A stretch of 59,518 nucleotides of DNA from an uncultured SAR86 cluster bacterium. Its GTDB lineage: Bacteria; Pseudomonadota; Gammaproteobacteria; Magnimaribacterales; D2472. The translations under genes were made by a program, and so were the position numbers. The notes beneath the pieces were generated by a model. The model worked only from the letters and a program-made list of their open reading frames with translations. It had not been told where the DNA came from and searched no databases. Below are positions 1 through 59,518 of this stretch, piece after piece (position 1 is the first letter of the stretch; each line of letters begins with the position of its first letter). The stretch spans positions 1 to 59,518 of the forward strand of contig CACMVA010000001.1 in NCBI GenBank assembly GCA_902617045.1, in the 5' to 3' direction.

Positions 1-540
1 TACAGTTCTTGTTGCTGTTGCAGTGTTACCATCTTTATCAGTGGCTGTGTATGTAATTGTATATGATCCAACTGTGTTGGTATCAACTGTTCCTGAAGAG
101 GTAACAGGAGTTGTACCATGAAATTCATCCATTGCAGTTGCACCAGCATCAGTATAAGTAGCACCTAATTCAACAGTTGCTGGATTGCTTCCATTTAATG
201 ATATGACTGGTGGAACGTTATCATCATAGCCATCATCTGAAAGTGAACTAATTGCAGCAACACCAACAATGGCAATAAGTGCTTTTTGTATAGCACTTAG
301 TTCAGCTCTAATCTCAGCAAGTCTACTAGATGTAGTCTTAACAGTTGAAGGGTTTTGAGTACTTGATTGAGTTGCCATCAATTGACTCTCTTGTCTGATT
401 AAGAATGATCTTCTATCTTGAAGTTCATTAAGACTCATGGAACCAACTCTTGTTTCAATATCAGACATCTTTTCGACAGGCAAATCAGCACTAAGTCCAA
501 AAGAAAGTAATGTTAAACAAACCAAATAAAATTTTTTCAT
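1..540 (-). CDS. Secreted protein with DUF5011/Ig-like domain (3' end beyond window)
   Basis: An open frame of 180 codons starts at ATG 540 and runs off the window edge without a stop. Residues 1-18 form a signal peptide (MKKF, then a hydrophobic core ending near GLSAD). Residues ~20-60 are polar with helical character, and ~80-100 form a hydrophobic stretch (ALIAIVGVAAISSL). From ~108 on (VPPVISLNG..., then GSYTITYTATDKDGNT near 160) the sequence is a classic DUF5011/HYR Ig-like beta-sandwich repeat of surface and adhesin proteins. A good Shine-Dalgarno (AGAGGA, 7 nt) supports the start. More repeats may follow outside the window. Family call is confident; the function (adhesion or surface display) is inferred. 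Confidence 0.75.
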   Translation of the reverse strand, partial: MKKFYLVCLTLLSFGLSADLPVEKMSDIETRVGSMSLNELQDRRSFLIRQESQLMATQSSTQNPSTVKTTSSRLAEIRAELSAIQKALIAIVGVAAISSLSDDGYDDNVPPVISLNGSNPATVELGATYTDAGATAMDEFHGTTPVTSSGTVDTNTVGSYTITYTATDKDGNTATATRTV

Positions 541-578
541 AGCCATATCCTCTAATTTAAATGCTATTAATAGAAGCT

Positions 579-607
579 ATATTCACATAAATTTAGGTGT
601 TATACAA
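579..607 (-). promoter_or_regulatory. Candidate promoter for the Ig-like-repeat gene
   Basis: The 181-bp spacer between the YjbH-like gene and the gene starting at 540 holds no ORF. On the minus strand it has TTGTAT (602-607), a 17-nt spacer and GAATAT (579-584). The start codon lies 38 nt further on, behind an AGAGGA ribosome site at 548-553. This is a plausible sigma-70 promoter, judged by eye in AT-rich sequence where chance matches are common. I see no convincing terminator in the spacer. Confidence 0.3.
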
Positions 608-721
608 CTCCGGACGCAAATTTTAACGCATAATTTGTAAAAAATACACAATATTATGTAGTAATTATAAACATTTAAATATATTAGTTTAGTCTTTATA
701 AATAGTGGTTAGCCAGATAGT

Positions 722-2695
722 TTAGTTTATTGGCTTTAGCCTGACTAATAAACTATGCAAGGTATGTCTTCTATTAAGCGTTGCACCTGGGTCTTTTGTT
801 AAAGGCCTCCAAGTATAATTGATCATATTTCCATAAATCGGTATATTAAAGAATATTCCTTTATCAAAACTTCCTTCACCAAATTGCTCAGTAGTAACAT
901 CGGTAAAAGTAGCAAAAGCCCCAAATTGTACGCCATTATAAAAAGATCTAGATAACTCTAAAGTGAATCCAACATCACCAGCAAGATATTCTCCTGCAGA
1001 AACCCTCATATCAAAGGGTAGAGTTCCATAATTTCTATAATAAAAGTTTGCTGTTGCAAGAGTATTTTCATAATCTAATAGGCCAAATCTCCAAGAATAG
1101 TCTCTTTTATAAACTTTAAAAACATCTATTCCAAATGAATAATTGGTATTTGGCATGAAATATAAATATTCCATTCCTGCTCCAGAAAACATATCTTCAA
1201 ATATTCCAGCAGACATCATAATATGATGATTTTCAAAAGGGGTTAAATGGTAATCAAATTGCGCTCTTCCTATCAAAATACCTCCATCTTTAACTTTATT
1301 TAGATACTCTTTAACATCCGATCTTACTTGAGCAGGGAAAGTATTTACTGGTGGTAAATACAAATCATCGAGATTATCCGCAAGGCTATATTTTAAGTTG
1401 GTGTTAAAAAACAGGTTTTTTCTAATTATGAATTCAGTATCATTTTCTAGCATCAAGGCGCCTTTAAAAAATTCTTCTCTCGAAGCAAGAAATGGTCTGA
1501 ATTGTAAACGAGTGCTTGTACTATATTTTTTACTAGATTGTCTTTCATATATTGTTTGAGCAGTTTTTTCATAAGCATCGTCAATCTCTGAGACGGCTAA
1601 TAGATTTGCAATTTCAATGTCTTTTTTAATTTCTTTAGTTATTCCTGCATCTCTTGCAGACTGTGCAATAATTTGTTCTACGACTTGAAGATTGGGGTGT
1701 ATAACTTGAGTAAGTTGAAGGCCTATTGAACCTGCACTCTCAGTCAGTTTCTTTACACCAATACCATTCTCTTCAAGATTGTTTATTAACTGAGTGTATT
1801 TATTATCTCCTTCACGAAGATCTCCTCTTGCATATTGAGATTTCTGATAAGTACTAATGGGGTCATTTTTGTAAACAAATTTAAAAGTAGCATAGTCGCC
1901 TCTCTCAAAAGACATTCCAATGCTAAAGTTATCGTTAATTAAATAATCAAAGCCAAATGAATAATCACTCTTTGGCTCTCTGAAAGGCACTAGCCCAGGC
2001 CTGACCGAAGTATCATGCTCTAGTTTTAAAATAAGCTTATTTCTTACAACATGAGATACACCAAAGAAAGGTGATACTGTCTCGCCAGAAAAATATCTCG
2101 AAGGTTGAAAACTTCCTCCCAAACCCTCTAATTCGGTTGGCCTATCATTAAACTTGTCAGAAATTAAACTTAAAGGATTCTTGAAACTTTGGTCAGAACC
2201 ATCTAATAAACCAAAACCTAATCCAAAATGAAAATCAGTTTTATTTATTCCATAGCTACCAACTATATATTCTGAACTATAAATACCTGTACCTGCAAAG
2301 TCTTGCAATCCAATTGCAATGGCAGGCAATTTGCCCTCTTCTTTCACCCTTACTTTTACATTAAAACCTTTATCTTTAAAATCTTGACTACAAAACGGTG
2401 AGGTAAAGTCATAACAATAGGGCCTATCTTCAACATTAGTGTAGAAAAAAGATGCCTCCATCCAATCAAAAGGATTGGCGGACAGAGTTACTGTTTGATT
2501 GGGCGTTCCATCATATACTGTTACTCCGTGCACACCCTCATCATAGATTCTTGCAGTTGGAGTATGTATTAATCCAACAATTCCATAATTGTTATATAAA
2601 TTATATTCGAAACTGTCCCCATGAACCTGATCAATGAAAAGGAATGTAGCTAATACTAAAAAATTGTGTAAATAACTTTTAACGCTTTTTTTCAT
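722..2695 (-). CDS. YjbH/GfcD-family outer-membrane exopolysaccharide protein
   Basis: The 657-aa protein has an N-terminal signal peptide (hydrophobic residues ~10-22). The mature start, with NNYGIVGLIHTPTAR near residue 35, is typical of the YjbH/GfcD (DUF940) family. The rest is rich in alternating aromatic/polar beta strands and ends in a strand-like segment, as expected for an outer-membrane beta-barrel. Family members sit in yjbEFGH and gfcABCDE operons and act in secretion or assembly of exopolysaccharide or group 4 capsule. Its start lies 10 nt after the stop of the Wza-like gene, so the two are surely co-transcribed. The substrate is probably the glycan made by the 10-42 kb locus, which is an inference. 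Confidence 0.85.
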   Translation of the reverse strand: MKKSVKSYLHNFLVLATFLFIDQVHGDSFEYNLYNNYGIVGLIHTPTARIYDEGVHGVTVYDGTPNQTVTLSANPFDWMEASFFYTNVEDRPYCYDFTSPFCSQDFKDKGFNVKVRVKEEGKLPAIAIGLQDFAGTGIYSSEYIVGSYGINKTDFHFGLGFGLLDGSDQSFKNPLSLISDKFNDRPTELEGLGGSFQPSRYFSGETVSPFFGVSHVVRNKLILKLEHDTSVRPGLVPFREPKSDYSFGFDYLINDNFSIGMSFERGDYATFKFVYKNDPISTYQKSQYARGDLREGDNKYTQLINNLEENGIGVKKLTESAGSIGLQLTQVIHPNLQVVEQIIAQSARDAGITKEIKKDIEIANLLAVSEIDDAYEKTAQTIYERQSSKKYSTSTRLQFRPFLASREEFFKGALMLENDTEFIIRKNLFFNTNLKYSLADNLDDLYLPPVNTFPAQVRSDVKEYLNKVKDGGILIGRAQFDYHLTPFENHHIMMSAGIFEDMFSGAGMEYLYFMPNTNYSFGIDVFKVYKRDYSWRFGLLDYENTLATANFYYRNYGTLPFDMRVSAGEYLAGDVGFTLELSRSFYNGVQFGAFATFTDVTTEQFGEGSFDKGIFFNIPIYGNMINYTWRPLTKDPGATLNRRHTLHSLLVRLKPIN

Positions 2696-2705
2696 TCATC
2701 TTTAT

Positions 2706-4526
2706 CTAGTCGTCATTTATTGCTGATAAAGATGCCAAAGCAATTCCTAGATTACCAAGGATTGAGACATAAGCTTGAGCTGCTAATCTTCTCGGAGCAG
2801 ATTCATCTAGCGCCCTTGGTACAAAAATTATTGAACCAGGATAAATTTGCATTTCGCTCTTGGGGCGACTCTCAAAAATATTTCTTTTTGATCTGTAAAG
2901 TTGTGACTCTCCATTTGGATGAAGAACATATATTGATTCGTCGGCTGCAAACTTTTTATAGCCTCCCGATTTATCAACAAAATATTCAACTCCTTGATTC
3001 TCAGAAAACATTACAGCTCCCTCAGAAGAAATCTCACCATATACATAAACCACATTATTCATTTCTGGAACAAATAGCTCATCTCCTTCTTTGACGCTAT
3101 AACGATCAATGGTTGAGTCATTAAGTAAGTCTATAACAATTCTTCCGTTTGGCTCTGTATTTTTTAATTCTTCTGTTAGTTTTACAATTGGAGCCAAATC
3201 AAAATTCCCACCTATATTTTGTTGACTTACAGCAATAATATTATCCAAAAATTCTTGATATAAAATTTCTTTAGATAACTCGTTTACAGCTTTTGCGTCC
3301 TCATTTAAATAAACTGCACCAAACTGATAAGCATTCTCCGTATAACCACCAGCTTTTTTTATCAAGTCGTTAATTGTATCCCCAGCAGCCATTGTATAAG
3401 TACCCGGCTTGAGAACAGCACCTGAAATTTTAGCTTGCCTATATGGATATTCTCTAAAGTAAACATAGTCTCCGTCTTCAACATTAATTGCTTCAAAATA
3501 ACTGTCATTTGGAACTGGTATGGTTTTTAATGCTCCATCTTGCAGTCTTTCAAGAGAAATATTTTCTCGGTCAGCATTTCGGGTAATGCCATTGGCATAA
3601 TTAATAATACTAGAAAGTTTTTGACCATCTATAGTTTCATACATAGCAGGTCTGTTTATTGCACCATCAATAGTAACAATGTTTTTAACTGCCTCAACAA
3701 ATATAACATCTCCAGATCTGAGTCGTTTTTTGAGGCTGTATTTTCCTTCGATTAGCAAATCATAAATATCCAATGTTTCAATAATAATATCGTCTCTTAT
3801 GAGATTGATTTCCCTCAAGGATCCAAACTTACTTATACCACCAGCAGCAGACAAAGCATGTAAGATATTAGAGTTACCAGTTAAGGTATAGATTCCTGGA
3901 TTTTCTGCATTTCCAGTGACAATTATATTCACATCTCTTATTTCGGTAAGACTAATGAATGCTTCATTACCTATAAGTGCTGAATTAACCTTAGATTTAA
4001 TTAGCTGCGAGGCATCATTTAATGATAATCCAGCAATAATTACCTTTCCTATATTTGGCATACTTATTGACCCATCAGAGTTTATTGGGAGTTCTTCAAT
4101 ATATTCGTCTGGCCCAACCAATTGAACTTCTAAAACATCTCCAACATCAAGCATATACCCAGAATCAGGATTAGGTTCATTAATTGGCATAAATGAAGTT
4201 TGAAATGTATTAAAAAAATCTGATCCATAAAGTTTCAAATCCTTGCTGATTTCAACTGACTCATCAGAATCTAATCTTCTCTCAAGTTCTAATAGATCTG
4301 CTTCTAATCTATTTTTTAATTTCAAAAAAGTTTCAGCTTTTGTTAATTTTGACGAGTAGATATATGGGCTATATTTTTCAGCGGTTCCATCAAGTTTTCG
4401 CATATTATTTTCTTGAATGTCTTTCCTTATATCATCAGGCAAACTTTCAAGAAACTCAGTATCTAATTCTTGTGATTTAACAGAAACTGTCACTAGCAAC
4501 AATAATACAATCTTTAAAATTTTCAT
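2706..4526 (-). CDS. Wza-like polysaccharide export protein with multiple SLBB domains
   Basis: The 606-aa protein starts with a signal peptide (~1-18). A charged helical region (~30-95) is followed by a Poly_export domain (~123-195: GYMLDVGDVLEV...INSDGSISMPNIGKV). About four SLBB repeats come next, recognisable by NPGIYTL, RPAMYET, KPGTYTM and the ISSEGAV segment. The C-terminus has a hydrophobic/amphipathic helix (YVSILGNLGIALASL), which could form the outer-membrane helical barrel as in Wza. Unlike E. coli Wza, no lipobox cysteine is visible at the signal-peptide end. It lies 47 nt after pheT and directly before the YjbH-like gene. Role: outer-membrane channel for capsule, O-antigen or exopolysaccharide. 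Confidence 0.88.
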   Translation of the reverse strand: MKILKIVLLLLVTVSVKSQELDTEFLESLPDDIRKDIQENNMRKLDGTAEKYSPYIYSSKLTKAETFLKLKNRLEADLLELERRLDSDESVEISKDLKLYGSDFFNTFQTSFMPINEPNPDSGYMLDVGDVLEVQLVGPDEYIEELPINSDGSISMPNIGKVIIAGLSLNDASQLIKSKVNSALIGNEAFISLTEIRDVNIIVTGNAENPGIYTLTGNSNILHALSAAGGISKFGSLREINLIRDDIIIETLDIYDLLIEGKYSLKKRLRSGDVIFVEAVKNIVTIDGAINRPAMYETIDGQKLSSIINYANGITRNADRENISLERLQDGALKTIPVPNDSYFEAINVEDGDYVYFREYPYRQAKISGAVLKPGTYTMAAGDTINDLIKKAGGYTENAYQFGAVYLNEDAKAVNELSKEILYQEFLDNIIAVSQQNIGGNFDLAPIVKLTEELKNTEPNGRIVIDLLNDSTIDRYSVKEGDELFVPEMNNVVYVYGEISSEGAVMFSENQGVEYFVDKSGGYKKFAADESIYVLHPNGESQLYRSKRNIFESRPKSEMQIYPGSIIFVPRALDESAPRRLAAQAYVSILGNLGIALASLSAINDD

Positions 4527-4573
4527 AATCTTTTTAACTCACCAAAATTTTTAACCCACATAGGAAGTATGAT

Positions 4574-6484
4574 TTAATTTAAACCAGGTATAGTAATACC
4601 ATCAATCTCCTCAATATGTTTTATTATAACATCTATTATATTGTTTACCTGCGTTTCTGTGATTGTAGAATCTGATGATTGAAAAACAAATCTAAAGCCA
4701 ATTTTAATTTCGGCATTTTTTTCATTATTAAAATAATCAAATATAAATACTTCTTTTAAAAGATCGTGTTTAAATTCTAAAATGTACTTCTTAAACTTAT
4801 CTAATTCTGTGAAATCTTTTACTGAAAAAGATAAGTCTCTTATAGAGTATGGTAAATCAGAAATAGGAGAGTATTCTATGAAACTTTCAGGTGGCTTAGA
4901 TATCTCTGAATAACTTAGAACATCAGTTGAAAAATTTGATATATCAACTTCGCAACTAATAATTTCATTTTTTACTTTAGTATTTAATGAATCTCGACTT
5001 AATACCTTAAATTCAAAATTTTCACTTGGTAAAGACTCTCTAAAAAGCGAATCAAGATACTTTTTGCTAATTTTTTTTGAAAAGTCTCTATAATTATGCC
5101 CAGCTCTTCCACTTGCAATGACTGCAAGCTTTCTTGATACATTAACTTTGTTATCTTTGATGTTGTAGATATCCGATATTTCAAATAATTTAATTGAATC
5201 TTTTTGTCTTCTCTCATTGAAAAGAAGGTTTTCCAATAATGATTGAGTTAAATTTGATCTTAGAAACTTTTTATTAGAATCTAACGGATTATCAACACAA
5301 ATAGAATTGCTTGAACCAGTTCCTACAAAAGGTGAATTAATTACTTCATAAAAACCGTGATCTAATAAAAAAAACCTCAACTTATTCTCAATATCATAAA
5401 TATTTGAAAGTTTTGCTTTAGGGATATTTATTTCATTCCTTTCAATATTGTCATATCCAATAACTCTTGCAATCTCCTCAGCTAAATCATTTTGAGTTTC
5501 GATATCACTTCTATATGACGGAACTTCTATATTTTCATCATTTACTATAAAGCCTAATTTAGATAAATAAGTTAAATATTCATTTTGGCTAATATTGGTA
5601 CCTATTATTTGATTAATCACATTAGTGTTAACAGGAATTTTTGTAACATTATTTTTTTTATATTTATATGTGATTAAAGACACATCTTTTATATTTGTGT
5701 GTTCTTCAACAATTTTTATAAATCTTCTAATTGTTTTCTCTTGGCATTCTGGATCAACAAATCTTTCAAACTTATATGATGCCTCAGATTGAATATCGTA
5801 CTTAACAGACTTACCTATTATTGCCTCGGGTTTAAAAAAAGCACATTCAACAAGGACTGTCTTTGTATCTATGGAACATGATGTTTCTTTTCCTCCAACA
5901 ACTCCAGCTAAATTTATTACCTTATCGTTTAACAAGAACACATGATTTTTGTCGGATAGATTAATTTTTTTTTCAAGTAATGTTTCAAATTCTTGATTAG
6001 CATGTAATTCTTTAAATACTATTTTTCCATCTATCTTATTAGCATCATAACAATGAGTTGGTTGTCCATTTTCATATGAAACATAGTTAGAAATATCTGT
6101 GAAGAAATTATTTTTATTTAAATTAAGATCTTTAAAATAATCATTCAAATAATCTTTGTATTTATTGGGGATGTTCTCTATTTCTAATTTAAGAAATGAG
6201 ATTTGAGGACAAATATCTTGTGATAAATTTTCAAAATCGATTTCTAATTTATTTAACTTATCATTATAGATTTCTTGGTTTGTATTAACATTGTAAAAAA
6301 CTGATAAATCTCTTAAAAGACCATTTATTGAGAGGCAGTCACCTCTATTTGGAGTGAATTCCATATTAAAGATATTTTCTTCAATCTCATGTTCATGCCC
6401 TAATTGAAACAAGCAGTCAGAAATCTCCTCTATTGATGGGTTTTCATTAATATATTCTACTAAGTGCCTGTATGCTATTTTCAT
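4574..6484 (-). CDS. pheT: Phenylalanine-tRNA ligase beta subunit, lacking the N-terminal OB-fold
   Basis: At 636 aa it is far shorter than the usual ~790-800. Residues 1-35 match the B1 start (HLVEYINENPSIEEISDCLFQLGHE). The sequence then jumps straight to the second part of B1 (MEFTPNRGDCLSINGLLRDL, ~41-60). The EMAP-II-like tRNA-binding B2 domain (~110 residues) normally inserted there is absent. B3/B4 editing region (~85-215), B5 (~285-345), catalytic-like core and C-terminal FDX-ACB anticodon domain (~540-636, ISDLPYSIRDLSFSV) are all present. ATG overlaps the pheS stop as ATGA. Function: Phe-tRNA synthesis and editing as (alpha-beta)2. The identity is certain; the domain loss is visible and not a frameshift. 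Confidence 0.95.
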   Translation of the reverse strand: MKIAYRHLVEYINENPSIEEISDCLFQLGHEHEIEENIFNMEFTPNRGDCLSINGLLRDLSVFYNVNTNQEIYNDKLNKLEIDFENLSQDICPQISFLKLEIENIPNKYKDYLNDYFKDLNLNKNNFFTDISNYVSYENGQPTHCYDANKIDGKIVFKELHANQEFETLLEKKINLSDKNHVFLLNDKVINLAGVVGGKETSCSIDTKTVLVECAFFKPEAIIGKSVKYDIQSEASYKFERFVDPECQEKTIRRFIKIVEEHTNIKDVSLITYKYKKNNVTKIPVNTNVINQIIGTNISQNEYLTYLSKLGFIVNDENIEVPSYRSDIETQNDLAEEIARVIGYDNIERNEINIPKAKLSNIYDIENKLRFFLLDHGFYEVINSPFVGTGSSNSICVDNPLDSNKKFLRSNLTQSLLENLLFNERRQKDSIKLFEISDIYNIKDNKVNVSRKLAVIASGRAGHNYRDFSKKISKKYLDSLFRESLPSENFEFKVLSRDSLNTKVKNEIISCEVDISNFSTDVLSYSEISKPPESFIEYSPISDLPYSIRDLSFSVKDFTELDKFKKYILEFKHDLLKEVFIFDYFNNEKNAEIKIGFRFVFQSSDSTITETQVNNIIDVIIKHIEEIDGITIPGLN

Positions 6485-7206
6485 TTAAATTGACTCAGGA
6501 AATCTAGATTAGATTTATAAAAATCTCTTATATCTTTTACTCCATGTTTCAACATAGCTATTCTTTCAATACCCAATCCAAATGCCAAGCCAGAGTAGGA
6601 ATTCGAATCAATATTGCAATTCTCCAATACTACAGGATTTACTAAACCACAACCAAGAATTTCGAGCCACTTTCCCTCACTGGACAAAATATCAACTTCA
6701 GCTGATGGTTCTGTAAATGGAAAATAACTAGGTCTGAATCTTAATTCAATATCTTCACCAAATAACGAGTAAACAATTTTATATATCAAATCTTTTAAAT
6801 GAGCAAAGCTAATATTTTTATCTACTAAAATTCCCTCGATTTGATGAAACATTGGTAAATGAGTTGCATCATCATCTTTTCTGTAAACTTTACCACCAGA
6901 AATAAAAGCTAATGGTGGTCTTTTTTCAAGCATTCCTCTTATTTGAACTGGTGAGGTGTGTGTCCTTAACAAATTTGATTTGTTCTCTACATAAAAGGTG
7001 TCATGCATCTGTCTTGCAGGATGTGTTTTTTTAATATTAAGCATGTCAAAATTAAACTTTTCAGTCTCAATTTCAGGGCCATCTATAATTTCAAAGCCAA
7101 AGGAAACTAATAGATTCATTATTGAATCTTTTAAATGGTTTATAGGATGAATTGAACCCCTGTCTTTGATAATCTTTGGAGCTGAAATGTCTTTATTAGA
7201 TGACAT
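6481..7206 (-). CDS. pheS: Phenylalanine-tRNA ligase alpha subunit, lacking the N-terminal coiled coil
   Basis: This is a 241-aa class II synthetase catalytic subunit; typical bacterial PheS is ~330-350 aa. The protein begins about 14 residues before the conserved DRGSIHP segment, so the ~85-residue N-terminal helical coiled coil that contacts tRNA-Phe is missing. Catalytic motifs are intact: HPARQMHDTF, RTHTSPVQIR, MFHQIEG (motif 2), RFRPSYFPFTEPSAEV and FGLGIERIAML (motif 3). Only 14 nt separate the ATG from the rplT stop, so there is no room for a lost N-terminal exon or frameshifted remnant. No strong Shine-Dalgarno is visible. It is translationally coupled to pheT (ATGA overlap). Confidence 0.95.
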   Translation of the reverse strand: MSSNKDISAPKIIKDRGSIHPINHLKDSIMNLLVSFGFEIIDGPEIETEKFNFDMLNIKKTHPARQMHDTFYVENKSNLLRTHTSPVQIRGMLEKRPPLAFISGGKVYRKDDDATHLPMFHQIEGILVDKNISFAHLKDLIYKIVYSLFGEDIELRFRPSYFPFTEPSAEVDILSSEGKWLEILGCGLVNPVVLENCNIDSNSYSGLAFGLGIERIAMLKHGVKDIRDFYKSNLDFLSQFK

Positions 7207-7220
7207 TATTAGGGAACATT

Positions 7221-7568
7221 TTAGCTAGTAGCAGCTTTTACGATTTTTTCAAATGTTGTGCTATCTGAAACAGCAATATCAGATAAAATCTTCCTATCAA
7301 GAGTGATATTTTTTTTTGACATTGAGTTGATTAAAGTTGAATAAGAAACACCTAGTTCTCTTGCTCCAGCATTAATTCTTGCGATCCATAAAGCCCTAAA
7401 AGTCCTTTTTCTATTTTTTCGGTCTCTAAATGCGTACTGTAAAGATTTGATATTTGATTGTTTGGCAGTTTTGTATAATCTACTCCTAGCACCATAGTGT
7501 CCCTTAGTGGAATCCAAAACTTTCTTATGTTTAGCTTTTGCTGTTACAGACTTAGTGGTTCTTGGCAT
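7221..7568 (-). CDS. rplT: 50S ribosomal protein L20
   Basis: The 115-aa basic protein has the L20 signature: KHKKVLDSTKGHYGARSRLYKTAKQ, RDRKNRKRTFRALWIARINAGAR and LGVSYSTLI. It binds 23S rRNA early in 50S assembly. It is the third gene of infC-rpmI-rplT, 6 nt after rpmI and 14 nt before pheS. In E. coli, L20 represses translation of rpmI-rplT through a structured mRNA site. I did not identify such a pseudoknot here. Length and start are normal. Confidence 0.98.
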   Translation of the reverse strand: MPRTTKSVTAKAKHKKVLDSTKGHYGARSRLYKTAKQSNIKSLQYAFRDRKNRKRTFRALWIARINAGARELGVSYSTLINSMSKKNITLDRKILSDIAVSDSTTFEKIVKAATS

Positions 7569-7574
7569 AATTAC

Positions 7575-7769
7575 TTATCTTTTTATTAAGTTTGAAGCCA
7601 TTTTCAAGACAGTTCCTGATAATTTATTGAGGCCTCTATTGTGTCTTTTTCTTTTTGTAGACTGCTTAGTAAGGATATGATTTCTATTAGCGCTTCTGCT
7701 TTTAACAGAAGAACCAGTTTTCTTGAAACGTTTTGCAGCTCCAGAATGTGTTTTTAATTTATATCCCAT
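7575..7769 (-). CDS. rpmI: 50S ribosomal protein L35
   Basis: The 64-aa very basic protein has the L35 pattern: [20 protein letters not shown] at the N-terminus, [20 protein letters not shown] in the middle and a short C-terminal helix. It is a structural component of the large subunit. It lies between infC (14 nt upstream) and rplT (6 nt downstream), the standard order of the IF3 operon. Length is normal. Confidence 0.98.
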
Positions 7770-7783
7770 AACAATATCTTCAA

Positions 7784-8314
7784 CTAATTTTTTTTCTTTA
7801 AAGGTGATAAAACCATTAATAATTGCCTACCTTCCAACGAAGGCTCTTGATCTACTTGAGCTATATCAGCGAGCTCATCTTTTAACTTACTTAAAAGATT
7901 TAGACCCATGTCACTATTAAGTATTTCTCTTCCTCTAAAACGGACGCTTATTTTAGTCTTATCTCCATCAAGAATAAAGCTTTTAATCTTCTTTAATTTG
8001 ATATTATAGTCGCCTACATCAGTTGTTGGTCTAAATTTAATCTCTTTTACAGTGTTTCTTTTAATTTTAACTTTTGAGGATGAATGACTCTTTTTTTTAT
8101 CAAAAAGATGTTTACCATAGTCTAAAAGCTTACAAACAACAGGATTTGAATTAGAGGGAGAAACTTGAACTAAATCCAAAGAAGCTTTATTTGCTGCCTC
8201 TAGAGCATCTTCAATTGAAACAATCCCCTTCTTTTTTCCATTATTGTCTATCAGCATTACTTCATTAGACTTAATCATCTGATTAATAGGAATATTTTTT
8301 TTTGTACTATTAAT
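7784..8314 (-). CDS. infC: Translation initiation factor IF-3, probable AUU start
   Basis: IF3 binds the 30S subunit and discriminates against wrong start codons. The N-terminal domain ([42 protein letters not shown]) and C-terminal domain ([28 protein letters not shown]) are clear. The first ATG (8278) would cut off the conserved segment before NEVML. In the same frame 12 codons upstream, ATT at 8312-8314 gives [19 protein letters not shown], matching the family start, and the protein becomes 176 aa. An AAAAGG ribosome site lies 8 nt before the ATT, and an in-frame TAA (8327-8329) excludes a longer form. E. coli infC also uses AUU, allowing IF3 to autorepress. thrS, the usual upstream partner, is absent. 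Confidence 0.9.
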
Positions 8315-8322
8315 GATTAATA

Positions 8323-8328
8323 CCTTTT
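8323..8328 (-). promoter_or_regulatory. Shine-Dalgarno of infC that fixes an AUU start
   Basis: AAAAGG on the minus strand is separated by 8 nt (8315-8322) from ATT at 8312-8314. No ATG, GTG or TTG lies at suitable spacing, and an in-frame stop overlaps the site. The placement therefore supports AUU initiation. Confidence 0.7.
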
Positions 8329-8423
8329 AGAGTAAGTTGAAAGAAAAAAACATTTATAGGATTGCTAATGACAAGATCGCACTATATGAGAACAAGATAA
8401 ATTTTTCATAAAATTAGTTGGAT

Positions 8424-8452
8424 TTTATACTAATATTTAAAATTCGCAAATA
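8424..8452 (-). promoter_or_regulatory. Candidate promoter of the infC-rpmI-rplT-pheST operon
   Basis: The 139-bp spacer between the PdxH-like gene and infC contains no ORF. On the minus strand it holds TATTTG (8447-8452), 17 nt and TATAAA (8424-8429), giving a leader of roughly 100 nt before the AUU start. It was judged by eye. The AT richness makes chance matches likely, but this is the only sizeable gap before the operon. Confidence 0.35.
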
Positions 8453-8453
8453 C

Positions 8454-9050
8454 TTAAGCTTGAAGAAAATCTTTAATCCATTCGCCATTTTTTAATTCGT
8501 AAAACTCTCTCTTATTAAGTCTGGATTCATGTCCTTCCCAGAATTCAAAGTAATATGGAGTAAATGAAAATCCTCCCCAATAATCAGGACACTTAGTTAA
8601 GTCATTAGTCTTTAAAGAATATTCATACTTCTTTTGAAATTCTTCATATGAATCTATAGTTTTTGATTGTTCGGAACAAATTGCCAAGGCATTTTTTTTT
8701 GAATCTCTGCCGGCAAAATACATCTGGTTATACTCTTTGCTAGTCTTAGTAATTAATGCTTTCATCCTAATCTGTGTATTTGTATTACACCAATAAATTA
8801 GAGCTGTTATTTGTTTATGAGAATCAAACTCCATTGACTTTGGAGATTTATAATTAGAAAAGAAAATAAATTCATTATTGTTGACAAATTTGAGATTAAC
8901 ATATCTTGAGTTAACCTCTTGTTTTTTTGATGAATATGAGGAAATACTTATAGCTTCAATATTTTTTTGTTTCGCTTTAAATGCTTCATCATATTTGTCT
9001 TTTAGAATTAGATAAGGAGTTTCTTGTATTAAATTATCGAAAGTGATCAT
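8454..9050 (-). CDS. Pyridoxamine 5'-phosphate oxidase-like flavoprotein (PdxH family)
   Basis: The 198-aa protein follows the PNPOx layout: SRYVNLKFV (FMN-binding strand), NYKSPKSMEFDSHKQITALIYW (matching the SPKA...W region), QIRMKALITK, YFAGRDSKKNALAICSEQS, YWGGFSFTPYYFEFWEGHESRLNKREFY and a C-terminal W-x-K. In PdxH the end is RLHDR...RLAP. Here it is RLNKR...DFLQA, so the match is good but divergent. Reaction if canonical: FMN-dependent oxidation of PNP or PMP to PLP. It starts 4 nt after the putative oxygenase gene, so the two form a pair. It could also be a relative with another substrate. Confidence 0.7.
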   Translation of the reverse strand: MITFDNLIQETPYLILKDKYDEAFKAKQKNIEAISISSYSSKKQEVNSRYVNLKFVNNNEFIFFSNYKSPKSMEFDSHKQITALIYWCNTNTQIRMKALITKTSKEYNQMYFAGRDSKKNALAICSEQSKTIDSYEEFQKKYEYSLKTNDLTKCPDYWGGFSFTPYYFEFWEGHESRLNKREFYELKNGEWIKDFLQA

Positions 9051-9054
9051 AACT

Positions 9055-9762
9055 TTATCTATTTCTTATTAGTCTTAATAAACCCCCTACTCCATACTTC
9101 GGAGATGGATCGAAAAAATGAGCCAACAGAGTTAGCCTGTAACTAGAACAATTATTGGAAACTGGATAGTTAGTATGTAAGGTGGTGTTGCCAATGAAAA
9201 GCAAAGGCTGATAATCTCTAAAGTCATCGATTTTACTTTGATTTTTTAAGGAAAAACTATCCATTCCTTCCTTTGATGCATACTTCTTATAAAATGCTTT
9301 TCCAATAAAGTTAGAAATTTCATTACTAGGCGCTTTTCTTACATTTGGAAAAAAGATAAGATCTCCAGCAGTACCGCCTTCTGTTGCATCAGGAATCTTA
9401 ATGGGTAAAACCATTGTAAATAAGTGAGAATCAAAGTGAGCTCTAAACATTTCTTTAGAATTGCCGGGCTCAACTTTTCTAGCAACATGATATTGATTTG
9501 AAAGATCACCCTTATAGCTGAACATTTTTTTTGCTAATTCAAAAAGCTTTGGAGTCAAATGTTTATCAACCTGTAAATTATCTAAAAACTTCTGATGATG
9601 CGATCCCAATTCTTTGAATGTTGAAATTCCCATTTCATCAGATATGTCATTAGCGATAAAATCAAGATCAAACTTGTCCAAAGATGGCAACTTAACAAAT
9701 CCATTAATAGCTAATTCTTCAAGTCTGATATCGATATCATTCCAGTATTCTTCAATTTTCAT
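9055..9762 (-). CDS. Putative Fe(II)/2-oxoglutarate-dependent oxygenase
   Basis: This 235-aa soluble protein is one I recognise only at superfamily level. RAHFDSHLFTMVLPIKIP (~108-125) carries an H-x-D pair. NTTLHTNYPVSNNCSSYRLTLLAHFF (~191-216) supplies a distal His, and an Arg in YRLTLL is well placed to bind 2-oxoglutarate. GGTAGDLIFFPN between them fits the jelly roll. Neither signal peptide nor membrane segment is seen. It is separated by 86 nt from the last glycosyltransferase of the polysaccharide locus and by 4 nt from the PdxH-like gene. The substrate is unknown; a late glycan modification is only one possibility. Confidence 0.55.
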   Translation of the reverse strand: MKIEEYWNDIDIRLEELAINGFVKLPSLDKFDLDFIANDISDEMGISTFKELGSHHQKFLDNLQVDKHLTPKLFELAKKMFSYKGDLSNQYHVARKVEPGNSKEMFRAHFDSHLFTMVLPIKIPDATEGGTAGDLIFFPNVRKAPSNEISNFIGKAFYKKYASKEGMDSFSLKNQSKIDDFRDYQPLLFIGNTTLHTNYPVSNNCSSYRLTLLAHFFDPSPKYGVGGLLRLIRNR

Positions 9763-9848
9763 ATACTTTTTATAATTTTTTTATCTTCAATCTTGAACTC
9801 ATGCTTGTCATAATAAACTGGTGGTTAAAAGTCATCAACATAAAAAAT

Positions 9849-10949
9849 TTAAATACCAAGAATTCTCAACATATCTTTGTTAACCTTTCTTACATCAAAT
9901 TTTCTTTCAGCAATTATTCTACTTTCTTTGCCCATTAAAGGTATCTTATCTTTATTCTCTATAAACCAAATCATTTTTTTTGCGAGTTGCTCTGACGATC
10001 CTATTTGTACCATATAACCATTGACACCTTCAATTACAGTTTCTTTGCATCCAGATGCATTTGTTGTAAGTATCGGGCAGCCCATCGACATGGCTTCTAA
10101 AGTACTTCGTGGCAAACCTTCATGATAAGAAGGTAAAACATATACATGACATTTCTCAATATAAGGTCTTACATCATCAGTTGAGCCATTGTATAAAACA
10201 TAATCAGACCAGCTATTAACTTCATCTATTGAAATTGCATCCAATGATGCGTCTTCTGCTCCAACAATACAAAATTTAGCCTCTGGAAATTTATCTTTCA
10301 CAATTCTTGCAGCAGCAGCGTATTCTCTTAATCCTTTTTCACCCAGTAAACGAGAAACTAAAAGAAAACTAACAAATGTTTCTGGTCGCTTGGTAAAACC
10401 AAATTTTTTAATGTCTACACCTGAACCGTTAACGAGATGTGTTTTAGATAAAGGCACAATCCCCTTTTTTATAAATAAATCTCTGTTATCTTTATTTTGA
10501 AATATAACAGCTTTAGAATTCCTTAATGCTAATTTATATAAAAAAGATGCTAACTTTGTTAAAAACCTTCTTTTCAAGGATTTTCCTTGAAATGCAAAAC
10601 CAAGCCCAGTGATCAGTGCATAAAAAGGAATATTTCTTAAACTTGAAGCAATGCCGCCCCATATAACTAATTTAATACCATGAGCTAAAACTAAATGAGG
10701 TTTTCGGTTTTTAAATAAGTTTAATAAATTAATAAGCGTTCTAATATCACCTACTAAACTTAAGCCATGTCTATTTAAAAAGATTGGTTCATATGTAATG
10801 CCCAATTTTTTTACATAAACATTCAACTTTGAGTCGAGTGATGAGGATGAGGCTATAACTTCGTGATCTTTTTTTAAAATATCTTTTATTAAATCAGCTC
10901 TAAAATTTAATAAATCATTTGGTACAGTCCCAAGAATTAATATTCTCAT
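9849..10949 (-). CDS. Glycosyltransferase family 4 (PglA/TuaC-like)
   Basis: The 366-aa GT-B enzyme has an N-terminal Rossmann domain (MRILILGTVPNDLLNFRADLI), a hydrophobic patch around ~100-140 suited to membrane docking, and a nucleotide-sugar domain. The latter has VNGSGVDIKKF, LLVSRLLGEKGLREY and the E-x7-E motif in SYHEGLPRSTLEAMSMGCPILTT (~277-299). The best resemblance is to PglA-type alpha-1,3-GalNAc transferases acting on undecaprenyl-PP-linked acceptors, though the sugar cannot be read from sequence. It is the last glycosyltransferase of the locus, 21 nt after the methyltransferase gene, and is followed by an 86-nt spacer. Confidence 0.88.
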   Translation of the reverse strand: MRILILGTVPNDLLNFRADLIKDILKKDHEVIASSSSLDSKLNVYVKKLGITYEPIFLNRHGLSLVGDIRTLINLLNLFKNRKPHLVLAHGIKLVIWGGIASSLRNIPFYALITGLGFAFQGKSLKRRFLTKLASFLYKLALRNSKAVIFQNKDNRDLFIKKGIVPLSKTHLVNGSGVDIKKFGFTKRPETFVSFLLVSRLLGEKGLREYAAAARIVKDKFPEAKFCIVGAEDASLDAISIDEVNSWSDYVLYNGSTDDVRPYIEKCHVYVLPSYHEGLPRSTLEAMSMGCPILTTNASGCKETVIEGVNGYMVQIGSSEQLAKKMIWFIENKDKIPLMGKESRIIAERKFDVRKVNKDMLRILGI

Positions 10950-10970
10950 CTTTTAATAATTGATTAAATC

Positions 10971-11801
10971 TTATTTACTATTTTTATATCCTACAGCAAC
11001 ATGAAATGGTTTTGAATTTGAGAATTTAATATTTTCTAAGCCAGCATTCTGCATCATGTATTTTATTTCTTCACGCGTAAAACGTTGCTCTAACCTTGTT
11101 CCAAATCGATCTAAAGCATCTGTTCTCATGGTATAGAAACTCAAGTTCCTGTATGAAGTCAATGGGAAATTGTTAACATTAAAATTCAATTTTTCAAGAA
11201 AAAAAGCAGTTCTAGCCAATGGTAAATAAATTAATATAGCAATAATTTGACTTGATATGTATCTTAGCTGATAAGGCATTTTTGAAACTATTTTTCTTAA
11301 TAAATCAGTGATGTACCAAATTAATTTAAACCACCAGGGGCGATTGTCAAAACGATAATATAAATATAGCAAAAGAGGAGCGCCACTTTTTAATTTCTGA
11401 ACACATTGTTTGATACCTAAAGCAGTATTTGGTACATGATGCAAAACTCCAAGCGAATAACCAAAATCCATACTATTATCTTTAATTGACATCTCATCAA
11501 CAGTAGCTTTCTCAAATTCGCAATTATCAAATTTTGACAAGTTACTTTTTGCAATCTCTAAAGCGCTGCTGGGGTCAATGCATATAAGTTTTTTGACTTT
11601 TGGAGCAACTAATTTAGCCCATCTACCTGTGCCGCACCCTAAATCAAATCCTACAGACTCAGTAGAAATTTGTTTCCATGGAAAAACAGAGAAATATTCA
11701 TTAAACAGTAATTGTTGCTCTTCTTCATCTAAGAAAGACTGATCGAATCTTGACCATTCATCTCCAAATCCATCAACTGTATTTTTATCTATATTTTTCA
11801 T
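10971..11801 (-). CDS. Class I SAM-dependent methyltransferase
   Basis: The 276-aa protein carries motif I GFDLGCGTGRWAKLVAP (~53-69), an acidic end of beta2 (LICIDPS), and MDFGYSLGVLHHVPNTALGIKQCVQKLKSGAPLLLYLYYR as motifs II/III of a Methyltransf_11/25 domain. A C-terminal part (~150-260) has hydrophobic segments (YISSQIIAILIYLPLA) that may form an acceptor-binding or membrane-associated lid. It sits between WbpP and a glycosyltransferase gene, so it likely methylates a sugar or lipid-linked glycan. Target atom and substrate are unknown. Confidence 0.85.
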   Translation of the reverse strand: MKNIDKNTVDGFGDEWSRFDQSFLDEEEQQLLFNEYFSVFPWKQISTESVGFDLGCGTGRWAKLVAPKVKKLICIDPSSALEIAKSNLSKFDNCEFEKATVDEMSIKDNSMDFGYSLGVLHHVPNTALGIKQCVQKLKSGAPLLLYLYYRFDNRPWWFKLIWYITDLLRKIVSKMPYQLRYISSQIIAILIYLPLARTAFFLEKLNFNVNNFPLTSYRNLSFYTMRTDALDRFGTRLEQRFTREEIKYMMQNAGLENIKFSNSKPFHVAVGYKNSK

Positions 11802-11851
11802 ATGCCACTAATTTTAATTCAATATTGTATCGAGGGACAAAGGATGTACCA

Positions 11852-12901
11852 CTATTGTTTAGATTTATTATTGTTGACATACCAATCTATTACTTTATCC
11901 ATACCCTCAGAAATTCTATACTTAGGTTGATAATCTAGAAGCTCTTGTGCCTTTTCTATACTTGCTTGAGAATGCCTAACATCCCCGGATCTAAACTCTC
12001 TGTAAATTGGTTTTTTCTTTTCTAATCCCTGAACACTTTGAACTAATCTATCTTCAATCATTTGATAAAGTTCATTAAGGCTAGTTCTATCATTTAGAGC
12101 AACATTGTAAACTTCATTTAAAGCTTCTTCATTTTGAGTTGTAGCTGCAAGCAGGTTTATCTGAACAGCATTGTCGATATAACAAAAATCTCGACTAGTT
12201 TTTCCATCACCATTAATGTAAACATCTTTCTTATTTAGTATTGAATCTACCCATTTTGGAATAACTGCGGCATAAGCACCATTAGGATCTTGCCTTTTAC
12301 CAAAAATATTAAAATATCTTAAACCAATTGTTTTAAAGTTATAGTTCTTTGCAAAAACATCTGCATAAAGCTCATTAACAAGTTTTGTGACCGCATATGG
12401 ACTTAGAGGGTTACCAGTCATATGTTCAATTTTTGGAAGATCAGTATTATCACCATATGAAGAACTTGATGCAGCATAAACAAAGCGTTTTACATTTGCA
12501 TCCCTCCCTGCTAAAAGCATATTCAAAAAACCATCAATATTTGCGCTATTAGTATTAATGGGGTCTTCAATTGATCTTGGAACAGAACCAATTGCAGCTT
12601 GATGCAAAACATAGTCAACTCCATCGCATGCTTTATTGCAATCGTTTAAATCCTTTATATCGCCATTTATAAACTTAAAGTTATTACTAATATCTTTCCC
12701 AACAATATTATTTGCATCTTCAATTGCATGATCGATATTATCTTGAAAGCCATTTTCAAAATTATCTAAACCTATTACTTTTTGATTTAGTATTAAAAGT
12801 TTTTCTAGTAAGTTAGATCCTATAAATCCTGCAACCCCTGTTACTAACCATTTACTTTGATTATTAATTAGATATTCTTGCAATTGATCGTATTTAGTCA
12901 T
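11852..12901 (-). CDS. wbpP: UDP-N-acetylglucosamine/-galactosamine 4-epimerase (WbpP/TviC family)
   Basis: The 349-aa extended SDR has the N-terminal extension typical of WbpP/TviC ([28 protein letters not shown]). The NAD motif is GVAGFIGSN (~22-30), and the catalytic Y-x3-K is in [12 protein letters not shown] (~168-179), with AASSSSYGD before it. [20 protein letters not shown] and the [11 protein letters not shown] end region are diagnostic for the Vi-antigen type epimerase. Reaction: UDP-GlcNAc to UDP-GalNAc, or the uronic forms when paired with WbpO. Its ATG (12901) lies directly after the wbpO stop (12902), so coupling is tight. Confidence 0.92.
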
Positions 12902-14176
12902 TTAAAGTCTTCCATCAACTTCATTTAATTCAAATAAGTATTTGACATCATAAAGAGCATAATTTCCCTTCCCAAGCAGATTTATTTCATTTAAAGAAAA
13001 CTTTCTAAATACATCATGAGCAACTGCTAATAAAATAGCATCATATTTATCTTGTTTTGGTTTATCTATTAATTCAATGCCATACTCTTTAATGGCATCT
13101 TTTTTATTAACCAAGGGGTCATAAACATCAACATTACAATTATGACTTTTAAATTGTTTAACTAAATCAATAACTCTTGTATTTCGAATATCTGGACAAT
13201 TTTCTTTAAAAGCTAATCCCATTATTAATATATTTGCATTTTCAATATTTATATTTTTTTTACGCATCAAATCTAAAACTTCACCAACTACAAATAGGCC
13301 CATATTGTCATTAATTCTTCTTCCAGCAAGAATCATTTCTGGATTATGACCAACTTCTAGTGCTTTATGAGTAAGATAATATGGGTCAACTCCAATACAA
13401 TGACCTCCAACGAGGCCAGGTTTGTAAGGCATAAAGTTCCATTTCGTGCTTGCTGCTTCAAGAACTGACTCAGTATCAATATCCAGTTTGTTAAAAATAA
13501 CTGAGAGTTCGTTAATAAGAGCTATATTGACATCTCTTTGAGTGTTTTCTATCACCTTTGCAGCCTCGGCAACTTTTATGCTACTCGCTTTATGTGTTCC
13601 TGCAGAGATAATTTCTTTGTATAACTTATCAATTAGTACTGCTATTTCAGGAGTAGATCCTGAAGTTATCTTTTTTATAGTTGTTATACGGTGTTCTTTA
13701 TCACCCGGATTTATACGTTCTGGTGAATACCCACAATAAAAATCCTTATTAAAAGATAAGCTAGATTGTTCTTCTAGGATAGGAACACAGATTTCTTCAG
13801 TAGCGCCTGGATAGACAGTTGATTCATATATAACAATATCACCTTTTTTAAGTATAGATCCTATTAATTGGGTAGCTTTTTTTAATGGGCTTAAATCAGG
13901 TTTTTTTTGGTTATCAATTGGAGTAGGAACAGTAATTATATAAATTTTACAATCTTTTATATCCTCAAGATTTGATGAGTAAGATAAATGAATTGCATCT
14001 TTTAGTTCTTTTTGAGTTGTTTCAAGTGTATTGTCTTGGTAATTCTCTAATTCTTTTATTCTTGACTCATTAATATCAAAACCAACCACAGAACGTTTTC
14101 GACCAAATTCTACTGCCAAAGGCAAGCCAACATATCCCAAACCAACTACTGCTATTTGCATATCACTTAACTGCAT
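12902..14176 (-). CDS. wbpO: UDP-N-acetylhexosamine 6-dehydrogenase (WbpO/TviB family)
   Basis: The 424-aa enzyme is of the UDP-Glc/GDP-Man dehydrogenase superfamily: NAD site [12 protein letters not shown] (~9-20), [33 protein letters not shown], and the catalytic Cys in [15 protein letters not shown] (~259-273). A C-terminal UDP-binding domain with [15 protein letters not shown] is also present. These match the Vi-antigen TviB/WbpO group, which oxidises UDP-GlcNAc or UDP-GalNAc to the uronic acid. ATG at 14176 has an excellent GAGGAG ribosome site; an internal Met at codon 6 is a less likely start. Together with the adjacent epimerase it predicts a HexNAcA, most likely GalNAcA, residue. Confidence 0.92.
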
Positions 14177-14195
14177 AGGCTCTCCTCATAAATAA

Positions 14196-16109
14196 CTAAT
14201 TCCTTTCTAGCCAAGACTGAAACATTAAAACATTCCAAAGCTGGTGATGCCAATTTCTTTTATTACATATATGCTCTTGCCATTTTCTTCGAACTAATTT
14301 GACATTAAAAAATCCCTCTTTATTCAAACGATTTTCATCCAGAAGAGATTCTGCCCAATCTTGCAAAGGCCCTCTCAACCAATCTGCTAATGGAACAGCA
14401 AAACCCATTTTAGGTCTTTCAATCAAATCTTTTTTAACGTGTTTGTATAATATTTCTCGCAATATCAATTTAGTTACGCCATTCTTGATTTTATAGTCCA
14501 TTGGTAAAGATGCAGAAAACTTAATAACATCAGGATCTAAGAATGGAATTCTTGTTTCTAGAGAAACTGCCATAGCTGCTCTATCTACCTTTGTTAAAAT
14601 ATCTGTTGGAAGATATGTGACTAAATCATTGACCATCATTTTTTCAACTGAGTTAAGTCCTTTAAATCTAGAAATATCATGATTAAATATTGTTTTGTAT
14701 TCTTTTGAATTTACAAGCCAATTTTCAGGATTATGAATTTGTGATACTAATTTGAAATGTGAATCATGAACTGATTCCGCAGATAGAATACCAGCTGCCT
14801 TATGTAGTTTGTCACCAATATTTGCATAACTTTTACTTGTAATTACTCCAAGTAGTTTTTCCAGTTTATCCTCAGGAGTACTCAAAATAGCTTTAGAGAT
14901 AATACGTCTAAAAGATACTGGTATTTTTTGAATTCTATTAAACATTCTCTCAGCATATACATAACGATTATATCCACCAAAAATTTCATCACCAGCATCA
15001 CCTGATAAAGCTACAGAAACATTTTGTTTTGCAAATTTTGAAACTATGTAGGTTGGAATTTGAGAAGAATCTGCAAAAGGCTCATCATATATATGTGGTA
15101 AATTTGGAATAACATCTATTGCATCACTTTCATTAACATATAACTCAGAATGATTTGTGCCTAGATGCTTTGAAACCATTGAAGCGTGCTCTGCTTCATT
15201 AAAATCTGCATTATTAAAACCAATGGAAAAAGTATTAACCTTTTTAGCAGATTGAGATTGCATTAAAGCCACAATTAAGCTTGAATCCACTCCGCCTGAC
15301 AAAAAAGCTCCCAACGGAACATCTGACTCCATTTGTGAAGATACAGCTTTAGATAATATTAATTCTAATTGATTAACTGCATCCTCAAAATTTCCTGAGA
15401 AGACGGAAGAACTTGATTTGATAAATTCTTCCTCAGTTGACCAATAAGTACTTTTTACAATTTTCTTAGAGTCAGCATTAAATTGAATTATGGTTCCAGG
15501 TTCTAGTTTAAAAATATCTTCATATATTGAATATGGAGAAGGAATTGAATTAAATCGTAAAAATAAAGCTAATGCATTTCGATCAATTGAATTGTTAAAT
15601 TTTGGAAACTTTTTGATTGCTTTTAACTCTGAAGCGAAAACAAATTGATTGTCGACCCATCCATAGTATAAAGGTTTTTCACCCATTCTATCTCTTGCTA
15701 AGTAGAGATTTCTATTTCTTTTATCCCATAGGGCAATTGAAAACATACCCTTTGTTTTATTTAAAGTAGCTTCCAATCCCCATTGCTCAATTGCCTCTAG
15801 AAGTGTTTCTGTATCTGAGTGCCCTATCCATTTTCTTTCATAAAGACTGTTCAATTCCATTCGAATTTCATTATGATTATAAATCTCGCCATTAAATATC
15901 ATCACAAAATTTCTGGAAACTGAATGCATCGGTTGATGCCCAGCTGAACTTAAATCAATTATAGATAATCTTGCATGTCCAAGGCCTATATTTGAATCAG
16001 CCCATATACCCGTATTATCTGGACCACGATGATTAATCGCATTGACCATCTCTTTTAAACAAATTTCTGGATATTTAGTTTGCCCAACATAGCCAACAAC
16101 ACCACACAT
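14196..16109 (-). CDS. AsnB-like glutamine amidotransferase of the polysaccharide locus
   Basis: The 637-aa protein has a class II glutaminase domain with Cys2 (MCGVVGY), RLSIIDLS and NGEIYNH (~1-190). An ATP-pyrophosphatase synthetase domain follows with SGGVDS at 271-276 and KVDRAAMAVSLETRIPFLD. Its sequence fits asparagine synthetase (glutamine-hydrolysing) 1-type proteins, which are common in capsule/O-antigen loci. WbpS and Francisella WbtH, members of this group, form uronamides from HexNAcA. It lies between galE and wbpO, so amidation of GalNAcA is a better guess than asparagine synthesis, though a housekeeping role is not excluded. Gln supplies ammonia; ATP activates the carboxylate. 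Confidence 0.88.
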   Translation of the reverse strand: MCGVVGYVGQTKYPEICLKEMVNAINHRGPDNTGIWADSNIGLGHARLSIIDLSSAGHQPMHSVSRNFVMIFNGEIYNHNEIRMELNSLYERKWIGHSDTETLLEAIEQWGLEATLNKTKGMFSIALWDKRNRNLYLARDRMGEKPLYYGWVDNQFVFASELKAIKKFPKFNNSIDRNALALFLRFNSIPSPYSIYEDIFKLEPGTIIQFNADSKKIVKSTYWSTEEEFIKSSSSVFSGNFEDAVNQLELILSKAVSSQMESDVPLGAFLSGGVDSSLIVALMQSQSAKKVNTFSIGFNNADFNEAEHASMVSKHLGTNHSELYVNESDAIDVIPNLPHIYDEPFADSSQIPTYIVSKFAKQNVSVALSGDAGDEIFGGYNRYVYAERMFNRIQKIPVSFRRIISKAILSTPEDKLEKLLGVITSKSYANIGDKLHKAAGILSAESVHDSHFKLVSQIHNPENWLVNSKEYKTIFNHDISRFKGLNSVEKMMVNDLVTYLPTDILTKVDRAAMAVSLETRIPFLDPDVIKFSASLPMDYKIKNGVTKLILREILYKHVKKDLIERPKMGFAVPLADWLRGPLQDWAESLLDENRLNKEGFFNVKLVRRKWQEHICNKRNWHHQLWNVLMFQSWLERN

Positions 16110-16140
16110 TAGTTACACTTTTCCCAAAAAGTAATTTTCA

Positions 16141-17151
16141 TTACTCATAGCCAGATGGATTATTTTGTTGCCAACGCCAAGCATCTTCACAAATCTTATT
16201 TTCGTCATATTTTGGCTTCCAACCTAAAATTTTTTCTGCAAAAGTGGTATCGGTATATGAAGCAGGAATATCCCCTAGCCTTCTATTAACAATTTCATAA
16301 GGTATTTTTTTAGATGATGCTTTTTCAAATGCTTTTACCATGTCAATAACAGATTGACCTCTACCTGAACCAAGATTTAAAGTTAAAATTTGAGATTTTT
16401 TACTTAATGCCTCAAGCGCCATTAAGTGACCTTTGGCTAAATCTACAACATGTATGTAATCTCGAACGCCAGTTCCATCATGAGTTTTATAATCATCGCC
16501 AAAAATTTTTAATTTATCAAATTTACCAACTGCTACTTGAGATATATACGGTAGTAAATTATTTGGAATTCCATTAGGATCTTCTCCAATTAATCCACTC
16601 TCGTGAGCTCCTGCGGGATTAAAATATCTAAGAATTCCAATATGCCATGATTCGTTCTCTAAAAATATATCTCTAAGATATGTTTCAACCATTAACTTTG
16701 ATCTTCCATATGGATTTTTAGGAGATAATGGAAAATCTTCTTTAATTGGTATCACATTCGGCTCACCATAAACTGTAGCAGATGAGCTAAATACTAAAGT
16801 TTTACAACCAAATTTTTTCATTAACTCAGCCAAGATAAATGATCCATATACATTTACATTGTAGTATTCCATTGGCTTTTTAACTGATTCACCAACGGCT
16901 TTTAGGCCTGCAAAATGAATAACTCCATCAAAACAATTTTCTTCAAAAACTTTATTAAGTGCTTTTTTGTCACGAATATCTAGCTCATAAAAAGTTATTT
17001 TTTTACCTGTAATTTTTTCAACATGTTTTAAAGATTGCGAAGACGAATTATAAAGATTATCTATAACAACAACGTTATAGCCAGCTTGAAGTAGCTCAAT
17101 ACAAGTATGTGAACCTATATAACCAGCTCCGCCTGTTACTAAAATATTCAT
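16141..17151 (-). CDS. galE: UDP-glucose 4-epimerase
   Basis: The 336-aa extended SDR has TGGAGYIGSHTCIEL (NAD binding, ~6-20), VIDNLYNSS, FAGLKAVGESVKKPMEYY, FSSSATVYG (catalytic Ser), NPYGRSKLMVE (Tyr/Lys) and RYFNPAGAHESGLIGEDPNG. All are diagnostic of GalE. It interconverts UDP-Glc and UDP-Gal and sometimes the N-acetylated forms. The length is normal. It sits between the candidate polymerase (34 nt) and the AsnB-like gene (31 nt) and likely supplies UDP-Gal or UDP-GalNAc for this glycan. Confidence 0.95.
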   Translation of the reverse strand: MNILVTGGAGYIGSHTCIELLQAGYNVVVIDNLYNSSSQSLKHVEKITGKKITFYELDIRDKKALNKVFEENCFDGVIHFAGLKAVGESVKKPMEYYNVNVYGSFILAELMKKFGCKTLVFSSSATVYGEPNVIPIKEDFPLSPKNPYGRSKLMVETYLRDIFLENESWHIGILRYFNPAGAHESGLIGEDPNGIPNNLLPYISQVAVGKFDKLKIFGDDYKTHDGTGVRDYIHVVDLAKGHLMALEALSKKSQILTLNLGSGRGQSVIDMVKAFEKASSKKIPYEIVNRRLGDIPASYTDTTFAEKILGWKPKYDENKICEDAWRWQQNNPSGYE

Positions 17152-17185
17152 CTTCTCAATCCCATATCAAATTTGAAATATTTGC

Positions 17186-18292
17186 TCATATTCTTTTTGA
17201 TTTATTTAAGATTAAGTGATCGTACTTTAAATATAATTCATAAGCTATTCCAATAACTATAATCATAATAAAAGGAAATTTATATCTAACTGCTGTTCCA
17301 AAATTATAGATTACTAATCCATAAATACTAAAGGCAGCTAATAGATATACAAACCATTTAAATGCCACGCTTTTATCAACCTTATATGCTTTAAGAAAAA
17401 TAAAAATTAAAAAGATTAATATTAAAAAATTCTCAAAGCTTTGAATGGTCTGCAAAAAGCTATCTGCTTCCCAAGGCAATGGTTTCATTAAAAAATAGGG
17501 TGCCGATTGAAGAGCTGCAACAGTAAATTCTCCAAAAGTTTTTATTTGAACATATGAGCCTGGGCGACCACCATCCTCGATAAATAACGCATACCTGTAA
17601 TAGTCAACATATTCAATTATAGTCAAAATAAAGGGTACTAATATGGCAAGTATTATCACCAGAAAAACATATCTATATTTATAAATCAATGAGCCCTTAG
17701 TAAAATATGAGTGGATTACAAAATAGGTTATTACCAAGAAGAAATTCTGAAACTTGATAATTGCTAGCGGCAAAGAAACTAATAATGCCAAAAACATTCG
17801 TTTTTCTATATAAAAAATAATTGCAAAAATCATAAATACTAAAACTAATGTATCTCTTAGAGCTAAAGAGCTATAGAGCAAAAAGCTTGGATAGAAAAGT
17901 ATTAATAAAAGCGGCCAACCTCTGAGATTTTTAGATGAATATAACCAAATTATTAATATTGTGGCAATTAATCTATTAAAAAATCCAAGGCTTTTGATTG
18001 TTTCAATATATGGCAAAGGTATAGTCGCAAGAAGCCAGTTAGAAACATTTATTTTTAAGTTATTGTTGTCAATAGGTTCAAAATTAAAATCTCGTAATCT
18101 TTGTGTAGCCTCAAAGTACTGAAATTGGTCTGGCATATATGCTGCTGGAAAAAGAACATCATTAAGAAAAAAGGGCGTAAAGGAAAATAAAATTAGAAAA
18201 AATGATAACCATAGCGGAACTAAGCCAATACGAAAAGATATTGACACAACAATAATTATTGCAAGTAAATTTGGAATATCATAAAAAAACAT
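17186..18292 (-). CDS. Polytopic membrane protein, candidate O-antigen/EPS polymerase (Wzy)
   Basis: The 368-aa hydrophobic protein has roughly ten membrane segments, beginning IPNLLAIIIVVSISFRI. It has a large periplasmic-type loop after the central helices (~225-270, with YYRYALFIEDGGRPGS). Features seen in Wzy/EpsG-like polymerases are a LFYPSFLLYSSLALRDTL segment and Arg residues in loops (GTAVRYKFPF near the end). Wzy proteins show little sequence identity, so the call rests on topology, size and position between glycosyltransferase and galE genes in a locus that has a Wzz-like protein. No other polymerase candidate is present in the window. Confidence 0.65.
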   Translation of the reverse strand: MFFYDIPNLLAIIIVVSISFRIGLVPLWLSFFLILFSFTPFFLNDVLFPAAYMPDQFQYFEATQRLRDFNFEPIDNNNLKINVSNWLLATIPLPYIETIKSLGFFNRLIATILIIWLYSSKNLRGWPLLLILFYPSFLLYSSLALRDTLVLVFMIFAIIFYIEKRMFLALLVSLPLAIIKFQNFFLVITYFVIHSYFTKGSLIYKYRYVFLVIILAILVPFILTIIEYVDYYRYALFIEDGGRPGSYVQIKTFGEFTVAALQSAPYFLMKPLPWEADSFLQTIQSFENFLILIFLIFIFLKAYKVDKSVAFKWFVYLLAAFSIYGLVIYNFGTAVRYKFPFIMIIVIGIAYELYLKYDHLILNKSKRI

Positions 18293-18328
18293 AAGCTTAT
18301 AATAAATTTTGTTTCATATATTAAATTC

Positions 18329-19462
18329 TTAATTAATTTCAGTAGCCCACAATTTAAGATATTTTTTAGTCATCATTTCAAGACTAAAATTATTTATGAC
18401 TCTGTGACGACAGTCCTTCTCTCTTTGCGTCCATAATTTTTGATTGGATTGTTTTTCTTCTAGTGCTTTGTTAATTGCTTTTGCTAAGGCATTACTATCA
18501 TTTGGTGGAATAACCCATCCTGTATTACCAACAATTAAAGCTGAATCTCCAATATTAGTTGTTACACAAGGTGTGCCACATGACATTGCTTCGTTGAGAA
18601 CATTTGGAAATGCTTCTCCATAGGATGAACACAGTACAAGTAAATCAATACTATTCATGAATAAGGGAATGTCATTTCTTTCACCAACTAGATGCACACG
18701 ATGATTGAGCTTATATTCGTCAATTAAATTCACTAATTCTTTATTATTTTGATCTATGTTTGATCCCACAAGGACTGCATGAACATTCTTCAAATTTTGA
18801 TTTAATAAAGCCAATGATTTTATTAAATTTCCTAGATCTTTCATAGGATGATACCGTCCTACGTAACCTAAAAGTGGAGAATTATTAGAAATACCTAATT
18901 CAATTCGCAACGATTGATCTATAGATTTTTTGGGTCTAAAATTTTCAATGTTATAACCATTTTGTATAACTTCTCCCTTAGTCTTTTTAAAGCCGATAGC
19001 TTCCTGATCTTTTCTAGATTTCTCAGCACAGTAAATAATTTTTGTAGGAATAATATTTGAAAAAAAAGCATTTATTTTTGTAATCAGAAGGCTCATTGGT
19101 TTTGTTTTATTGTTAGATAATGTGGTTTGATGGATGCCCCAGAAAATTTTTTTAATTCCAATAAGTTTAGCTGCTAATCCACCAATAATATTAGAGTGAA
19201 TCATCCAGGTCTGAACAACATCTGGCATTATTTGCCTGATTAATTTAATCAACCTTAAAAAAGCAAAAAAATTTAATCTTTTATAAGAAAAATTTAATGG
19301 ATATACTTCGATACCAATTTCTTTAAGCAATGATCCATATTTACCCTCATCTAATAAAGAAATAACTATATGGTTATTTTGTTTATCAGATTGGCATAAA
19401 TTGAATAGAACTGCTTCTGCACCCCCATTACCTAGTCCACTAATGATATGTAAAACTCTCAT
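18329..19462 (-). CDS. Glycosyltransferase family 4
   Basis: The 377-aa GT-B enzyme starts MRVLHIISGLGNGGAEAVLFNL, with the GGAE loop typical of GT4. Further motifs are VVQTWMIHSNIIGGLAAKL, IQNGYNIENFRPK, LGYVGRYHPMKDLGNLIKSL (start of the donor domain) and SSYGEAFPNVLNEAMSCGTPCVTTN with the E-x7-E pair. The acceptor and donor are undetermined. A 108-nt spacer without ORF separates it from the upstream glycosyltransferase. It contains a TATACT near its end but no confident -35, so an internal promoter is possible but unproven. Confidence 0.92.
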   Translation of the reverse strand: MRVLHIISGLGNGGAEAVLFNLCQSDKQNNHIVISLLDEGKYGSLLKEIGIEVYPLNFSYKRLNFFAFLRLIKLIRQIMPDVVQTWMIHSNIIGGLAAKLIGIKKIFWGIHQTTLSNNKTKPMSLLITKINAFFSNIIPTKIIYCAEKSRKDQEAIGFKKTKGEVIQNGYNIENFRPKKSIDQSLRIELGISNNSPLLGYVGRYHPMKDLGNLIKSLALLNQNLKNVHAVLVGSNIDQNNKELVNLIDEYKLNHRVHLVGERNDIPLFMNSIDLLVLCSSYGEAFPNVLNEAMSCGTPCVTTNIGDSALIVGNTGWVIPPNDSNALAKAINKALEEKQSNQKLWTQREKDCRHRVINNFSLEMMTKKYLKLWATEIN

Positions 19463-19570
19463 TGTTGTTACTGATTAGTATAATCCAATAATTGTAAATA
19501 TATATTTGAATGAGAGTATATTAATACTTCAAGATCAATCACTTTAAAAGTTGCTTATTGTTAATTAAGT

Positions 19571-20584
19571 TTAGTTTGATAAGTAACTCTTTAACTTAAT
19601 TTTTATCTGTTCAATGTATTTTTTGTCGTTAAAGTAATCATTAAAAATATTTTTTATATGACTATTTAAATCCGTAAAATCTCTCACATTATGTTCAAAA
19701 CTTATTACAGTATTTGCCATTTCTTCAATAGAATCACTTGATTTAAGTCTAAGGTTGAAATTATTTAAATTTATATGTTTTAAAAAATCTTTTATAGCAT
19801 CTGTGTAAACTGGAATAACTCCACTTGATAAATATGAATTCATCTTAGTTGGAGTGGAAACATTATTTACTCTAATATCTTTTCTTAATAGAAATCCATA
19901 TTTGAACTTCAATAACTCTTCATTTAAATTATTTAGTGATACATATCTAACCTGAGCATTTTGAATATCATTTTGCTTAATAAGGGCTTGTGCTTTTATT
20001 TTTTCTTCGGTAAGTAGTGTCAGGGTTGCTTCAGGAATTATATTTTCTATTTGCTTGTAGACTTGAAGGGTCTCATCGATATTTTGCCACGCAGAAAGGC
20101 TTCCGGCATATACAAAAGTTGGACTATCGTATTTTTCCAAATTAAGGTATGTTGCTTTTTTGTGATGTAAATTGTAGCAAGGCATGATTTGAAAATTTGC
20201 AAAATTTATTCCGTATTTAGTTTTGTAGTGATTTTGCATTGCTTCAGATACAAGGAATTGCATGCCTGAAAACCTAAGCGAAACATATTCAATTATGTTC
20301 TTTGCATAGTACTTGAAGAAATTTTTCTCACGAAGCCAGCATTCTTCTGGTTCAATACCCTGGCTCCAAAACAAAGTTTTAGAAAATGGTCTTAATAATA
20401 ATGCCTTTAAGAAATTATTGGGGACAATAGTTAGGATAATATCGTTAAATTTGATGTTATTGATTGATTCTGAAAAATAAAAGGTATATCCAAGATCTAA
20501 GGCAGCTTTCTTGATAATATCAATATAGTGCCGGGTTGCATCATTCACAGAGCTTGAGTCTATATAAAGAACGATCCTTTTCAT
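19571..20584 (-). CDS. Putative GT-B glycosyltransferase
   Basis: The 337-aa protein has a divergent N-terminal half ([22 protein letters not shown]), [10 protein letters not shown], and [14 protein letters not shown], reminiscent of GT4 acceptor domains. The C-terminal half has [26 protein letters not shown] and [29 protein letters not shown], where the P-T-K-M-x-x-Y-L segment corresponds to the donor-binding helix of many GT4 enzymes. The classic E-x7-E is not obvious. ATG overlaps the wecB stop (ATGA). Assigned by fold-like motifs and context; the sugar is unknown. Confidence 0.72.
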
Positions 20585-21714
20585 TTTTTTGTCTTAAGAA
20601 AATTTAATATTCTTTTTGATGCAGAGCCATCTCCATAAGGATTATGTGCTTTTGACATTTTCTTATATTCTTTTCTATCATCTAAAAACTTTTGGGATTC
20701 GTTGACGATAGCTTCAAAATTTGTTCCTACAAGCTTAACCGTACCAGCATCCACTGCTTCGGGGCGTTCAGTTGTGTTTCTCAATACAAGCACAGGTTTT
20801 CCGAGACTTGGGGCCTCTTCTTGAACCCCACCAGAATCTGTAATTATGAAATAGGATTTACTCATCAAATAGATAAAATTTTCATACGATAACGGATCTA
20901 TTAAATATATATTTTTTGAATTCGAAAGAATATTTTTTACAGGTTTTTGAACATTTGGATTTAAATGAACTGGATACACTATATCAACATCATGATTTTT
21001 ATCTGCTATTTTTTTTAATGCTTCACATATATTTGTAAAGCCTTCACCGAAATTTTCCCTTCTATGTCCTGTTACTAGAATTATTTTTTTATCATCATTA
21101 AATTTATATTGATCTGAAAAAGATTTTAAAATTTTATTTTTGAGTTTTTTATCTTTTTCAATTTTATCTAATACTAAAAAAAGTGCATCAATAACCGTAT
21201 TACCTGTGACTACGATATTTTCTTTATTTTTATTTTCTTTTAAAAGATTTTCCATGCTTGTTGTAGTTGGTGCAAAATGATAATTTGCTATCACGCCTGA
21301 TATTTGCCTATTCACTTCTTCAGGCCATGGGCTATAAATGTTTCCAGTTCTAAGTCCAGCTTCAACATGCCCCACTTTTATCTTTTGATAAAAGGCTGCA
21401 ATTGAAGTGGCGCATGTGGTTGAAGTATCTCCATGAACTAAAACAAGGTCAGGACTGTATTCAGAAAAAACATTTTTCATTCCAAATAACACATTTGCTG
21501 TGATATCAAATAAATCTTGGCCACGTTCCATGATATTCAAATCATAATCTGGTCTAATATCAAATATATCCAACACCTGATCTAACATTTGCCTGTGTTG
21601 TGCAGTAACACAAACTTTTGTATCAAAAATCTTTTCATCTTTAAATGCCTTAATCACTGGCGCCATCTTAATAGCCTCAGGTCGAGTACCAAAAACAAAT
21701 AATATTTTTTTCAT
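20581..21714 (-). CDS. wecB: UDP-N-acetylglucosamine 2-epimerase (non-hydrolysing)
   Basis: The 377-aa protein matches WecB/MnaA throughout: [108 protein letters not shown] and [29 protein letters not shown]. It reversibly converts UDP-GlcNAc to UDP-ManNAc. No dedicated ManNAc dehydrogenase (WecC) lies nearby, so ManNAc itself may enter the glycan or WbpO may act on it. It sits between two glycosyltransferase-like genes. Confidence 0.95.
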
Positions 21715-21743
21715 TTTAGAATTATTTACCCATTACTATTTAA

Positions 21744-22997
21744 CTATGTATCATTTGAATTATTAATTTTGTCCATGAGAAATTTTTCAAAAACTATTTC
21801 ATTGAAGTCACAATAAAATTCTTCTGACCACTTACGAACATCATCAGAATATTTATTGAAAATGTCTTTTTCACCCAAGTTTACTAATATGTTTTTTAAA
21901 TCTTCATAATTTTCTACTTTGCAATCCTTGCATGGATAATTGTACTGTTTAAAAAACATTTCATAGGGCGATAATGGCTCATGCATATCAATAAAAATCG
22001 TTGGTATGCCGATTGAGGCTGCATCAAATGCAGATGTGGAATGAAATGTAATATGAAGACTTACTTCATCAAATAAATCAGATATAGGTGCATCATTATC
22101 AAATCTGGTAAATTGATGTTTCATATTTAAATCTTGAGAATCATTTTCGCTATATCTTGGATGATGTTTAAAAATAATTTCATAATTATTTGATGATAAA
22201 AACTTTGAATTTATTTCTATTAAATTTTCAACTTTTTTAATGTAAGTATCATTCTCTTCATCGGTAAAATCTGGAGTGTGCTGTAAAGTAAAAAGTATTT
22301 TTTTATTATTTGATGATATTTTTTTATTAAAGTGTTTAAGATTATTAAGTCCAACAGTAATTACGTTCTTTTCACTATAAAAACCTGATTTATCGCTATC
22401 AATCAATATGCGTTTGTATCTATCACCATGAACAAGTGCCACAACATTGTTAGCTGACTTTACTTTGGGTGGGCGACCATTGTTTATATATTCATCTTCT
22501 CCATCATAAATATAGGCGTGTTGGTAATCAACTACACATGCTGATGGGCTTATGGATCTCCACAATGTAACGTTATTCCATATTAAAGTAATGTAAATTT
22601 TTGAATGGAATTTTTTAAAGAATAAACTTTTTAAAATTTTAGAAATCTTTAAGTCTTGATAATATATTTGGTCTACTGTTGTAGGTTTTTCATATCTTAA
22701 ATTAAAAATTTTCCTAAATATAATTTGTACAATTGTTATAAAGTCTAGAGGAATTGATTTTTTATCTATGTCGAAATTTATATAGGATTTAAAATATGTT
22801 TCTTCAAATACTATGTAACTAATATCATTCTTTATACAATATTCGATCATGGGTTTGAAAAAATTGTTCTCACCATCTTTGCCTCTGTTAAAGGAGGTAG
22901 AGCTTACGAACACCACATCATATTCTTTTGCAATAAATATTAGTTTTATAAAATAATAGATCGAACGAAAAACTCTTTTCCAATGTTTAATTATCAT
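21744..22997 (-). CDS. Putative GT-B transferase (capsule/CDP-linked sugar type)
   Basis: I recognise this 417-aa protein only at fold level. There is no signal peptide. The N-terminal region is basic and hydrophobic (~1-30), suggesting membrane association. The C-terminal half has ILFTLQHTPDFTDEE, IIFKHHPRYSEND and LHITFHSTSAFDAASIGIPTIFIDMHEPLS (~325-355). The H-H-P and S-T-S-x-x-x-x-A-x-x-x-G-x-P patterns occur in capsule synthesis, CDP-glycerol transferase and polysialyltransferase-like families. It immediately follows the CMP-nonulosonate synthetase gene (49 nt), so transfer of the CMP-activated sugar is an attractive but unproven role. Confidence 0.55.
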   Translation of the reverse strand: MIIKHWKRVFRSIYYFIKLIFIAKEYDVVFVSSTSFNRGKDGENNFFKPMIEYCIKNDISYIVFEETYFKSYINFDIDKKSIPLDFITIVQIIFRKIFNLRYEKPTTVDQIYYQDLKISKILKSLFFKKFHSKIYITLIWNNVTLWRSISPSACVVDYQHAYIYDGEDEYINNGRPPKVKSANNVVALVHGDRYKRILIDSDKSGFYSEKNVITVGLNNLKHFNKKISSNNKKILFTLQHTPDFTDEENDTYIKKVENLIEINSKFLSSNNYEIIFKHHPRYSENDSQDLNMKHQFTRFDNDAPISDLFDEVSLHITFHSTSAFDAASIGIPTIFIDMHEPLSPYEMFFKQYNYPCKDCKVENYEDLKNILVNLGEKDIFNKYSDDVRKWSEEFYCDFNEIVFEKFLMDKINNSNDT

Positions 22998-23046
22998 TTA
23001 TGAAGCCTGAATAATTCTGAATTATTTTTCTTTTTTTTAAGAAGAA

Positions 23047-23736
23047 CTAAGAGTGATTTGAAGCTAATACTCTAGCAAATTCGAGATCTATCTTTTCATC
23101 AATATCTATAGAGTGCTCTCTATTCATGATAAAAGCATATGTATTTTCACCTAAAAAGAACTCCCTTTCTTTCAAAAACTTACTTATTTTACAAATGTAA
23201 ATAGCTCCATTTAACCTATAGTATTTTTCTAAATCTTGACTTCGTTTATTTATAACCTCTTCTTTTATAAAAGTATTCATAGAGCAATCCTCTTGAAGGG
23301 TATTGCTCCAAAGTGGTGAATGATTAACTTCACATACACTAATAATTGAATCAGCATTTTTTTCTTCCAAAAACTCTATTGCTTTATCAATATGTTTATT
23401 GTTTCTTAGTGGACTTGTTGGTTGAAGTAAAACGATGTAGTCATAACTTTCTAAATTATCAATAGCATGCTTCACAACATCAAATGAAGATGCTGTATCA
23501 CTTGCAAGTTGTTTTGGTCTTTTGATAATCTCCGCTTTAAATTTTTTAGCAGTATCTAAGATATCTTCATCGTCACTAGATACAACAACTTTGTCAATAT
23601 ATGAGCTATTTAGTCCAGCCTCAATGCTCCATGCAATAATAGGTTTTCCGCATAAATCTAATATATTCTTTCCAGGCAGCCTTTTACTCCCACCTCTTGC
23701 CGGGATAACAGCCAAAAAATTTTTATTTTTATACAT
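23047..23736 (-). CDS. legF: CMP-nonulosonate cytidylyltransferase (LegF/NeuA family)
   Basis: The 229-aa cytidylyltransferase has LAVIPARGGSKRLPGKNILDLCGKPIIAWSIE (CTP-binding P-loop-like motif, ~8-39), VVSSDDEDIL, RPKQLASDT, VLLQPTSPLRNNKHIDKAIE and a C-terminal SIDIDEKIDLEFA. It activates a free nonulosonic acid with CTP to the CMP-sugar. LegF, NeuA and PseF cannot be separated by eye; the surrounding PtmE/LegG genes favour the legionaminic form. It begins within the stop of the ptmE-like gene (TAATG). Confidence 0.88.
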   Translation of the reverse strand: MYKNKNFLAVIPARGGSKRLPGKNILDLCGKPIIAWSIEAGLNSSYIDKVVVSSDDEDILDTAKKFKAEIIKRPKQLASDTASSFDVVKHAIDNLESYDYIVLLQPTSPLRNNKHIDKAIEFLEEKNADSIISVCEVNHSPLWSNTLQEDCSMNTFIKEEVINKRSQDLEKYYRLNGAIYICKISKFLKEREFFLGENTYAFIMNREHSIDIDEKIDLEFARVLASNHS

Positions 23737-24782
23737 TAAAATTCTTTATGATATTCTTTTTTAGCTTTTTCAAACTCATCTATTTGCCCTACATCTAACC
23801 AATACTCTCTGAGAGGAAATGAAATAACTTTTTCATTTTCACTTATAAGCTTATTAAAAAGGGTTGGCATATCATAAAACTTGTTTTGTGGTATGTAATC
23901 TAAAACTTCTGGATTTAACATATAAATACCGGCATTTACAAAGAATTTTTGTACTGGTTTTTCGTCAATAGACAATATTTTTGTATTTTCAGTACTTACA
24001 ACTCCAAAGGGAACTTGAAGATCATAATCTCGCACACACATTGTACCAACAGAATTATTTGATAAATGAAAATCATGCAGATGTTCAAAATTTATATTTG
24101 TTAGTAAATCACCATTCATTACAAAAAATGGTTCTTTCATTTTATAATTTAATAAACTCAATGCTCCGGCAGTACCCATCCTCTTTTCTTCTGAAATATA
24201 ATTTATACTTACTCCGAATTGAGCCCCATCACCAAAAAAATCTTTAATTACATGCGCTTTGTAATTTATACACATGACAATGTTTGTGTAACCATACTCA
24301 GCAAACTTTTCTACAATGGTTTGAAGTATTGGTTTGTTTCCTACCTCTAACATTGGTTTTGGAGTATTTTCAGTAAGAGGTTGTAGTCTGGTTCCAAGAC
24401 CACCCACCATAAGAATTACCTTATTTAATTTTTTTTCTTTTGTTATCAACTCATCTAGAATCTCTAATCCTACTAAATTATATTTAGCATCAACTATTGG
24501 TATTTGATGTATTTTTTTAAGTTTACAAATATTAATTATTTCTTCTTTGGAATCATTGATACTTGCTACTGTTGGATTTCTAAAATATATTTTTTTCACT
24601 GACTCAGTTAAAGGAATATTTTTTAAAAGAGCTCTTCTGATATCTCCATCGCTAATAGTACCCAATAGCTTATCATTGTCATCAACTACGATTGCAATTT
24701 GTTTTGAGCTTTTATCAATAATTTTAAGAACTTCTAAAATAGAAATAGATTCTTTAACAATTATATCTTTGATATTTTTCAT
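23736..24782 (-). CDS. ptmE: CBS-domain sugar-1-phosphate guanylyltransferase (PtmE-like)
   Basis: The 348-aa protein has an N-terminal CBS pair (~1-117: GTISDGDIRRALLKN and IHQIPIVDAKYNLVGLEIL). A nucleotidyltransferase domain follows (~120-345: LMVGGLGTRLQPLTENTPKPMLEVGNKPIL, MCINYKAHVIKDFF, FFVMNGDLLTNINF, YWLDVGQIDEFEKA). This is the layout of Campylobacter PtmE, which makes the GDP-activated glucosamine precursor of legionaminic acid. Its presence suggests the GDP route rather than the UDP route. CBS domains may give nucleotide-dependent control. It is located between the amidotransferase gene and legF. Confidence 0.85.
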   Translation of the reverse strand: MKNIKDIIVKESISILEVLKIIDKSSKQIAIVVDDNDKLLGTISDGDIRRALLKNIPLTESVKKIYFRNPTVASINDSKEEIINICKLKKIHQIPIVDAKYNLVGLEILDELITKEKKLNKVILMVGGLGTRLQPLTENTPKPMLEVGNKPILQTIVEKFAEYGYTNIVMCINYKAHVIKDFFGDGAQFGVSINYISEEKRMGTAGALSLLNYKMKEPFFVMNGDLLTNINFEHLHDFHLSNNSVGTMCVRDYDLQVPFGVVSTENTKILSIDEKPVQKFFVNAGIYMLNPEVLDYIPQNKFYDMPTLFNKLISENEKVISFPLREYWLDVGQIDEFEKAKKEYHKEF

Positions 24783-24789
24783 AACCTAT

Positions 24790-25998
24790 TTATTTCCAGA
24801 TGGGATGTTTTAATTCCCAAGTTCCATTTATCTTTTCCCATAAATGCGGACTTCTGAACTTTTCTATAGCATCATGATAATCTTGTAAGGATATATCCAT
24901 GTATTCACAACAATCTTTTATATATTGCTCTGGAAATTCTCCATCAAATCTTTTTACTAATGCTATGCCCTCTTCTCTGGTTATGTCTCCGTTTCTAATT
25001 TCTTGGGCAGAATCATAAGTAGCTCTTCCTATTCCAAATTTTATTGTTGTGGTGTGATAGTGAAGCCAGTCAATCTTGTCGTCCAGTGAGCTATATTTGC
25101 TAAAGCTGCCTTCGGTTCTATGGTCATTTGGCATAAAATTGCTGTTTTCAATTGAATAATAATACGTTTCTTGTGGATGCCATTTTACATAGTATCCAAG
25201 GTAATGAACTTCTGTGCCAGTTTTTTGTATTTCATAAGGATTTGTAGGGAAGTATGCTTCTAAATCTGATAATTTAAATCCATATTTTTCAATTAACTCC
25301 TCGGCAGGCACCCCACCTAAGACTAAATCTTTCAAACTTAACTCGGCGCTATAATATTTTGGATCTCTAGTAGGCTTTTCATTATCCTCTATTGCATTAC
25401 CATACTCTGCCTCGTTTTCTCCAAATATAACAAGTGGTATGTCTAGCAGTACTGATAACCTTGGTGCAAGATTTTTTTGTCCTAAAATAAAAGGTTGGAA
25501 TGGATGACCTAGATTCAAAAATGCGCTTTTTGTAAGAAATTTATGTAGTTTTTTATTTTGATTGTAGGTGTAGTTTGCAAAACCGGCTTCTAACCATGAA
25601 TCAAAGTTTCTTTTACCTATGTTTGTATATAAAGCTGGAGGCCAAGTAATTAAAATAGGATTCATATCATATTTATATTTCAATATATGGGCAGCCTGAA
25701 CGCTGTCTTTGCCGCCGCTTCCTGGAACTACAACATCATATCTACCATCATTTCTTCTAAATCTGTTACACAGATCTTCTAATTCTTTGTGCCTATCTTT
25801 CCAATTAATAGATTTTTTCATTTCAGCATAATTACATGCATCACATACACCATCTTTTCCAAATGCTAGAGTTTGTTTTTTTTCTTTTTCTGTTTGCTTA
25901 AATTCAACCGTTGACGCTGGTCTTTGATTGTTCATAGTGCATTTTTTACAAAATGCAACATTAAGTGGCAATCCGTATTTACCAAATAATTTGTCCAT
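24790..25998 (-). CDS. N-acetyl sugar amidotransferase (PseA/WbpG-like)
   Basis: The 402-aa PP-loop enzyme has cysteine pairs C17-x2-C20 and C52-x2-C55, likely zinc-binding, and the ATP-pyrophosphatase loop SGGKDS at 94-99. ILITWPPALYTNIGKRNFDSWL and FGENEAEYGN are typical of the WbpG/PseA/WbuX group. Family role: with HisH- and HisF-like partners it turns an acetamido group of a sugar into acetamidino. The partner genes are directly upstream, overlapping as TAATG. Given the flanking nonulosonate genes, the substrate is probably a legionaminic-type sugar or its precursor, as in Legionella and Campylobacter amidino derivatives. Confidence 0.88.
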   Translation of the reverse strand: MDKLFGKYGLPLNVAFCKKCTMNNQRPASTVEFKQTEKEKKQTLAFGKDGVCDACNYAEMKKSINWKDRHKELEDLCNRFRRNDGRYDVVVPGSGGKDSVQAAHILKYKYDMNPILITWPPALYTNIGKRNFDSWLEAGFANYTYNQNKKLHKFLTKSAFLNLGHPFQPFILGQKNLAPRLSVLLDIPLVIFGENEAEYGNAIEDNEKPTRDPKYYSAELSLKDLVLGGVPAEELIEKYGFKLSDLEAYFPTNPYEIQKTGTEVHYLGYYVKWHPQETYYYSIENSNFMPNDHRTEGSFSKYSSLDDKIDWLHYHTTTIKFGIGRATYDSAQEIRNGDITREEGIALVKRFDGEFPEQYIKDCCEYMDISLQDYHDAIEKFRSPHLWEKINGTWELKHPIWK

Positions 25999-26603
25999 TA
26001 TTTTTCTCCTAAATTAATAAAATTCTTTAGTAGTTGTATTCCAGCGTCCCTACTTTTTTCAGGATGAAACTGCACACCATAAATATTATCTTTTTGTATT
26101 GATGATACAAACTTGTGACCAGCATATTCTGTTAATGAGACAATATTTGTGTAATTTACCACTTCATATGAGTGCATAAAATAAAATTCTGCTTTTTCTA
26201 ATCCTTTTATAATCTTATTTGTGTTTACTACTTCAATTGTATTAAATCCAACGTGAGGGACTTTTGCATCAACTAGCATGGGCCTTACTTCTGCATCTAT
26301 ATAATTGAAACCTTTTGTTTGTCCATATTCAAATCCAACAGTTGACAATATTTGCATGCCCAAACAAATGCCAAGAATTGGTTTAGTGTTATTATTTAAT
26401 GGCTCTATGAAACCATCATTTTTAAGTTCTTTCATTGCATCTTTAAAGCTTCCAACACCTGGTAATACTAGTTTATCTACTTTAGTAAAGTCTTCTGCTT
26501 TATTTATGATTAAAGTCTTTGCTCCTGCTTTTTTAAGAGCTTTTTCAATACTGTGGATATTTCCAGCAATTCCATAGTTAACTATTCCTATAACATTACT
26601 CAT
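25998..26603 (-). CDS. HisH-like glutamine amidotransferase of the amidine module
   Basis: The 201-aa class I glutaminase has an intact triad: Cys80 in GICLGMQIL, His180 and Glu182 in VQFHPEKS. The N-terminus VNYGIAGNIHSIEKAL is HisH-like. It supplies ammonia to the HisF-like partner encoded directly upstream (ATGA overlap). No other histidine gene is present, and the next gene is a PseA/WbpG-type amidotransferase. It is therefore the HisH2-type paralogue of surface sugar amidination, not histidine biosynthesis. Full residues for catalysis are retained. Confidence 0.9.
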   Translation of the reverse strand: MSNVIGIVNYGIAGNIHSIEKALKKAGAKTLIINKAEDFTKVDKLVLPGVGSFKDAMKELKNDGFIEPLNNNTKPILGICLGMQILSTVGFEYGQTKGFNYIDAEVRPMLVDAKVPHVGFNTIEVVNTNKIIKGLEKAEFYFMHSYEVVNYTNIVSLTEYAGHKFVSSIQKDNIYGVQFHPEKSRDAGIQLLKNFINLGEK

Positions 26604-27355
26604 ATTGAAACCTCAATATTATTCTTTCTTAAATAATTTTTAATATCTACTATTTGATATGAATCGTAGTGAAGTAAACTTGCTATAGCCACTCCACTAG
26701 GTTGTGCGCACTCGATAAGCGCTTTTATGTCTTCAAGTTTTCCAGCGCCACTTGAGACAACTACAGGTATTTTGATATTTTCAACAACTTCTTTCGCAAG
26801 ATCAATATCAAACCCTCTTTGTCTTCCATCAGCATCCACAGACTGTAACAATATTTCTCCTGCGCCTCTTGATTCAACTTCTTCAGCCCATTCAATAACA
26901 TTTCTACCTGATCTAATTCTTCCGCAATCTGTGAAACACTCGTAATGTGAATCCCATTTTTTTGCTTCTATATTTACTACAACAGACTGGTTACCAAATA
27001 TCTGAGCAGCTTTATTTATAATTTCAGGATCTTCTTGAACAGCATATGTATTAATAACTACCTTATCTGCTCCATTATCAAAAAGTTTTGAAAAATCTTC
27101 TATTGTTCTTACTCCACCGCCTACGCCAAATGGTATAAATAATTCATTTGCGGTTTTCTCTATCTCATTGAATAAAATCTCTCTTTGATAAAGAGATGCT
27201 ACGATATCTATGTAAAATACTTCGTCAGCCCCTTGTTCATAATATTTTTTTGCTAACTCAAAAGGTAGTCCAATTTGTCTTAAGCCCTCAAAATGGACTG
27301 GTTTAACAATAAACGGCGGCTTAGCATCTAATTTTGCAATAATTCTAGTCTTCAT
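26600..27355 (-). CDS. HisF-like cyclase subunit of the amidine module
   Basis: The 251-aa TIM barrel starts MKTRIIAKLDAKPPF; the frame can extend to a TTG at 27367, but ATG 27355 has GGAG six nt upstream and gives the usual HisF start. GVGGGVRTIEDFSKLFDNGADKVVINT and the second phosphate loop VVVSSGAGKLEDI are present. The Asp corresponding to HisF Asp11 is kept (Asp10). The position of Asp130 is Glu (NIE130AKK), and the region around FTDCGRIRSGRN differs from true HisF. It probably channels ammonia from the HisH-like subunit to the PseA-like enzyme's substrate. A 31-nt gap separates it from the legG stop at its 5' side by the start choice made. Confidence 0.88.
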   Translation of the reverse strand: MKTRIIAKLDAKPPFIVKPVHFEGLRQIGLPFELAKKYYEQGADEVFYIDIVASLYQREILFNEIEKTANELFIPFGVGGGVRTIEDFSKLFDNGADKVVINTYAVQEDPEIINKAAQIFGNQSVVVNIEAKKWDSHYECFTDCGRIRSGRNVIEWAEEVESRGAGEILLQSVDADGRQRGFDIDLAKEVVENIKIPVVVSSGAGKLEDIKALIECAQPSGVAIASLLHYDSYQIVDIKNYLRKNNIEVSI

Positions 27356-27398
27356 CCTATACTCCAAAATATCTCAGTTATTATGCATTGTTTAAGTA

Positions 27399-28562
27399 TT
27401 AATGATTTATGTTATGAAATGATTTTTTAATAATATTATGAAGCTCTACGGTTTTTAAAACTTTTAGAATTTCATTGCTTGGTGACCTCGAACCATATGG
27501 GCTTTCAGTATTTTTTAATTTCGATTGGAAGTCTTTTGAATATAGAATCTTGAATGCATTTCTAATCGATTTCTTATTTGGCAAACAATCAATAACACTA
27601 TCTGCTTTTATACGACCCTTTTGTCTGTCACCTATATTTATAGTGCCTATTCTAAAGCTTGGAGTTTCAATTATTCCACTTGAACTGTTTCCTACAACTG
27701 CATCAACATGATTCATGGCACTAAGGTATCTTAATTGACCTAATGAAGTAAATGCTACAGATTTATGATAATTTCTGGTTACATAGTCATCAATCATTGA
27801 ATTTATAACTCTTCCACCAGAATCACTATTAGCTTTTGTTATTATAATATTTGTATCTTTCAGCTCATCTAAAACATCAAGTAGTTCTTTAAAATAGAGT
27901 TTAGATGTGTTGTTCTCAAGAGTAACAGGATGAAACGTAACCAATATGTTTTTTTTATTTAATTTAAAGTTAATTGATTCTTCAAATGCCTTTCTATCTA
28001 AGAGATCTAGTCTACTTATATTTTCAATACCTAAACTGCCAACATTAAACACTCTATCTGGCTGCTCACCAAGTTGAATAACCCTATTTTTATATTCAAC
28101 GTTGGCGGTAAAATGTATATGACTCATCTTTGTAATACTGTGACGAATAGCCTCATCAATTACACCCAGAGTAGACTCGCCACCATGTATATGTGCTATT
28201 GGTATCCTTAACATCATACCTGATACAACTGCGCTGAAGATTTCATATCTATCACCAAGAACAACAATAATATCTGGTTTTAGTTCACTAAATGCTTCTG
28301 TAAATGATGCTTGTGCATAACCCATAGATTTTGAAATATCTAAATCTAAATCAGATGATAACTGCATCTCTATATTTTTATTTATTGAAAAATCTTTCTC
28401 AATTTCTTTATAAGTCAATCCAAATTCTGGGCTTAAGTGCATGCCTGTAGCTATCAATTGAAGTTCGAGTTCTTTACTAGACTCAATTTCTTTTAATAAC
28501 CAATAAAGCAATCCATATTCAGCTCTTGTACCTGTTATGACACAAATTTTTCTTTTGATCAT
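27399..28562 (-). CDS. legG: NDP-sugar hydrolysing 2-epimerase (LegG/NeuC family)
   Basis: The 387-aa protein has ICVITGTRAEYGLLYWLLKEIE at the N-terminus, LIATGMHLSPEFG, IIVVLGDRYEIFSAV, AHIHGGESTLGVIDEAIRHSITKMSHIHF, FHPVTLEN and AVVGNSSSGIIETPSF. These match NeuC/LegG, which hydrolyse a UDP- or GDP-activated 2-acetamido sugar while inverting C2, giving free ManNAc-type sugar for condensation. Upstream LegB/C/H homologues indicate a 2,4-diacetamido-2,4,6-trideoxy substrate. ATG overlaps the legI stop by 4 nt. Confidence 0.9.
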   Translation of the reverse strand: MIKRKICVITGTRAEYGLLYWLLKEIESSKELELQLIATGMHLSPEFGLTYKEIEKDFSINKNIEMQLSSDLDLDISKSMGYAQASFTEAFSELKPDIIVVLGDRYEIFSAVVSGMMLRIPIAHIHGGESTLGVIDEAIRHSITKMSHIHFTANVEYKNRVIQLGEQPDRVFNVGSLGIENISRLDLLDRKAFEESINFKLNKKNILVTFHPVTLENNTSKLYFKELLDVLDELKDTNIIITKANSDSGGRVINSMIDDYVTRNYHKSVAFTSLGQLRYLSAMNHVDAVVGNSSSGIIETPSFRIGTINIGDRQKGRIKADSVIDCLPNKKSIRNAFKILYSKDFQSKLKNTESPYGSRSPSNEILKVLKTVELHNIIKKSFHNINH

Positions 28563-29554
28563 ATTAAGTCATCTTCTAAATAATTTTTAGTTGCTTTTGT
28601 CCCAACAATTTCATCCCATCTCATAGGACTTATACCATTTCCAGGTCTTTTTATTGTTAAATTTTTTTCTGTGAGAACATCACCTTGTTTTATTTTTGTT
28701 TTAGCTACTATCGACTTTCTAGCTGATTTAATATTGGATTTTTCACTTTTTGAAGGTTTTTTAATATTACTTCCAAGAGCTTTTTCAATATTTCTAATCG
28801 CTTTTACCATAGATTTTAATTCGTCTGGCTCAAGGCTTGCTTTATGATCTGGCCCATTCATACTCCTATCAAGAGTAAAATGTTTTTCAATACAATTTGC
28901 ACCCATTGCCACAGCTGCAATATCAACTTCAATTCCCATAGTATGATCACTATAACCAAAAGCAATATCAAAAGTATTTCCTATTGTTGTCATTGCTTTT
29001 AAATTTACGTCGCTCATGGGTGTTGGATACATTGTATTGGCATGAAGAACTGTAATATTTTCTTTAGTTGTTCCTTCACATGTAATAACATCAAGTGCAT
29101 TTTTTATATCTTTAATATCCGACATTCCTGTAGAAAGAATAACTTTTTTATTTAACTTACCTATTTGTCTCAAATATGGGAGATTTGTAATCTCACCACT
29201 TGGTATTTTAAATATTTCGAGGCCTAGATCATTTAAGGTGTAAATGCTTTCTATATCAAAAGGGCTTGATAAAAATATTATATTTTTACTTTGGCAATAA
29301 GATATAAGATTTTTGTGTGTTTCGATATCTAGTTCTAACTTCTTTATCATATCAAATTGGGACTCTTTTTTATTTGAATTCCTTTTTTGATATTCCGCTT
29401 TTTGCGCATCCTTGGTAACCAAGTTTTCTGCTTTGAATGTCTGAAATTTAACAGCATCTGCACCAGCATCTGATGCTACATCAATGAGTTTTTTTGCCAA
29501 ATCAACAGATCCATTATGATTTACGCCAGCTTCAGCAATAATAAAAACACTCAC
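28559..29554 (-). CDS. legI: Nonulosonic acid synthase (LegI/NeuB family)
   Basis: The 331-aa protein has a TIM-barrel NeuB domain (IIAEAGVNHNGSVDLAKKLIDVA; DAVKFQTFKAENLVT; STGMSDIKDI; FGYSDHTMGIEVDIAAVAMGANCIEKHFTLD) and a C-terminal SAF domain (~280-331). It condenses phosphoenolpyruvate with a 6-carbon 2-acetamido sugar to a nine-carbon acid. A GTG start at 29554 overlaps the neuD-like stop (GTGA). The neighbouring PtmE/LegG/LegF-like genes favour legionaminic over sialic or pseudaminic acid, but sequence alone does not prove the product. Confidence 0.9.
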   Translation of the reverse strand: MSVFIIAEAGVNHNGSVDLAKKLIDVASDAGADAVKFQTFKAENLVTKDAQKAEYQKRNSNKKESQFDMIKKLELDIETHKNLISYCQSKNIIFLSSPFDIESIYTLNDLGLEIFKIPSGEITNLPYLRQIGKLNKKVILSTGMSDIKDIKNALDVITCEGTTKENITVLHANTMYPTPMSDVNLKAMTTIGNTFDIAFGYSDHTMGIEVDIAAVAMGANCIEKHFTLDRSMNGPDHKASLEPDELKSMVKAIRNIEKALGSNIKKPSKSEKSNIKSARKSIVAKTKIKQGDVLTEKNLTIKRPGNGISPMRWDEIVGTKATKNYLEDDLI

Positions 29555-30129
29555 TTTATTAAACTTCCAGCTTTGATAAAACTATTATCTTTAATTAGTG
29601 CTAATTCTTTGGTTGTAGCATTACTTCCTATAAAAGAACCAGATCCAATGATTGCTCCTCCATTAACAGTAGCATTTGTAGAAATGTGGCAATGGTCAGA
29701 TATTTCACAATCATGTTCAATAAGCGCCTTAGAATTTATAATGCAATTATTTCCTATTGATGTATTTGCATTGACTATAGCGTTGTGCATCACAACAACA
29801 CCATTACCAATAGATGAATGCTTTGATACGTATGCATTTGGAGAAATGATCGTAGGTAAAATAAATCCTGATTTAACAGCTAAATTATATAACTTGATTC
29901 TAAGAGATGGTGATTTTATTTGACCTACTGTTATAAGAGCATACTTATATTTTTTTGCAAATTTTGACATATCATCATCAATTCCAAAAACCGAATACCC
30001 TAAAGTTTTTGTTCCTAAAAGTTTAGGCTTGTCTAGTATTCCGGCGATCTTGAATCTACCTTCTTCCTCAATAACGTCAATCACTGATTTGCAATGTCCT
30101 CCAGCGCCAATTAAAACAATACTATTCAT
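29551..30129 (-). CDS. NeuD/PglD-family sugar O/N-acetyltransferase (LegH-like)
   Basis: The 192-aa protein has an N-terminal Rossmann-like half (MNSIVLIGAGGHCKSVIDVIEEEGRF) that binds the sugar nucleotide, and a left-handed beta-helix of hexapeptide repeats (SSIGNGVVVMHNAIVNANTSIGNNCIINS, then SDHCHISTNATVNGG). HDCE supplies the catalytic-type His. PglD/LegH members transfer acetyl from acetyl-CoA to the 4-amino group of NDP-sugars; NeuD proteins act on sialic acids. It lies between the aminotransferase and LegI genes with 4-nt overlaps at both sides, favouring the 4-N-acetyltransferase role. Confidence 0.85.
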   Translation of the reverse strand: MNSIVLIGAGGHCKSVIDVIEEEGRFKIAGILDKPKLLGTKTLGYSVFGIDDDMSKFAKKYKYALITVGQIKSPSLRIKLYNLAVKSGFILPTIISPNAYVSKHSSIGNGVVVMHNAIVNANTSIGNNCIINSKALIEHDCEISDHCHISTNATVNGGAIIGSGSFIGSNATTKELALIKDNSFIKAGSLIK

Positions 30130-31265
30130 TTGATTACGCTGCTTGGTATATTTACAACTCGATCATTAAACCATTCTGAATTTGTCAAATCTCCACATTG
30201 AGCATTTTCAAACATTGGAAGCTTGTGCATCATTATCCATATTGGACGTGTCATTACATTACTTGTATTAGTTTCTTTTAAAAATTTATCTCGCTGTTTT
30301 TTATCTTTAAAAAGAAGTGTATTTAACCAATAATTAGATTTGCTAAGTTTTGGTTCTTTAAAAAAAGTGTATTCTTGAGTTTTGAAAAATTCTTCGTAAG
30401 TTTTTGCAAGCTTTCGCTTGTTTTTAAGAAAATAATTTAGATTTTCAAGCTGCGCAACAAGTAAAGCTGCGTTTATATTTGGCATCCGATAATTGTAACC
30501 TACCATATCATGATTAAAATCCCACTTATGTGGCACTTTCGCAGTTGTGGTTAAGTGTTTTGCCTTTTTTGCAAGAACCTTATCATTTGTAACAATACAT
30601 CCACCACCGCCTGATGTAATAATTTTATTACCATTAAAACTCATCACTCCTAATTGACCAAAAGTTCCAGTATGTTTATCTTTATATTTACTACCAACAC
30701 TCTCAGCAGCATCTTCAATAACAAATATATAATGCTCGTCACAAATTTGTTTTATCTCATCTATTTTGCATGGATGCCCAAAAGTGTGCATCGGAACACA
30801 TGCTTTAATTACTTTACCAGTAATATTGTTTATGCATTGTTTATTTTTAATAGTTGTATTTTCTTTAAGAAAAACTTTCAATGCGGCCGGTGATAAACCC
30901 ATTGTATCTTTGTCAACGTCAATGAATATGGGATGTCCGCCACAATATCTAATTGCATTGCAAGTAGCAACAAAGGTTAAAGATTGAGTTATAACTTCAT
31001 CATTTTGATTTACGTTTGCAAGCAAGAGTGATACGTGAAGTGCTGAGGTTCCATTGCTGGTTGCAACAGCAAATTTCGCACCTGCATATTTTGCAATTTT
31101 TTCTTCAAATACATCAACATATTTTCCAATTGATGAAACAAAACTTGAATCAATACATTCTTTGACATATTTATTTTCATTTCCACAAAATTTTGGTTCA
31201 TGTAAAGGAATGAAATCTTTAGATTTATATATTTCTTGAATGAAATTTATAACATCTTTAAACAT
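30126..31265 (-). CDS. legC: DegT/DnrJ/EryC1 PLP aminotransferase (LegC-like)
   Basis: The 379-aa fold-type I aminotransferase has FIPLHEPKFCGNENKYVKECIDSSFVSSIG, ATSNGTSALHVSLLLANV, EVITQSLTFVATCNAI, VIEDAAESVGSKYKDKHTGTFG and SFNGNKIITSGGGGCIVTND. The Lys of FNGNKIIT is the predicted PLP-binding residue. It aminates a 4-keto-6-deoxy-HexNAc nucleotide at C4 using glutamate. Start overlaps the dehydratase stop (TAATG), giving the classical dehydratase-aminotransferase-acetyltransferase order. Confidence 0.9.
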   Translation of the reverse strand: MFKDVINFIQEIYKSKDFIPLHEPKFCGNENKYVKECIDSSFVSSIGKYVDVFEEKIAKYAGAKFAVATSNGTSALHVSLLLANVNQNDEVITQSLTFVATCNAIRYCGGHPIFIDVDKDTMGLSPAALKVFLKENTTIKNKQCINNITGKVIKACVPMHTFGHPCKIDEIKQICDEHYIFVIEDAAESVGSKYKDKHTGTFGQLGVMSFNGNKIITSGGGGCIVTNDKVLAKKAKHLTTTAKVPHKWDFNHDMVGYNYRMPNINAALLVAQLENLNYFLKNKRKLAKTYEEFFKTQEYTFFKEPKLSKSNYWLNTLLFKDKKQRDKFLKETNTSNVMTRPIWIMMHKLPMFENAQCGDLTNSEWFNDRVVNIPSSVIK

Positions 31266-32464
31266 TACATTTTTCCGTTAAGGTATTTTCCATAATCAAC
31301 ATATTTAAATTCAGGAATTATTTTTAAAAATTCATTAACAATAAGCTTTTTGTTCCAACTTTTATTCTGTTTTAACTTATTTAAGGTATCTTCAAAATTA
31401 ATTAACTTGCTTTCATCATATTTAGGTTTGTTTTTTATAATTCCCAAGTTTTTAAACTTATCCATATCAAGCTTTTCATGACTGGTATAAAACTCCTCAA
31501 AGTCTTTTTCTCCAGTTGTATCACTTGGGGTAAAAAAACATGGCCATTTACCTTGCTCGGGTAAAGTTGTAACAAGATTTCTTGCTTCTTCTTCTGAATT
31601 ACATATATGTGCATCATATCCAATGTATTCAAGATATTTAACAGCTATATCGGAGAAAGATATAAGATGCAATGACTCGCTTAATTTTGGAAAAAAAATT
31701 TCTCTGTTTTCTCCAAAAATACAACTCATTAGACATAGTTCTCCACTTTCTTTTGGAGTAACAAAATATCGCTTAATATCACTTGGCGCAGCAATTGGCT
31801 GTCTTTTATTAATTCGTTGGTTAAAGCCATGCAGTAATGAGCCATCACTAAAAGCTACATTAGCAAATCTTGCAGTTGAAATATTTATATCTTTTGACCT
31901 TCGCATCAAAAACATCTCCATGATTCTTTTGCTTGCACCCATTAAATTTACTGGATTAGCTGCTTTATCAGTACTAACACAAAAATATTTTTTGGTTGAG
32001 TTTTTAATTGATTGCTTAATTGTTTTATCTGTATTAAAAATATTAACGTCAACCATTCTCATTAATGTATAAGCATCCTCTTCACTTCTTACATGCTTAA
32101 GTGCAGATAGATTTAATACATAATCGTATTGACCATCTGATTTGATAAATGAATCGTATTGAACTGAGCCAATATCTAATGCAAAGGTTTTAAATTCTCC
32201 ATCAATATAACCAAATGAACTCCTAATATCTCTGACTAATTCAGTTAAATTATTTTCACTAATATCAACTATATGAATTTTTTTTGGATTACGTTTAAAA
32301 ATTTCTTTAACGACAGCTTGACCTATTGCACCAGCTCCACCAATAACAAGAAAAGAGGATGAGGATACTATTTTTTTGAGTTCCCGATCATATTGATTAA
32401 CATCTTCTTCAAAAAGCTCCTCTTTGCGGCCAATTAAATTTAGTATTTTGCTCTCATTCAACAT
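31265..32464 (-). CDS. NDP-HexNAc 4,6-dehydratase, CapD/FlaA1 type (LegB role)
   Basis: The 399-aa SDR of the Polysacc_synt_2 family has SSFLVIGGAGAIGQAVVKEIF (NAD binding, ~32-52), DISENNLTEL, LNLSALKHVRSEED, VSTDKAANPVNLMGASKRIMEMF and FANVAFSDGSL. The catalytic Tyr position is Met (L-M-G-A-S-K), as in WbpM-type S-M-K dehydratases. It would make the 4-keto-6-deoxy intermediate from UDP- or GDP-GlcNAc. The canonical LegB I know is a short GDP-mannose-dehydratase-like SDR, so this is LegB by role and position rather than by close family. Confidence 0.82.
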   Translation of the reverse strand: MLNESKILNLIGRKEELFEEDVNQYDRELKKIVSSSSFLVIGGAGAIGQAVVKEIFKRNPKKIHIVDISENNLTELVRDIRSSFGYIDGEFKTFALDIGSVQYDSFIKSDGQYDYVLNLSALKHVRSEEDAYTLMRMVDVNIFNTDKTIKQSIKNSTKKYFCVSTDKAANPVNLMGASKRIMEMFLMRRSKDINISTARFANVAFSDGSLLHGFNQRINKRQPIAAPSDIKRYFVTPKESGELCLMSCIFGENREIFFPKLSESLHLISFSDIAVKYLEYIGYDAHICNSEEEARNLVTTLPEQGKWPCFFTPSDTTGEKDFEEFYTSHEKLDMDKFKNLGIIKNKPKYDESKLINFEDTLNKLKQNKSWNKKLIVNEFLKIIPEFKYVDYGKYLNGKM

Positions 32465-32476
32465 TATTTTTAACCT

Positions 32477-34273
32477 TTAAGCATGCAATGCCATTTTTTT
32501 AAAGACTTCGTTTTTTTCTATTAATTCTTCAAATGTGCCTTGATCTGCAACTCTTCCATCATCAACTACAAAAATTTGATCACATTTTTGTATTGTTTTT
32601 AGACGGTGAGCAATCATGATAATGGTTTTTTGTCCACTAAATTGATGAATGGCCTTCATTATTGTTTTTTCAGTAATTCCATCAAGAGAACTTGTCGCTT
32701 CGTCAAATATTAATACTTTTGCTTCGTGGTATAGAGCTCTAGCAATCCCAATTCGCTGTCTTTGCCCACCAGACAGTTGAACACCACGCTCTCCAACTTT
32801 AGAATGAATTCCATTTTTAAGACTTCCCACGAATTCGTCAAGATTTGCAAGCTTAAGCGATTTATTAACCTGATTTAAATCGATTCTATTTTGTGGAATA
32901 CCAAATGCGACATTTTCTGCGATAGTACCTTCTGAAAGAAATATAGCTTGCGCTACAAAACCTATGGTATTTTGCCATGAACGACGATTTTGATCATCGA
33001 TTATAGCGCCATCAACTTTTAAATGTCCCTCTTTTGCTTCAATTAAGCCAATTAATATGTCAATGAGTGTTGATTTACCAGAACCAGATGGACCTACAAT
33101 GCCAATTACTTTATTGACAGGTATTTCCATATTCAATTGATTTAAGACTGCTTCATCCTTGCTCGGATATTTAAAGGTAACATTTTCAAGCAATATCTGT
33201 TTTTTAGGAGTTAGGTAATTTTGATCTGATTTTAGTTTCTCTTGTTTAGTTGAGATCGAATCTGTCAAGTCTTTTTGAATTGATTCAAAAGCAGCAATAT
33301 TGCCCTTTATATTTGCCAGGCTATTATATATTTGTTGAAATGCTGGCAACAACTTCATTCCTGCAATTGCGTACAATGAAAGTATTGGCAGGATCATGCT
33401 GATATCACCCTCGTATGCAGCAAATAAATAAAGCACAAGTGCAATCATTGAACCAAAAGCAACAAACTCCATAAAATAACGTGGTATGTGGGCTAATGCG
33501 CCATTGACACCAGAATTATAAGCAAATTTTGTACCTGTTTTGTTAAAACGGTTTATAAAATCATTAAATCTTCCTAAAAGCAAAACATCTTTAATTCCTC
33601 CAAATCCTTCATTCATAAGACGAAAACGTATCTCATGCATCTCTGATATGGTTCTCCCATTTCGAAGTAAGGTAAGGTTAACAAGATTAAATACTACAAA
33701 GTATGCGATTGAAAATATTATTACACCAACAAGTGCAACCATGGGATCAAAAAGAAAGATACTTATGCTCATAAATAAAACTAATACAAAGTTTCCATTC
33801 ATATGCACAAGAGGAAGTAAAATGCTAGTAGTCACTCTTAAGGATTCAGTTGCAATCTGTTTCGTTAACTGAGCGCTGCTTCCAGAAGCATGAAATAACC
33901 AATCTTTCTTCAAATAATATGAATATAAACTATCGGCTATTTCAACACCCACTTTGTTAGCGAATAAAGATAATCTCCACGTAGTATACATAGAAATAAT
34001 TGTTCCAAGAAATAACATAACAAGAACACCAACACCTAATAAGAATACAAATAATCCTTCTGACGCTATCCCACTAATAATAAACGCTTGAGCAAATATT
34101 GTGTCTTGATTAAGTTGATTCATGTCCGCAACTAGCGCCATAAAAGGAACAATAGAAGCAACACCAGCTATCTGTGTTACAGCCATCAACATTACCAAAA
34201 TCTGAAGTATGTAAAATCGTTTCTTTTGACTTGGTGTAAGCACAGAAAAGAGATCTCTTATAATTTTAATCAT
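32477..34273 (-). CDS. ABC-type lipid-linked oligosaccharide flippase (PglK/MsbA-like)
   Basis: The 598-aa half-transporter has an N-terminal membrane domain with six helices (~15-330: ILQILVMLMAVTQIAGVASIVPFMALV is the first) and an ATPase domain with GIVGPSGSGKSTLID (Walker A), LSGGQRQRIGIARAL (signature), KVLIFDEATSSLDG (Walker B) and the His switch IAHRL. The TM1 region is closer to PglK/WlaB than to MsbA. PglK flips undecaprenyl-PP oligosaccharides across the inner membrane. No Wzx (MATE-like) gene exists in the window, so this is probably the flippase of the locus. Confidence 0.85.
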   Translation of the reverse strand: MIKIIRDLFSVLTPSQKKRFYILQILVMLMAVTQIAGVASIVPFMALVADMNQLNQDTIFAQAFIISGIASEGLFVFLLGVGVLVMLFLGTIISMYTTWRLSLFANKVGVEIADSLYSYYLKKDWLFHASGSSAQLTKQIATESLRVTTSILLPLVHMNGNFVLVLFMSISIFLFDPMVALVGVIIFSIAYFVVFNLVNLTLLRNGRTISEMHEIRFRLMNEGFGGIKDVLLLGRFNDFINRFNKTGTKFAYNSGVNGALAHIPRYFMEFVAFGSMIALVLYLFAAYEGDISMILPILSLYAIAGMKLLPAFQQIYNSLANIKGNIAAFESIQKDLTDSISTKQEKLKSDQNYLTPKKQILLENVTFKYPSKDEAVLNQLNMEIPVNKVIGIVGPSGSGKSTLIDILIGLIEAKEGHLKVDGAIIDDQNRRSWQNTIGFVAQAIFLSEGTIAENVAFGIPQNRIDLNQVNKSLKLANLDEFVGSLKNGIHSKVGERGVQLSGGQRQRIGIARALYHEAKVLIFDEATSSLDGITEKTIMKAIHQFSGQKTIIMIAHRLKTIQKCDQIFVVDDGRVADQGTFEELIEKNEVFKKMALHA

Positions 34274-34369
34274 TATTATTATTTTAAGTATTCAAAAAAG
34301 ATAATTTTATGCATTAATTAAGATATTAATTATGTTAATTAAAAAGATGTTTTTAAATGTAAATTAATG

Positions 34370-35116
34370 CTACTTGATTCTCTTAAGATATCCACTTGGC
34401 GCAACTGATATTAAAATTTTGTTATCAATGTTTTCATCAATAATAAAATCATCGGAATCTTTGAGATACTCCCATACTGCTGTCTTCGGATTGTCTCCTT
34501 TATCCCATGGCCTGTCGTAAAATCCCTTAGGTCTGTCTTCAATCAATGTATCAAAAACAACACAATAACTTCCAATGCTAGTTAAATTTGCATATGCTTT
34601 TAACTCTTCTAATACATGATCATGAGAATGCATGCTGTCCAAAAAGATCATTATCTTCTTACCTTGCTTAGCAAATTCATGAACTCTTTTAATCATATCA
34701 TTGTCAATACTTGATCCCTCAAACATAGTAATTTTGCTACTCATTGGATGCGATTCAATTGCTTTTTTATTATGTTCACGAATATCTATATCTATACCAA
34801 GAACCTTACCATTTTCAATTTCACCTGAAGCCTCCAAAAGAGTAAGCATCGAAGCGCTAAGAATAAGTGAGCCACCATGAGCGATACCTGTTTCAATTAT
34901 CATATCTGGCTTTACCTCCCAGATAATCTCTTGAATTGCAATCATATCTTGAGGATATTGAATAATAGGACGGCCCATCCATTCAAAATTATATGAGTAA
35001 TTAACTTCAGCAGATTTTGTTAAAAATTCGTCGGCAGCGTCTTTTAGACCAGTATTTTTAGCGTTTGAGCTAATTAGTTCAATTCTTTCTTTTTCAAACT
35101 TAGATATTTCGTCCAT
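34370..35116 (-). CDS. Cephalosporin-hydroxylase-like (CmcI family) methyltransferase
   Basis: The 248-aa protein has MGRPIIQYPQDMIAIQEIIWEVKPDMIIETGIAHGGSLILSASML, VLGIDIDIREHNKKAIESHPMSSKI and FLDSMHSHDHVLEELKAYANL, the Asp/His residues expected to hold a metal. CmcI-type proteins are SAM-dependent, Mg-assisted methyltransferases and include rhamnose O-methyltransferases. Next to the CDP-sugar block it most likely O-methylates a sugar of this glycan. Spacers of ~100 nt on both sides, AT-rich without recognisable signals, separate it from its neighbours. Confidence 0.8.
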   Translation of the reverse strand: MDEISKFEKERIELISSNAKNTGLKDAADEFLTKSAEVNYSYNFEWMGRPIIQYPQDMIAIQEIIWEVKPDMIIETGIAHGGSLILSASMLTLLEASGEIENGKVLGIDIDIREHNKKAIESHPMSSKITMFEGSSIDNDMIKRVHEFAKQGKKIMIFLDSMHSHDHVLEELKAYANLTSIGSYCVVFDTLIEDRPKGFYDRPWDKGDNPKTAVWEYLKDSDDFIIDENIDNKILISVAPSGYLKRIK

Positions 35117-35219
35117 TTTTATTCCCTATTATTAAATTTATTATATCTTCCCAATAAATAAAATTGCATATCATTAATAGAAATCTGTAAATTTACAATA
35201 CATAAATTAATTTCAATGT

Positions 35220-36080
35220 CTACACAATATTATTCAGTAGTTTTTGAAGCTTAGAATTATCTCCCCAAAAATTCATAGGTTCGTGTTTGGAGTATGGATA
35301 GTAACCTAAATTAAGTTCAATTTTAAGTTGCTTTTCTTTGAGGTAGTTCTCTATAAAATCTTTAACGGAAATAGATTTACCACTACAACAATTTATTATT
35401 TGATTATCTATCTTATTTTGTAAAGAAATTTTTAAGATGTTTGATACCACATCTTTTATGTATAAGTAGTCTCGTAATTGTTCTCCACCTGACATTTTAA
35501 ATTCTTTTTCACCAATTTTAATAGCCTCTTCAAGTTGAGCTATTAATGAATTTTTATTTTGGCCTTCCCCATACATATAAAAGAGTCTTATCCATTTATA
35601 ACTAAAATTATATTGATTTTTTAATTCATTAATAAATTTTCTTAGGCTATCTTTTGCGATAGCATATGAGTTTGATGGATTTGGTTTTATATCTTCATTC
35701 AAGCAACCATCTACTTTGCCATACTCAAAACATGTCCCAGTAATAGAAATATCATCCAAGCCATTAGAGACTAGATTTTTTATAAAGTTATAATTATTAA
35801 ATAAGTTTTTTTCAATGTGAATCAAATTATCATAATTAGGAAGGCCATCCCAAGCTAAATGAATAACTCTGTCAGGCCTATTAAAATAATCAAAAAGATT
35901 TATATTGCGATTGCTATTGATGTCATAATCTAAATATTTTACTTTATGGAACCAATCATATTTTGATGCTTTTTCTTTGCACCTTGATGAAGCAATTATC
36001 TGTATTTTGTTATCATTTAAAATTTCATTTATTAGATGATTTCCGATAAACCCGGTAGCACCAGTAACTAAGATTTTCAT
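35220..36080 (-). CDS. NAD(P)-dependent epimerase/dehydratase, likely CDP-4-ketosugar reductase
   Basis: The 286-aa SDR has ILVTGATGFIGNHLINEIL (~3-21), VIHLAWDGLPNYDN, GTCFEYGKVDG, NSYAIAKDSLRKF (catalytic Tyr/Lys, ~147-159), RLFYMYGEGQNKNSLI and GGEQLRDYLYIKDV. Similar proteins (RfbJ-like) reduce the 4-keto group of CDP-6-deoxyhexoses. It is the last member of rfbF-rfbG-epimerase-methyltransferase-reductase, so it likely completes the branched CDP-sugar. The stereochemistry is unknown. Confidence 0.8.
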   Translation of the reverse strand: MKILVTGATGFIGNHLINEILNDNKIQIIASSRCKEKASKYDWFHKVKYLDYDINSNRNINLFDYFNRPDRVIHLAWDGLPNYDNLIHIEKNLFNNYNFIKNLVSNGLDDISITGTCFEYGKVDGCLNEDIKPNPSNSYAIAKDSLRKFINELKNQYNFSYKWIRLFYMYGEGQNKNSLIAQLEEAIKIGEKEFKMSGGEQLRDYLYIKDVVSNILKISLQNKIDNQIINCCSGKSISVKDFIENYLKEKQLKIELNLGYYPYSKHEPMNFWGDNSKLQKLLNNIV

Positions 36081-36123
36081 ACTTATTTATAGATCAGATT
36101 TTGTTAAGAATAATAAAAAGTTT

Positions 36124-37371
36124 TTACCATATTTTAAGTTCTGGAATAAACGTAACTAATTTTGCACCCTCATTTCTTTTATCTTTCAACAAGTTTGATA
36201 TCTCATTTGCTAAATTCCAAGGGAAAATTATTATAAAGTCAGGACTATCATCATCTAAAACAGATGGGTGTTTTATTGGTATATGACTTCCAGGCATATA
36301 TTTATTTTGTTTAAACTCTGCGCCATCACAAACATATTCAATTAAATCATCTTTTACTCCTGAATAGTTTAGAAGAGTACTTCCTTTTGCTGCAGCACCA
36401 TATCCAATTACTTTTTTATTTGCTTTTTTTGCCTCTAATAAAAATTCTAAAAAAGAAATTTTTATTTCCTCACATGATTGTTGAAAGTTTTTATAAGAAT
36501 CAATTTTTTGGAGTCCTGCGTCAATTTCTTTGTTCATTTGATCTTTAACAGAACTATCTATATCGATTGAAGCCTCTTCATGACAACCATAAACCCTTAG
36601 ACTCCCTCCATGAGTTGTTAGATTTTCAATCTTCCAAACTTTAAGACCATGAGTTTTAAAAATATTCTGAACGCTTATTAATGACAAGTATGAAAAATGT
36701 TCGTGATAAATTGTGTCAAATTGATTTTGATTGATCAGAGATAATAAGCTTGGGAATTCAAGAGTAACCGTTCCATCGTCTTTAAGAAGGGTTTTAATCC
36801 CTTTTGTAAAATCGTTGATATCAGGAACATGAGCATATACATTATTTCCAATGATTAGATCTGCCTTATTGTGCGATTTTTTTACATTTTTAGCAGTTTC
36901 GTATCCAAAAAACTTTACCAAAGTTTCAATTCCATTTCTTTGTGCAATTTTTGCAGTGCCTTCAGTTGGTTCTATTCCTAAGCATGGGACTTCATAGTCT
37001 TTGAGATAATTAAGTAAATAGCCATCATTTGATGCGAGCTCAACTACAAAACTGGATGAACTTAGATTCAAAGCATTCACTATTTCTTTTACATATTTTT
37101 TACAGTGTTCAAGCCATGACGAGGATGTGCTTGAAAGATATGAATAATCTTCTTTAAAAAGTTCAGAACCAGAAGAAAAATCTTTAGTTTGTACTAACCA
37201 ACAGTTACTGCATACAAAAACCTGCAAAGGGTAAAAAATCTCAGGCATATCCAAACATTTTTCAGTTAGATACTCATTTGAAGGTGGTGAATTGCCTAAA
37301 TCAACAAATTTAAATTTAGTTTCATAATTGCAGTGCCTACAACATATTTTTTTGTTATGTAGAATTTTCAT
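36124..37371 (-). CDS. Sugar C-methyltransferase (TylC3/NovU type)
   Basis: The 415-aa protein has the three-part architecture of NDP-sugar C-methyltransferases. A zinc finger with C-x2-C pairs (CRHC near 11; VCSNCWLVQ near 54) and DLGNSPPSNEYL comes first. A SAM domain follows (FVVELASNDGYLLNYLKD, ~107-124; NNVYAHVPDINDF). The C-terminal Methyltransf_14 domain has VIGYGAAAKGSTLLNYSG (~322-339). These enzymes methylate C3 of a 4-keto-6-deoxysugar nucleotide. Here the donor is probably the CDP-4-keto-6-deoxyglucose made by RfbG. It is a strong family match; regiochemistry is inferred. Confidence 0.9.
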   Translation of the reverse strand: MKILHNKKICCRHCNYETKFKFVDLGNSPPSNEYLTEKCLDMPEIFYPLQVFVCSNCWLVQTKDFSSGSELFKEDYSYLSSTSSSWLEHCKKYVKEIVNALNLSSSSFVVELASNDGYLLNYLKDYEVPCLGIEPTEGTAKIAQRNGIETLVKFFGYETAKNVKKSHNKADLIIGNNVYAHVPDINDFTKGIKTLLKDDGTVTLEFPSLLSLINQNQFDTIYHEHFSYLSLISVQNIFKTHGLKVWKIENLTTHGGSLRVYGCHEEASIDIDSSVKDQMNKEIDAGLQKIDSYKNFQQSCEEIKISFLEFLLEAKKANKKVIGYGAAAKGSTLLNYSGVKDDLIEYVCDGAEFKQNKYMPGSHIPIKHPSVLDDDSPDFIIIFPWNLANEISNLLKDKRNEGAKLVTFIPELKIW

Positions 37372-37382
37372 AATTGTTTGTC

Positions 37383-37925
37383 TTATATAAAATCTTTTGC
37401 AAGTGGCAATTTTTTATCTCTTTCTGATAAACCAATGACTGGTAAGGGCCATGGAACATTAATCTCTGGATCTAAAGGACTAATGCCGCCTTCAAACTCG
37501 TTGCTATATTCTTTAGAATGTGTATATATTATTTGTGAGTCCTCTTCTAAAACTTGAAAACCGTGAGCAAAACCAGGAGGAATCATTAATGATAATTTAT
37601 TAACATTATCTAGTTGAATTGAAAAAAACTTAAGATATGTTTTTTTTTCCTTCCTTAAATCAATTGCAACATCATAAATAGATCCTTTAATACATGTTAC
37701 TAACTTATATTCAGCATATTTTGAAAATTGCATATGCATGCCTCTTACAGTTCCCTTTTTAAAACTCTGACTAAAATTAATTTGCTTAACTGAGTCATCC
37801 CAGCCAAATTTTTTTAGATCATCAAGATTAAAAATTTTATAAAACTCGCCTCTTGAATCTGAGTACGTGTCTCGTGAAATAACTCTTAGGTCATCAAAAT
37901 TTTCACATTTTTTAGATTGAAGCAT
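37383..37925 (-). CDS. RmlC-like 3,5-epimerase of the CDP-sugar block
   Basis: From ATG 37925 the protein has 181 aa: VISRDTYSDSRGEFYKIFNLDD, VRGMHMQFSKYAEYKLVTCIKGSIYDVAIDLR (catalytic His in RGMHMQ; DLR Asp), MIPPGFAHGFQVLEEDSQIIY and YSNEFEGGISPLDPE. The reading frame extends to ATG 37979, but that adds 18 unusual residues and a 44-nt overlap with rfbG, so the internal ATG, 10 nt after the rfbG stop, is preferred. RmlC epimerises C3/C5 of 4-ketosugar nucleotides, and here CDP-4-keto-6-deoxyglucose is the likely substrate. Confidence 0.88.
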   Translation of the reverse strand: MLQSKKCENFDDLRVISRDTYSDSRGEFYKIFNLDDLKKFGWDDSVKQINFSQSFKKGTVRGMHMQFSKYAEYKLVTCIKGSIYDVAIDLRKEKKTYLKFFSIQLDNVNKLSLMIPPGFAHGFQVLEEDSQIIYTHSKEYSNEFEGGISPLDPEINVPWPLPVIGLSERDKKLPLAKDFI

Positions 37926-37935
37926 TGTAAAAATA

Positions 37936-39039
37936 TTATTTATTATTAGATGCCCAAGAAAGCCCTTTTGAATAAGCATCTTTAATGTAATCTTGTAAAT
38001 CGAAATTTGTTAACACTTTTTGTTTCTCATAAAAAGATTTATACCACTTTACAGTTTTTTCAAAAGTTCTTTTGCTATCCCATACCTCTCGCCAATTTAG
38101 AAGTTTATTTGCTTTAGCGCAATCGAGTTTAAGCAATCTTGCTTCATGAGGTTGATTGAGGTCTTTATTAAATTCATATTCAAAATTATTCCAATGATCT
38201 TTAACCTTCTTAACAACATCTTCAACAGTAGTGCTTCCTTCGTCAGATGGTCCGAAGTTCCATGCGTCACCATACTCTACTTTCTCCTGTAATAGCCTTT
38301 GTCCAACTTGAAGGTATCCACTCAGTGGTTCAAGCACATGTTGCCATGGTCGTGTGGCTTGAGGATTTCTTATGATAACTTTTTTTCCTTTTGATGCTGC
38401 GAGCATTATATCGCTAATAAGTCTATCTTTTGCCCAGTCACCGCCACCGATAACGTTTCCGGCTCTACAAGATGCTAAGAGTGTATTGTGTAACTTTTTG
38501 TACTCAGCAGGGTTGAAGAATGAATTTCTATAAGAATTAGCTAATAAATCAGCGCAGCCTTTTGAAGAGCTATACGGATCGTAACCACCCAACGGATCAT
38601 TTTCTTTATAACCTCTTTCCCACTCTTTATTTTCGTATGCTTTATCACTTGTAATATTAACTATAGCTTTTACATCATGTTTTTTGCATGCTTCAAAAAC
38701 TTTAAGAGTGCCTATTACATTTGTTTCATATGTATTTACTGGATCAGTATATGAATAACGAACAAGTGGCTGTGCTGCGAGATGAAAAACTATCTCTGGC
38801 TTGTAGTTTTCAAAAGTGTTATCGAGTTTTTCTTCATCTCTGATGTCGCCTATTACTGAATCTACATTAAGCTTCAGAAGTTCGATGTGATTAGGAGTTG
38901 TAGAAGCTTCCAAAGAATATCCAATTACTTTTGCACCCATTTGAACTAACCAATAAACAAGCCAAGAGCCTTTAAAACCAGTATGTCCAGTAACCAATAC
39001 AACTCTATCCTTGTATGTGCTATTAAACAAGTTTTCCAT
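37936..39039 (-). CDS. rfbG: CDP-glucose 4,6-dehydratase
   Basis: The protein has 367 aa from ATG 39039. The frame can be extended to a TTG at 39054, but the ATG sits in a TAATG overlap with the rfbF stop and has a GGAAG site upstream. Motifs: VVLVTGHTGFKGSWLVYWL (NAD binding), FHLAAQPLVRYSYTDPVNTYETNV, NITSDKAYEN, DPYSSSKGCADLL (Tyr/Lys) and RAGNVIGGGDWAKDRLI, all typical of RfbG. It makes CDP-4-keto-6-deoxyglucose, the branch point to 3,6-dideoxy and branched sugars. No rfbH (ColD-like C3 dehydrase) is present, so a 3,6-dideoxyhexose is unlikely. Confidence 0.95.
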   Translation of the reverse strand: MENLFNSTYKDRVVLVTGHTGFKGSWLVYWLVQMGAKVIGYSLEASTTPNHIELLKLNVDSVIGDIRDEEKLDNTFENYKPEIVFHLAAQPLVRYSYTDPVNTYETNVIGTLKVFEACKKHDVKAIVNITSDKAYENKEWERGYKENDPLGGYDPYSSSKGCADLLANSYRNSFFNPAEYKKLHNTLLASCRAGNVIGGGDWAKDRLISDIMLAASKGKKVIIRNPQATRPWQHVLEPLSGYLQVGQRLLQEKVEYGDAWNFGPSDEGSTTVEDVVKKVKDHWNNFEYEFNKDLNQPHEARLLKLDCAKANKLLNWREVWDSKRTFEKTVKWYKSFYEKQKVLTNFDLQDYIKDAYSKGLSWASNNK

Positions 39040-39806
39040 TACCAGATCTTCCAAGGAGCTTGATTTTCATCCCATAGTTTATTTAGCGCAGTTTTATCAC
39101 GCAATGTATCCATGCACTGCCAAAAACCATCATGTTTAAATGCACTCAATTCACCATCTTTTGCTAGTGTTTGAAGAGGGTCTTTTTCAAATACTGTTGA
39201 ATCAGACTCAATTAAATCTAGAACTTCTGGCTCACAAACCATAAATCCTCCGTTTATCCAGTTACCATCACCAGCAGGCTTTTCTACAAACTCATTAACT
39301 AAATTTGAATTTATATCCAATGCACCAAATCTACCCGCAGGTTGAACTGCTGTCATGGTTACCTTAGAGTTATTTACTTTATGAAACTCTGCCAATTTTT
39401 TAATATTTACATCGCAAACTCCATCACCATATGTCAACATAAAGGTCTTATCTTTAATAAATTCTTTAGCACGTTTTACTCTTCCGCCTGTCATGCTATT
39501 TAAACCCGTATCTAGAAGAGTAACTTTCCATGGTTCGCTTGAATTATTGTGAACTTCCATTTTTCCATTTGACATATCAAATGTAATATCACTTTGATGC
39601 AAATAATAGTTAGCGAAATATTCTTTTATAAAATAACCTTTGTAACCAAGAAGAATTATGAACTCATTAAAACCATAATGAGAATACATTTTCATAATGT
39701 GCCATAAAATCGGTTGTCCACCAATTTCTATCATTGGTTTAGGCTTTATATCTGTTTCTTCACTTAATCTAGTTCCGTAACCACCTGCTAGCAATAATAC
39801 TTTCAT
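39039..39806 (-). CDS. rfbF: Glucose-1-phosphate cytidylyltransferase
   Basis: The protein has 255 aa from ATG 39806; a GTG three codons upstream (39815) is less well placed relative to the AAAGAG site. Motifs: VLLLAGGYGTRLSEETDIKPKPMIEIGGQPILWHIMKMYSHYG, TYGDGVCDVNI, PAGRFGALDINSN and FMVCEPEVLDLI, all diagnostic of RfbF. It forms CDP-glucose from CTP and Glc-1-P. It opens the CDP-branched-sugar block and is separated by 55 nt from the upstream glycosyltransferase. Confidence 0.95.
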   Translation of the reverse strand: MKVLLLAGGYGTRLSEETDIKPKPMIEIGGQPILWHIMKMYSHYGFNEFIILLGYKGYFIKEYFANYYLHQSDITFDMSNGKMEVHNNSSEPWKVTLLDTGLNSMTGGRVKRAKEFIKDKTFMLTYGDGVCDVNIKKLAEFHKVNNSKVTMTAVQPAGRFGALDINSNLVNEFVEKPAGDGNWINGGFMVCEPEVLDLIESDSTVFEKDPLQTLAKDGELSAFKHDGFWQCMDTLRDKTALNKLWDENQAPWKIW

Positions 39807-39861
39807 TTGCACCACTCTTTGTTTATAAATTAATAATTTAATTTATTAAAATTAATAAAAA

Positions 39862-40935
39862 TTAATCCTCTTTTATGTATTCAAAATGTTTTTTATAAAT
39901 TCCATTTTGCAATGACATCATTTTTGACTTCCTACTTAATATGATATTTCTATATAATCTTCCTAATAGTAGCCTTGTAAAACTTCTGACAATTTTATTA
40001 TTATGAAACCAACATAAAATCAAAGAAGTCTTTTTATAGCCAGCATACTGAAGATCTCTTATATTTTCTTCAATTTTTTTATTTGCAAACTCTGAATAGA
40101 TAATAAAATTTGCTATTATTTTTTTTATTGGCCTGATTAAATTTGGTTTAAGTGTTAAAAGTTTCTTTATATAAAAGATTGTTCTATCGCGAACCTCTTG
40201 TGATACTTTTTTATCATAAAATATTTCTATATATCTAGAAATTTGAATGCCTTGATGAACTAAATCAACTTCTTTGAACGAAGCACTAGCAGACTCAGTG
40301 TGTTCAGTAAAAAAAGCACCTGGTTTAGATAAATAAGCATAATCGTATCTAGATGCTAGACGAAACAAAAATCTCATATCACTTCCAAGGTCATTATCAT
40401 CATTCATTTCGTTATAAATACCTGCAAGTTCTTTTCTGAATAACATACTTGTCCATGTTCGAGGAATTTTTCCAGAATGCATCTCATCAAATCCTTTCGT
40501 TCCGCTGTAAAAAGTTAGAGTATTTGTTGATTCTTTATGTGCTATCAGATTTGAGTTTTCATCAATCCTAAAAATATTTAGTATAACAAACATTATTTCA
40601 GGATTATTTTCCAAAACATCTATTGCATCTTTGTAAAAATTCCTCGCTAAAAAATCATCATCACTTAATATTGAGAAGTAAGGGGTATCAATACTTTTAA
40701 AAGCATGTCTAAAATTTTCTAGTGCGCCAATATTTTTTGAGTGACAATGATATTTCACTCTATCATCATTTTTAGATAAGCTAGTTACAATATCTTTTGT
40801 TTCTTTTCCAGAGGCATTATCGAAAATATAAAGCTTGAGATTAGTATAACTCTGCCGTAGCACACTCAACATTGCTCTTCGCAAGAGCTTTGGACGCTTA
40901 TATGTTGGAATTAACGCCGTTATTTTGGCATTCAT
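39862..40935 (-). CDS. Glycosyltransferase family 2
   Basis: The 357-aa protein has a GT-A domain: ITALIPTYKRPKLLRRAMLSVLRQSYTNLKLYIFDNASG (~5-43), CHSKNIGALENFRHAF, and the D-x-D type SILSDDDFLARNF (~93-105). GKIPRTWTSMLFRKE and DMRFLFRLASRYDY form the acceptor part. The C-terminal ~130 residues are basic and helical, without clear transmembrane segments. It is the first glycosyltransferase after wzz. Donor sugar is unknown. Confidence 0.9.
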   Translation of the reverse strand: MNAKITALIPTYKRPKLLRRAMLSVLRQSYTNLKLYIFDNASGKETKDIVTSLSKNDDRVKYHCHSKNIGALENFRHAFKSIDTPYFSILSDDDFLARNFYKDAIDVLENNPEIMFVILNIFRIDENSNLIAHKESTNTLTFYSGTKGFDEMHSGKIPRTWTSMLFRKELAGIYNEMNDDNDLGSDMRFLFRLASRYDYAYLSKPGAFFTEHTESASASFKEVDLVHQGIQISRYIEIFYDKKVSQEVRDRTIFYIKKLLTLKPNLIRPIKKIIANFIIYSEFANKKIEENIRDLQYAGYKKTSLILCWFHNNKIVRSFTRLLLGRLYRNIILSRKSKMMSLQNGIYKKHFEYIKED

Positions 40936-41007
40936 AATGAATTTTTAGTTTTAATTTAGTTTATTAAAATACCAAATAGTATTTAATTCTTTTTATTATC
41001 TGATGTT

Positions 41008-41922
41008 CTATGTATTTCTATTTCTTAAATAGTGCCGAATAATAACAAAAAGAATAGCTAACAACCCACCAATAACTGTTCCTAAAATTGAAATTGAAGA
41101 TCGAGTCGGTTCTGATTTTTCTTCCATAACCATTGGAGGATCTATATACGAGAAAACATAAAACTCATTAGCTTCTATCAAAGCTAGGGTTTGCATTTTT
41201 TGTTGGAGCAATTGAGCAATAACTTGCTTTATTTCAGTAAAGCTTGTTTGTGCAATCTGAAGATTGAGAAAATCCATAGCTGCTTGCGCTTCTCGTTTGT
41301 CTTCTGCTCTAAAAAAATTATTAACTTGACTAACAGTTAAATCTGTCCATTCTTTAGCAATGTAAGGTGATTGATGTTTTACACTGACAGAAACAAATCC
41401 TGTTTCAAAGTCTTTTGAAAATTCTAGCAATCTCTTAAAAACTTTATAACTTTCTTGAGGAGATGGGATTTCAGTCCAAGTTTGCTTCTCACTATTAAAG
41501 AGACCCTCGTTATATTTAATAGTATTGCTTTCAGCATCCCAAGATTTGATCGCCATAAGATCTGGAAGAAAAATATTTGGCAGAATGTTTTCCTGGAAAA
41601 AGCTAAGTGTTCCCAATTTTTCAATAGCTTTTGCTGAATTTCCTCCTCCCTGATTTGAAATATCTATACCTGCAAGACTAGCCAGGCCTCCAAGATTTTT
41701 CATTGATTGATTTGAGCTAACTTGTTCACCAACTGGACTTAATAATGCCTTAGATTCATATATATTTGGAAGAAGCAAACTATAAATAACAGCTGCCAGG
41801 GAAAAAAAAGACGTTATAGCAATAACAATTTTTTTGTCATTCCAAATAACTTTAAATAATTCTCTTACATCTATTTCATCATCCGAAAAGGTGATGTTAT
41901 TTTCAGTTTGGCTACTGTTCAT
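41008..41922 (-). CDS. wzz: Wzz-like chain-length determinant (polysaccharide co-polymerase)
   Basis: The protein has 304 aa from ATG 41922; an in-frame TTG at 41952 is possible but lacks support. DEIDVRELFKVIWNDKKIVIAITSFFSLAAVIYSLLLPNIYESKALL holds the N-terminal cytoplasmic segment and TM1 (~30-52). A periplasmic helical domain follows with AAMDFLNLQIAQTSFTEIKQVIAQLLQQK, and the proline-rich PTRSS segment leads to TM2 (ILGTVIGGLLAILFVIIRH, ~278-296). There is no tyrosine kinase domain, so it is PCP-1-like. It controls modal length with Wzy. It overlaps the regulator gene by 11 nt. Confidence 0.9.
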   Translation of the reverse strand: MNSSQTENNITFSDDEIDVRELFKVIWNDKKIVIAITSFFSLAAVIYSLLLPNIYESKALLSPVGEQVSSNQSMKNLGGLASLAGIDISNQGGGNSAKAIEKLGTLSFFQENILPNIFLPDLMAIKSWDAESNTIKYNEGLFNSEKQTWTEIPSPQESYKVFKRLLEFSKDFETGFVSVSVKHQSPYIAKEWTDLTVSQVNNFFRAEDKREAQAAMDFLNLQIAQTSFTEIKQVIAQLLQQKMQTLALIEANEFYVFSYIDPPMVMEEKSEPTRSSISILGTVIGGLLAILFVIIRHYLRNRNT

Positions 41923-42226
41923 TGAAGTAATTATATAGTTTTTCGTATTCAAGTTGTTTGTTTTCTAAAAATCTTTTAGTTAAAGCTGTTTTTTCACTAA
42001 CTCCTTTTGGAGTCAATAGATACAAATAACCCGCTTTATTTTTGTGATTTAAAAAAGTTTTGCATTTTATGAAGCCAACTTCGGTCAAAGCTTTTATACA
42101 ATAATTAACTTTGCCAAGGCTAAAGCCCATTTTTTGAGCAATACCTCTTTGTGAGATTTTTGGATTGTTATGAACTAAATGAAGTACTTTTAAATCGTCT
42201 TCGTTAATTTGTTTATCATTTGACAT
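41912..42226 (-). CDS. EPS-associated MarR-type winged-helix regulator
   Basis: The 104-aa protein has a winged-helix fold: DDLKVLHLVHNNPKISQRGIAQKMGFSLGKVNYCIKALTEVGFIKCKTF (~10-58) with LTPKGVSEKTALTKRFLENK as the C-terminal dimerisation helix. This matches the small regulator found at the head of exopolysaccharide loci (EPS-associated MarR family). As the first gene after the leader it probably controls its own operon. The 15-bp palindrome 68 bp before its ATG is a candidate binding site. No strong Shine-Dalgarno is visible. Confidence 0.88.
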   Translation of the reverse strand: MSNDKQINEDDLKVLHLVHNNPKISQRGIAQKMGFSLGKVNYCIKALTEVGFIKCKTFLNHKNKAGYLYLLTPKGVSEKTALTKRFLENKQLEYEKLYNYFNEQ

Positions 42227-42261
42227 AAATATATTACTTATAGATTTTAAAAAATGTGATA

Positions 42262-42269
42262 GCTACCGC
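42262..42269 (-). promoter_or_regulatory. ops-like element core (GCGGTAGC) for an RfaH-type factor
   Basis: The minus strand reads CGTGCGGTAGCTATCAC, containing the exact GCGGTAGC core of the E. coli ops/JUMPstart element (GGCGGTAGCGTG). Bases outside the core differ (T for the first G; A where ops has its later conserved T). It lies between the RfaH-like gene and the first gene of the polysaccharide operon, on the transcribed strand, exactly where an antiterminator would load. Confidence 0.6.
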
Positions 42270-42293
42270 ACGGAAAAAATGAATATTTATACC

Positions 42294-42308
42294 GTTCAAC
42301 GGTTGAAC
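42294..42308. repeat. 15-bp palindrome, candidate operator
   Basis: GTTCAAC-G-GTTGAAC is a perfect 7-bp inverted repeat around a single base. A nested dyad, ACCGT-TCA-ACGGT, overlaps it at 42291-42303. It is unusually GC-bearing for this AT-rich spacer and sits next to a possible -10 (TATATA) just upstream on the minus strand. It would suit a dimeric winged-helix repressor such as the MarR-type protein encoded next. Confidence 0.5.
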
Positions 42309-42395
42309 TATATAACTTATGTATAAAAAAAACAACTAAATATTAAATTCTTTTTTGAAATTAAAGAACCTAGTCTTTGTTATATCGATGTTCAC

Positions 42396-42872
42396 TTAGA
42401 GCTTGATTTCATCTAAAGATGCTGTAACTTTCCTTTTTTTTCCAAGAATATGAATAAAAATATTTACTCTATCTTTATTGGGCATTGATGCAATGGTAAT
42501 AAATGAACCCTTTAAAGGTCCATCAGACATAGTAGCCTCCTGTCCAATAAATATTTGTTGAACTATAGGTTTTGAGAAAGATTCGGATTCTATTTTTTTT
42601 AATTCAATAATTTCATCATCTTCAAGTGTTGCAATATTATTATTGAATCGAAGAACTTTAGAAATTCCCCTTGTATATTTTATTTTTGAATAATTTTCAA
42701 TGCTTGAATGAATAAAAATATAGCCAGGAAATAAGGGTTCTTCTTTTGGTGTTAAATTATATTTTTTTGTATTAATTTTTGGATGATAATATTCAAAATC
42801 CTGATTTTGAAGATTATCTTTAAGTCTGTTCAGTTCATTGACTTTATACGTAGCTACCATCCAAACTTTCAT
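42396..42872 (-). CDS. RfaH/NusG-family transcription antiterminator
   Basis: The 158-aa protein has a NusG N-terminal (NGN) domain: KVWMVATYKVNELNRLKDNL, EEPLFPGYIFIHSS (matching RfaH EPLFPNYLFV) and YTRGISKVLRFNN (matching TRGVSHFVRFG). A C-terminal KOW-like region follows (FIGQEATMSDGPLKGSFITIASM, ~109-131). It is a specialised NusG paralogue rather than NusG itself: length ~160, RfaH-type motifs, and location directly before a polysaccharide operon with an ops core. Its ATG is only 20 nt after the tRNA-Leu 3' end, with no evident Shine-Dalgarno. Confidence 0.88.
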   Translation of the reverse strand: MKVWMVATYKVNELNRLKDNLQNQDFEYYHPKINTKKYNLTPKEEPLFPGYIFIHSSIENYSKIKYTRGISKVLRFNNNIATLEDDEIIELKKIESESFSKPIVQQIFIGQEATMSDGPLKGSFITIASMPNKDRVNIFIHILGKKRKVTASLDEIKL

Positions 42873-42892
42873 GGTTAATATAATTATAAATT

Positions 42893-42979
42893 TGGTACCC
42901 GAGGCCGGACTTGAACCGGCACGATATTTCTATCGAGGGATTTTAAGTCCCTTGTGTCTACCAATTCCACCACTCGGGC
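42893..42979 (-). tRNA. tRNA-Leu (anticodon UAA)
   Basis: The 87-nt class II tRNA reads 5' GCCCGAGTGGTGGAATTGG and ends in TACCA, with an encoded CCA. The acceptor GCCCGAG pairs with CTCGGGT (G-U at the first pair, as in E. coli leuZ). The anticodon stem-loop GGGACTTAAAATCCC has TAA in the loop. The long variable arm CTCGATAGAAATATCGTG and the T arm CCGGTTCAAGTCCGG are intact. It sits 10 nt after the UDP-glucose-dehydrogenase-like gene, like leuZ after cysT near pgsA in E. coli. Confidence 0.97.
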
Positions 42980-42989
42980 ATATTTTAGA

Positions 42990-43841
42990 TTACTCCTCTT
43001 TATTAGTTCTATATCTAATATTTTGTTCTTTTTCTCTTTCAGAGAGATTATTATACTCTGCTCTAATATTATTATTAATAGTATTAGCTTTTTTGAGCAA
43101 ACTTAATTCTGATCCTAATTCATTTGAATATTCAATAAGCGCACTCACATCTTTTGGAAAACATGGTCCACCAAAACCATACCTTCCATCTGGTCCTGGA
43201 ACATCCATATGAGAATTACCAATTCTTTTGTCTTTTGATATTGCTTTAGTAAAGCTCAACCAATCATCATGTGAATTTAGGTTATCAAAAACTGATTTGA
43301 TTTCGTTAAAGAATATTACCTTTAAAGCAAGGAATGAATTAATTGTATATTTAATTAATGATGCAGAAATAGCATCTGTAAAAATGTGTTCTTTGCAAAT
43401 ACATTTAGTATAATTTTTGTAAAAATTTGATATTTTTTTACAATTGCTGTCCTCGCCACCAAAAATAATTATTTCAGAATTTATAAAATCATCATCTGCA
43501 TATTTTTCTCTTAAAAATTCCGGGTTCATGACTAAATTTTTAGAAATTTTAGAAATTTCTTTAACATACTTTGGCAAAATTGTACTTTTTAGAACTATTA
43601 ATGTATTAGAATCAAATTTATTAATTTCTTTAATGACATTATTAACTATTGTTATATTTTGAGTGCCATCATCATTCATGGGGGTTGGGACACAAATAAA
43701 AACCATGTCAGGCTTAAATGCATTTAAATCATTTACACCAGTTTTAAGCTTTGGATCTATAGCAATATATTCAATATCATCTTTAAGGCCATTTCGTAAA
43801 GCCTTTCCTACAAAACCAAAACCAATAATTCCTACTTTCAT
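42990..43841 (-). CDS. Short UDP-glucose/GDP-mannose dehydrogenase-like protein
   Basis: The protein has 283 aa from ATG 43841. The frame extends through tRNA-Cys to 43910, but those residues would be translated from the tRNA and are rejected. The NAD site is VGIIGFGFVGKALRNG (3-18); FICVPTPMNDDG, VLKSTILPKYV, MNPEFLREKYADDDF and a catalytic-type Cys227 in GFGGPCFPKDVSAL follow. The C-terminal UDP-binding domain of ordinary UGDs (another ~100-150 aa) is missing and the protein ends in a charged tail. It lies between tRNA-Cys (9 nt) and tRNA-Leu (10 nt). Substrate uncertain. Confidence 0.82.
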   Translation of the reverse strand: MKVGIIGFGFVGKALRNGLKDDIEYIAIDPKLKTGVNDLNAFKPDMVFICVPTPMNDDGTQNITIVNNVIKEINKFDSNTLIVLKSTILPKYVKEISKISKNLVMNPEFLREKYADDDFINSEIIIFGGEDSNCKKISNFYKNYTKCICKEHIFTDAISASLIKYTINSFLALKVIFFNEIKSVFDNLNSHDDWLSFTKAISKDKRIGNSHMDVPGPDGRYGFGGPCFPKDVSALIEYSNELGSELSLLKKANTINNNIRAEYNNLSEREKEQNIRYRTNKEE

Positions 43842-43850
43842 AATAATGTT

Positions 43851-43924
43851 TGGAGGCTGAAGCCGGAATCGAACCGGCGTAAACGGCTTTGCAGGCCGCT
43901 GCATAACCACTCTGCCATCCAGCC
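43851..43924 (-). tRNA. tRNA-Cys (anticodon GCA)
   Basis: The 74-nt tRNA reads 5' GGCTGGATGGCAGAGTGG and ends in CTCCA, with CCA encoded. The acceptor GGCTGGA pairs with TTCAGCC (one G-U). The D-loop contains GTGGTTATGCAGC. The anticodon stem-loop CGGCCTGCAAAGCCG carries GCA, and the T arm is GCCGGTTCGATTCCGGC. In E. coli cysT lies in pgsA-glyW-cysT-leuZ; here pgsA is upstream and tRNA-Leu downstream but each is separated by a sugar gene. Confidence 0.97.
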
Positions 43925-43978
43925 TTGTGATTGCTGAGTGTATTGCATAAGAATGATAAATAAAAGAATATTTTATAT

Positions 43979-44752
43979 TTATTTATCTTCATAGTAACTT
44001 AGCCGCTCTATATCATCTTCAACGACTGAGTCTCCATATTGTATTTCTATAATATGGCACTTTTCTTTAAAAGGATTGACAATTTGATGCCATTGTCCTT
44101 CATCAACAATAAAATGATCAAATTTATTTAATATAATTTTTTCTTTTTGATGTGGATCTTTATCTGCAAACATAACTTCACAAGAGCCTTTAGTTACTAA
44201 CCAAATCTCATTTCTTTGTCTATGTTTTTGGAAACTCATTCCTTTTTTTGGACTTACAATGAGTTCTTTAACTTTTACCTCTTTTGAATCATAAAAATTA
44301 TGAAAAGATCCCCATATTCGATCCTCACTATCATATTTCCAGTTTTTAAGTAGTGATGATGAAGAATTTTTTTTATCATCTCCGCCAATTCCAAACCGAA
44401 ATTCAATACCTTTAACCTTCATTTCAGGGATATTGTTTTTATTTCTATCCCCACCATTACAAAAAATAATATTTTCATTTGGGTATTTATTTTTTATTTT
44501 TTCTAATGCATCTATACAACTTCCGCTATCATCATCATTAAAAGTAATCACTTCATCGACGCATTCAATATTAAGTAATATATTTTTTCTTTCTTCAATA
44601 TTCATAAATACTTTTTTTTTCTTTTTTATAAGCCATTCGTCACTATTTAAAGCAACTATAAGATGATCGCCAATATCTTTTGCTGATTTCATATAGGATA
44701 TATGACCAGAATGAATAGGGTCAAATCCGCCACTTACAACAACAATTTTCAT
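43979..44752 (-). CDS. Nucleotidyltransferase-cupin fusion (RfaE-C/TagD-like plus ManC-type isomerase cupin)
   Basis: The 257-aa protein has two domains. Residues ~1-130 form a cytidylyltransferase-like fold: VVSGGFDPIHSGHISYMKSAK with the H-x-G-H motif, LIVALNSDEWLIKKKKK, ERKNILLNIECVDEVI and a serine cluster (NSSSSL) at the end. Residues ~145-257 form a type II mannose-6-phosphate isomerase cupin: WGSFHNFYDS, VKELIVSPKKGMSFQKHRQRNEIWLVTKG, EGQWHQIVNP and IIEIQYGDSVVEDDIERL. The pairing suggests isomerisation and nucleotidyl activation of a sugar phosphate. Its ATG overlaps the pgsA stop (ATGA). Substrate unknown. Confidence 0.82.
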   Translation of the reverse strand: MKIVVVSGGFDPIHSGHISYMKSAKDIGDHLIVALNSDEWLIKKKKKVFMNIEERKNILLNIECVDEVITFNDDDSGSCIDALEKIKNKYPNENIIFCNGGDRNKNNIPEMKVKGIEFRFGIGGDDKKNSSSSLLKNWKYDSEDRIWGSFHNFYDSKEVKVKELIVSPKKGMSFQKHRQRNEIWLVTKGSCEVMFADKDPHQKEKIILNKFDHFIVDEGQWHQIVNPFKEKCHIIEIQYGDSVVEDDIERLSYYEDK

Positions 44753-45282
44753 TTTTTAAAGACGTTTAAGGTATATTCATACCCTGTATAAAGGGTGATC
44801 AGTGTTGCAATTATTAGAAAAATGTCAGCAATAATTATGATCAGGTTAAAGCTGAAAGCTAATGCAAATAAGTATAATCCTATAGAAAATAATTGAACCG
44901 AAGTTTTTATTTTTGCCAAATAAGTTACCTTAGTTTTATGTGATTTATTATTTCTAGAAGAATAATCTCTTAGAGCAGAAACTCCAATTTCTCTTGCAAT
45001 TATTAAAGAGCCTAAAAAAGCAATCAGGAAGCTGTCAAGATCAACTGATAAACCTATTAGTATAAATACTATTAGAATCTTATCGGCGATAGGATCTAAA
45101 ATTTCTCCTAATTGCGACTCAGCATTATACTTTCGTGCTAAATAACCATCAAAGTAATCAGTTAGTCCGGCTAAAAAGAATAGTAAAACACAAGCCAAAT
45201 AATTTCCAAATATTAAAAAAATTAAAATTATTGGCGCTAAAAATATTCTAGCAACCGTAATAAAGTTTATAAAATTAATCAT
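44749..45282 (-). CDS. pgsA: CDP-diacylglycerol-glycerol-3-phosphate 3-phosphatidyltransferase
   Basis: The 177-aa polytopic inner-membrane enzyme carries the CDP-alcohol phosphotransferase motif in FDGYLARKYNAESQLGEILDPIADK (D-G-x2-A-R-x8-G-x3-D-x3-D, ~42-66). The N-terminus INFITVARIFLAPIILIFLI is typical. It forms phosphatidylglycerophosphate, the precursor of phosphatidylglycerol. It overlaps uvrC by 8 nt, the same order as in E. coli, and overlaps the next gene by 4 nt. It is slightly shorter than the E. coli enzyme (182). Confidence 0.96.
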   Translation of the reverse strand: MINFINFITVARIFLAPIILIFLIFGNYLACVLLFFLAGLTDYFDGYLARKYNAESQLGEILDPIADKILIVFILIGLSVDLDSFLIAFLGSLIIAREIGVSALRDYSSRNNKSHKTKVTYLAKIKTSVQLFSIGLYLFALAFSFNLIIIIADIFLIIATLITLYTGYEYTLNVFKK

Positions 45283-47062
45283 TTTTGAATTTATCTAATA
45301 TTTCTTTAGCTATTTTCTCATTTATGCCTTTAACAGTCATTAATTCTTGAATATCAGTAGATTTAATATTCTTAATACTCTTAAATTTCGAAATAAGGCG
45401 TTTTTTAAGAATTTCCCCAATACCTTTAATGGAGTCTAATTCAGATTGAGAAATTTTCTTTCTTTTTTTATTTCTTTGCGCTCGAATTGCAAACCTATGC
45501 GACTCGTCGCGAATCTCTTGAAGGATTAAAAAGGCCTTAGAGTATTTATCTAACTCAATAATACCGTCTTCGCTTATTATGGTTTCAGTAGCCCGTACCC
45601 TTTTAGAACCTTTTACGATCGAAATAACCTTGATGTCATGATGATCCGATTTATTAATAATTGTGTTAACAAAGTTTAATTGATTTTTACCACCATCAAT
45701 TAAAATTACATCAGGCTTTAATCCTGGATCAGCATAGTATTTAATTCTTCTCTCCAATACATGTTCAAGCGAGCCGATATCGTTACCAGATAGCTCTGGA
45801 GAAATATTAAACAATCTATAATTCTTTTTTTGCGGTCCTTGCTTTGAAAATACTACACACGATGCTACAGCATTATCACCTGAAAAATGACTTACGTCAT
45901 AACCCTCAATTTTTTTTATATTATCTATTCTAAGGTAATTGCTAAGCTCCTGCATTGCAAAAGTATACTTATCCTCTTTGCTAATATGATTTTTTATGAC
46001 CTGTTTTGCATTAAGTCTGCATAAATTAAAAATAGGTCTTATGGATTTATTTGGTGAGTGAATAATTTTTACTTTTTTTTGATGTTTTGTGCTAAACATA
46101 TCCTCTAGCAACTTATTATTTTCCAGAGAGTTAGTGCATAAAATCTTCTTTGGAATATCTGTCTGGTAGTCATAAAAGTTAACTATGGCACTTTGATAAA
46201 CATCTTCGATATTTTCAAAGTGAGCCTGTTTTATGAGGTGAGTCTTAGTGCCTCTAATTTTTCCATTTCTTACAACAATAATTGATACGCCAAGATAGGT
46301 TAATTCTGCATGCACAGAAAAAATGTCTACATTTGAAGCAAATGTTACAACTGATTGCTCCTCCTTAAGTAAATTTAATCTCTTTAAACGATCTCTTATT
46401 TCAGCAGCTTTTTCAAAGTCTAATTTAGTAACAGCAGCATCAATATCTTTTGTTAATCTTTGGATGGTTTTAGTATCAGAGGAAGAAATAAATGACTTTG
46501 CGCCTGTTATATCCTCAAAGTAATCGACCTTTTTTATATGATTTACACATGGAGCAGAACACCTTTTCATTTGATATTCAATGCAAGGTCTAGTTCTGTT
46601 AGCAAAGGTGGTGTCGCTGCAATTTCTCACCTTATAAATTTTTTGAATTTCTTTTATTGATTTTTTGACAGCTTCAGAGCTGACAAATGGTCCAAAGTAA
46701 TTTCTATCAACTGCTTTTTTGGTTCTCTTTAGATAAACACCTGGAAAATCATGATCTGAGGAAAAGTATATATAAGGATAAGTCTTATCATCTCTTAAAA
46801 GAATGTTAAATTTTGGTTTATTCTCTTTAATAAGCATTTGCTCTAATAACAATGCCTCAACCTCATTTTTTGTTGTAAAAGTTTCTACTTTGTCAGTAAG
46901 AAATTTAATCTGCGAAGTCTTTCTGTCTTTGTGAGATTTTCCAAAATAAGATGAGACCCTTTTTTTTAAATTTTTTGCTTTACCAATATAAATAATTTCA
47001 TGATTACTGAAAAATTTGTAAACTCCAGGCGTATTAGGTACTTTCTTTAAATTGACAGACAT
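45275..47062 (-). CDS. uvrC: UvrABC excinuclease subunit C
   Basis: The 595-aa protein has a GIY-YIG nuclease domain at the N-terminus (NTPGVYKFFSNHEIIYIGKAKNLKKRV, ~9-34), a cysteine cluster (CIEYQMKRCSAPC), a UVR motif (LEKAAEIRDRLKRL), the RNase H-like 5' nuclease (GYDVSHFSGDNAVAS; ILIDGGKNQLN) and C-terminal tandem helix-hairpin-helix (LDSIKGIGEILKKRL; LMTVKGINEKIAKEI). It makes both incisions in nucleotide excision repair. Length is normal. It starts 18 nt after pgi. Confidence 0.97.
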   Translation of the reverse strand: MSVNLKKVPNTPGVYKFFSNHEIIYIGKAKNLKKRVSSYFGKSHKDRKTSQIKFLTDKVETFTTKNEVEALLLEQMLIKENKPKFNILLRDDKTYPYIYFSSDHDFPGVYLKRTKKAVDRNYFGPFVSSEAVKKSIKEIQKIYKVRNCSDTTFANRTRPCIEYQMKRCSAPCVNHIKKVDYFEDITGAKSFISSSDTKTIQRLTKDIDAAVTKLDFEKAAEIRDRLKRLNLLKEEQSVVTFASNVDIFSVHAELTYLGVSIIVVRNGKIRGTKTHLIKQAHFENIEDVYQSAIVNFYDYQTDIPKKILCTNSLENNKLLEDMFSTKHQKKVKIIHSPNKSIRPIFNLCRLNAKQVIKNHISKEDKYTFAMQELSNYLRIDNIKKIEGYDVSHFSGDNAVASCVVFSKQGPQKKNYRLFNISPELSGNDIGSLEHVLERRIKYYADPGLKPDVILIDGGKNQLNFVNTIINKSDHHDIKVISIVKGSKRVRATETIISEDGIIELDKYSKAFLILQEIRDESHRFAIRAQRNKKRKKISQSELDSIKGIGEILKKRLISKFKSIKNIKSTDIQELMTVKGINEKIAKEILDKFKND

Positions 47063-47080
47063 AGCAAAAAATTATGACTT

Positions 47081-48451
47081 CTAATCTTTTTTAATTTGAT
47101 ATTTCTTAGTATAAATCTTGCCAGCATTTACACCAAACTGATCAAAAGGGTTTATTTGCAACATTACTGAGGTTATAAAAACTCTGTGTTCCCAAGTTGC
47201 AATTAGAAATCCTAATTTTTTTGCATCAATGCCATCAAGAATGAAAAGATTAACCGGAACATTGCCATTAATTGTTTCTTCCTTTTTTAGTAGTTTTGAA
47301 GCTCCCTCTGATAGAAGCCTTGCTTGAGTTTTGCCCTGAGAATAAGCTAAGCCATTATATTTATTATCTTTGTTTAAAATTATGTCTGCACAGATATTTT
47401 GAGTTCCCTGATGTAATAATTGAAAATAAGAGTGTTGTGCTGTTGGACCATATCCTCCAAAAATAATTTGACCAGTTTTATTGAATTCAGAATTTTTACT
47501 TGGTCTTTTTCCAAGCGATTCCATTTCAAGTTGTTGAAAATAATTAGGCAGAGATCTAAGCTTCCAGTCATAGGATAAAATTGCTCTAGTATTTTTTTCT
47601 TTGACGTTATGAAACCAAATATCTGAAAAGGCTAACATTTTTACAAATTTTTGATAATCTTCATTATCAGATATGTAGCTATCTGCAATTGAGCCGCCTA
47701 AACAAAAATTATCAAAAGTATTTTCATGATTCGCTGGCATAGCAAAACAAGCAGCTGCATAAGATATTCTAGACCATATTGAATATCTACCACCAATCTC
47801 ATTATCAAATTCAGAAATGTGTTTGAAATTAAATTTTTGAGCTTCTTTCTTATTTGCTGTTATTGCAATAAATCTATTCATATCTCCTGACCAATGAATT
47901 GCATCTTTTAGGCTCTCAATTGTTTCATCTGTAGTAAATGATTTAGAAGAGACTATAAAAACAGTTTTTTTTGGATCTAGTTTTTTTAGTGTTTCATCCA
48001 ACTCAATTCTATCTGAACCAGTTATAAAATAATGTTTCCATTCTGAAAGTACCTCGCCGTGACCAAGGCTTTCAATTAATAGTTTTGGTCCTTCATACGA
48101 TCCACCAATTCCTAAAGAAACAATATTTTCAGCAGATTGTGCTTCATACATAAAGTTAATTAATGCTTCATCTTTTAAGCCCTCTCCGTCTGGAGCAAAA
48201 TCAGTATCTGATTTTATAAATTCATTAATAAAACCTTTGTTTTTTCTATATTTAGGATGAAAAGCAGCTTGATTTTCAGTAAGGTTAACAACTTTGCCCC
48301 TTAACAAATCATCTATTTTTAAATTAAGGCCAAGTTCTGTTGCTTTATGATCAAACTCTTTATAAAGGTTTTTTGAAAAGTCATTATTATGAAATTCATA
48401 TCGCAACATATTATTTTCATAAGTATAGATTTCAGGCATTTCTTTGCTCAT
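47081..48451 (-). CDS. pgi: Glucose-6-phosphate isomerase (compact form)
   Basis: The 456-aa protein is about 90 aa shorter than E. coli Pgi. Signatures remain: SLGIGGSYEGPKLL, VSSKSFTTDETIESL, IGGRYSIWSRISYAA (the conserved GGRYS-W), MESLGKRPSK, TAQHSYFQLLHQGT (catalytic His) and INPFDQFGVNAGK (catalytic Lys region). It interconverts glucose-6-P and fructose-6-P. The shortening lies mostly in N-terminal and peripheral helices. It overlaps pyrF by 4 nt. Glucose-6-P feeds Glc-1-P and fructose-6-P feeds hexosamines used by the neighbouring glycan locus. Confidence 0.95.
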   Translation of the reverse strand: MSKEMPEIYTYENNMLRYEFHNNDFSKNLYKEFDHKATELGLNLKIDDLLRGKVVNLTENQAAFHPKYRKNKGFINEFIKSDTDFAPDGEGLKDEALINFMYEAQSAENIVSLGIGGSYEGPKLLIESLGHGEVLSEWKHYFITGSDRIELDETLKKLDPKKTVFIVSSKSFTTDETIESLKDAIHWSGDMNRFIAITANKKEAQKFNFKHISEFDNEIGGRYSIWSRISYAAACFAMPANHENTFDNFCLGGSIADSYISDNEDYQKFVKMLAFSDIWFHNVKEKNTRAILSYDWKLRSLPNYFQQLEMESLGKRPSKNSEFNKTGQIIFGGYGPTAQHSYFQLLHQGTQNICADIILNKDNKYNGLAYSQGKTQARLLSEGASKLLKKEETINGNVPVNLFILDGIDAKKLGFLIATWEHRVFITSVMLQINPFDQFGVNAGKIYTKKYQIKKD

Positions 48452-49110
48452 GATATATTTTGAAAAATCTCATTTAAAGCCTCACCGATATTTTCAGCCT
48501 CTGTAATAGGTCTTCCAATTACAAGAAAATCTGCGCCAAGATTAATTGCCTCTTTTGGTGTCATAACTCTTTTTTGATCATCATTTGAGTCTTGAAGTCT
48601 AATGCCAGGAGTAATTGATAAAAGTGTGCCTCTTTTTTTAACGAGCTTGAGTTCATGTGGTGAACATACAATACCATCAATGCCTGCTGATTCAGCTAAA
48701 TCAAGCATTGCATTCACTTGCTCTGAAGAAGTTCTTTGAAATATTATATTTGTTTCATCATCATTGAGGCTTGTCAAAGCTGTTACACCAAAGACTTTTA
48801 TTTGAATCCTTGAGGCTGCCTCCATTGCAGCCATCATCATATCTTTGCCACCAGAGGTATGAATTGTAAGCATTTTTATTGGCAGTGAAGCCAGTCCTTG
48901 AATCGATTTTTTAACAGTATTAGGTATATCATGAAATTTTAAATCGAGAAAAATTTTAAATCCGTGGTCTGCTGCATAATAGATTATTTCATGTCCAATG
49001 GAATTAAATGCAACACTCCCAATCTTTACCATACATTTCTTGGGATCAAGTTTATTTATAAGCTCTGAGGCTCTTTCAAAATTATTTTCATCAATTGCTA
49101 CTATGATCAT
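48448..49110 (-). CDS. pyrF: Orotidine 5'-phosphate decarboxylase
   Basis: The 220-aa TIM barrel has IVAIDENNFERASELINKL, the catalytic FLDLKFHDIPNTVKKSI (Lys-Asp array), MLTIHTSGGKDMMMAA, ITPGIRLQ and LVIGRPITEAENIGEAL. It decarboxylates OMP to UMP in de novo pyrimidine synthesis. It has normal length and overlaps ihfB and pgi by 4 nt at either side. Confidence 0.97.
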   Translation of the reverse strand: MIIVAIDENNFERASELINKLDPKKCMVKIGSVAFNSIGHEIIYYAADHGFKIFLDLKFHDIPNTVKKSIQGLASLPIKMLTIHTSGGKDMMMAAMEAASRIQIKVFGVTALTSLNDDETNIIFQRTSSEQVNAMLDLAESAGIDGIVCSPHELKLVKKRGTLLSITPGIRLQDSNDDQKRVMTPKEAINLGADFLVIGRPITEAENIGEALNEIFQNIS

Positions 49111-49400
49111 TTTTTTACTAATGATTTTGAAGGCTTAAAATGCATTGTAGCTGTTTCACCTAGATATGAAATTTTTTTTGTTTTAGGATTTATAAATTTT
49201 CTAGGTCTAATATATTTTTTTGAAAAAGTTCCAAAACCTCTGATTTCCACTTTTTCATTTAAAGCGACTGCTTCGGTTATTGATTCAAATATAATATTTA
49301 GTGCTTCAGAAATTTCTGATTTGTTTAAATTTGGGAATTGTTTTTTTAGGGATAACTCTATTTCGGATCTTGTAAATGTTTCTTTATTTATTTTATTCAC
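49107..49400 (-). CDS. ihfB: Integration host factor beta subunit
   Basis: The 97-aa HU/IHF family protein has TFTRSEIELSLKKQFPNLNKSEISEAL (helices), VEIRGFGTFSKKYIRPRKFINPKTKK (beta arms with the conserved G-F-G-x-F and R-x-x-x-N-P-K-T) and MHFKPSKSL. It bends DNA as a heterodimer with IhfA, whose gene is not in the window. A GTG start at 49400 lies inside the rpsA end (8-nt overlap). The rpsA-ihfB order is typical for gammaproteobacteria and supports IHF-beta over HU. Confidence 0.93.
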   Translation of the reverse strand: MNKINKETFTRSEIELSLKKQFPNLNKSEISEALNIIFESITEAVALNEKVEIRGFGTFSKKYIRPRKFINPKTKKISYLGETATMHFKPSKSLVKK

Positions 49401-50700
49401 TCAGCTTTAATGAAATTCTCTCTCTTTCAGCATCTATGGCAAAAACAATGCATTTTAGATTTTGATCTTTTTTAAATTCGTCTAATGCTTTCTTATGATC
49501 CTCATCTTCAGTGATATCAGACAGATGAATTAAACCATCAATATCTCCCTCTAAACCAACAAAAATTCCAAAATCAGTTATTGATTTGATCTTACCCTCA
49601 ACACTGTCTCCAATTCCATATTTATTTGCGAACTCAATCCAAGGATTTGGTTTAGTCTGTTTTAGGCCAAGAGAAATTCTTCTTTTATCATGATCAATTT
49701 CTAAAATCATAACTTTAATTTTTTCATTCATCTCAACAACTTTTGAAGGATGAATATTTTTACTGGTCCAATCAAGTTCAGATAAATGAATTAAACCTTC
49801 AATACCCTCTTCGAGCTGCGCAAAGCATCCATAATCTGTTATGTTTGAAACATCTGCCTCATATATTCCACCAACAGAATAATTTGATTCAACATTTTCC
49901 CAAGGATCATTATGAATTTGTTTCAATCCTAGGGATACTCTTAATTTTTCTTTATCAAAGCTTAAAACTTTTACGTCTATTTCCTCACCTATAGTAAGGT
50001 GTTCGGATGGATTAGTGACTCTTGACCATGATATGTCTGTAATGTGAAGCAATCCGTCAAGACCACCAAGATCTATAAATGCTCCATAATCGGTTATATT
50101 TTTTACAATACCTTTTACAATTTGACCTTCCTCAAGATTTTTTAGTAGTTCTACCTTTACTTCTGAATTATTTTTTTCTAATACTGCTTTTCGGGATAAA
50201 ACTACATTATTTCTTTTGTAATCAAGTTTTATAACTTTAAAATCTTGAATTGTATTTTCAATATCTGGTGCTTCTTTTACAGGCCTAACATCAACTAATG
50301 ATCCTGGTAAAAAAGCTTTAACAACATCAATTTCTACTGCAAATCCTCCCTTAACTCTGTTATGAATTTTGCCTGTAACAAATTCACCTGTTTCAAGTGC
50401 TTCTTCGAGCATTTTCCAAGTAGATATTTTTCTAGCTTTTTCTCTTGAAATCCTTGTTTCTCCATAGCCATCTTCAACTGCCTCGAGGGCAACCTCGACC
50501 TCATCTCCAATATTTATTTGAACTTCACCATCATTGCTTCGGAATTCGTCAAGTGAAATCACTCCTTCTGACTTTAGGCCTACATGAATTGTTACCCAGT
50601 CCTTATCTACATCTAGAACAACTCCAGAGACTATTGATCCTGGTTGCATATCTAAAGTATTTAAACTTTCATCTAGTAAAGCTGCAAAAGATTCTGACAT
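49393..50700 (-). CDS. rpsA: 30S ribosomal protein S1 with five S1 domains
   Basis: The 435-aa protein has five OB-fold S1 repeats: ~17-85 (GSIVSGVVLDVDKDWVTIHVG), ~100-170 (GEFVTGKIHNRVKGGFAVEI), ~185-258 (GQIVKGIVKNITDYGAFIDLGG), ~272-345 (GGIYEADVSNITDYGCFAQLEEG) and ~358-434 (GDSVEGKIKSITDFGIFVGLEG). E. coli S1 (557 aa) has six; the sixth is missing and the stop follows the fifth directly. The first two domains, which bind the ribosome, are intact. It starts immediately after the cmk stop with no gap. Confidence 0.95.
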   Translation of the reverse strand: MSESFAALLDESLNTLDMQPGSIVSGVVLDVDKDWVTIHVGLKSEGVISLDEFRSNDGEVQINIGDEVEVALEAVEDGYGETRISREKARKISTWKMLEEALETGEFVTGKIHNRVKGGFAVEIDVVKAFLPGSLVDVRPVKEAPDIENTIQDFKVIKLDYKRNNVVLSRKAVLEKNNSEVKVELLKNLEEGQIVKGIVKNITDYGAFIDLGGLDGLLHITDISWSRVTNPSEHLTIGEEIDVKVLSFDKEKLRVSLGLKQIHNDPWENVESNYSVGGIYEADVSNITDYGCFAQLEEGIEGLIHLSELDWTSKNIHPSKVVEMNEKIKVMILEIDHDKRRISLGLKQTKPNPWIEFANKYGIGDSVEGKIKSITDFGIFVGLEGDIDGLIHLSDITEDEDHKKALDEFKKDQNLKCIVFAIDAERERISLKLSE

Positions 50701-51360
50701 TTATTTAAATTCCTTGTTTATTAATTTTTCAGCCAAGCTGAATACCTCGTCAAGCTTCATATTTGAAGAGTCAATTATATGAGCATCTTCAGCTGGTAAA
50801 AGAGGTGATAATTTTCTAGAACTATCTTTCTTATCTCTTTGTTCAATATCTGCTATCAGAGCGGGCATATTAACTTCTTGTCCAAGATTCTGCAACTCTA
50901 TAAAGCGTCTTTTTGCTCTCTCTTCAGGTGAGGCTGTAAGAAAAATTTTTAATTTTGCATCTTTAAATACAACTGTTCCCATATCTCGACCATCTGCTAC
51001 TAAACCTCCTCCATCATAAAAATTTCTTTGAATGTTAAATAGAGCCTCTCTGACCTCTTTTTTAGAGCTATGTTCAGAGGCAGACTTTGCAATTATTTCT
51101 GACCTTAACTGAGAAGTGATATCAGTGGTTTTGTAACTTACTAAAAGTTTTTCTTTATTTTTTTTAAATTCCACATATCCTTCTATTTGATTTGCAATTT
51201 CATCTGGAGAGAAACTCATTTTAGATAAATAAGCATAGAGTCTGTATAAAACTCCACTATCAAGAATATTGAAATCAAATTTATTTGCTATTCCTCTTGC
51301 AAGCGCTCCCTTTCCCGATGCAGAAGGCCCATCTATAGTAATTACATTAATCTTCTTCAT
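50701..51360 (-). CDS. cmk: Cytidylate kinase
   Basis: The 219-aa NMP kinase has VITIDGPSASGKGALARGIANKF (P-loop), LDSGVLYRLYAYLS, the LVADGRDMGTVVFKDAKLKIFLTASPEERAKRRFIEL segment and DKKDSSRKLSPLLPAEDAHIIDSSNM, matching Cmk. It phosphorylates CMP and dCMP; recycling of CMP released from CMP-nonulosonate and CDP-sugar transfer is an added use here. It overlaps aroA by 14 nt and abuts rpsA. Confidence 0.96.
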   Translation of the reverse strand: MKKINVITIDGPSASGKGALARGIANKFDFNILDSGVLYRLYAYLSKMSFSPDEIANQIEGYVEFKKNKEKLLVSYKTTDITSQLRSEIIAKSASEHSSKKEVREALFNIQRNFYDGGGLVADGRDMGTVVFKDAKLKIFLTASPEERAKRRFIELQNLGQEVNMPALIADIEQRDKKDSSRKLSPLLPAEDAHIIDSSNMKLDEVFSLAEKLINKEFK

Positions 51361-52660
51361 TAATTTTCATACCTATTGTATTCATTATACTTTTGAAATT
51401 AGGGAATGAAGTTTCAATATTTTTACAATTCATTACTCGAATAAAATTATCTGATCTGATACCAGCTATTAAAAAACTCATTGCAATTCTGTGATCATCA
51501 AAAGAATCAATAGATTCATCACATTTAAGTTCTTTTGATGTTCCTGAAATTGATATACCATCCTCAAAAATATCGTGTTTGATTTTTAACTTTATGAGTC
51601 CTTGTGAAATTGCATGCAATCTATCAGACTCTTTAACTCGCAACTCAGCAGCATTTTTAATTATTGTTTGTCCTTCTGCAAAACATGCAGCAACACTTAA
51701 TATGGGAATTTCATCGATGATGTTTGGAATAATATTGTCTGGTACATCTATACCTCTTAGCTCTGAAGAACTAATATAAATGTCACCAACAATCTCATTT
51801 GAAGCTTTTTTCTTATTTTTAATTTCAAGATTTGCTCCCATTAGTATCAAAACATCTAATAATCCTTTTCTAGATTCATTTAAGCCAACATTTTTTATAA
51901 CAACTTCAGAGCCTTTGGAAATAATCGTTGCAACAATAATAAAAGCTGCAGATGAAAAATCACCAGGAACATCAAACGAATTTTTTGGTTCTAGTTCAGA
52001 GTAGTTGAGCTGAATTATTTTTGAATTTTGATTATTTTCATACAGAATCTCTCCACCAAAGAACTCGATCATCCTTTCAGTATGATCTCTTGTGATTTTT
52101 GGTTCAGTTATTTTTATATTTTTCTGGGATGACAGTGCAGCTAATAGTAAGCATGATTTAACTTGAGCACTGGCAATTGGCATTTTATATTCAAAATTAT
52201 TAATAATTTTTGATCCTAATGTTTTGATAGGAAGTGTGCCTGAATCACTGCTTAACTTAGCCCCCATCATCTCAAGTGGTTTAATCACTCTACTCATTGG
52301 TCTTTTTTCAAGCGACGAATCTCCCCTCATTGTTAATCTTAAGCCAAGGCCAGAAATCAGACCTAACAACAATCTTGCACCAGTACCTGAGTTACCAAGA
52401 TTTAATTCTTGTTGAGGATCCTTGAACATAACTTCTCGTTTCCTTAAAGTGACTTTGTTCTCATTTATAGATATTGAAGATCCAATAGAATTAAGTGCAT
52501 TAACAGTTGAAATTGGGTCTTGAGCATTTAAAAATCCATTTACATTCATATCACAATTAAGTAATGATCCAATAATTACAATTCTTTGAGATACTGATTT
52601 ATCACCTGGACAGTCAACTTCTCCATGCAAAGATTCTGTTTTGTATGAGGTTAAGTTCAA
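51347..52660 (-). CDS. aroA: 3-phosphoshikimate 1-carboxyvinyltransferase (EPSP synthase)
   Basis: The 437-aa protein has the N-terminal CPGDKSVSQRIVIIGSLL, NLGNSGTGARLLLGLISG (PEP/glyphosate-site motif), RGDSSLEKRPMSRVIKPLEMMGA, SAQVKSCLLLAAL and RVKESDRLHAI, DDHRIAMSFLIAG. It condenses shikimate-3-P and PEP in aromatic synthesis. Start is a TTG at 52660 in a TTGA overlap with the tyrA stop; no in-frame ATG or GTG precedes the conserved PGDKS segment. In Pseudomonas tyrA and aroA are fused; here they are separate but overlapping. Confidence 0.95.
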   Translation of the reverse strand: MNLTSYKTESLHGEVDCPGDKSVSQRIVIIGSLLNCDMNVNGFLNAQDPISTVNALNSIGSSISINENKVTLRKREVMFKDPQQELNLGNSGTGARLLLGLISGLGLRLTMRGDSSLEKRPMSRVIKPLEMMGAKLSSDSGTLPIKTLGSKIINNFEYKMPIASAQVKSCLLLAALSSQKNIKITEPKITRDHTERMIEFFGGEILYENNQNSKIIQLNYSELEPKNSFDVPGDFSSAAFIIVATIISKGSEVVIKNVGLNESRKGLLDVLILMGANLEIKNKKKASNEIVGDIYISSSELRGIDVPDNIIPNIIDEIPILSVAACFAEGQTIIKNAAELRVKESDRLHAISQGLIKLKIKHDIFEDGISISGTSKELKCDESIDSFDDHRIAMSFLIAGIRSDNFIRVMNCKNIETSFPNFKSIMNTIGMKINEED

Positions 52661-53529
52661 AACTTGTCTTCTTTGAAAGATTTAATTTCATCAAGTTCTT
52701 TATTTAAGAGTTCTAGATGAGAAAATATATCTGGGATTTGCTTGGTCTCAGTAATCAATTCTAAAAGATTGTTTAATGAAACTTGCATTCCAGCAAGTGC
52801 TTTAATCAAATCAACTCTATTAAGCACGAAAATATCACGCCACATTTCTGAATTTGATCCACTTAGTCTTAGAAACTCTTTCAATCCTCCTCCAGCATTA
52901 TCATCTACGTCATGGTTAGATAATCTTATCGAATCAATTAATGCATATGAAACTAAGTGCGGTAGATGACTTGTCATTGCAAATATTAAATCATGCTCAG
53001 AAACACTCATTGAGGATGTCCTCATTTGTAGTGCGTTTTTCCAAAAATTATCAACTTTTTCAAAATGACCTTTTTTACTGTTAAAAGGATCACATAGAAC
53101 ATTTTTTTTATTTTTGAAAAGATCTCCATTAGCCGCAGAAATTCCAGATTGATCAGAGCCAGCAATTGGATGAGAAAGTATAATATTTGATGCGCCATTC
53201 AATTTAATGTGATTTTTTACGCTCGATGTATCGGTAATAGTAACATCCGTATTCCAAATATTCTTTAAGTCGTTTAAAACATCTAATGTTTGTTTTGGAG
53301 GGACAGCAACAATAATTAGATCAACTTTTTTTACAAAATCTTTTGAATTGATATCTAAAATAGACTCAACTTTTGAGTCAATTATATTTTTTTCTAAAGC
53401 CTCTTTAATGGAGTTATCAGATTTATCAAATCCATAAACTTTTATACCTTTAGATTTTGAAGCGAGGGCAATTGACGAGCCAATCATACCAAGGCCAATT
53501 ATTAGAATTTTTTCTACATTTAAATTCAT
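52657..53529 (-). CDS. tyrA: Prephenate/arogenate dehydrogenase
   Basis: The 290-aa protein has an NAD site ILIIGLGMIGSSIALASKSKGIKVYGFDKS (~7-37), LIIVAVPPKQTLDVL, ITDTSSVKNHI, LSHPIAGSDQSGISAANGDLF and FAMTSHLPHLVSYALI (catalytic-region His). It lacks a chorismate mutase domain, so it is the monofunctional form that oxidatively decarboxylates prephenate (or arogenate) towards tyrosine. It overlaps pheA and aroA by 4 nt each. The substrate preference is not readable from sequence. Confidence 0.93.
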   Translation of the reverse strand: MNLNVEKILIIGLGMIGSSIALASKSKGIKVYGFDKSDNSIKEALEKNIIDSKVESILDINSKDFVKKVDLIIVAVPPKQTLDVLNDLKNIWNTDVTITDTSSVKNHIKLNGASNIILSHPIAGSDQSGISAANGDLFKNKKNVLCDPFNSKKGHFEKVDNFWKNALQMRTSSMSVSEHDLIFAMTSHLPHLVSYALIDSIRLSNHDVDDNAGGGLKEFLRLSGSNSEMWRDIFVLNRVDLIKALAGMQVSLNNLLELITETKQIPDIFSHLELLNKELDEIKSFKEDKF

Positions 53530-54614
53530 ATATATTCAGGATATGAACCAAAATTTCTTACTATAGCTCCAGTATCAATAATTTCTTTTATAGCTAGACG
53601 TAATTTTTGATCTTTTATATGTCCCTCACAATCAACAAAGAAATCATGAGAATTTATATTTCCTCTTGATGGGCGTGTCTCAATCTTACTTAAATTTATT
53701 TTTCTTTTTTCAAATGGTTTTAAAACTGACATTAAAGAGCCAGGTCTATTTGGAGTTTGGATTAAAAAAGAGCTCTTATCTTTGCCTGTTTTTTCAACTT
53801 TATTTTTACCTATTACTAGGAATCTAGTTTTATTTTCTGAGTAATCCTGAATATTTTTGTTAATTAACTTCAATTTATACTTATTTAATGCCATTAAATT
53901 CACGATACATAAAATATTTTTATTCTCTTTTGCATATTGCGCAGCGACTGCTGAGCTTGGCATTTCCAGTCTTTTTATATTTCCTAAATTTCTTTCAATC
54001 CATTTTGAACATTGTCCTAATGCCTGAGGATGAGATGCAATAGCGAAAGCTTGTTCAATTTTAAATTTATTTCCTGCTGCTAATTGATGATCAATATTTA
54101 AATATATTTCTCCAATAATATTTATGTCTTTACTGTCTGCAAGACAGTTTAGAGTAGTATTTATAACTCCCTCCGATGAATTTTCTACTGGAACAACTCC
54201 TAAATTTACATCATCATTTATTACTTGATAAAACACATCATCAATAGTTGATGTAGGTATTCTTAGAGCCTGAGAGCCAAATTGATTATGAACAGCTGCC
54301 TCTGAATGAGTTGCCTCAGGTCCAAGATATGCAACTTTTAAAATTTCTTCAAGAGACAGACAGCCAGAAATTAATTCTTTATAAATGGCTCTAATCTTAG
54401 AATCTGGTAATAGTCCTTTTTTATTTGCATTTAAAATATTTCGTAAAATTTTTGTCTCTCTATCGGGTTTATAAAATGACTCTTTAGGACTTACTTTTGA
54501 CTTAATCTTTCCAATAGCAACGGCATGTGAAGCTCTTTTTTGAATAAGAGCATAAATTTCTTTGTCTATTTTATCAATTTTGACTCTGTGACTTTTTAAT
54601 TTCTTATCTGTCAT
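53526..54614 (-). CDS. pheA: Bifunctional chorismate mutase/prephenate dehydratase
   Basis: The 362-aa protein has an AroQ-type chorismate mutase (~1-92: HRVKIDKIDKEIYALIQKRASHAVAIGKIK; YKPDRETKIL), a prephenate dehydratase (~95-270: VAYLGPEATHSEAAVHNQFG; VVPVENSSEGVINTTLNCL; NKTRFLVIG) and a C-terminal ACT domain (~278-355: SFLIQTPNRPGSLMSVLKPFEKRKINLSKIETRP), the site of phenylalanine feedback. It converts chorismate to phenylpyruvate. It starts 5 nt after serC. Interesting that the hisC usually found next to it in Pseudomonas is absent. Confidence 0.96.
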   Translation of the reverse strand: MTDKKLKSHRVKIDKIDKEIYALIQKRASHAVAIGKIKSKVSPKESFYKPDRETKILRNILNANKKGLLPDSKIRAIYKELISGCLSLEEILKVAYLGPEATHSEAAVHNQFGSQALRIPTSTIDDVFYQVINDDVNLGVVPVENSSEGVINTTLNCLADSKDINIIGEIYLNIDHQLAAGNKFKIEQAFAIASHPQALGQCSKWIERNLGNIKRLEMPSSAVAAQYAKENKNILCIVNLMALNKYKLKLINKNIQDYSENKTRFLVIGKNKVEKTGKDKSSFLIQTPNRPGSLMSVLKPFEKRKINLSKIETRPSRGNINSHDFFVDCEGHIKDQKLRLAIKEIIDTGAIVRNFGSYPEYI

Positions 54615-54619
54615 TTTTG

Positions 54620-55696
54620 TTAACCATATTTTGACTCAAAGTATTTCATATACTTTATAAGTTCCTCAACCCCCTCAAGAGGCATTGCATTATATATGCT
54701 GGCTCTCATTCCTCCAACTGATCTATGTCCTTTTAAGTTTAAAAGGCCATTTTCTTCGGCATGCAATAAGAATGGAGAATCTAATTCATCATTTTCAAGA
54801 AAAAATGTAACATTCATAATTGATCTATTTTCAATATCTATATTATTTGAATAAAAATCTGAACTATCAATATATTCATATAATTTTGATGATTTTGAAT
54901 AATTTTGTTGTTTGAAAAATTCAAGTCCTCCTTGTTTTTTTATCCATTTAAAAACTTTTCCGGCCATATACCATGCAAATGTTGGAGGTGTATTTAACAT
55001 TGATTCTGCAATTGAATGTTCAGAATATTTCAGAATATTTGGAATTTTTTGATTTCCCAATTCCATGAAGTCTTTATCAATAATTACTATTGTTAAGCCA
55101 GCAGGTCCAATATTCTTTTGAGCACCTGCGTATATTAATGAGAATTTACTAACATCTAGAGGCTCACTCAAAATTACTGAAGATGCATCTGAAATAATAG
55201 GTTTATTTACATTAGGTGCTTCATGAATTGCTACTCCCTGAATCGTCTCATTTGGACAATAATGAACATATGCAGATTTTTCTGATATCTTCCAAGTTTT
55301 TGGATCAGGGGCATAAGAGTAATTTTTAGCTTCAGATGATGCAATTGTATTCACTTTTATTATCTTTGATGCTTCAGAAATTGCTTTTTTTGACCATGAG
55401 CCCGACAAAATGTAATCTGCCTCACCTGAACTGTTACCAAAATTATATGGAACCATTGAAAATTGATGAGTTGCACCTCCTTGGAGGAATAAAACATCAT
55501 AATTTTTGGGTATATTTAAAATATCAATTAAGTCTTGTTTTGCCTCTGCAGCAACTGAAGAATATAACCTTGACCTGTGGCTTACTTCCATTATGGAAGT
55601 TCCAGAGTTGTTATATTCTAATAACTCAGATTTAACTTCTTCTAAAACCTCTTCAGAAATTACTGCAGGACCAGCACAGAAATTCCATTTTCTCAT
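54620..55696 (-). CDS. serC: Phosphoserine aminotransferase
   Basis: The 358-aa PLP enzyme has NFCAGPAVISEEVLEEVKSEL, GTSIMEVSHRS, LFLQGGATHQFSMVPYN, SDASSVILSEPLDVSKFSLIYAGAQKNIGPAGLTIVII (Lys of AQKN binds PLP) and GGMRASIYNAMPLEGVEEL. It transfers an amino group from glutamate to 3-phosphohydroxypyruvate (serine) and acts in the pyridoxal phosphate pathway. Located 6 nt after gyrA, the usual order. Confidence 0.97.
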   Translation of the reverse strand: MRKWNFCAGPAVISEEVLEEVKSELLEYNNSGTSIMEVSHRSRLYSSVAAEAKQDLIDILNIPKNYDVLFLQGGATHQFSMVPYNFGNSSGEADYILSGSWSKKAISEASKIIKVNTIASSEAKNYSYAPDPKTWKISEKSAYVHYCPNETIQGVAIHEAPNVNKPIISDASSVILSEPLDVSKFSLIYAGAQKNIGPAGLTIVIIDKDFMELGNQKIPNILKYSEHSIAESMLNTPPTFAWYMAGKVFKWIKKQGGLEFFKQQNYSKSSKLYEYIDSSDFYSNNIDIENRSIMNVTFFLENDELDSPFLLHAEENGLLNLKGHRSVGGMRASIYNAMPLEGVEELIKYMKYFESKYG

Positions 55697-55702
55697 TACT
55701 AT

Positions 55703-58240
55703 TTAGTCTTGATCTTCTTCTTGAGGTATTGTTACACACTCAATAAGTTTTTCTTCTTCTTTTGGAGTAATGATTTTTACTCCTTGAGTATTTCTGCTTA
55801 GTGTTGGAACTTGGGAAACATTTGTTCTAATCATAGTGCCTTTATCACTTATCAACATTATTCCATCTTCTTCCTCAACTAATGCTGCCGCAACCATCAT
55901 TCCGTTTCTCTCGCTTGTTTTTATAGAAATGACACCTTGTCCACCTCTGTTATGTGTTGGGAAATCTTCAAGTTCAGTCTTTTTGCCATATCCATTTTCT
56001 GACACACACAGAATAGTTTTTGATGGATCAGCAACATTTAACGAAATTAGTCTTTGATCTTTTTTTAATTTCATGCCTTTCACACCTCTTGCGGTTCTTC
56101 CCATAGGCCTAACTTTAGACTCATTAAATCTAATAAGTTTTCCTGCCGATGAGGCCAATAAAATTTCTTTTTTGCCATCAGTTATTGCAGTCCCAATTAA
56201 TCTATCATCATCATCAAGATTTATAGCCTTAATTCCTGATTTCCACTTTCTTGCAAAAAGGCTTAAGCTGGTTTTCTTAGTTATACCCTTTCTCGTTGCC
56301 ATAAAAATAAATTTATCTTCAGAAAATTCTTCAACCGGCAAGATATCGCTCACCCTTTCATCATCATCTAAATTAAGCATGTTTACTAAAGGTCTTCCTT
56401 TTGAAGTTCTAGATGCAACAGGTATCTCGTAAACTTTAAGCCAGAATACCTTTCCTTTTGTTGTGAAGCATAAAATTTGAACATGACTACTCAAAACATA
56501 AAGATTTTGAATTAAATCTTCTTCTTTTACAGATGCAGCCGCCTTGCCTTGTCCTCCTCTTCTTTGTTCTCTATATTCATCGAGAGGTTGGGTTTTAGCA
56601 TAACCACTTCTTGAAACTGTAAGCACCCTTGTTTCTTCTGGAATAAGATCCTCATTTGTAATTCCTCTTCTGGTGTCATTAATTAATGTCCTTCTTTCAT
56701 CACCAAAATTTTCTTTAATTTCTTCAAGCTCTCCTATCATCAAATCGATCAGTGTTTGCTTATCATCGAGAATTTTTTGAAGACCAAGAATCTTTTCTAC
56801 GATTTCTGAAAATTCTTTGCTTAAATTATCTTGCTCCAAACCAGTCAATCTTCCAAGCCTTAGCTCGAGAATTGCTTTTGCCTGATCTTCAGAAAGTTTA
56901 TATTTTTTACCTTTGAGTCCAAGATCCTTACTTAATCCTTTTGGTTTACATGCATCACTTCCAACCTTTTTAAGAATTGCTTCAACTGGACCAGATTTCC
57001 ATATTTTTTTACAAAGTTCTTTGGCAGCTATCTTTGGATCTTTTGATTTTTTGATTATTGAAATTATTTGATCGATATTTGCAATTGCAACCATCAAGCC
57101 TTCAACAACATGACCCCTATCCTTGGCTTTTCGAAGATCATACTTAGTCCTTTTTGTAATAATATCTTTTCTATGCTTAACAAATGCTTGAAGCATTTCT
57201 TTCAAATTAACTTCTTTTGGCTGGCCTTCTGATAGAACAGTGAAGTTAATTCCAAAAGATTGTTCAAGTTGAGTTTGAGCAAAAAGGTTATTTTCTAGAA
57301 CATCAACCGAATCACCTTTTCTAACTTCAATTACTACTCTTAATCCATCCTTATCTGACTCATCCCTAATTTCAGTTATCCCCTCTATTTTCTTTTCCTT
57401 AACTAACTCAGCAATTTTTTCTAACATCTTGGCTTTATTAACCATAAAAGGTATCTCATTTATGATTAAACTTTGTTTGCCAGATTTGTCCTCTTCAATA
57501 GAGGTATTAGACCTAATATGAATTATGCCTCTGCCTGTTTTATAAGCCTCATATATTCCAGCTTTTCCATCTATAGTTCCACCTGTTGGAAAGTCTGGAC
57601 CAGAAATATCCTTGATTAATTCATCAATTGAGATTTTTGGATTATTAATTAAATTGATACATCCATTTAAAACTTCATTTAAATTATGTGGAGGAATATT
57701 TGTTGCCATGCCAACTGCAATTCCAGAAGAGCCGTTTACAAGTAAATTTGGAATTTTTGTTGGCAGGACGTCTGGAATATCTTCACTACCATCATAGTTT
57801 GGTGAAAAAGAAACAGTCTCCTTTTCTATATCGCCTAACATTTGATCTGTAATTTTAGACATTCTTACTTCTGTATAACGCATTGCGGCAGGAGGATCGC
57901 CATCAATTGATCCAAAATTTCCTTGACCCTCAACTATCGGATATCTCATTGAAAAATCTTGAGCCATTCTGACCATTGCATCGTAAACAGCAGAGTCTCC
58001 ATGTGGATGATATTTTCCAATGACATCTCCAACAACTCTTGCAGATTTTTTATAAGGTCTATTATAGAAATTTTTAAGATCATACATTGCGTATAAAATT
58101 CTTCTATGGACTGGTTTTAAGCCATCTCTTATGTCGGGAAGAGCTCTTCCATGAATAACGCTTAAAGCATAACTTAAGTAAGATTGCTTAAGTTCATCTT
58201 CAATATTTACAGATATAATTTCTTTAGCGAAATCATTCAT
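55703..58240 (-). CDS. gyrA: DNA gyrase subunit A
   Basis: The 845-aa protein has [36 protein letters not shown] at the N-terminus, the winged-helix region [21 protein letters not shown] with Ser and Asp at the positions of E. coli S83 and D87 (quinolone-sensitive type), and catalytic Tyr in [11 protein letters not shown]. The GyrA box is [13 protein letters not shown] (~540-552), which separates gyrase from ParC, followed by six beta-pinwheel blades. It is slightly shorter than E. coli GyrA at the acidic tail. It begins the serC-pheA-tyrA-aroA-cmk-rpsA string. Confidence 0.98.
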
Positions 58241-58277
58241 TTTATAGCTCGGAAAACCCTTGTTTTATGCACAAATT

Positions 58278-58296
58278 TTATAACCCTAATAGGGTA
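58278..58296 (-). promoter_or_regulatory. Dyad and possible -10 between pntB and gyrA
   Basis: The 82-bp gap before gyrA holds a perfect inverted repeat ACCCTA-A-TAGGGT (58284-58296), directly followed on the minus strand by TATAAA (58278-58283). As a hairpin it is short and lacks a following T-run, so it is a weak terminator for pntB at best. As a protein-binding dyad overlapping a -10 it could control gyrA. Both readings are tentative. Confidence 0.3.
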
Positions 58297-58322
58297 ATAT
58301 TTTAACATATTTATAAGTGAAA

Positions 58323-59518
58323 TTACTCTTTAAATTCAGTAACTAAGCCGCCAATTGACTCCTTTGCGTCACCAAATAACATTCTGGTATTTTCTTTGAA
58401 AAACAAAGGATTTTGCACACCTGCAAAACCAGATGACATTGATCTTTTTAGAACAAAAACTGTCCTTGCATTGTGGACTTCGATTATAGGCATTCCGTAA
58501 ATTGGGCTTCCTGGTTCTTCTGTTGCAGATGGATTTACTACGTCATTTGCTCCGATTACTACAGCAACATCAACAGTATCCATAGATGGATTTACATCTT
58601 CTGGTTCAACTAAAACATCATAAGGTACGTTTGCTTCTGCGAGCAAAACATTCATATGACCTGGCATTCTTCCAGCAACTGGATGAATTCCATATCTTAC
58701 TTCAGTACCATTCGCTTCAAGAAGCTCTCCTAGTTCTCTGACAACATGCTGAGCTTGCGCAACTGCCATACCATATCCTGGAATTACTAGAACAGAGCTC
58801 GCATTCTCTAATATTAAATATGCATCCGATACATTTATTGGTTTGACCTCACCAGTTTCTTCAGATTTTGAAGGAGAAGCTGATGAAACGTAGCCAACAA
58901 ATAAAATGTTGCCAATTGAGCGATTCATAGCCTTAGCCATGATGATAGTTAAAATTAAACCACTAGCTCCTACCAAAGATCCAGCAACAATAAGAACATT
59001 GTTTAGTAGTAACAATCCTGCAAATGCTGCAGCAATACCTGAGAATGAGTTTAATAATGAAATAACTACTGGCATATCGCCGCCGCCAATTGGAATTACG
59101 AATCCCACACCGCCTAGCAATGTTAAAATCAATAAAATTGTGTAGAAATCAAAGCCTGGACTGAAAATCTTTGTTATAAAAATTGAGTACAACAAATATA
59201 TAATTGAAATGTAGAAAAAAGTTGTGAACAATTTTGTAATTATCGAGGTCTTTTCGACCTTTAGTGTCTCTGATAATTTGCCATAGGCAATAACACTTCC
59301 AGAGAATGTGACACCTCCAATGTAAGTTGTAATCATTACCAATATATATTGAAAATTATTTGATGGTATTGAATTAAATTCAGACCATGCAATAAAGAAT
59401 GTTGCTAAACCTCCAAATCCATTAAAAAGTGCTACCATCTCAGGGATTGAAGTCATTTTTACTTTTAGTGCAATAAGTGAACCTATAATTGCGCCAATTC
59501 CGATCCCAACTAATACTA
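58323..59518 (-). CDS. pntB: NAD(P) transhydrogenase subunit beta (5' end beyond window)
   Basis: The frame is open to the window edge; the 62 bases before the first internal ATG (59456) encode VLVGIGIGAIIGSLIALKVK, matching the helix before the conserved M-T-x-x-P-E-M of PntB. The gene is therefore cut by the window and not short. About 398 residues are visible: a membrane part with several helices (VTFSGSVIAYGKL is characteristic) and the soluble NADP(H)-binding domain III (VIPGYGMAVAQAQHVVREL; GYGIHPVAGRMPGHMNVLLAEANVP-like segment; VIGANDVVNPSA). It couples proton flow to hydride transfer from NADH to NADP+ in the inner membrane. Confidence 0.95.
   Translation of the reverse strand, partial: VLVGIGIGAIIGSLIALKVKMTSIPEMVALFNGFGGLATFFIAWSEFNSIPSNNFQYILVMITTYIGGVTFSGSVIAYGKLSETLKVEKTSIITKLFTTFFYISIIYLLYSIFITKIFSPGFDFYTILLILTLLGGVGFVIPIGGGDMPVVISLLNSFSGIAAAFAGLLLLNNVLIVAGSLVGASGLILTIIMAKAMNRSIGNILFVGYVSSASPSKSEETGEVKPINVSDAYLILENASSVLVIPGYGMAVAQAQHVVRELGELLEANGTEVRYGIHPVAGRMPGHMNVLLAEANVPYDVLVEPEDVNPSMDTVDVAVVIGANDVVNPSATEEPGSPIYGMPIIEVHNARTVFVLKRSMSSGFAGVQNPLFFKENTRMLFGDAKESIGGLVTEFKE

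Follow-up and report, generated by a model that had tools for sequence, protein, structure and literature searches.

Ordered loss of two RNA-binding modules from the phenylalanyl-tRNA synthetase of SAR86 bacteria, and a pheST tree in conflict with RpoB

The window analysed here, the whole stretch of 59,518 nucleotides of an uncultured SAR86 cluster bacterium (GenBank assembly GCA_902617045.1, contig CACMVA010000001.1, positions 1 to 59,518), encodes a phenylalanyl-tRNA synthetase (PheRS) that has neither the N-terminal coiled coil (CC) of the alpha subunit nor the EMAP-II-like OB domain (B2) of the beta subunit. The absence of both RNA-binding modules is confirmed as real, and across the relatives read the two were lost in two separate, ordered steps, the OB domain first. 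Judging from the sequences, the window enzyme is probably a working, proofreading (alpha-beta)2 synthetase, whose minimal pheST moved between families and took the place of the resident pheST, unless old copies were sorted differently. We lean slightly towards the further-reaching proposal that such a minimal, still proofreading tetrameric PheRS without CC and OB arose once within SAR86 and spread horizontally as a pheS-pheT cassette replacing resident CC-bearing genes in place, with tRNA-Phe unchanged in most genomes.

Both genes lie on the minus strand of the window and were identified by open reading frame, Pfam and alignment. The gene pheS (6481..7206) encodes the phenylalanine--tRNA ligase alpha subunit of 241 aa, which begins without the coiled coil and contains a complete class II catalytic core (PF01409, 6487..7191). 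It overlaps by 4 nt (atga) with pheT (4574..6484), encoding the beta subunit of 636 aa without the B2 (EMAP-II/OB) domain. At the B1 junction, placed by alignment at PheT residues 33-38 (EIEENI, 6371..6388), an E. coli-type PheT carries B2 with roughly 110 residues. Downstream of it follow, on the same strand, the B3/B4 editing domain (PF03483, residues 113-263, 5696..6148), recognised by Pfam and by its editing-pocket positions, and, by Pfam, the B5 domain (PF03484, residues 283-344, 5453..5638), the catalytic-like module (CLM) B6/B7 (PF17759, residues 353-493, 5006..5428), which is shortened close to its end in the CC-less PheT of the SAR86 family f1, and the FDX-ACB anticodon-binding domain (PF03147, residues 542-626, 4607..4861), whose C-terminal tail is changed. 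The open reading frames upstream of pheS, likewise on the minus strand, are rplT (L20, 7221..7568), rpmI (L35, 7575..7769) and infC (IF-3, 7784..8278); the last base of rplT, 7221, lies 14 nt before pheS, and the gene order infC-rpmI-rplT-pheS-pheT is conserved and the same as in E. coli. The frame extends by only 6 codons upstream of the pheS ATG, to an open frame of 247 aa, which leaves no room for a hidden coiled coil, and an Rfam search of 4300-8800 gave no match.

The domain content was called with Pfam at E <= 0.001. At this threshold PheS contains tRNA-synt_2d only (residues 6-240, profile positions 3-246 of 246), while PheT contains B3_4, B5, tRNA_synthFbeta and FDX-ACB, corresponding to the order B3/B4, B5, CLM, FDX-ACB; neither Phe_tRNA-synt_N (PF02912, the coiled coil) in PheS nor tRNA_bind (PF01588, the OB domain) in PheT was detected. 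In local alignments, window PheS aligns from residue 5 with E. coli PheS from residue 92, and window PheT from residue 33 with E. coli PheT from residue 152. The span between E. coli PheT columns 20 and 175 comprises 36 residues in the window as opposed to 155 in E. coli, and the two halves of B1 are fused as LGHEHEIEENIFNMEFTPNRGDC, a clean deletion. The preliminary description of this DNA, which had reported the loss of the coiled coil and of the EMAP-II-like OB fold together with the retention of the catalytic core, the B3/B4 editing domain and FDX-ACB, is borne out on all of these points. PheS scores 306.6 bits against TIGR00468, above the curated cut-off of 237.45, and PheT scores 357.7 bits against TIGR00472, below the curated cut-off of 402.65, with a match that begins at profile position 156. 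The enzyme does not have the mitochondrial-type architecture, in which a catalytic core and FDX-ACB form a single chain without an editing domain, as it is encoded by two genes and B3/B4 is present.

An assembly error is ruled out, since the same architecture occurs in other SAR86 genomes from both single cells and metagenomes: the paired deletion, sought in relatives as the preliminary description had proposed, was found in 29 loci of family f1 (including the window, and one locus, L076, with a broken pheS frame) and in 13 loci of family f4. A scan of genome contigs returned 24 loci, 23 titled SAR86 or gammaproteobacterium and one titled Flavobacteriaceae; 22 of these 23 span essentially the whole PheT, and the remaining one (L053) ends at the contig end. 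The window assembly, which is 87.5% complete, contains one PheS copy, and no second pheST was found in it. Thus none of the circumstances named beforehand as speaking against the loss, that is, missing domains encoded in trans, a second full-length pheST or a faulty assembly, was encountered. A trans-acting factor supplying the lost RNA binding is conceivable, as free-standing tRNA-binding OB proteins such as Trbp111 and Arc1p are described in the accessible part of PMC11286949. We consider it highly improbable, given that the only PF01588 match in the 87.5%-complete window genome is the C-terminus of MetRS and that PF02912 has no match there; among other SAR86 genomes, too, PF02912 matched none of 13 that are CC-less, as opposed to 5 of 5 CC-bearing ones.

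Both genes are under purifying selection and not in decay, as dN is far below dS between the window and its nearest relative (0.012 and 0.325 for pheS, 0.049 and 0.311 for pheT). In the 42 CC-less rows we inspected the sites that correspond to A294 and R301 of E. coli PheS and to H265 (the H of the GQPxH motif), E334, T354 and A356 of its PheT, and we take them to be functional. The two PheS positions are kept in 28 of 29 rows of f1, the other having a gap, and in 13 of 13 of f4. In PheT, E334 and H265 are kept in 42/42 rows, the A356 position is A in 40/42, and the T354 position is S in 42/42. A model of PheT built from 23 sequences reached a mean pLDDT of 85.2 and a pTM of 0.63, and compared with 22 bacterial-type PheT entries it gave VIA Z values of 33.5-37.6 over 590-617 residues at a whole-chain rmsd of 21.5-22.9 A; we read this large rmsd as probably meaning that the domains match and are wrongly positioned towards one another in the monomer model. 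PheS was modelled less well (pLDDT 73.1, residues 1-18 under 50). A compensating basic surface on the minimal PheT was also considered and is ruled out, as the net charge shifts in the opposite direction, with means of -15.8 and -13.8 in minimal PheT vs +17.1 in CC-bearing f1. Added basic charge thus offers no simple compensation for the lost RNA-binding surface.

The order of the two losses can be read from relatives that retain one of the modules. Of the 151 genomes sampled from the order, 126 gave a PheS match (122 of them scoring above the cut-off for the family) and 124 a PheT match. We read 77 SAR86 pheST loci (76 fetched and the window) from four families, f1-f4. All 77 lack OB in PheT. 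A CC-length PheS N-terminus is present in 35 of them (15 f1, 10 f2, 10 f3), with 105-131 residues preceding the PheS HP motif, and is missing from the other 42 (29 f1, 13 f4), with 4-34 residues in f1, the value of 4 belonging to the broken frame, and 18-28 in f4. The PheT 20-175 span is 36 residues in all 42 CC-less loci, 36-37, 46 and 41-45 residues in the CC-bearing loci of f1, f2 and f3, respectively, and 154-159 residues in 17 OB-bearing genomes of the class. The sample of the class, which we take to be Gammaproteobacteria, comprised 134 genomes, 132 of them outside SAR86. Among the 129 non-SAR86 genomes with a PheT match, OB is absent from seven, each of a different family (G184, G186, G219, G224, G241, G248, G278). 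Once two-piece matches are joined, all 128 PheS matches outside SAR86, including those of the seven, extend to profile position 12 or lower. CC loss is therefore seen, within these samples, only on an OB-less background, and OB loss alone is common. As OB-less, CC-bearing enzymes exist in SAR86 and in seven other families, the losses are separate and OB went first. This bears on the suggestion in the preliminary description of a coordinated minimisation rather than decay: the absence of decay stands, and the paired, coordinated character does not. That both modules are absent from the window would fit a loss in a single step, and yet such a step is barely credible, because the intermediates in f2, f3, part of f1 and the seven further families contradict it unless each of them lost OB independently after the split. 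Within the class, parsimony counts six changes for the OB losses, and a single OB-less clade is not rejected (p-AU 0.561) in a test that left out two long-branched OB-bearing rows, L152 and L154. As a side observation, genomes of <=2.0 Mb make up 7/7 of the OB-less and 27/122 of the OB-bearing genomes (Fisher p 5.4e-5, from hand counts and rounded sizes with relatedness ignored).

For the phylogenetic analysis, the f1 genera without CC (g1, g2, g3, g4, g7), the f1 genera with CC (g5, g6, g8) and the CC-less family f4 were treated as three groups. The PheS+PheT core tree was built from 41 of 102 rows with the CC and OB columns excluded. In this tree the CC-less rows of f1 and f4 form one clade with an SH-aLRT support of 100, and monophyly of f1 is rejected (p-AU 2.35e-32). 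The stem of the CC-less clade is long, with 1.47 changes per column in the 41-row tree, and long-branch attraction could account for part of its signal. All SAR86 rows form one clade (99) in the 41-row tree and do not in the tree of 102 rows, where the CC-less clade is again supported at 100 and stands weakly (65) beside the long-branched outsiders L142 and L152, not beside CC-bearing f1. Besides CC, the CC-less rows of both families have in common deletions near E. coli PheT 198-199, 439-443, 522-528, 603, 641-642 and 750-751 (open-frame numbering, one above protein numbering), which are absent from CC-bearing f1, f2, f3 and most others, as well as an altered FDX-ACB tail and an LGHEHE-type junction.

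In contrast, RpoB, found in 28 of 30 genomes, gives a tree of 28 rows in which f1 forms a single clade (100) that leaves f4 outside, and in which a CC-less clade is rejected (p-AU 1.98e-5); within f1, this tree neither groups the CC-less genera apart from the CC-bearing ones nor splits them. The mean identities between CC-less f1 and f4 vs those between CC-less and CC-bearing f1 reflect the same conflict, with 69.7% vs 51.8% for PheS, 44.4% vs 25.1% for PheT and 63.3% vs 78.7% for RpoB. For the neighbouring genes they are 40.8 vs 66.8 (infC) and 64.2 vs 66.4 (rplT). Taken together, infC and rplT support f1 at 94 and f1 with f4 at 99, whereas with either gene by itself a CC-less clade of f1 and f4 is not rejected (p-AU 0.567 for infC and 0.739 for rplT). 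The conflict thus rests on RpoB, on infC and rplT combined and on the family codes; thrS, tried as a further marker, was present in 38 of 126 loci and was dropped.

That f1 and f4, both already without OB, each deleted CC on their own and exchanged nothing would agree with the family codes and RpoB, which keep the two families apart, and with the small genomes in both groups. We nevertheless regard it as unlikely in view of the rejected f1 monophyly, the high identities of PheS and PheT across the two families and the deletions, junction and C-terminal tail that they have in common. It is quite unlikely, too, that f4 is the real sister group of the CC-less f1 genera, with vertical inheritance of the enzyme and a mistaken family split: the PheS+PheT tree and the permissive results for infC and rplT taken singly agree with this, but RpoB rejects it, both in its tree and in its identities. 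On these alignments, the CC-less PheRS of f1 and f4 can be shown to have one origin, in conflict with RpoB and the family codes, for which horizontal exchange between SAR86 families, or a sorting of old copies, would be the likeliest explanation. By core identity, CC-less f1 and f4 are about equally distant from every other group. Among frames of >=100 aa within 4 kb, no downstream neighbour is shared between 6 f4 and 10 f1 loci, all shared ones lying upstream. One scan of viral contigs for carriage by phages gave 66 stretches that matched a pattern, none of which encodes a relative. To look for a source beyond SAR86, 299 genomes of the phylum were searched, of which 282 gave a match; the frames among the matches listed are of ~740-960 aa except for the window, G396 (636) and G535 (640). 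The source of the minimal pheST would be either a rapidly evolved branch of SAR86 or one missing from the sampling.

As the preliminary description had asked how such an enzyme recognises tRNA-Phe and had proposed a search for tRNA-Phe changes in relatives, tRNA-Phe genes were compared. All 111 genomes of the order that were searched match the tRNA-Phe of the window genome (E <= 0.001), some only partly. We read 49 genes, 29 from best-match loci, which leans the sample towards identical ones, and 20 picked across groups. In f1 outside the CC-bearing genera, 24 of 28 are identical to that of the window genome, including four genomes in which no PheS was found (G086, G116, G131, G147), so that among the genomes seen to be CC-less the proportion is 20 of 24. 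The other four of these 24 (G098, G113, G127, G140) have a diverged tRNA-Phe with 7-9 changes and a flipped 2-71 pair, which occurs in 0 of 16 CC-bearing genes and 0 of 5 f4 genes. Identical genes were also found in 1 of 5 f4 genes and 1 of 7 CC-bearing f3 genes, the remaining f4 genes differing by 1-3 bases and the remaining CC-bearing ones by 1-5. At string position 60, in the T loop, 25 of the 28 f1 genes have C and 19 of the 21 others have T, with C also in one CC-bearing f3 gene and one CC-less f4 gene. Three further f1 genomes (G070, G078, G107), in which no PheS was found, have an unread tRNA-Phe match at 89% identity. Co-evolution of tRNA-Phe with the CC loss is rejected, as no change tracks the loss in the 49 genes. 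Since most CC-less tRNA-Phe are equal or near to CC-bearing ones, the loss of CC needed no changed tRNA, and in some CC-less lineages the tRNA may have changed later.

As to the mechanism, the extracts available from PMC3275996 describe that in bacterial PheRS the coiled coil, together with the catalytic module, aids tRNA binding, that B8 binds the anticodon loop and that one tRNA contacts all four subunits, and also that the mitochondrial enzyme, a fusion of the catalytic module (CAM) and B8, is a fully active monomer. As far as this source goes, CAM and B8 suffice there, and hence the parts kept in the window PheRS should be enough in principle. No PheRS besides this one was found in the genome, and what it keeps is the catalytic core, the editing domain, the CLM and the anticodon-binding domain. 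The enzyme would charge an ordinary tRNA-Phe by touching its acceptor end with the catalytic core and its anticodon with FDX-ACB, editing would continue in B3/B4, and the contacts of CC and OB would simply be missing. The minimal pheST would have passed from one family to another and taken over the position of the resident pheST, unless two old copies were sorted differently. An RNA-binding domain of PheRS is reportedly dispensable while contributing to editing, to go by the title of Roy and Ibba 2006. Judging from its citation in the accessible part of PMC5370408, this domain is B2, which the same source describes as missing from many CPR PheRS beta chains. From this title and the B2-less CPR enzymes, as far as these partial sources reach, the window PheRS should charge normally, with weaker tRNA binding and perhaps less efficient editing. 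The B2 loss in CPR, the dispensability of B2 and a mitochondrial PheRS without CC, on the same partial basis, weaken the puzzle of tRNA-Phe recognition, as do the tRNA genes, most of which are in CC-less genomes the same as, or 1-3 bases from, those of CC-bearing relatives; the changes looked for were mostly absent, the four diverged f1 genomes excepted.

The interest of the system lies in a graded natural series, the order of the losses and the conflict of the pheST tree with RpoB. Enzymes with both CC and OB, with CC only and with neither represent natural stages of a single tetrameric synthetase, and those with CC only and with neither act on almost identical tRNA-Phe, so that the share of each tRNA-binding module in charging and editing is measurable without engineered truncations. 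The series also suggests that an essential synthetase is swappable between bacterial families where tRNA identity is little changed. In the open-licence literature, of which the coverage was partial, no report of a CC-less bacterial PheS or of a SAR86 PheRS was found, while a B2-less bacterial PheRS is already published. Archaeal and eukaryotic cytosolic PheRS are tetramers whose beta chain is also without the EMAP-II/OB insert, with a different alpha N-terminus and a beta chain without the C-terminal FDX-ACB. Their 589-aa beta chains (3l4g, 8s8b) aligned with the window PheT model. With the E. coli/Thermus-type (alpha-beta)2 PheRS (TIGR00468, TIGR00472) the window enzyme has in common the E. 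coli operon order, the catalytic core, B1, B3/B4, B5, CLM and FDX-ACB, and it differs in being without the coiled coil and B2. The CPR PheRS, according to the available text of PMC5370408, likewise has a bacterial-type beta chain without B2, in distant bacteria, the coiled coil not being mentioned there. The human mitochondrial PheRS works with a catalytic core and FDX-ACB and without the other bacterial domains, and differs, in the part of PMC3275996 at hand, in being a monomer of one fused chain with no editing domain. The B2-deleted PheRS of Roy and Ibba 2006, as far as its title and citation tell, represents a single loss, whereas in the window PheRS the loss is natural and CC is also gone.

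The PheT proteins of SAR86 that lack the N-terminal coiled coil in the partner PheS differ within the lineage in the C-terminal half of the chain. In the coiled coil-less part of family f1, to which the window belongs, about 12 extra residues are found ahead of the C-terminal anticodon-binding domain FDX-ACB (in the window DVLSYSEISKPP, PheT residues 521-532, positions 4889-4924, minus strand), and about 26 residues are missing from the end of B7, part of the catalytic-like module, which are kept in family f4. The minimal-type PheT, encoded in pheST loci that lack both the coiled coil and the EMAP-II-like OB fold, is acidic, with mean net charges of -15.8 and -13.8; the PheT of the f1 and f3 members with coiled coil (loci L086-L102 and L126-L135) is strongly basic, with means of +17.1 and +21.3.

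In four f1 genomes with coiled coil-less PheS (G127, G113, G140 and G098; loci L204-L207), the tRNA-Phe differs by 7-9 bases from that of the window genome and has its 2-71 pair flipped; the tRNA-Phe of three further f1 genomes (G070, G078, G107) resembles this diverged type by identity alone (89%). Within the window, ARAGORN called a candidate tRNA-Thr of 96 nt (30573-30668, minus strand), which is probably a false call, as no tRNA reached the Rfam gathering score at 30400-30800 and the strand looks by eye like ordinary coding DNA.

Among the sampled records, a SAR86-type minimal pheST lies on a contig titled Flavobacteriaceae (L043, JADHME010000003.1), which is probably mislabelled or misbinned. 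Frameshifts or stops split pheS or pheT in G066, G092, G093 and G127, likely through sequencing or assembly errors.

Outside SAR86, an OB-less PheT is combined with an intact PheS N-terminus in seven further families of the class (L136-L142, from G278, G248, G219, G184, G224, G241 and G186, respectively), in genomes of 1.1-2.0 Mb each (rounded sizes), and the OB fold is cut out at roughly one common place within B1, the domain that it interrupts in the E. coli type.
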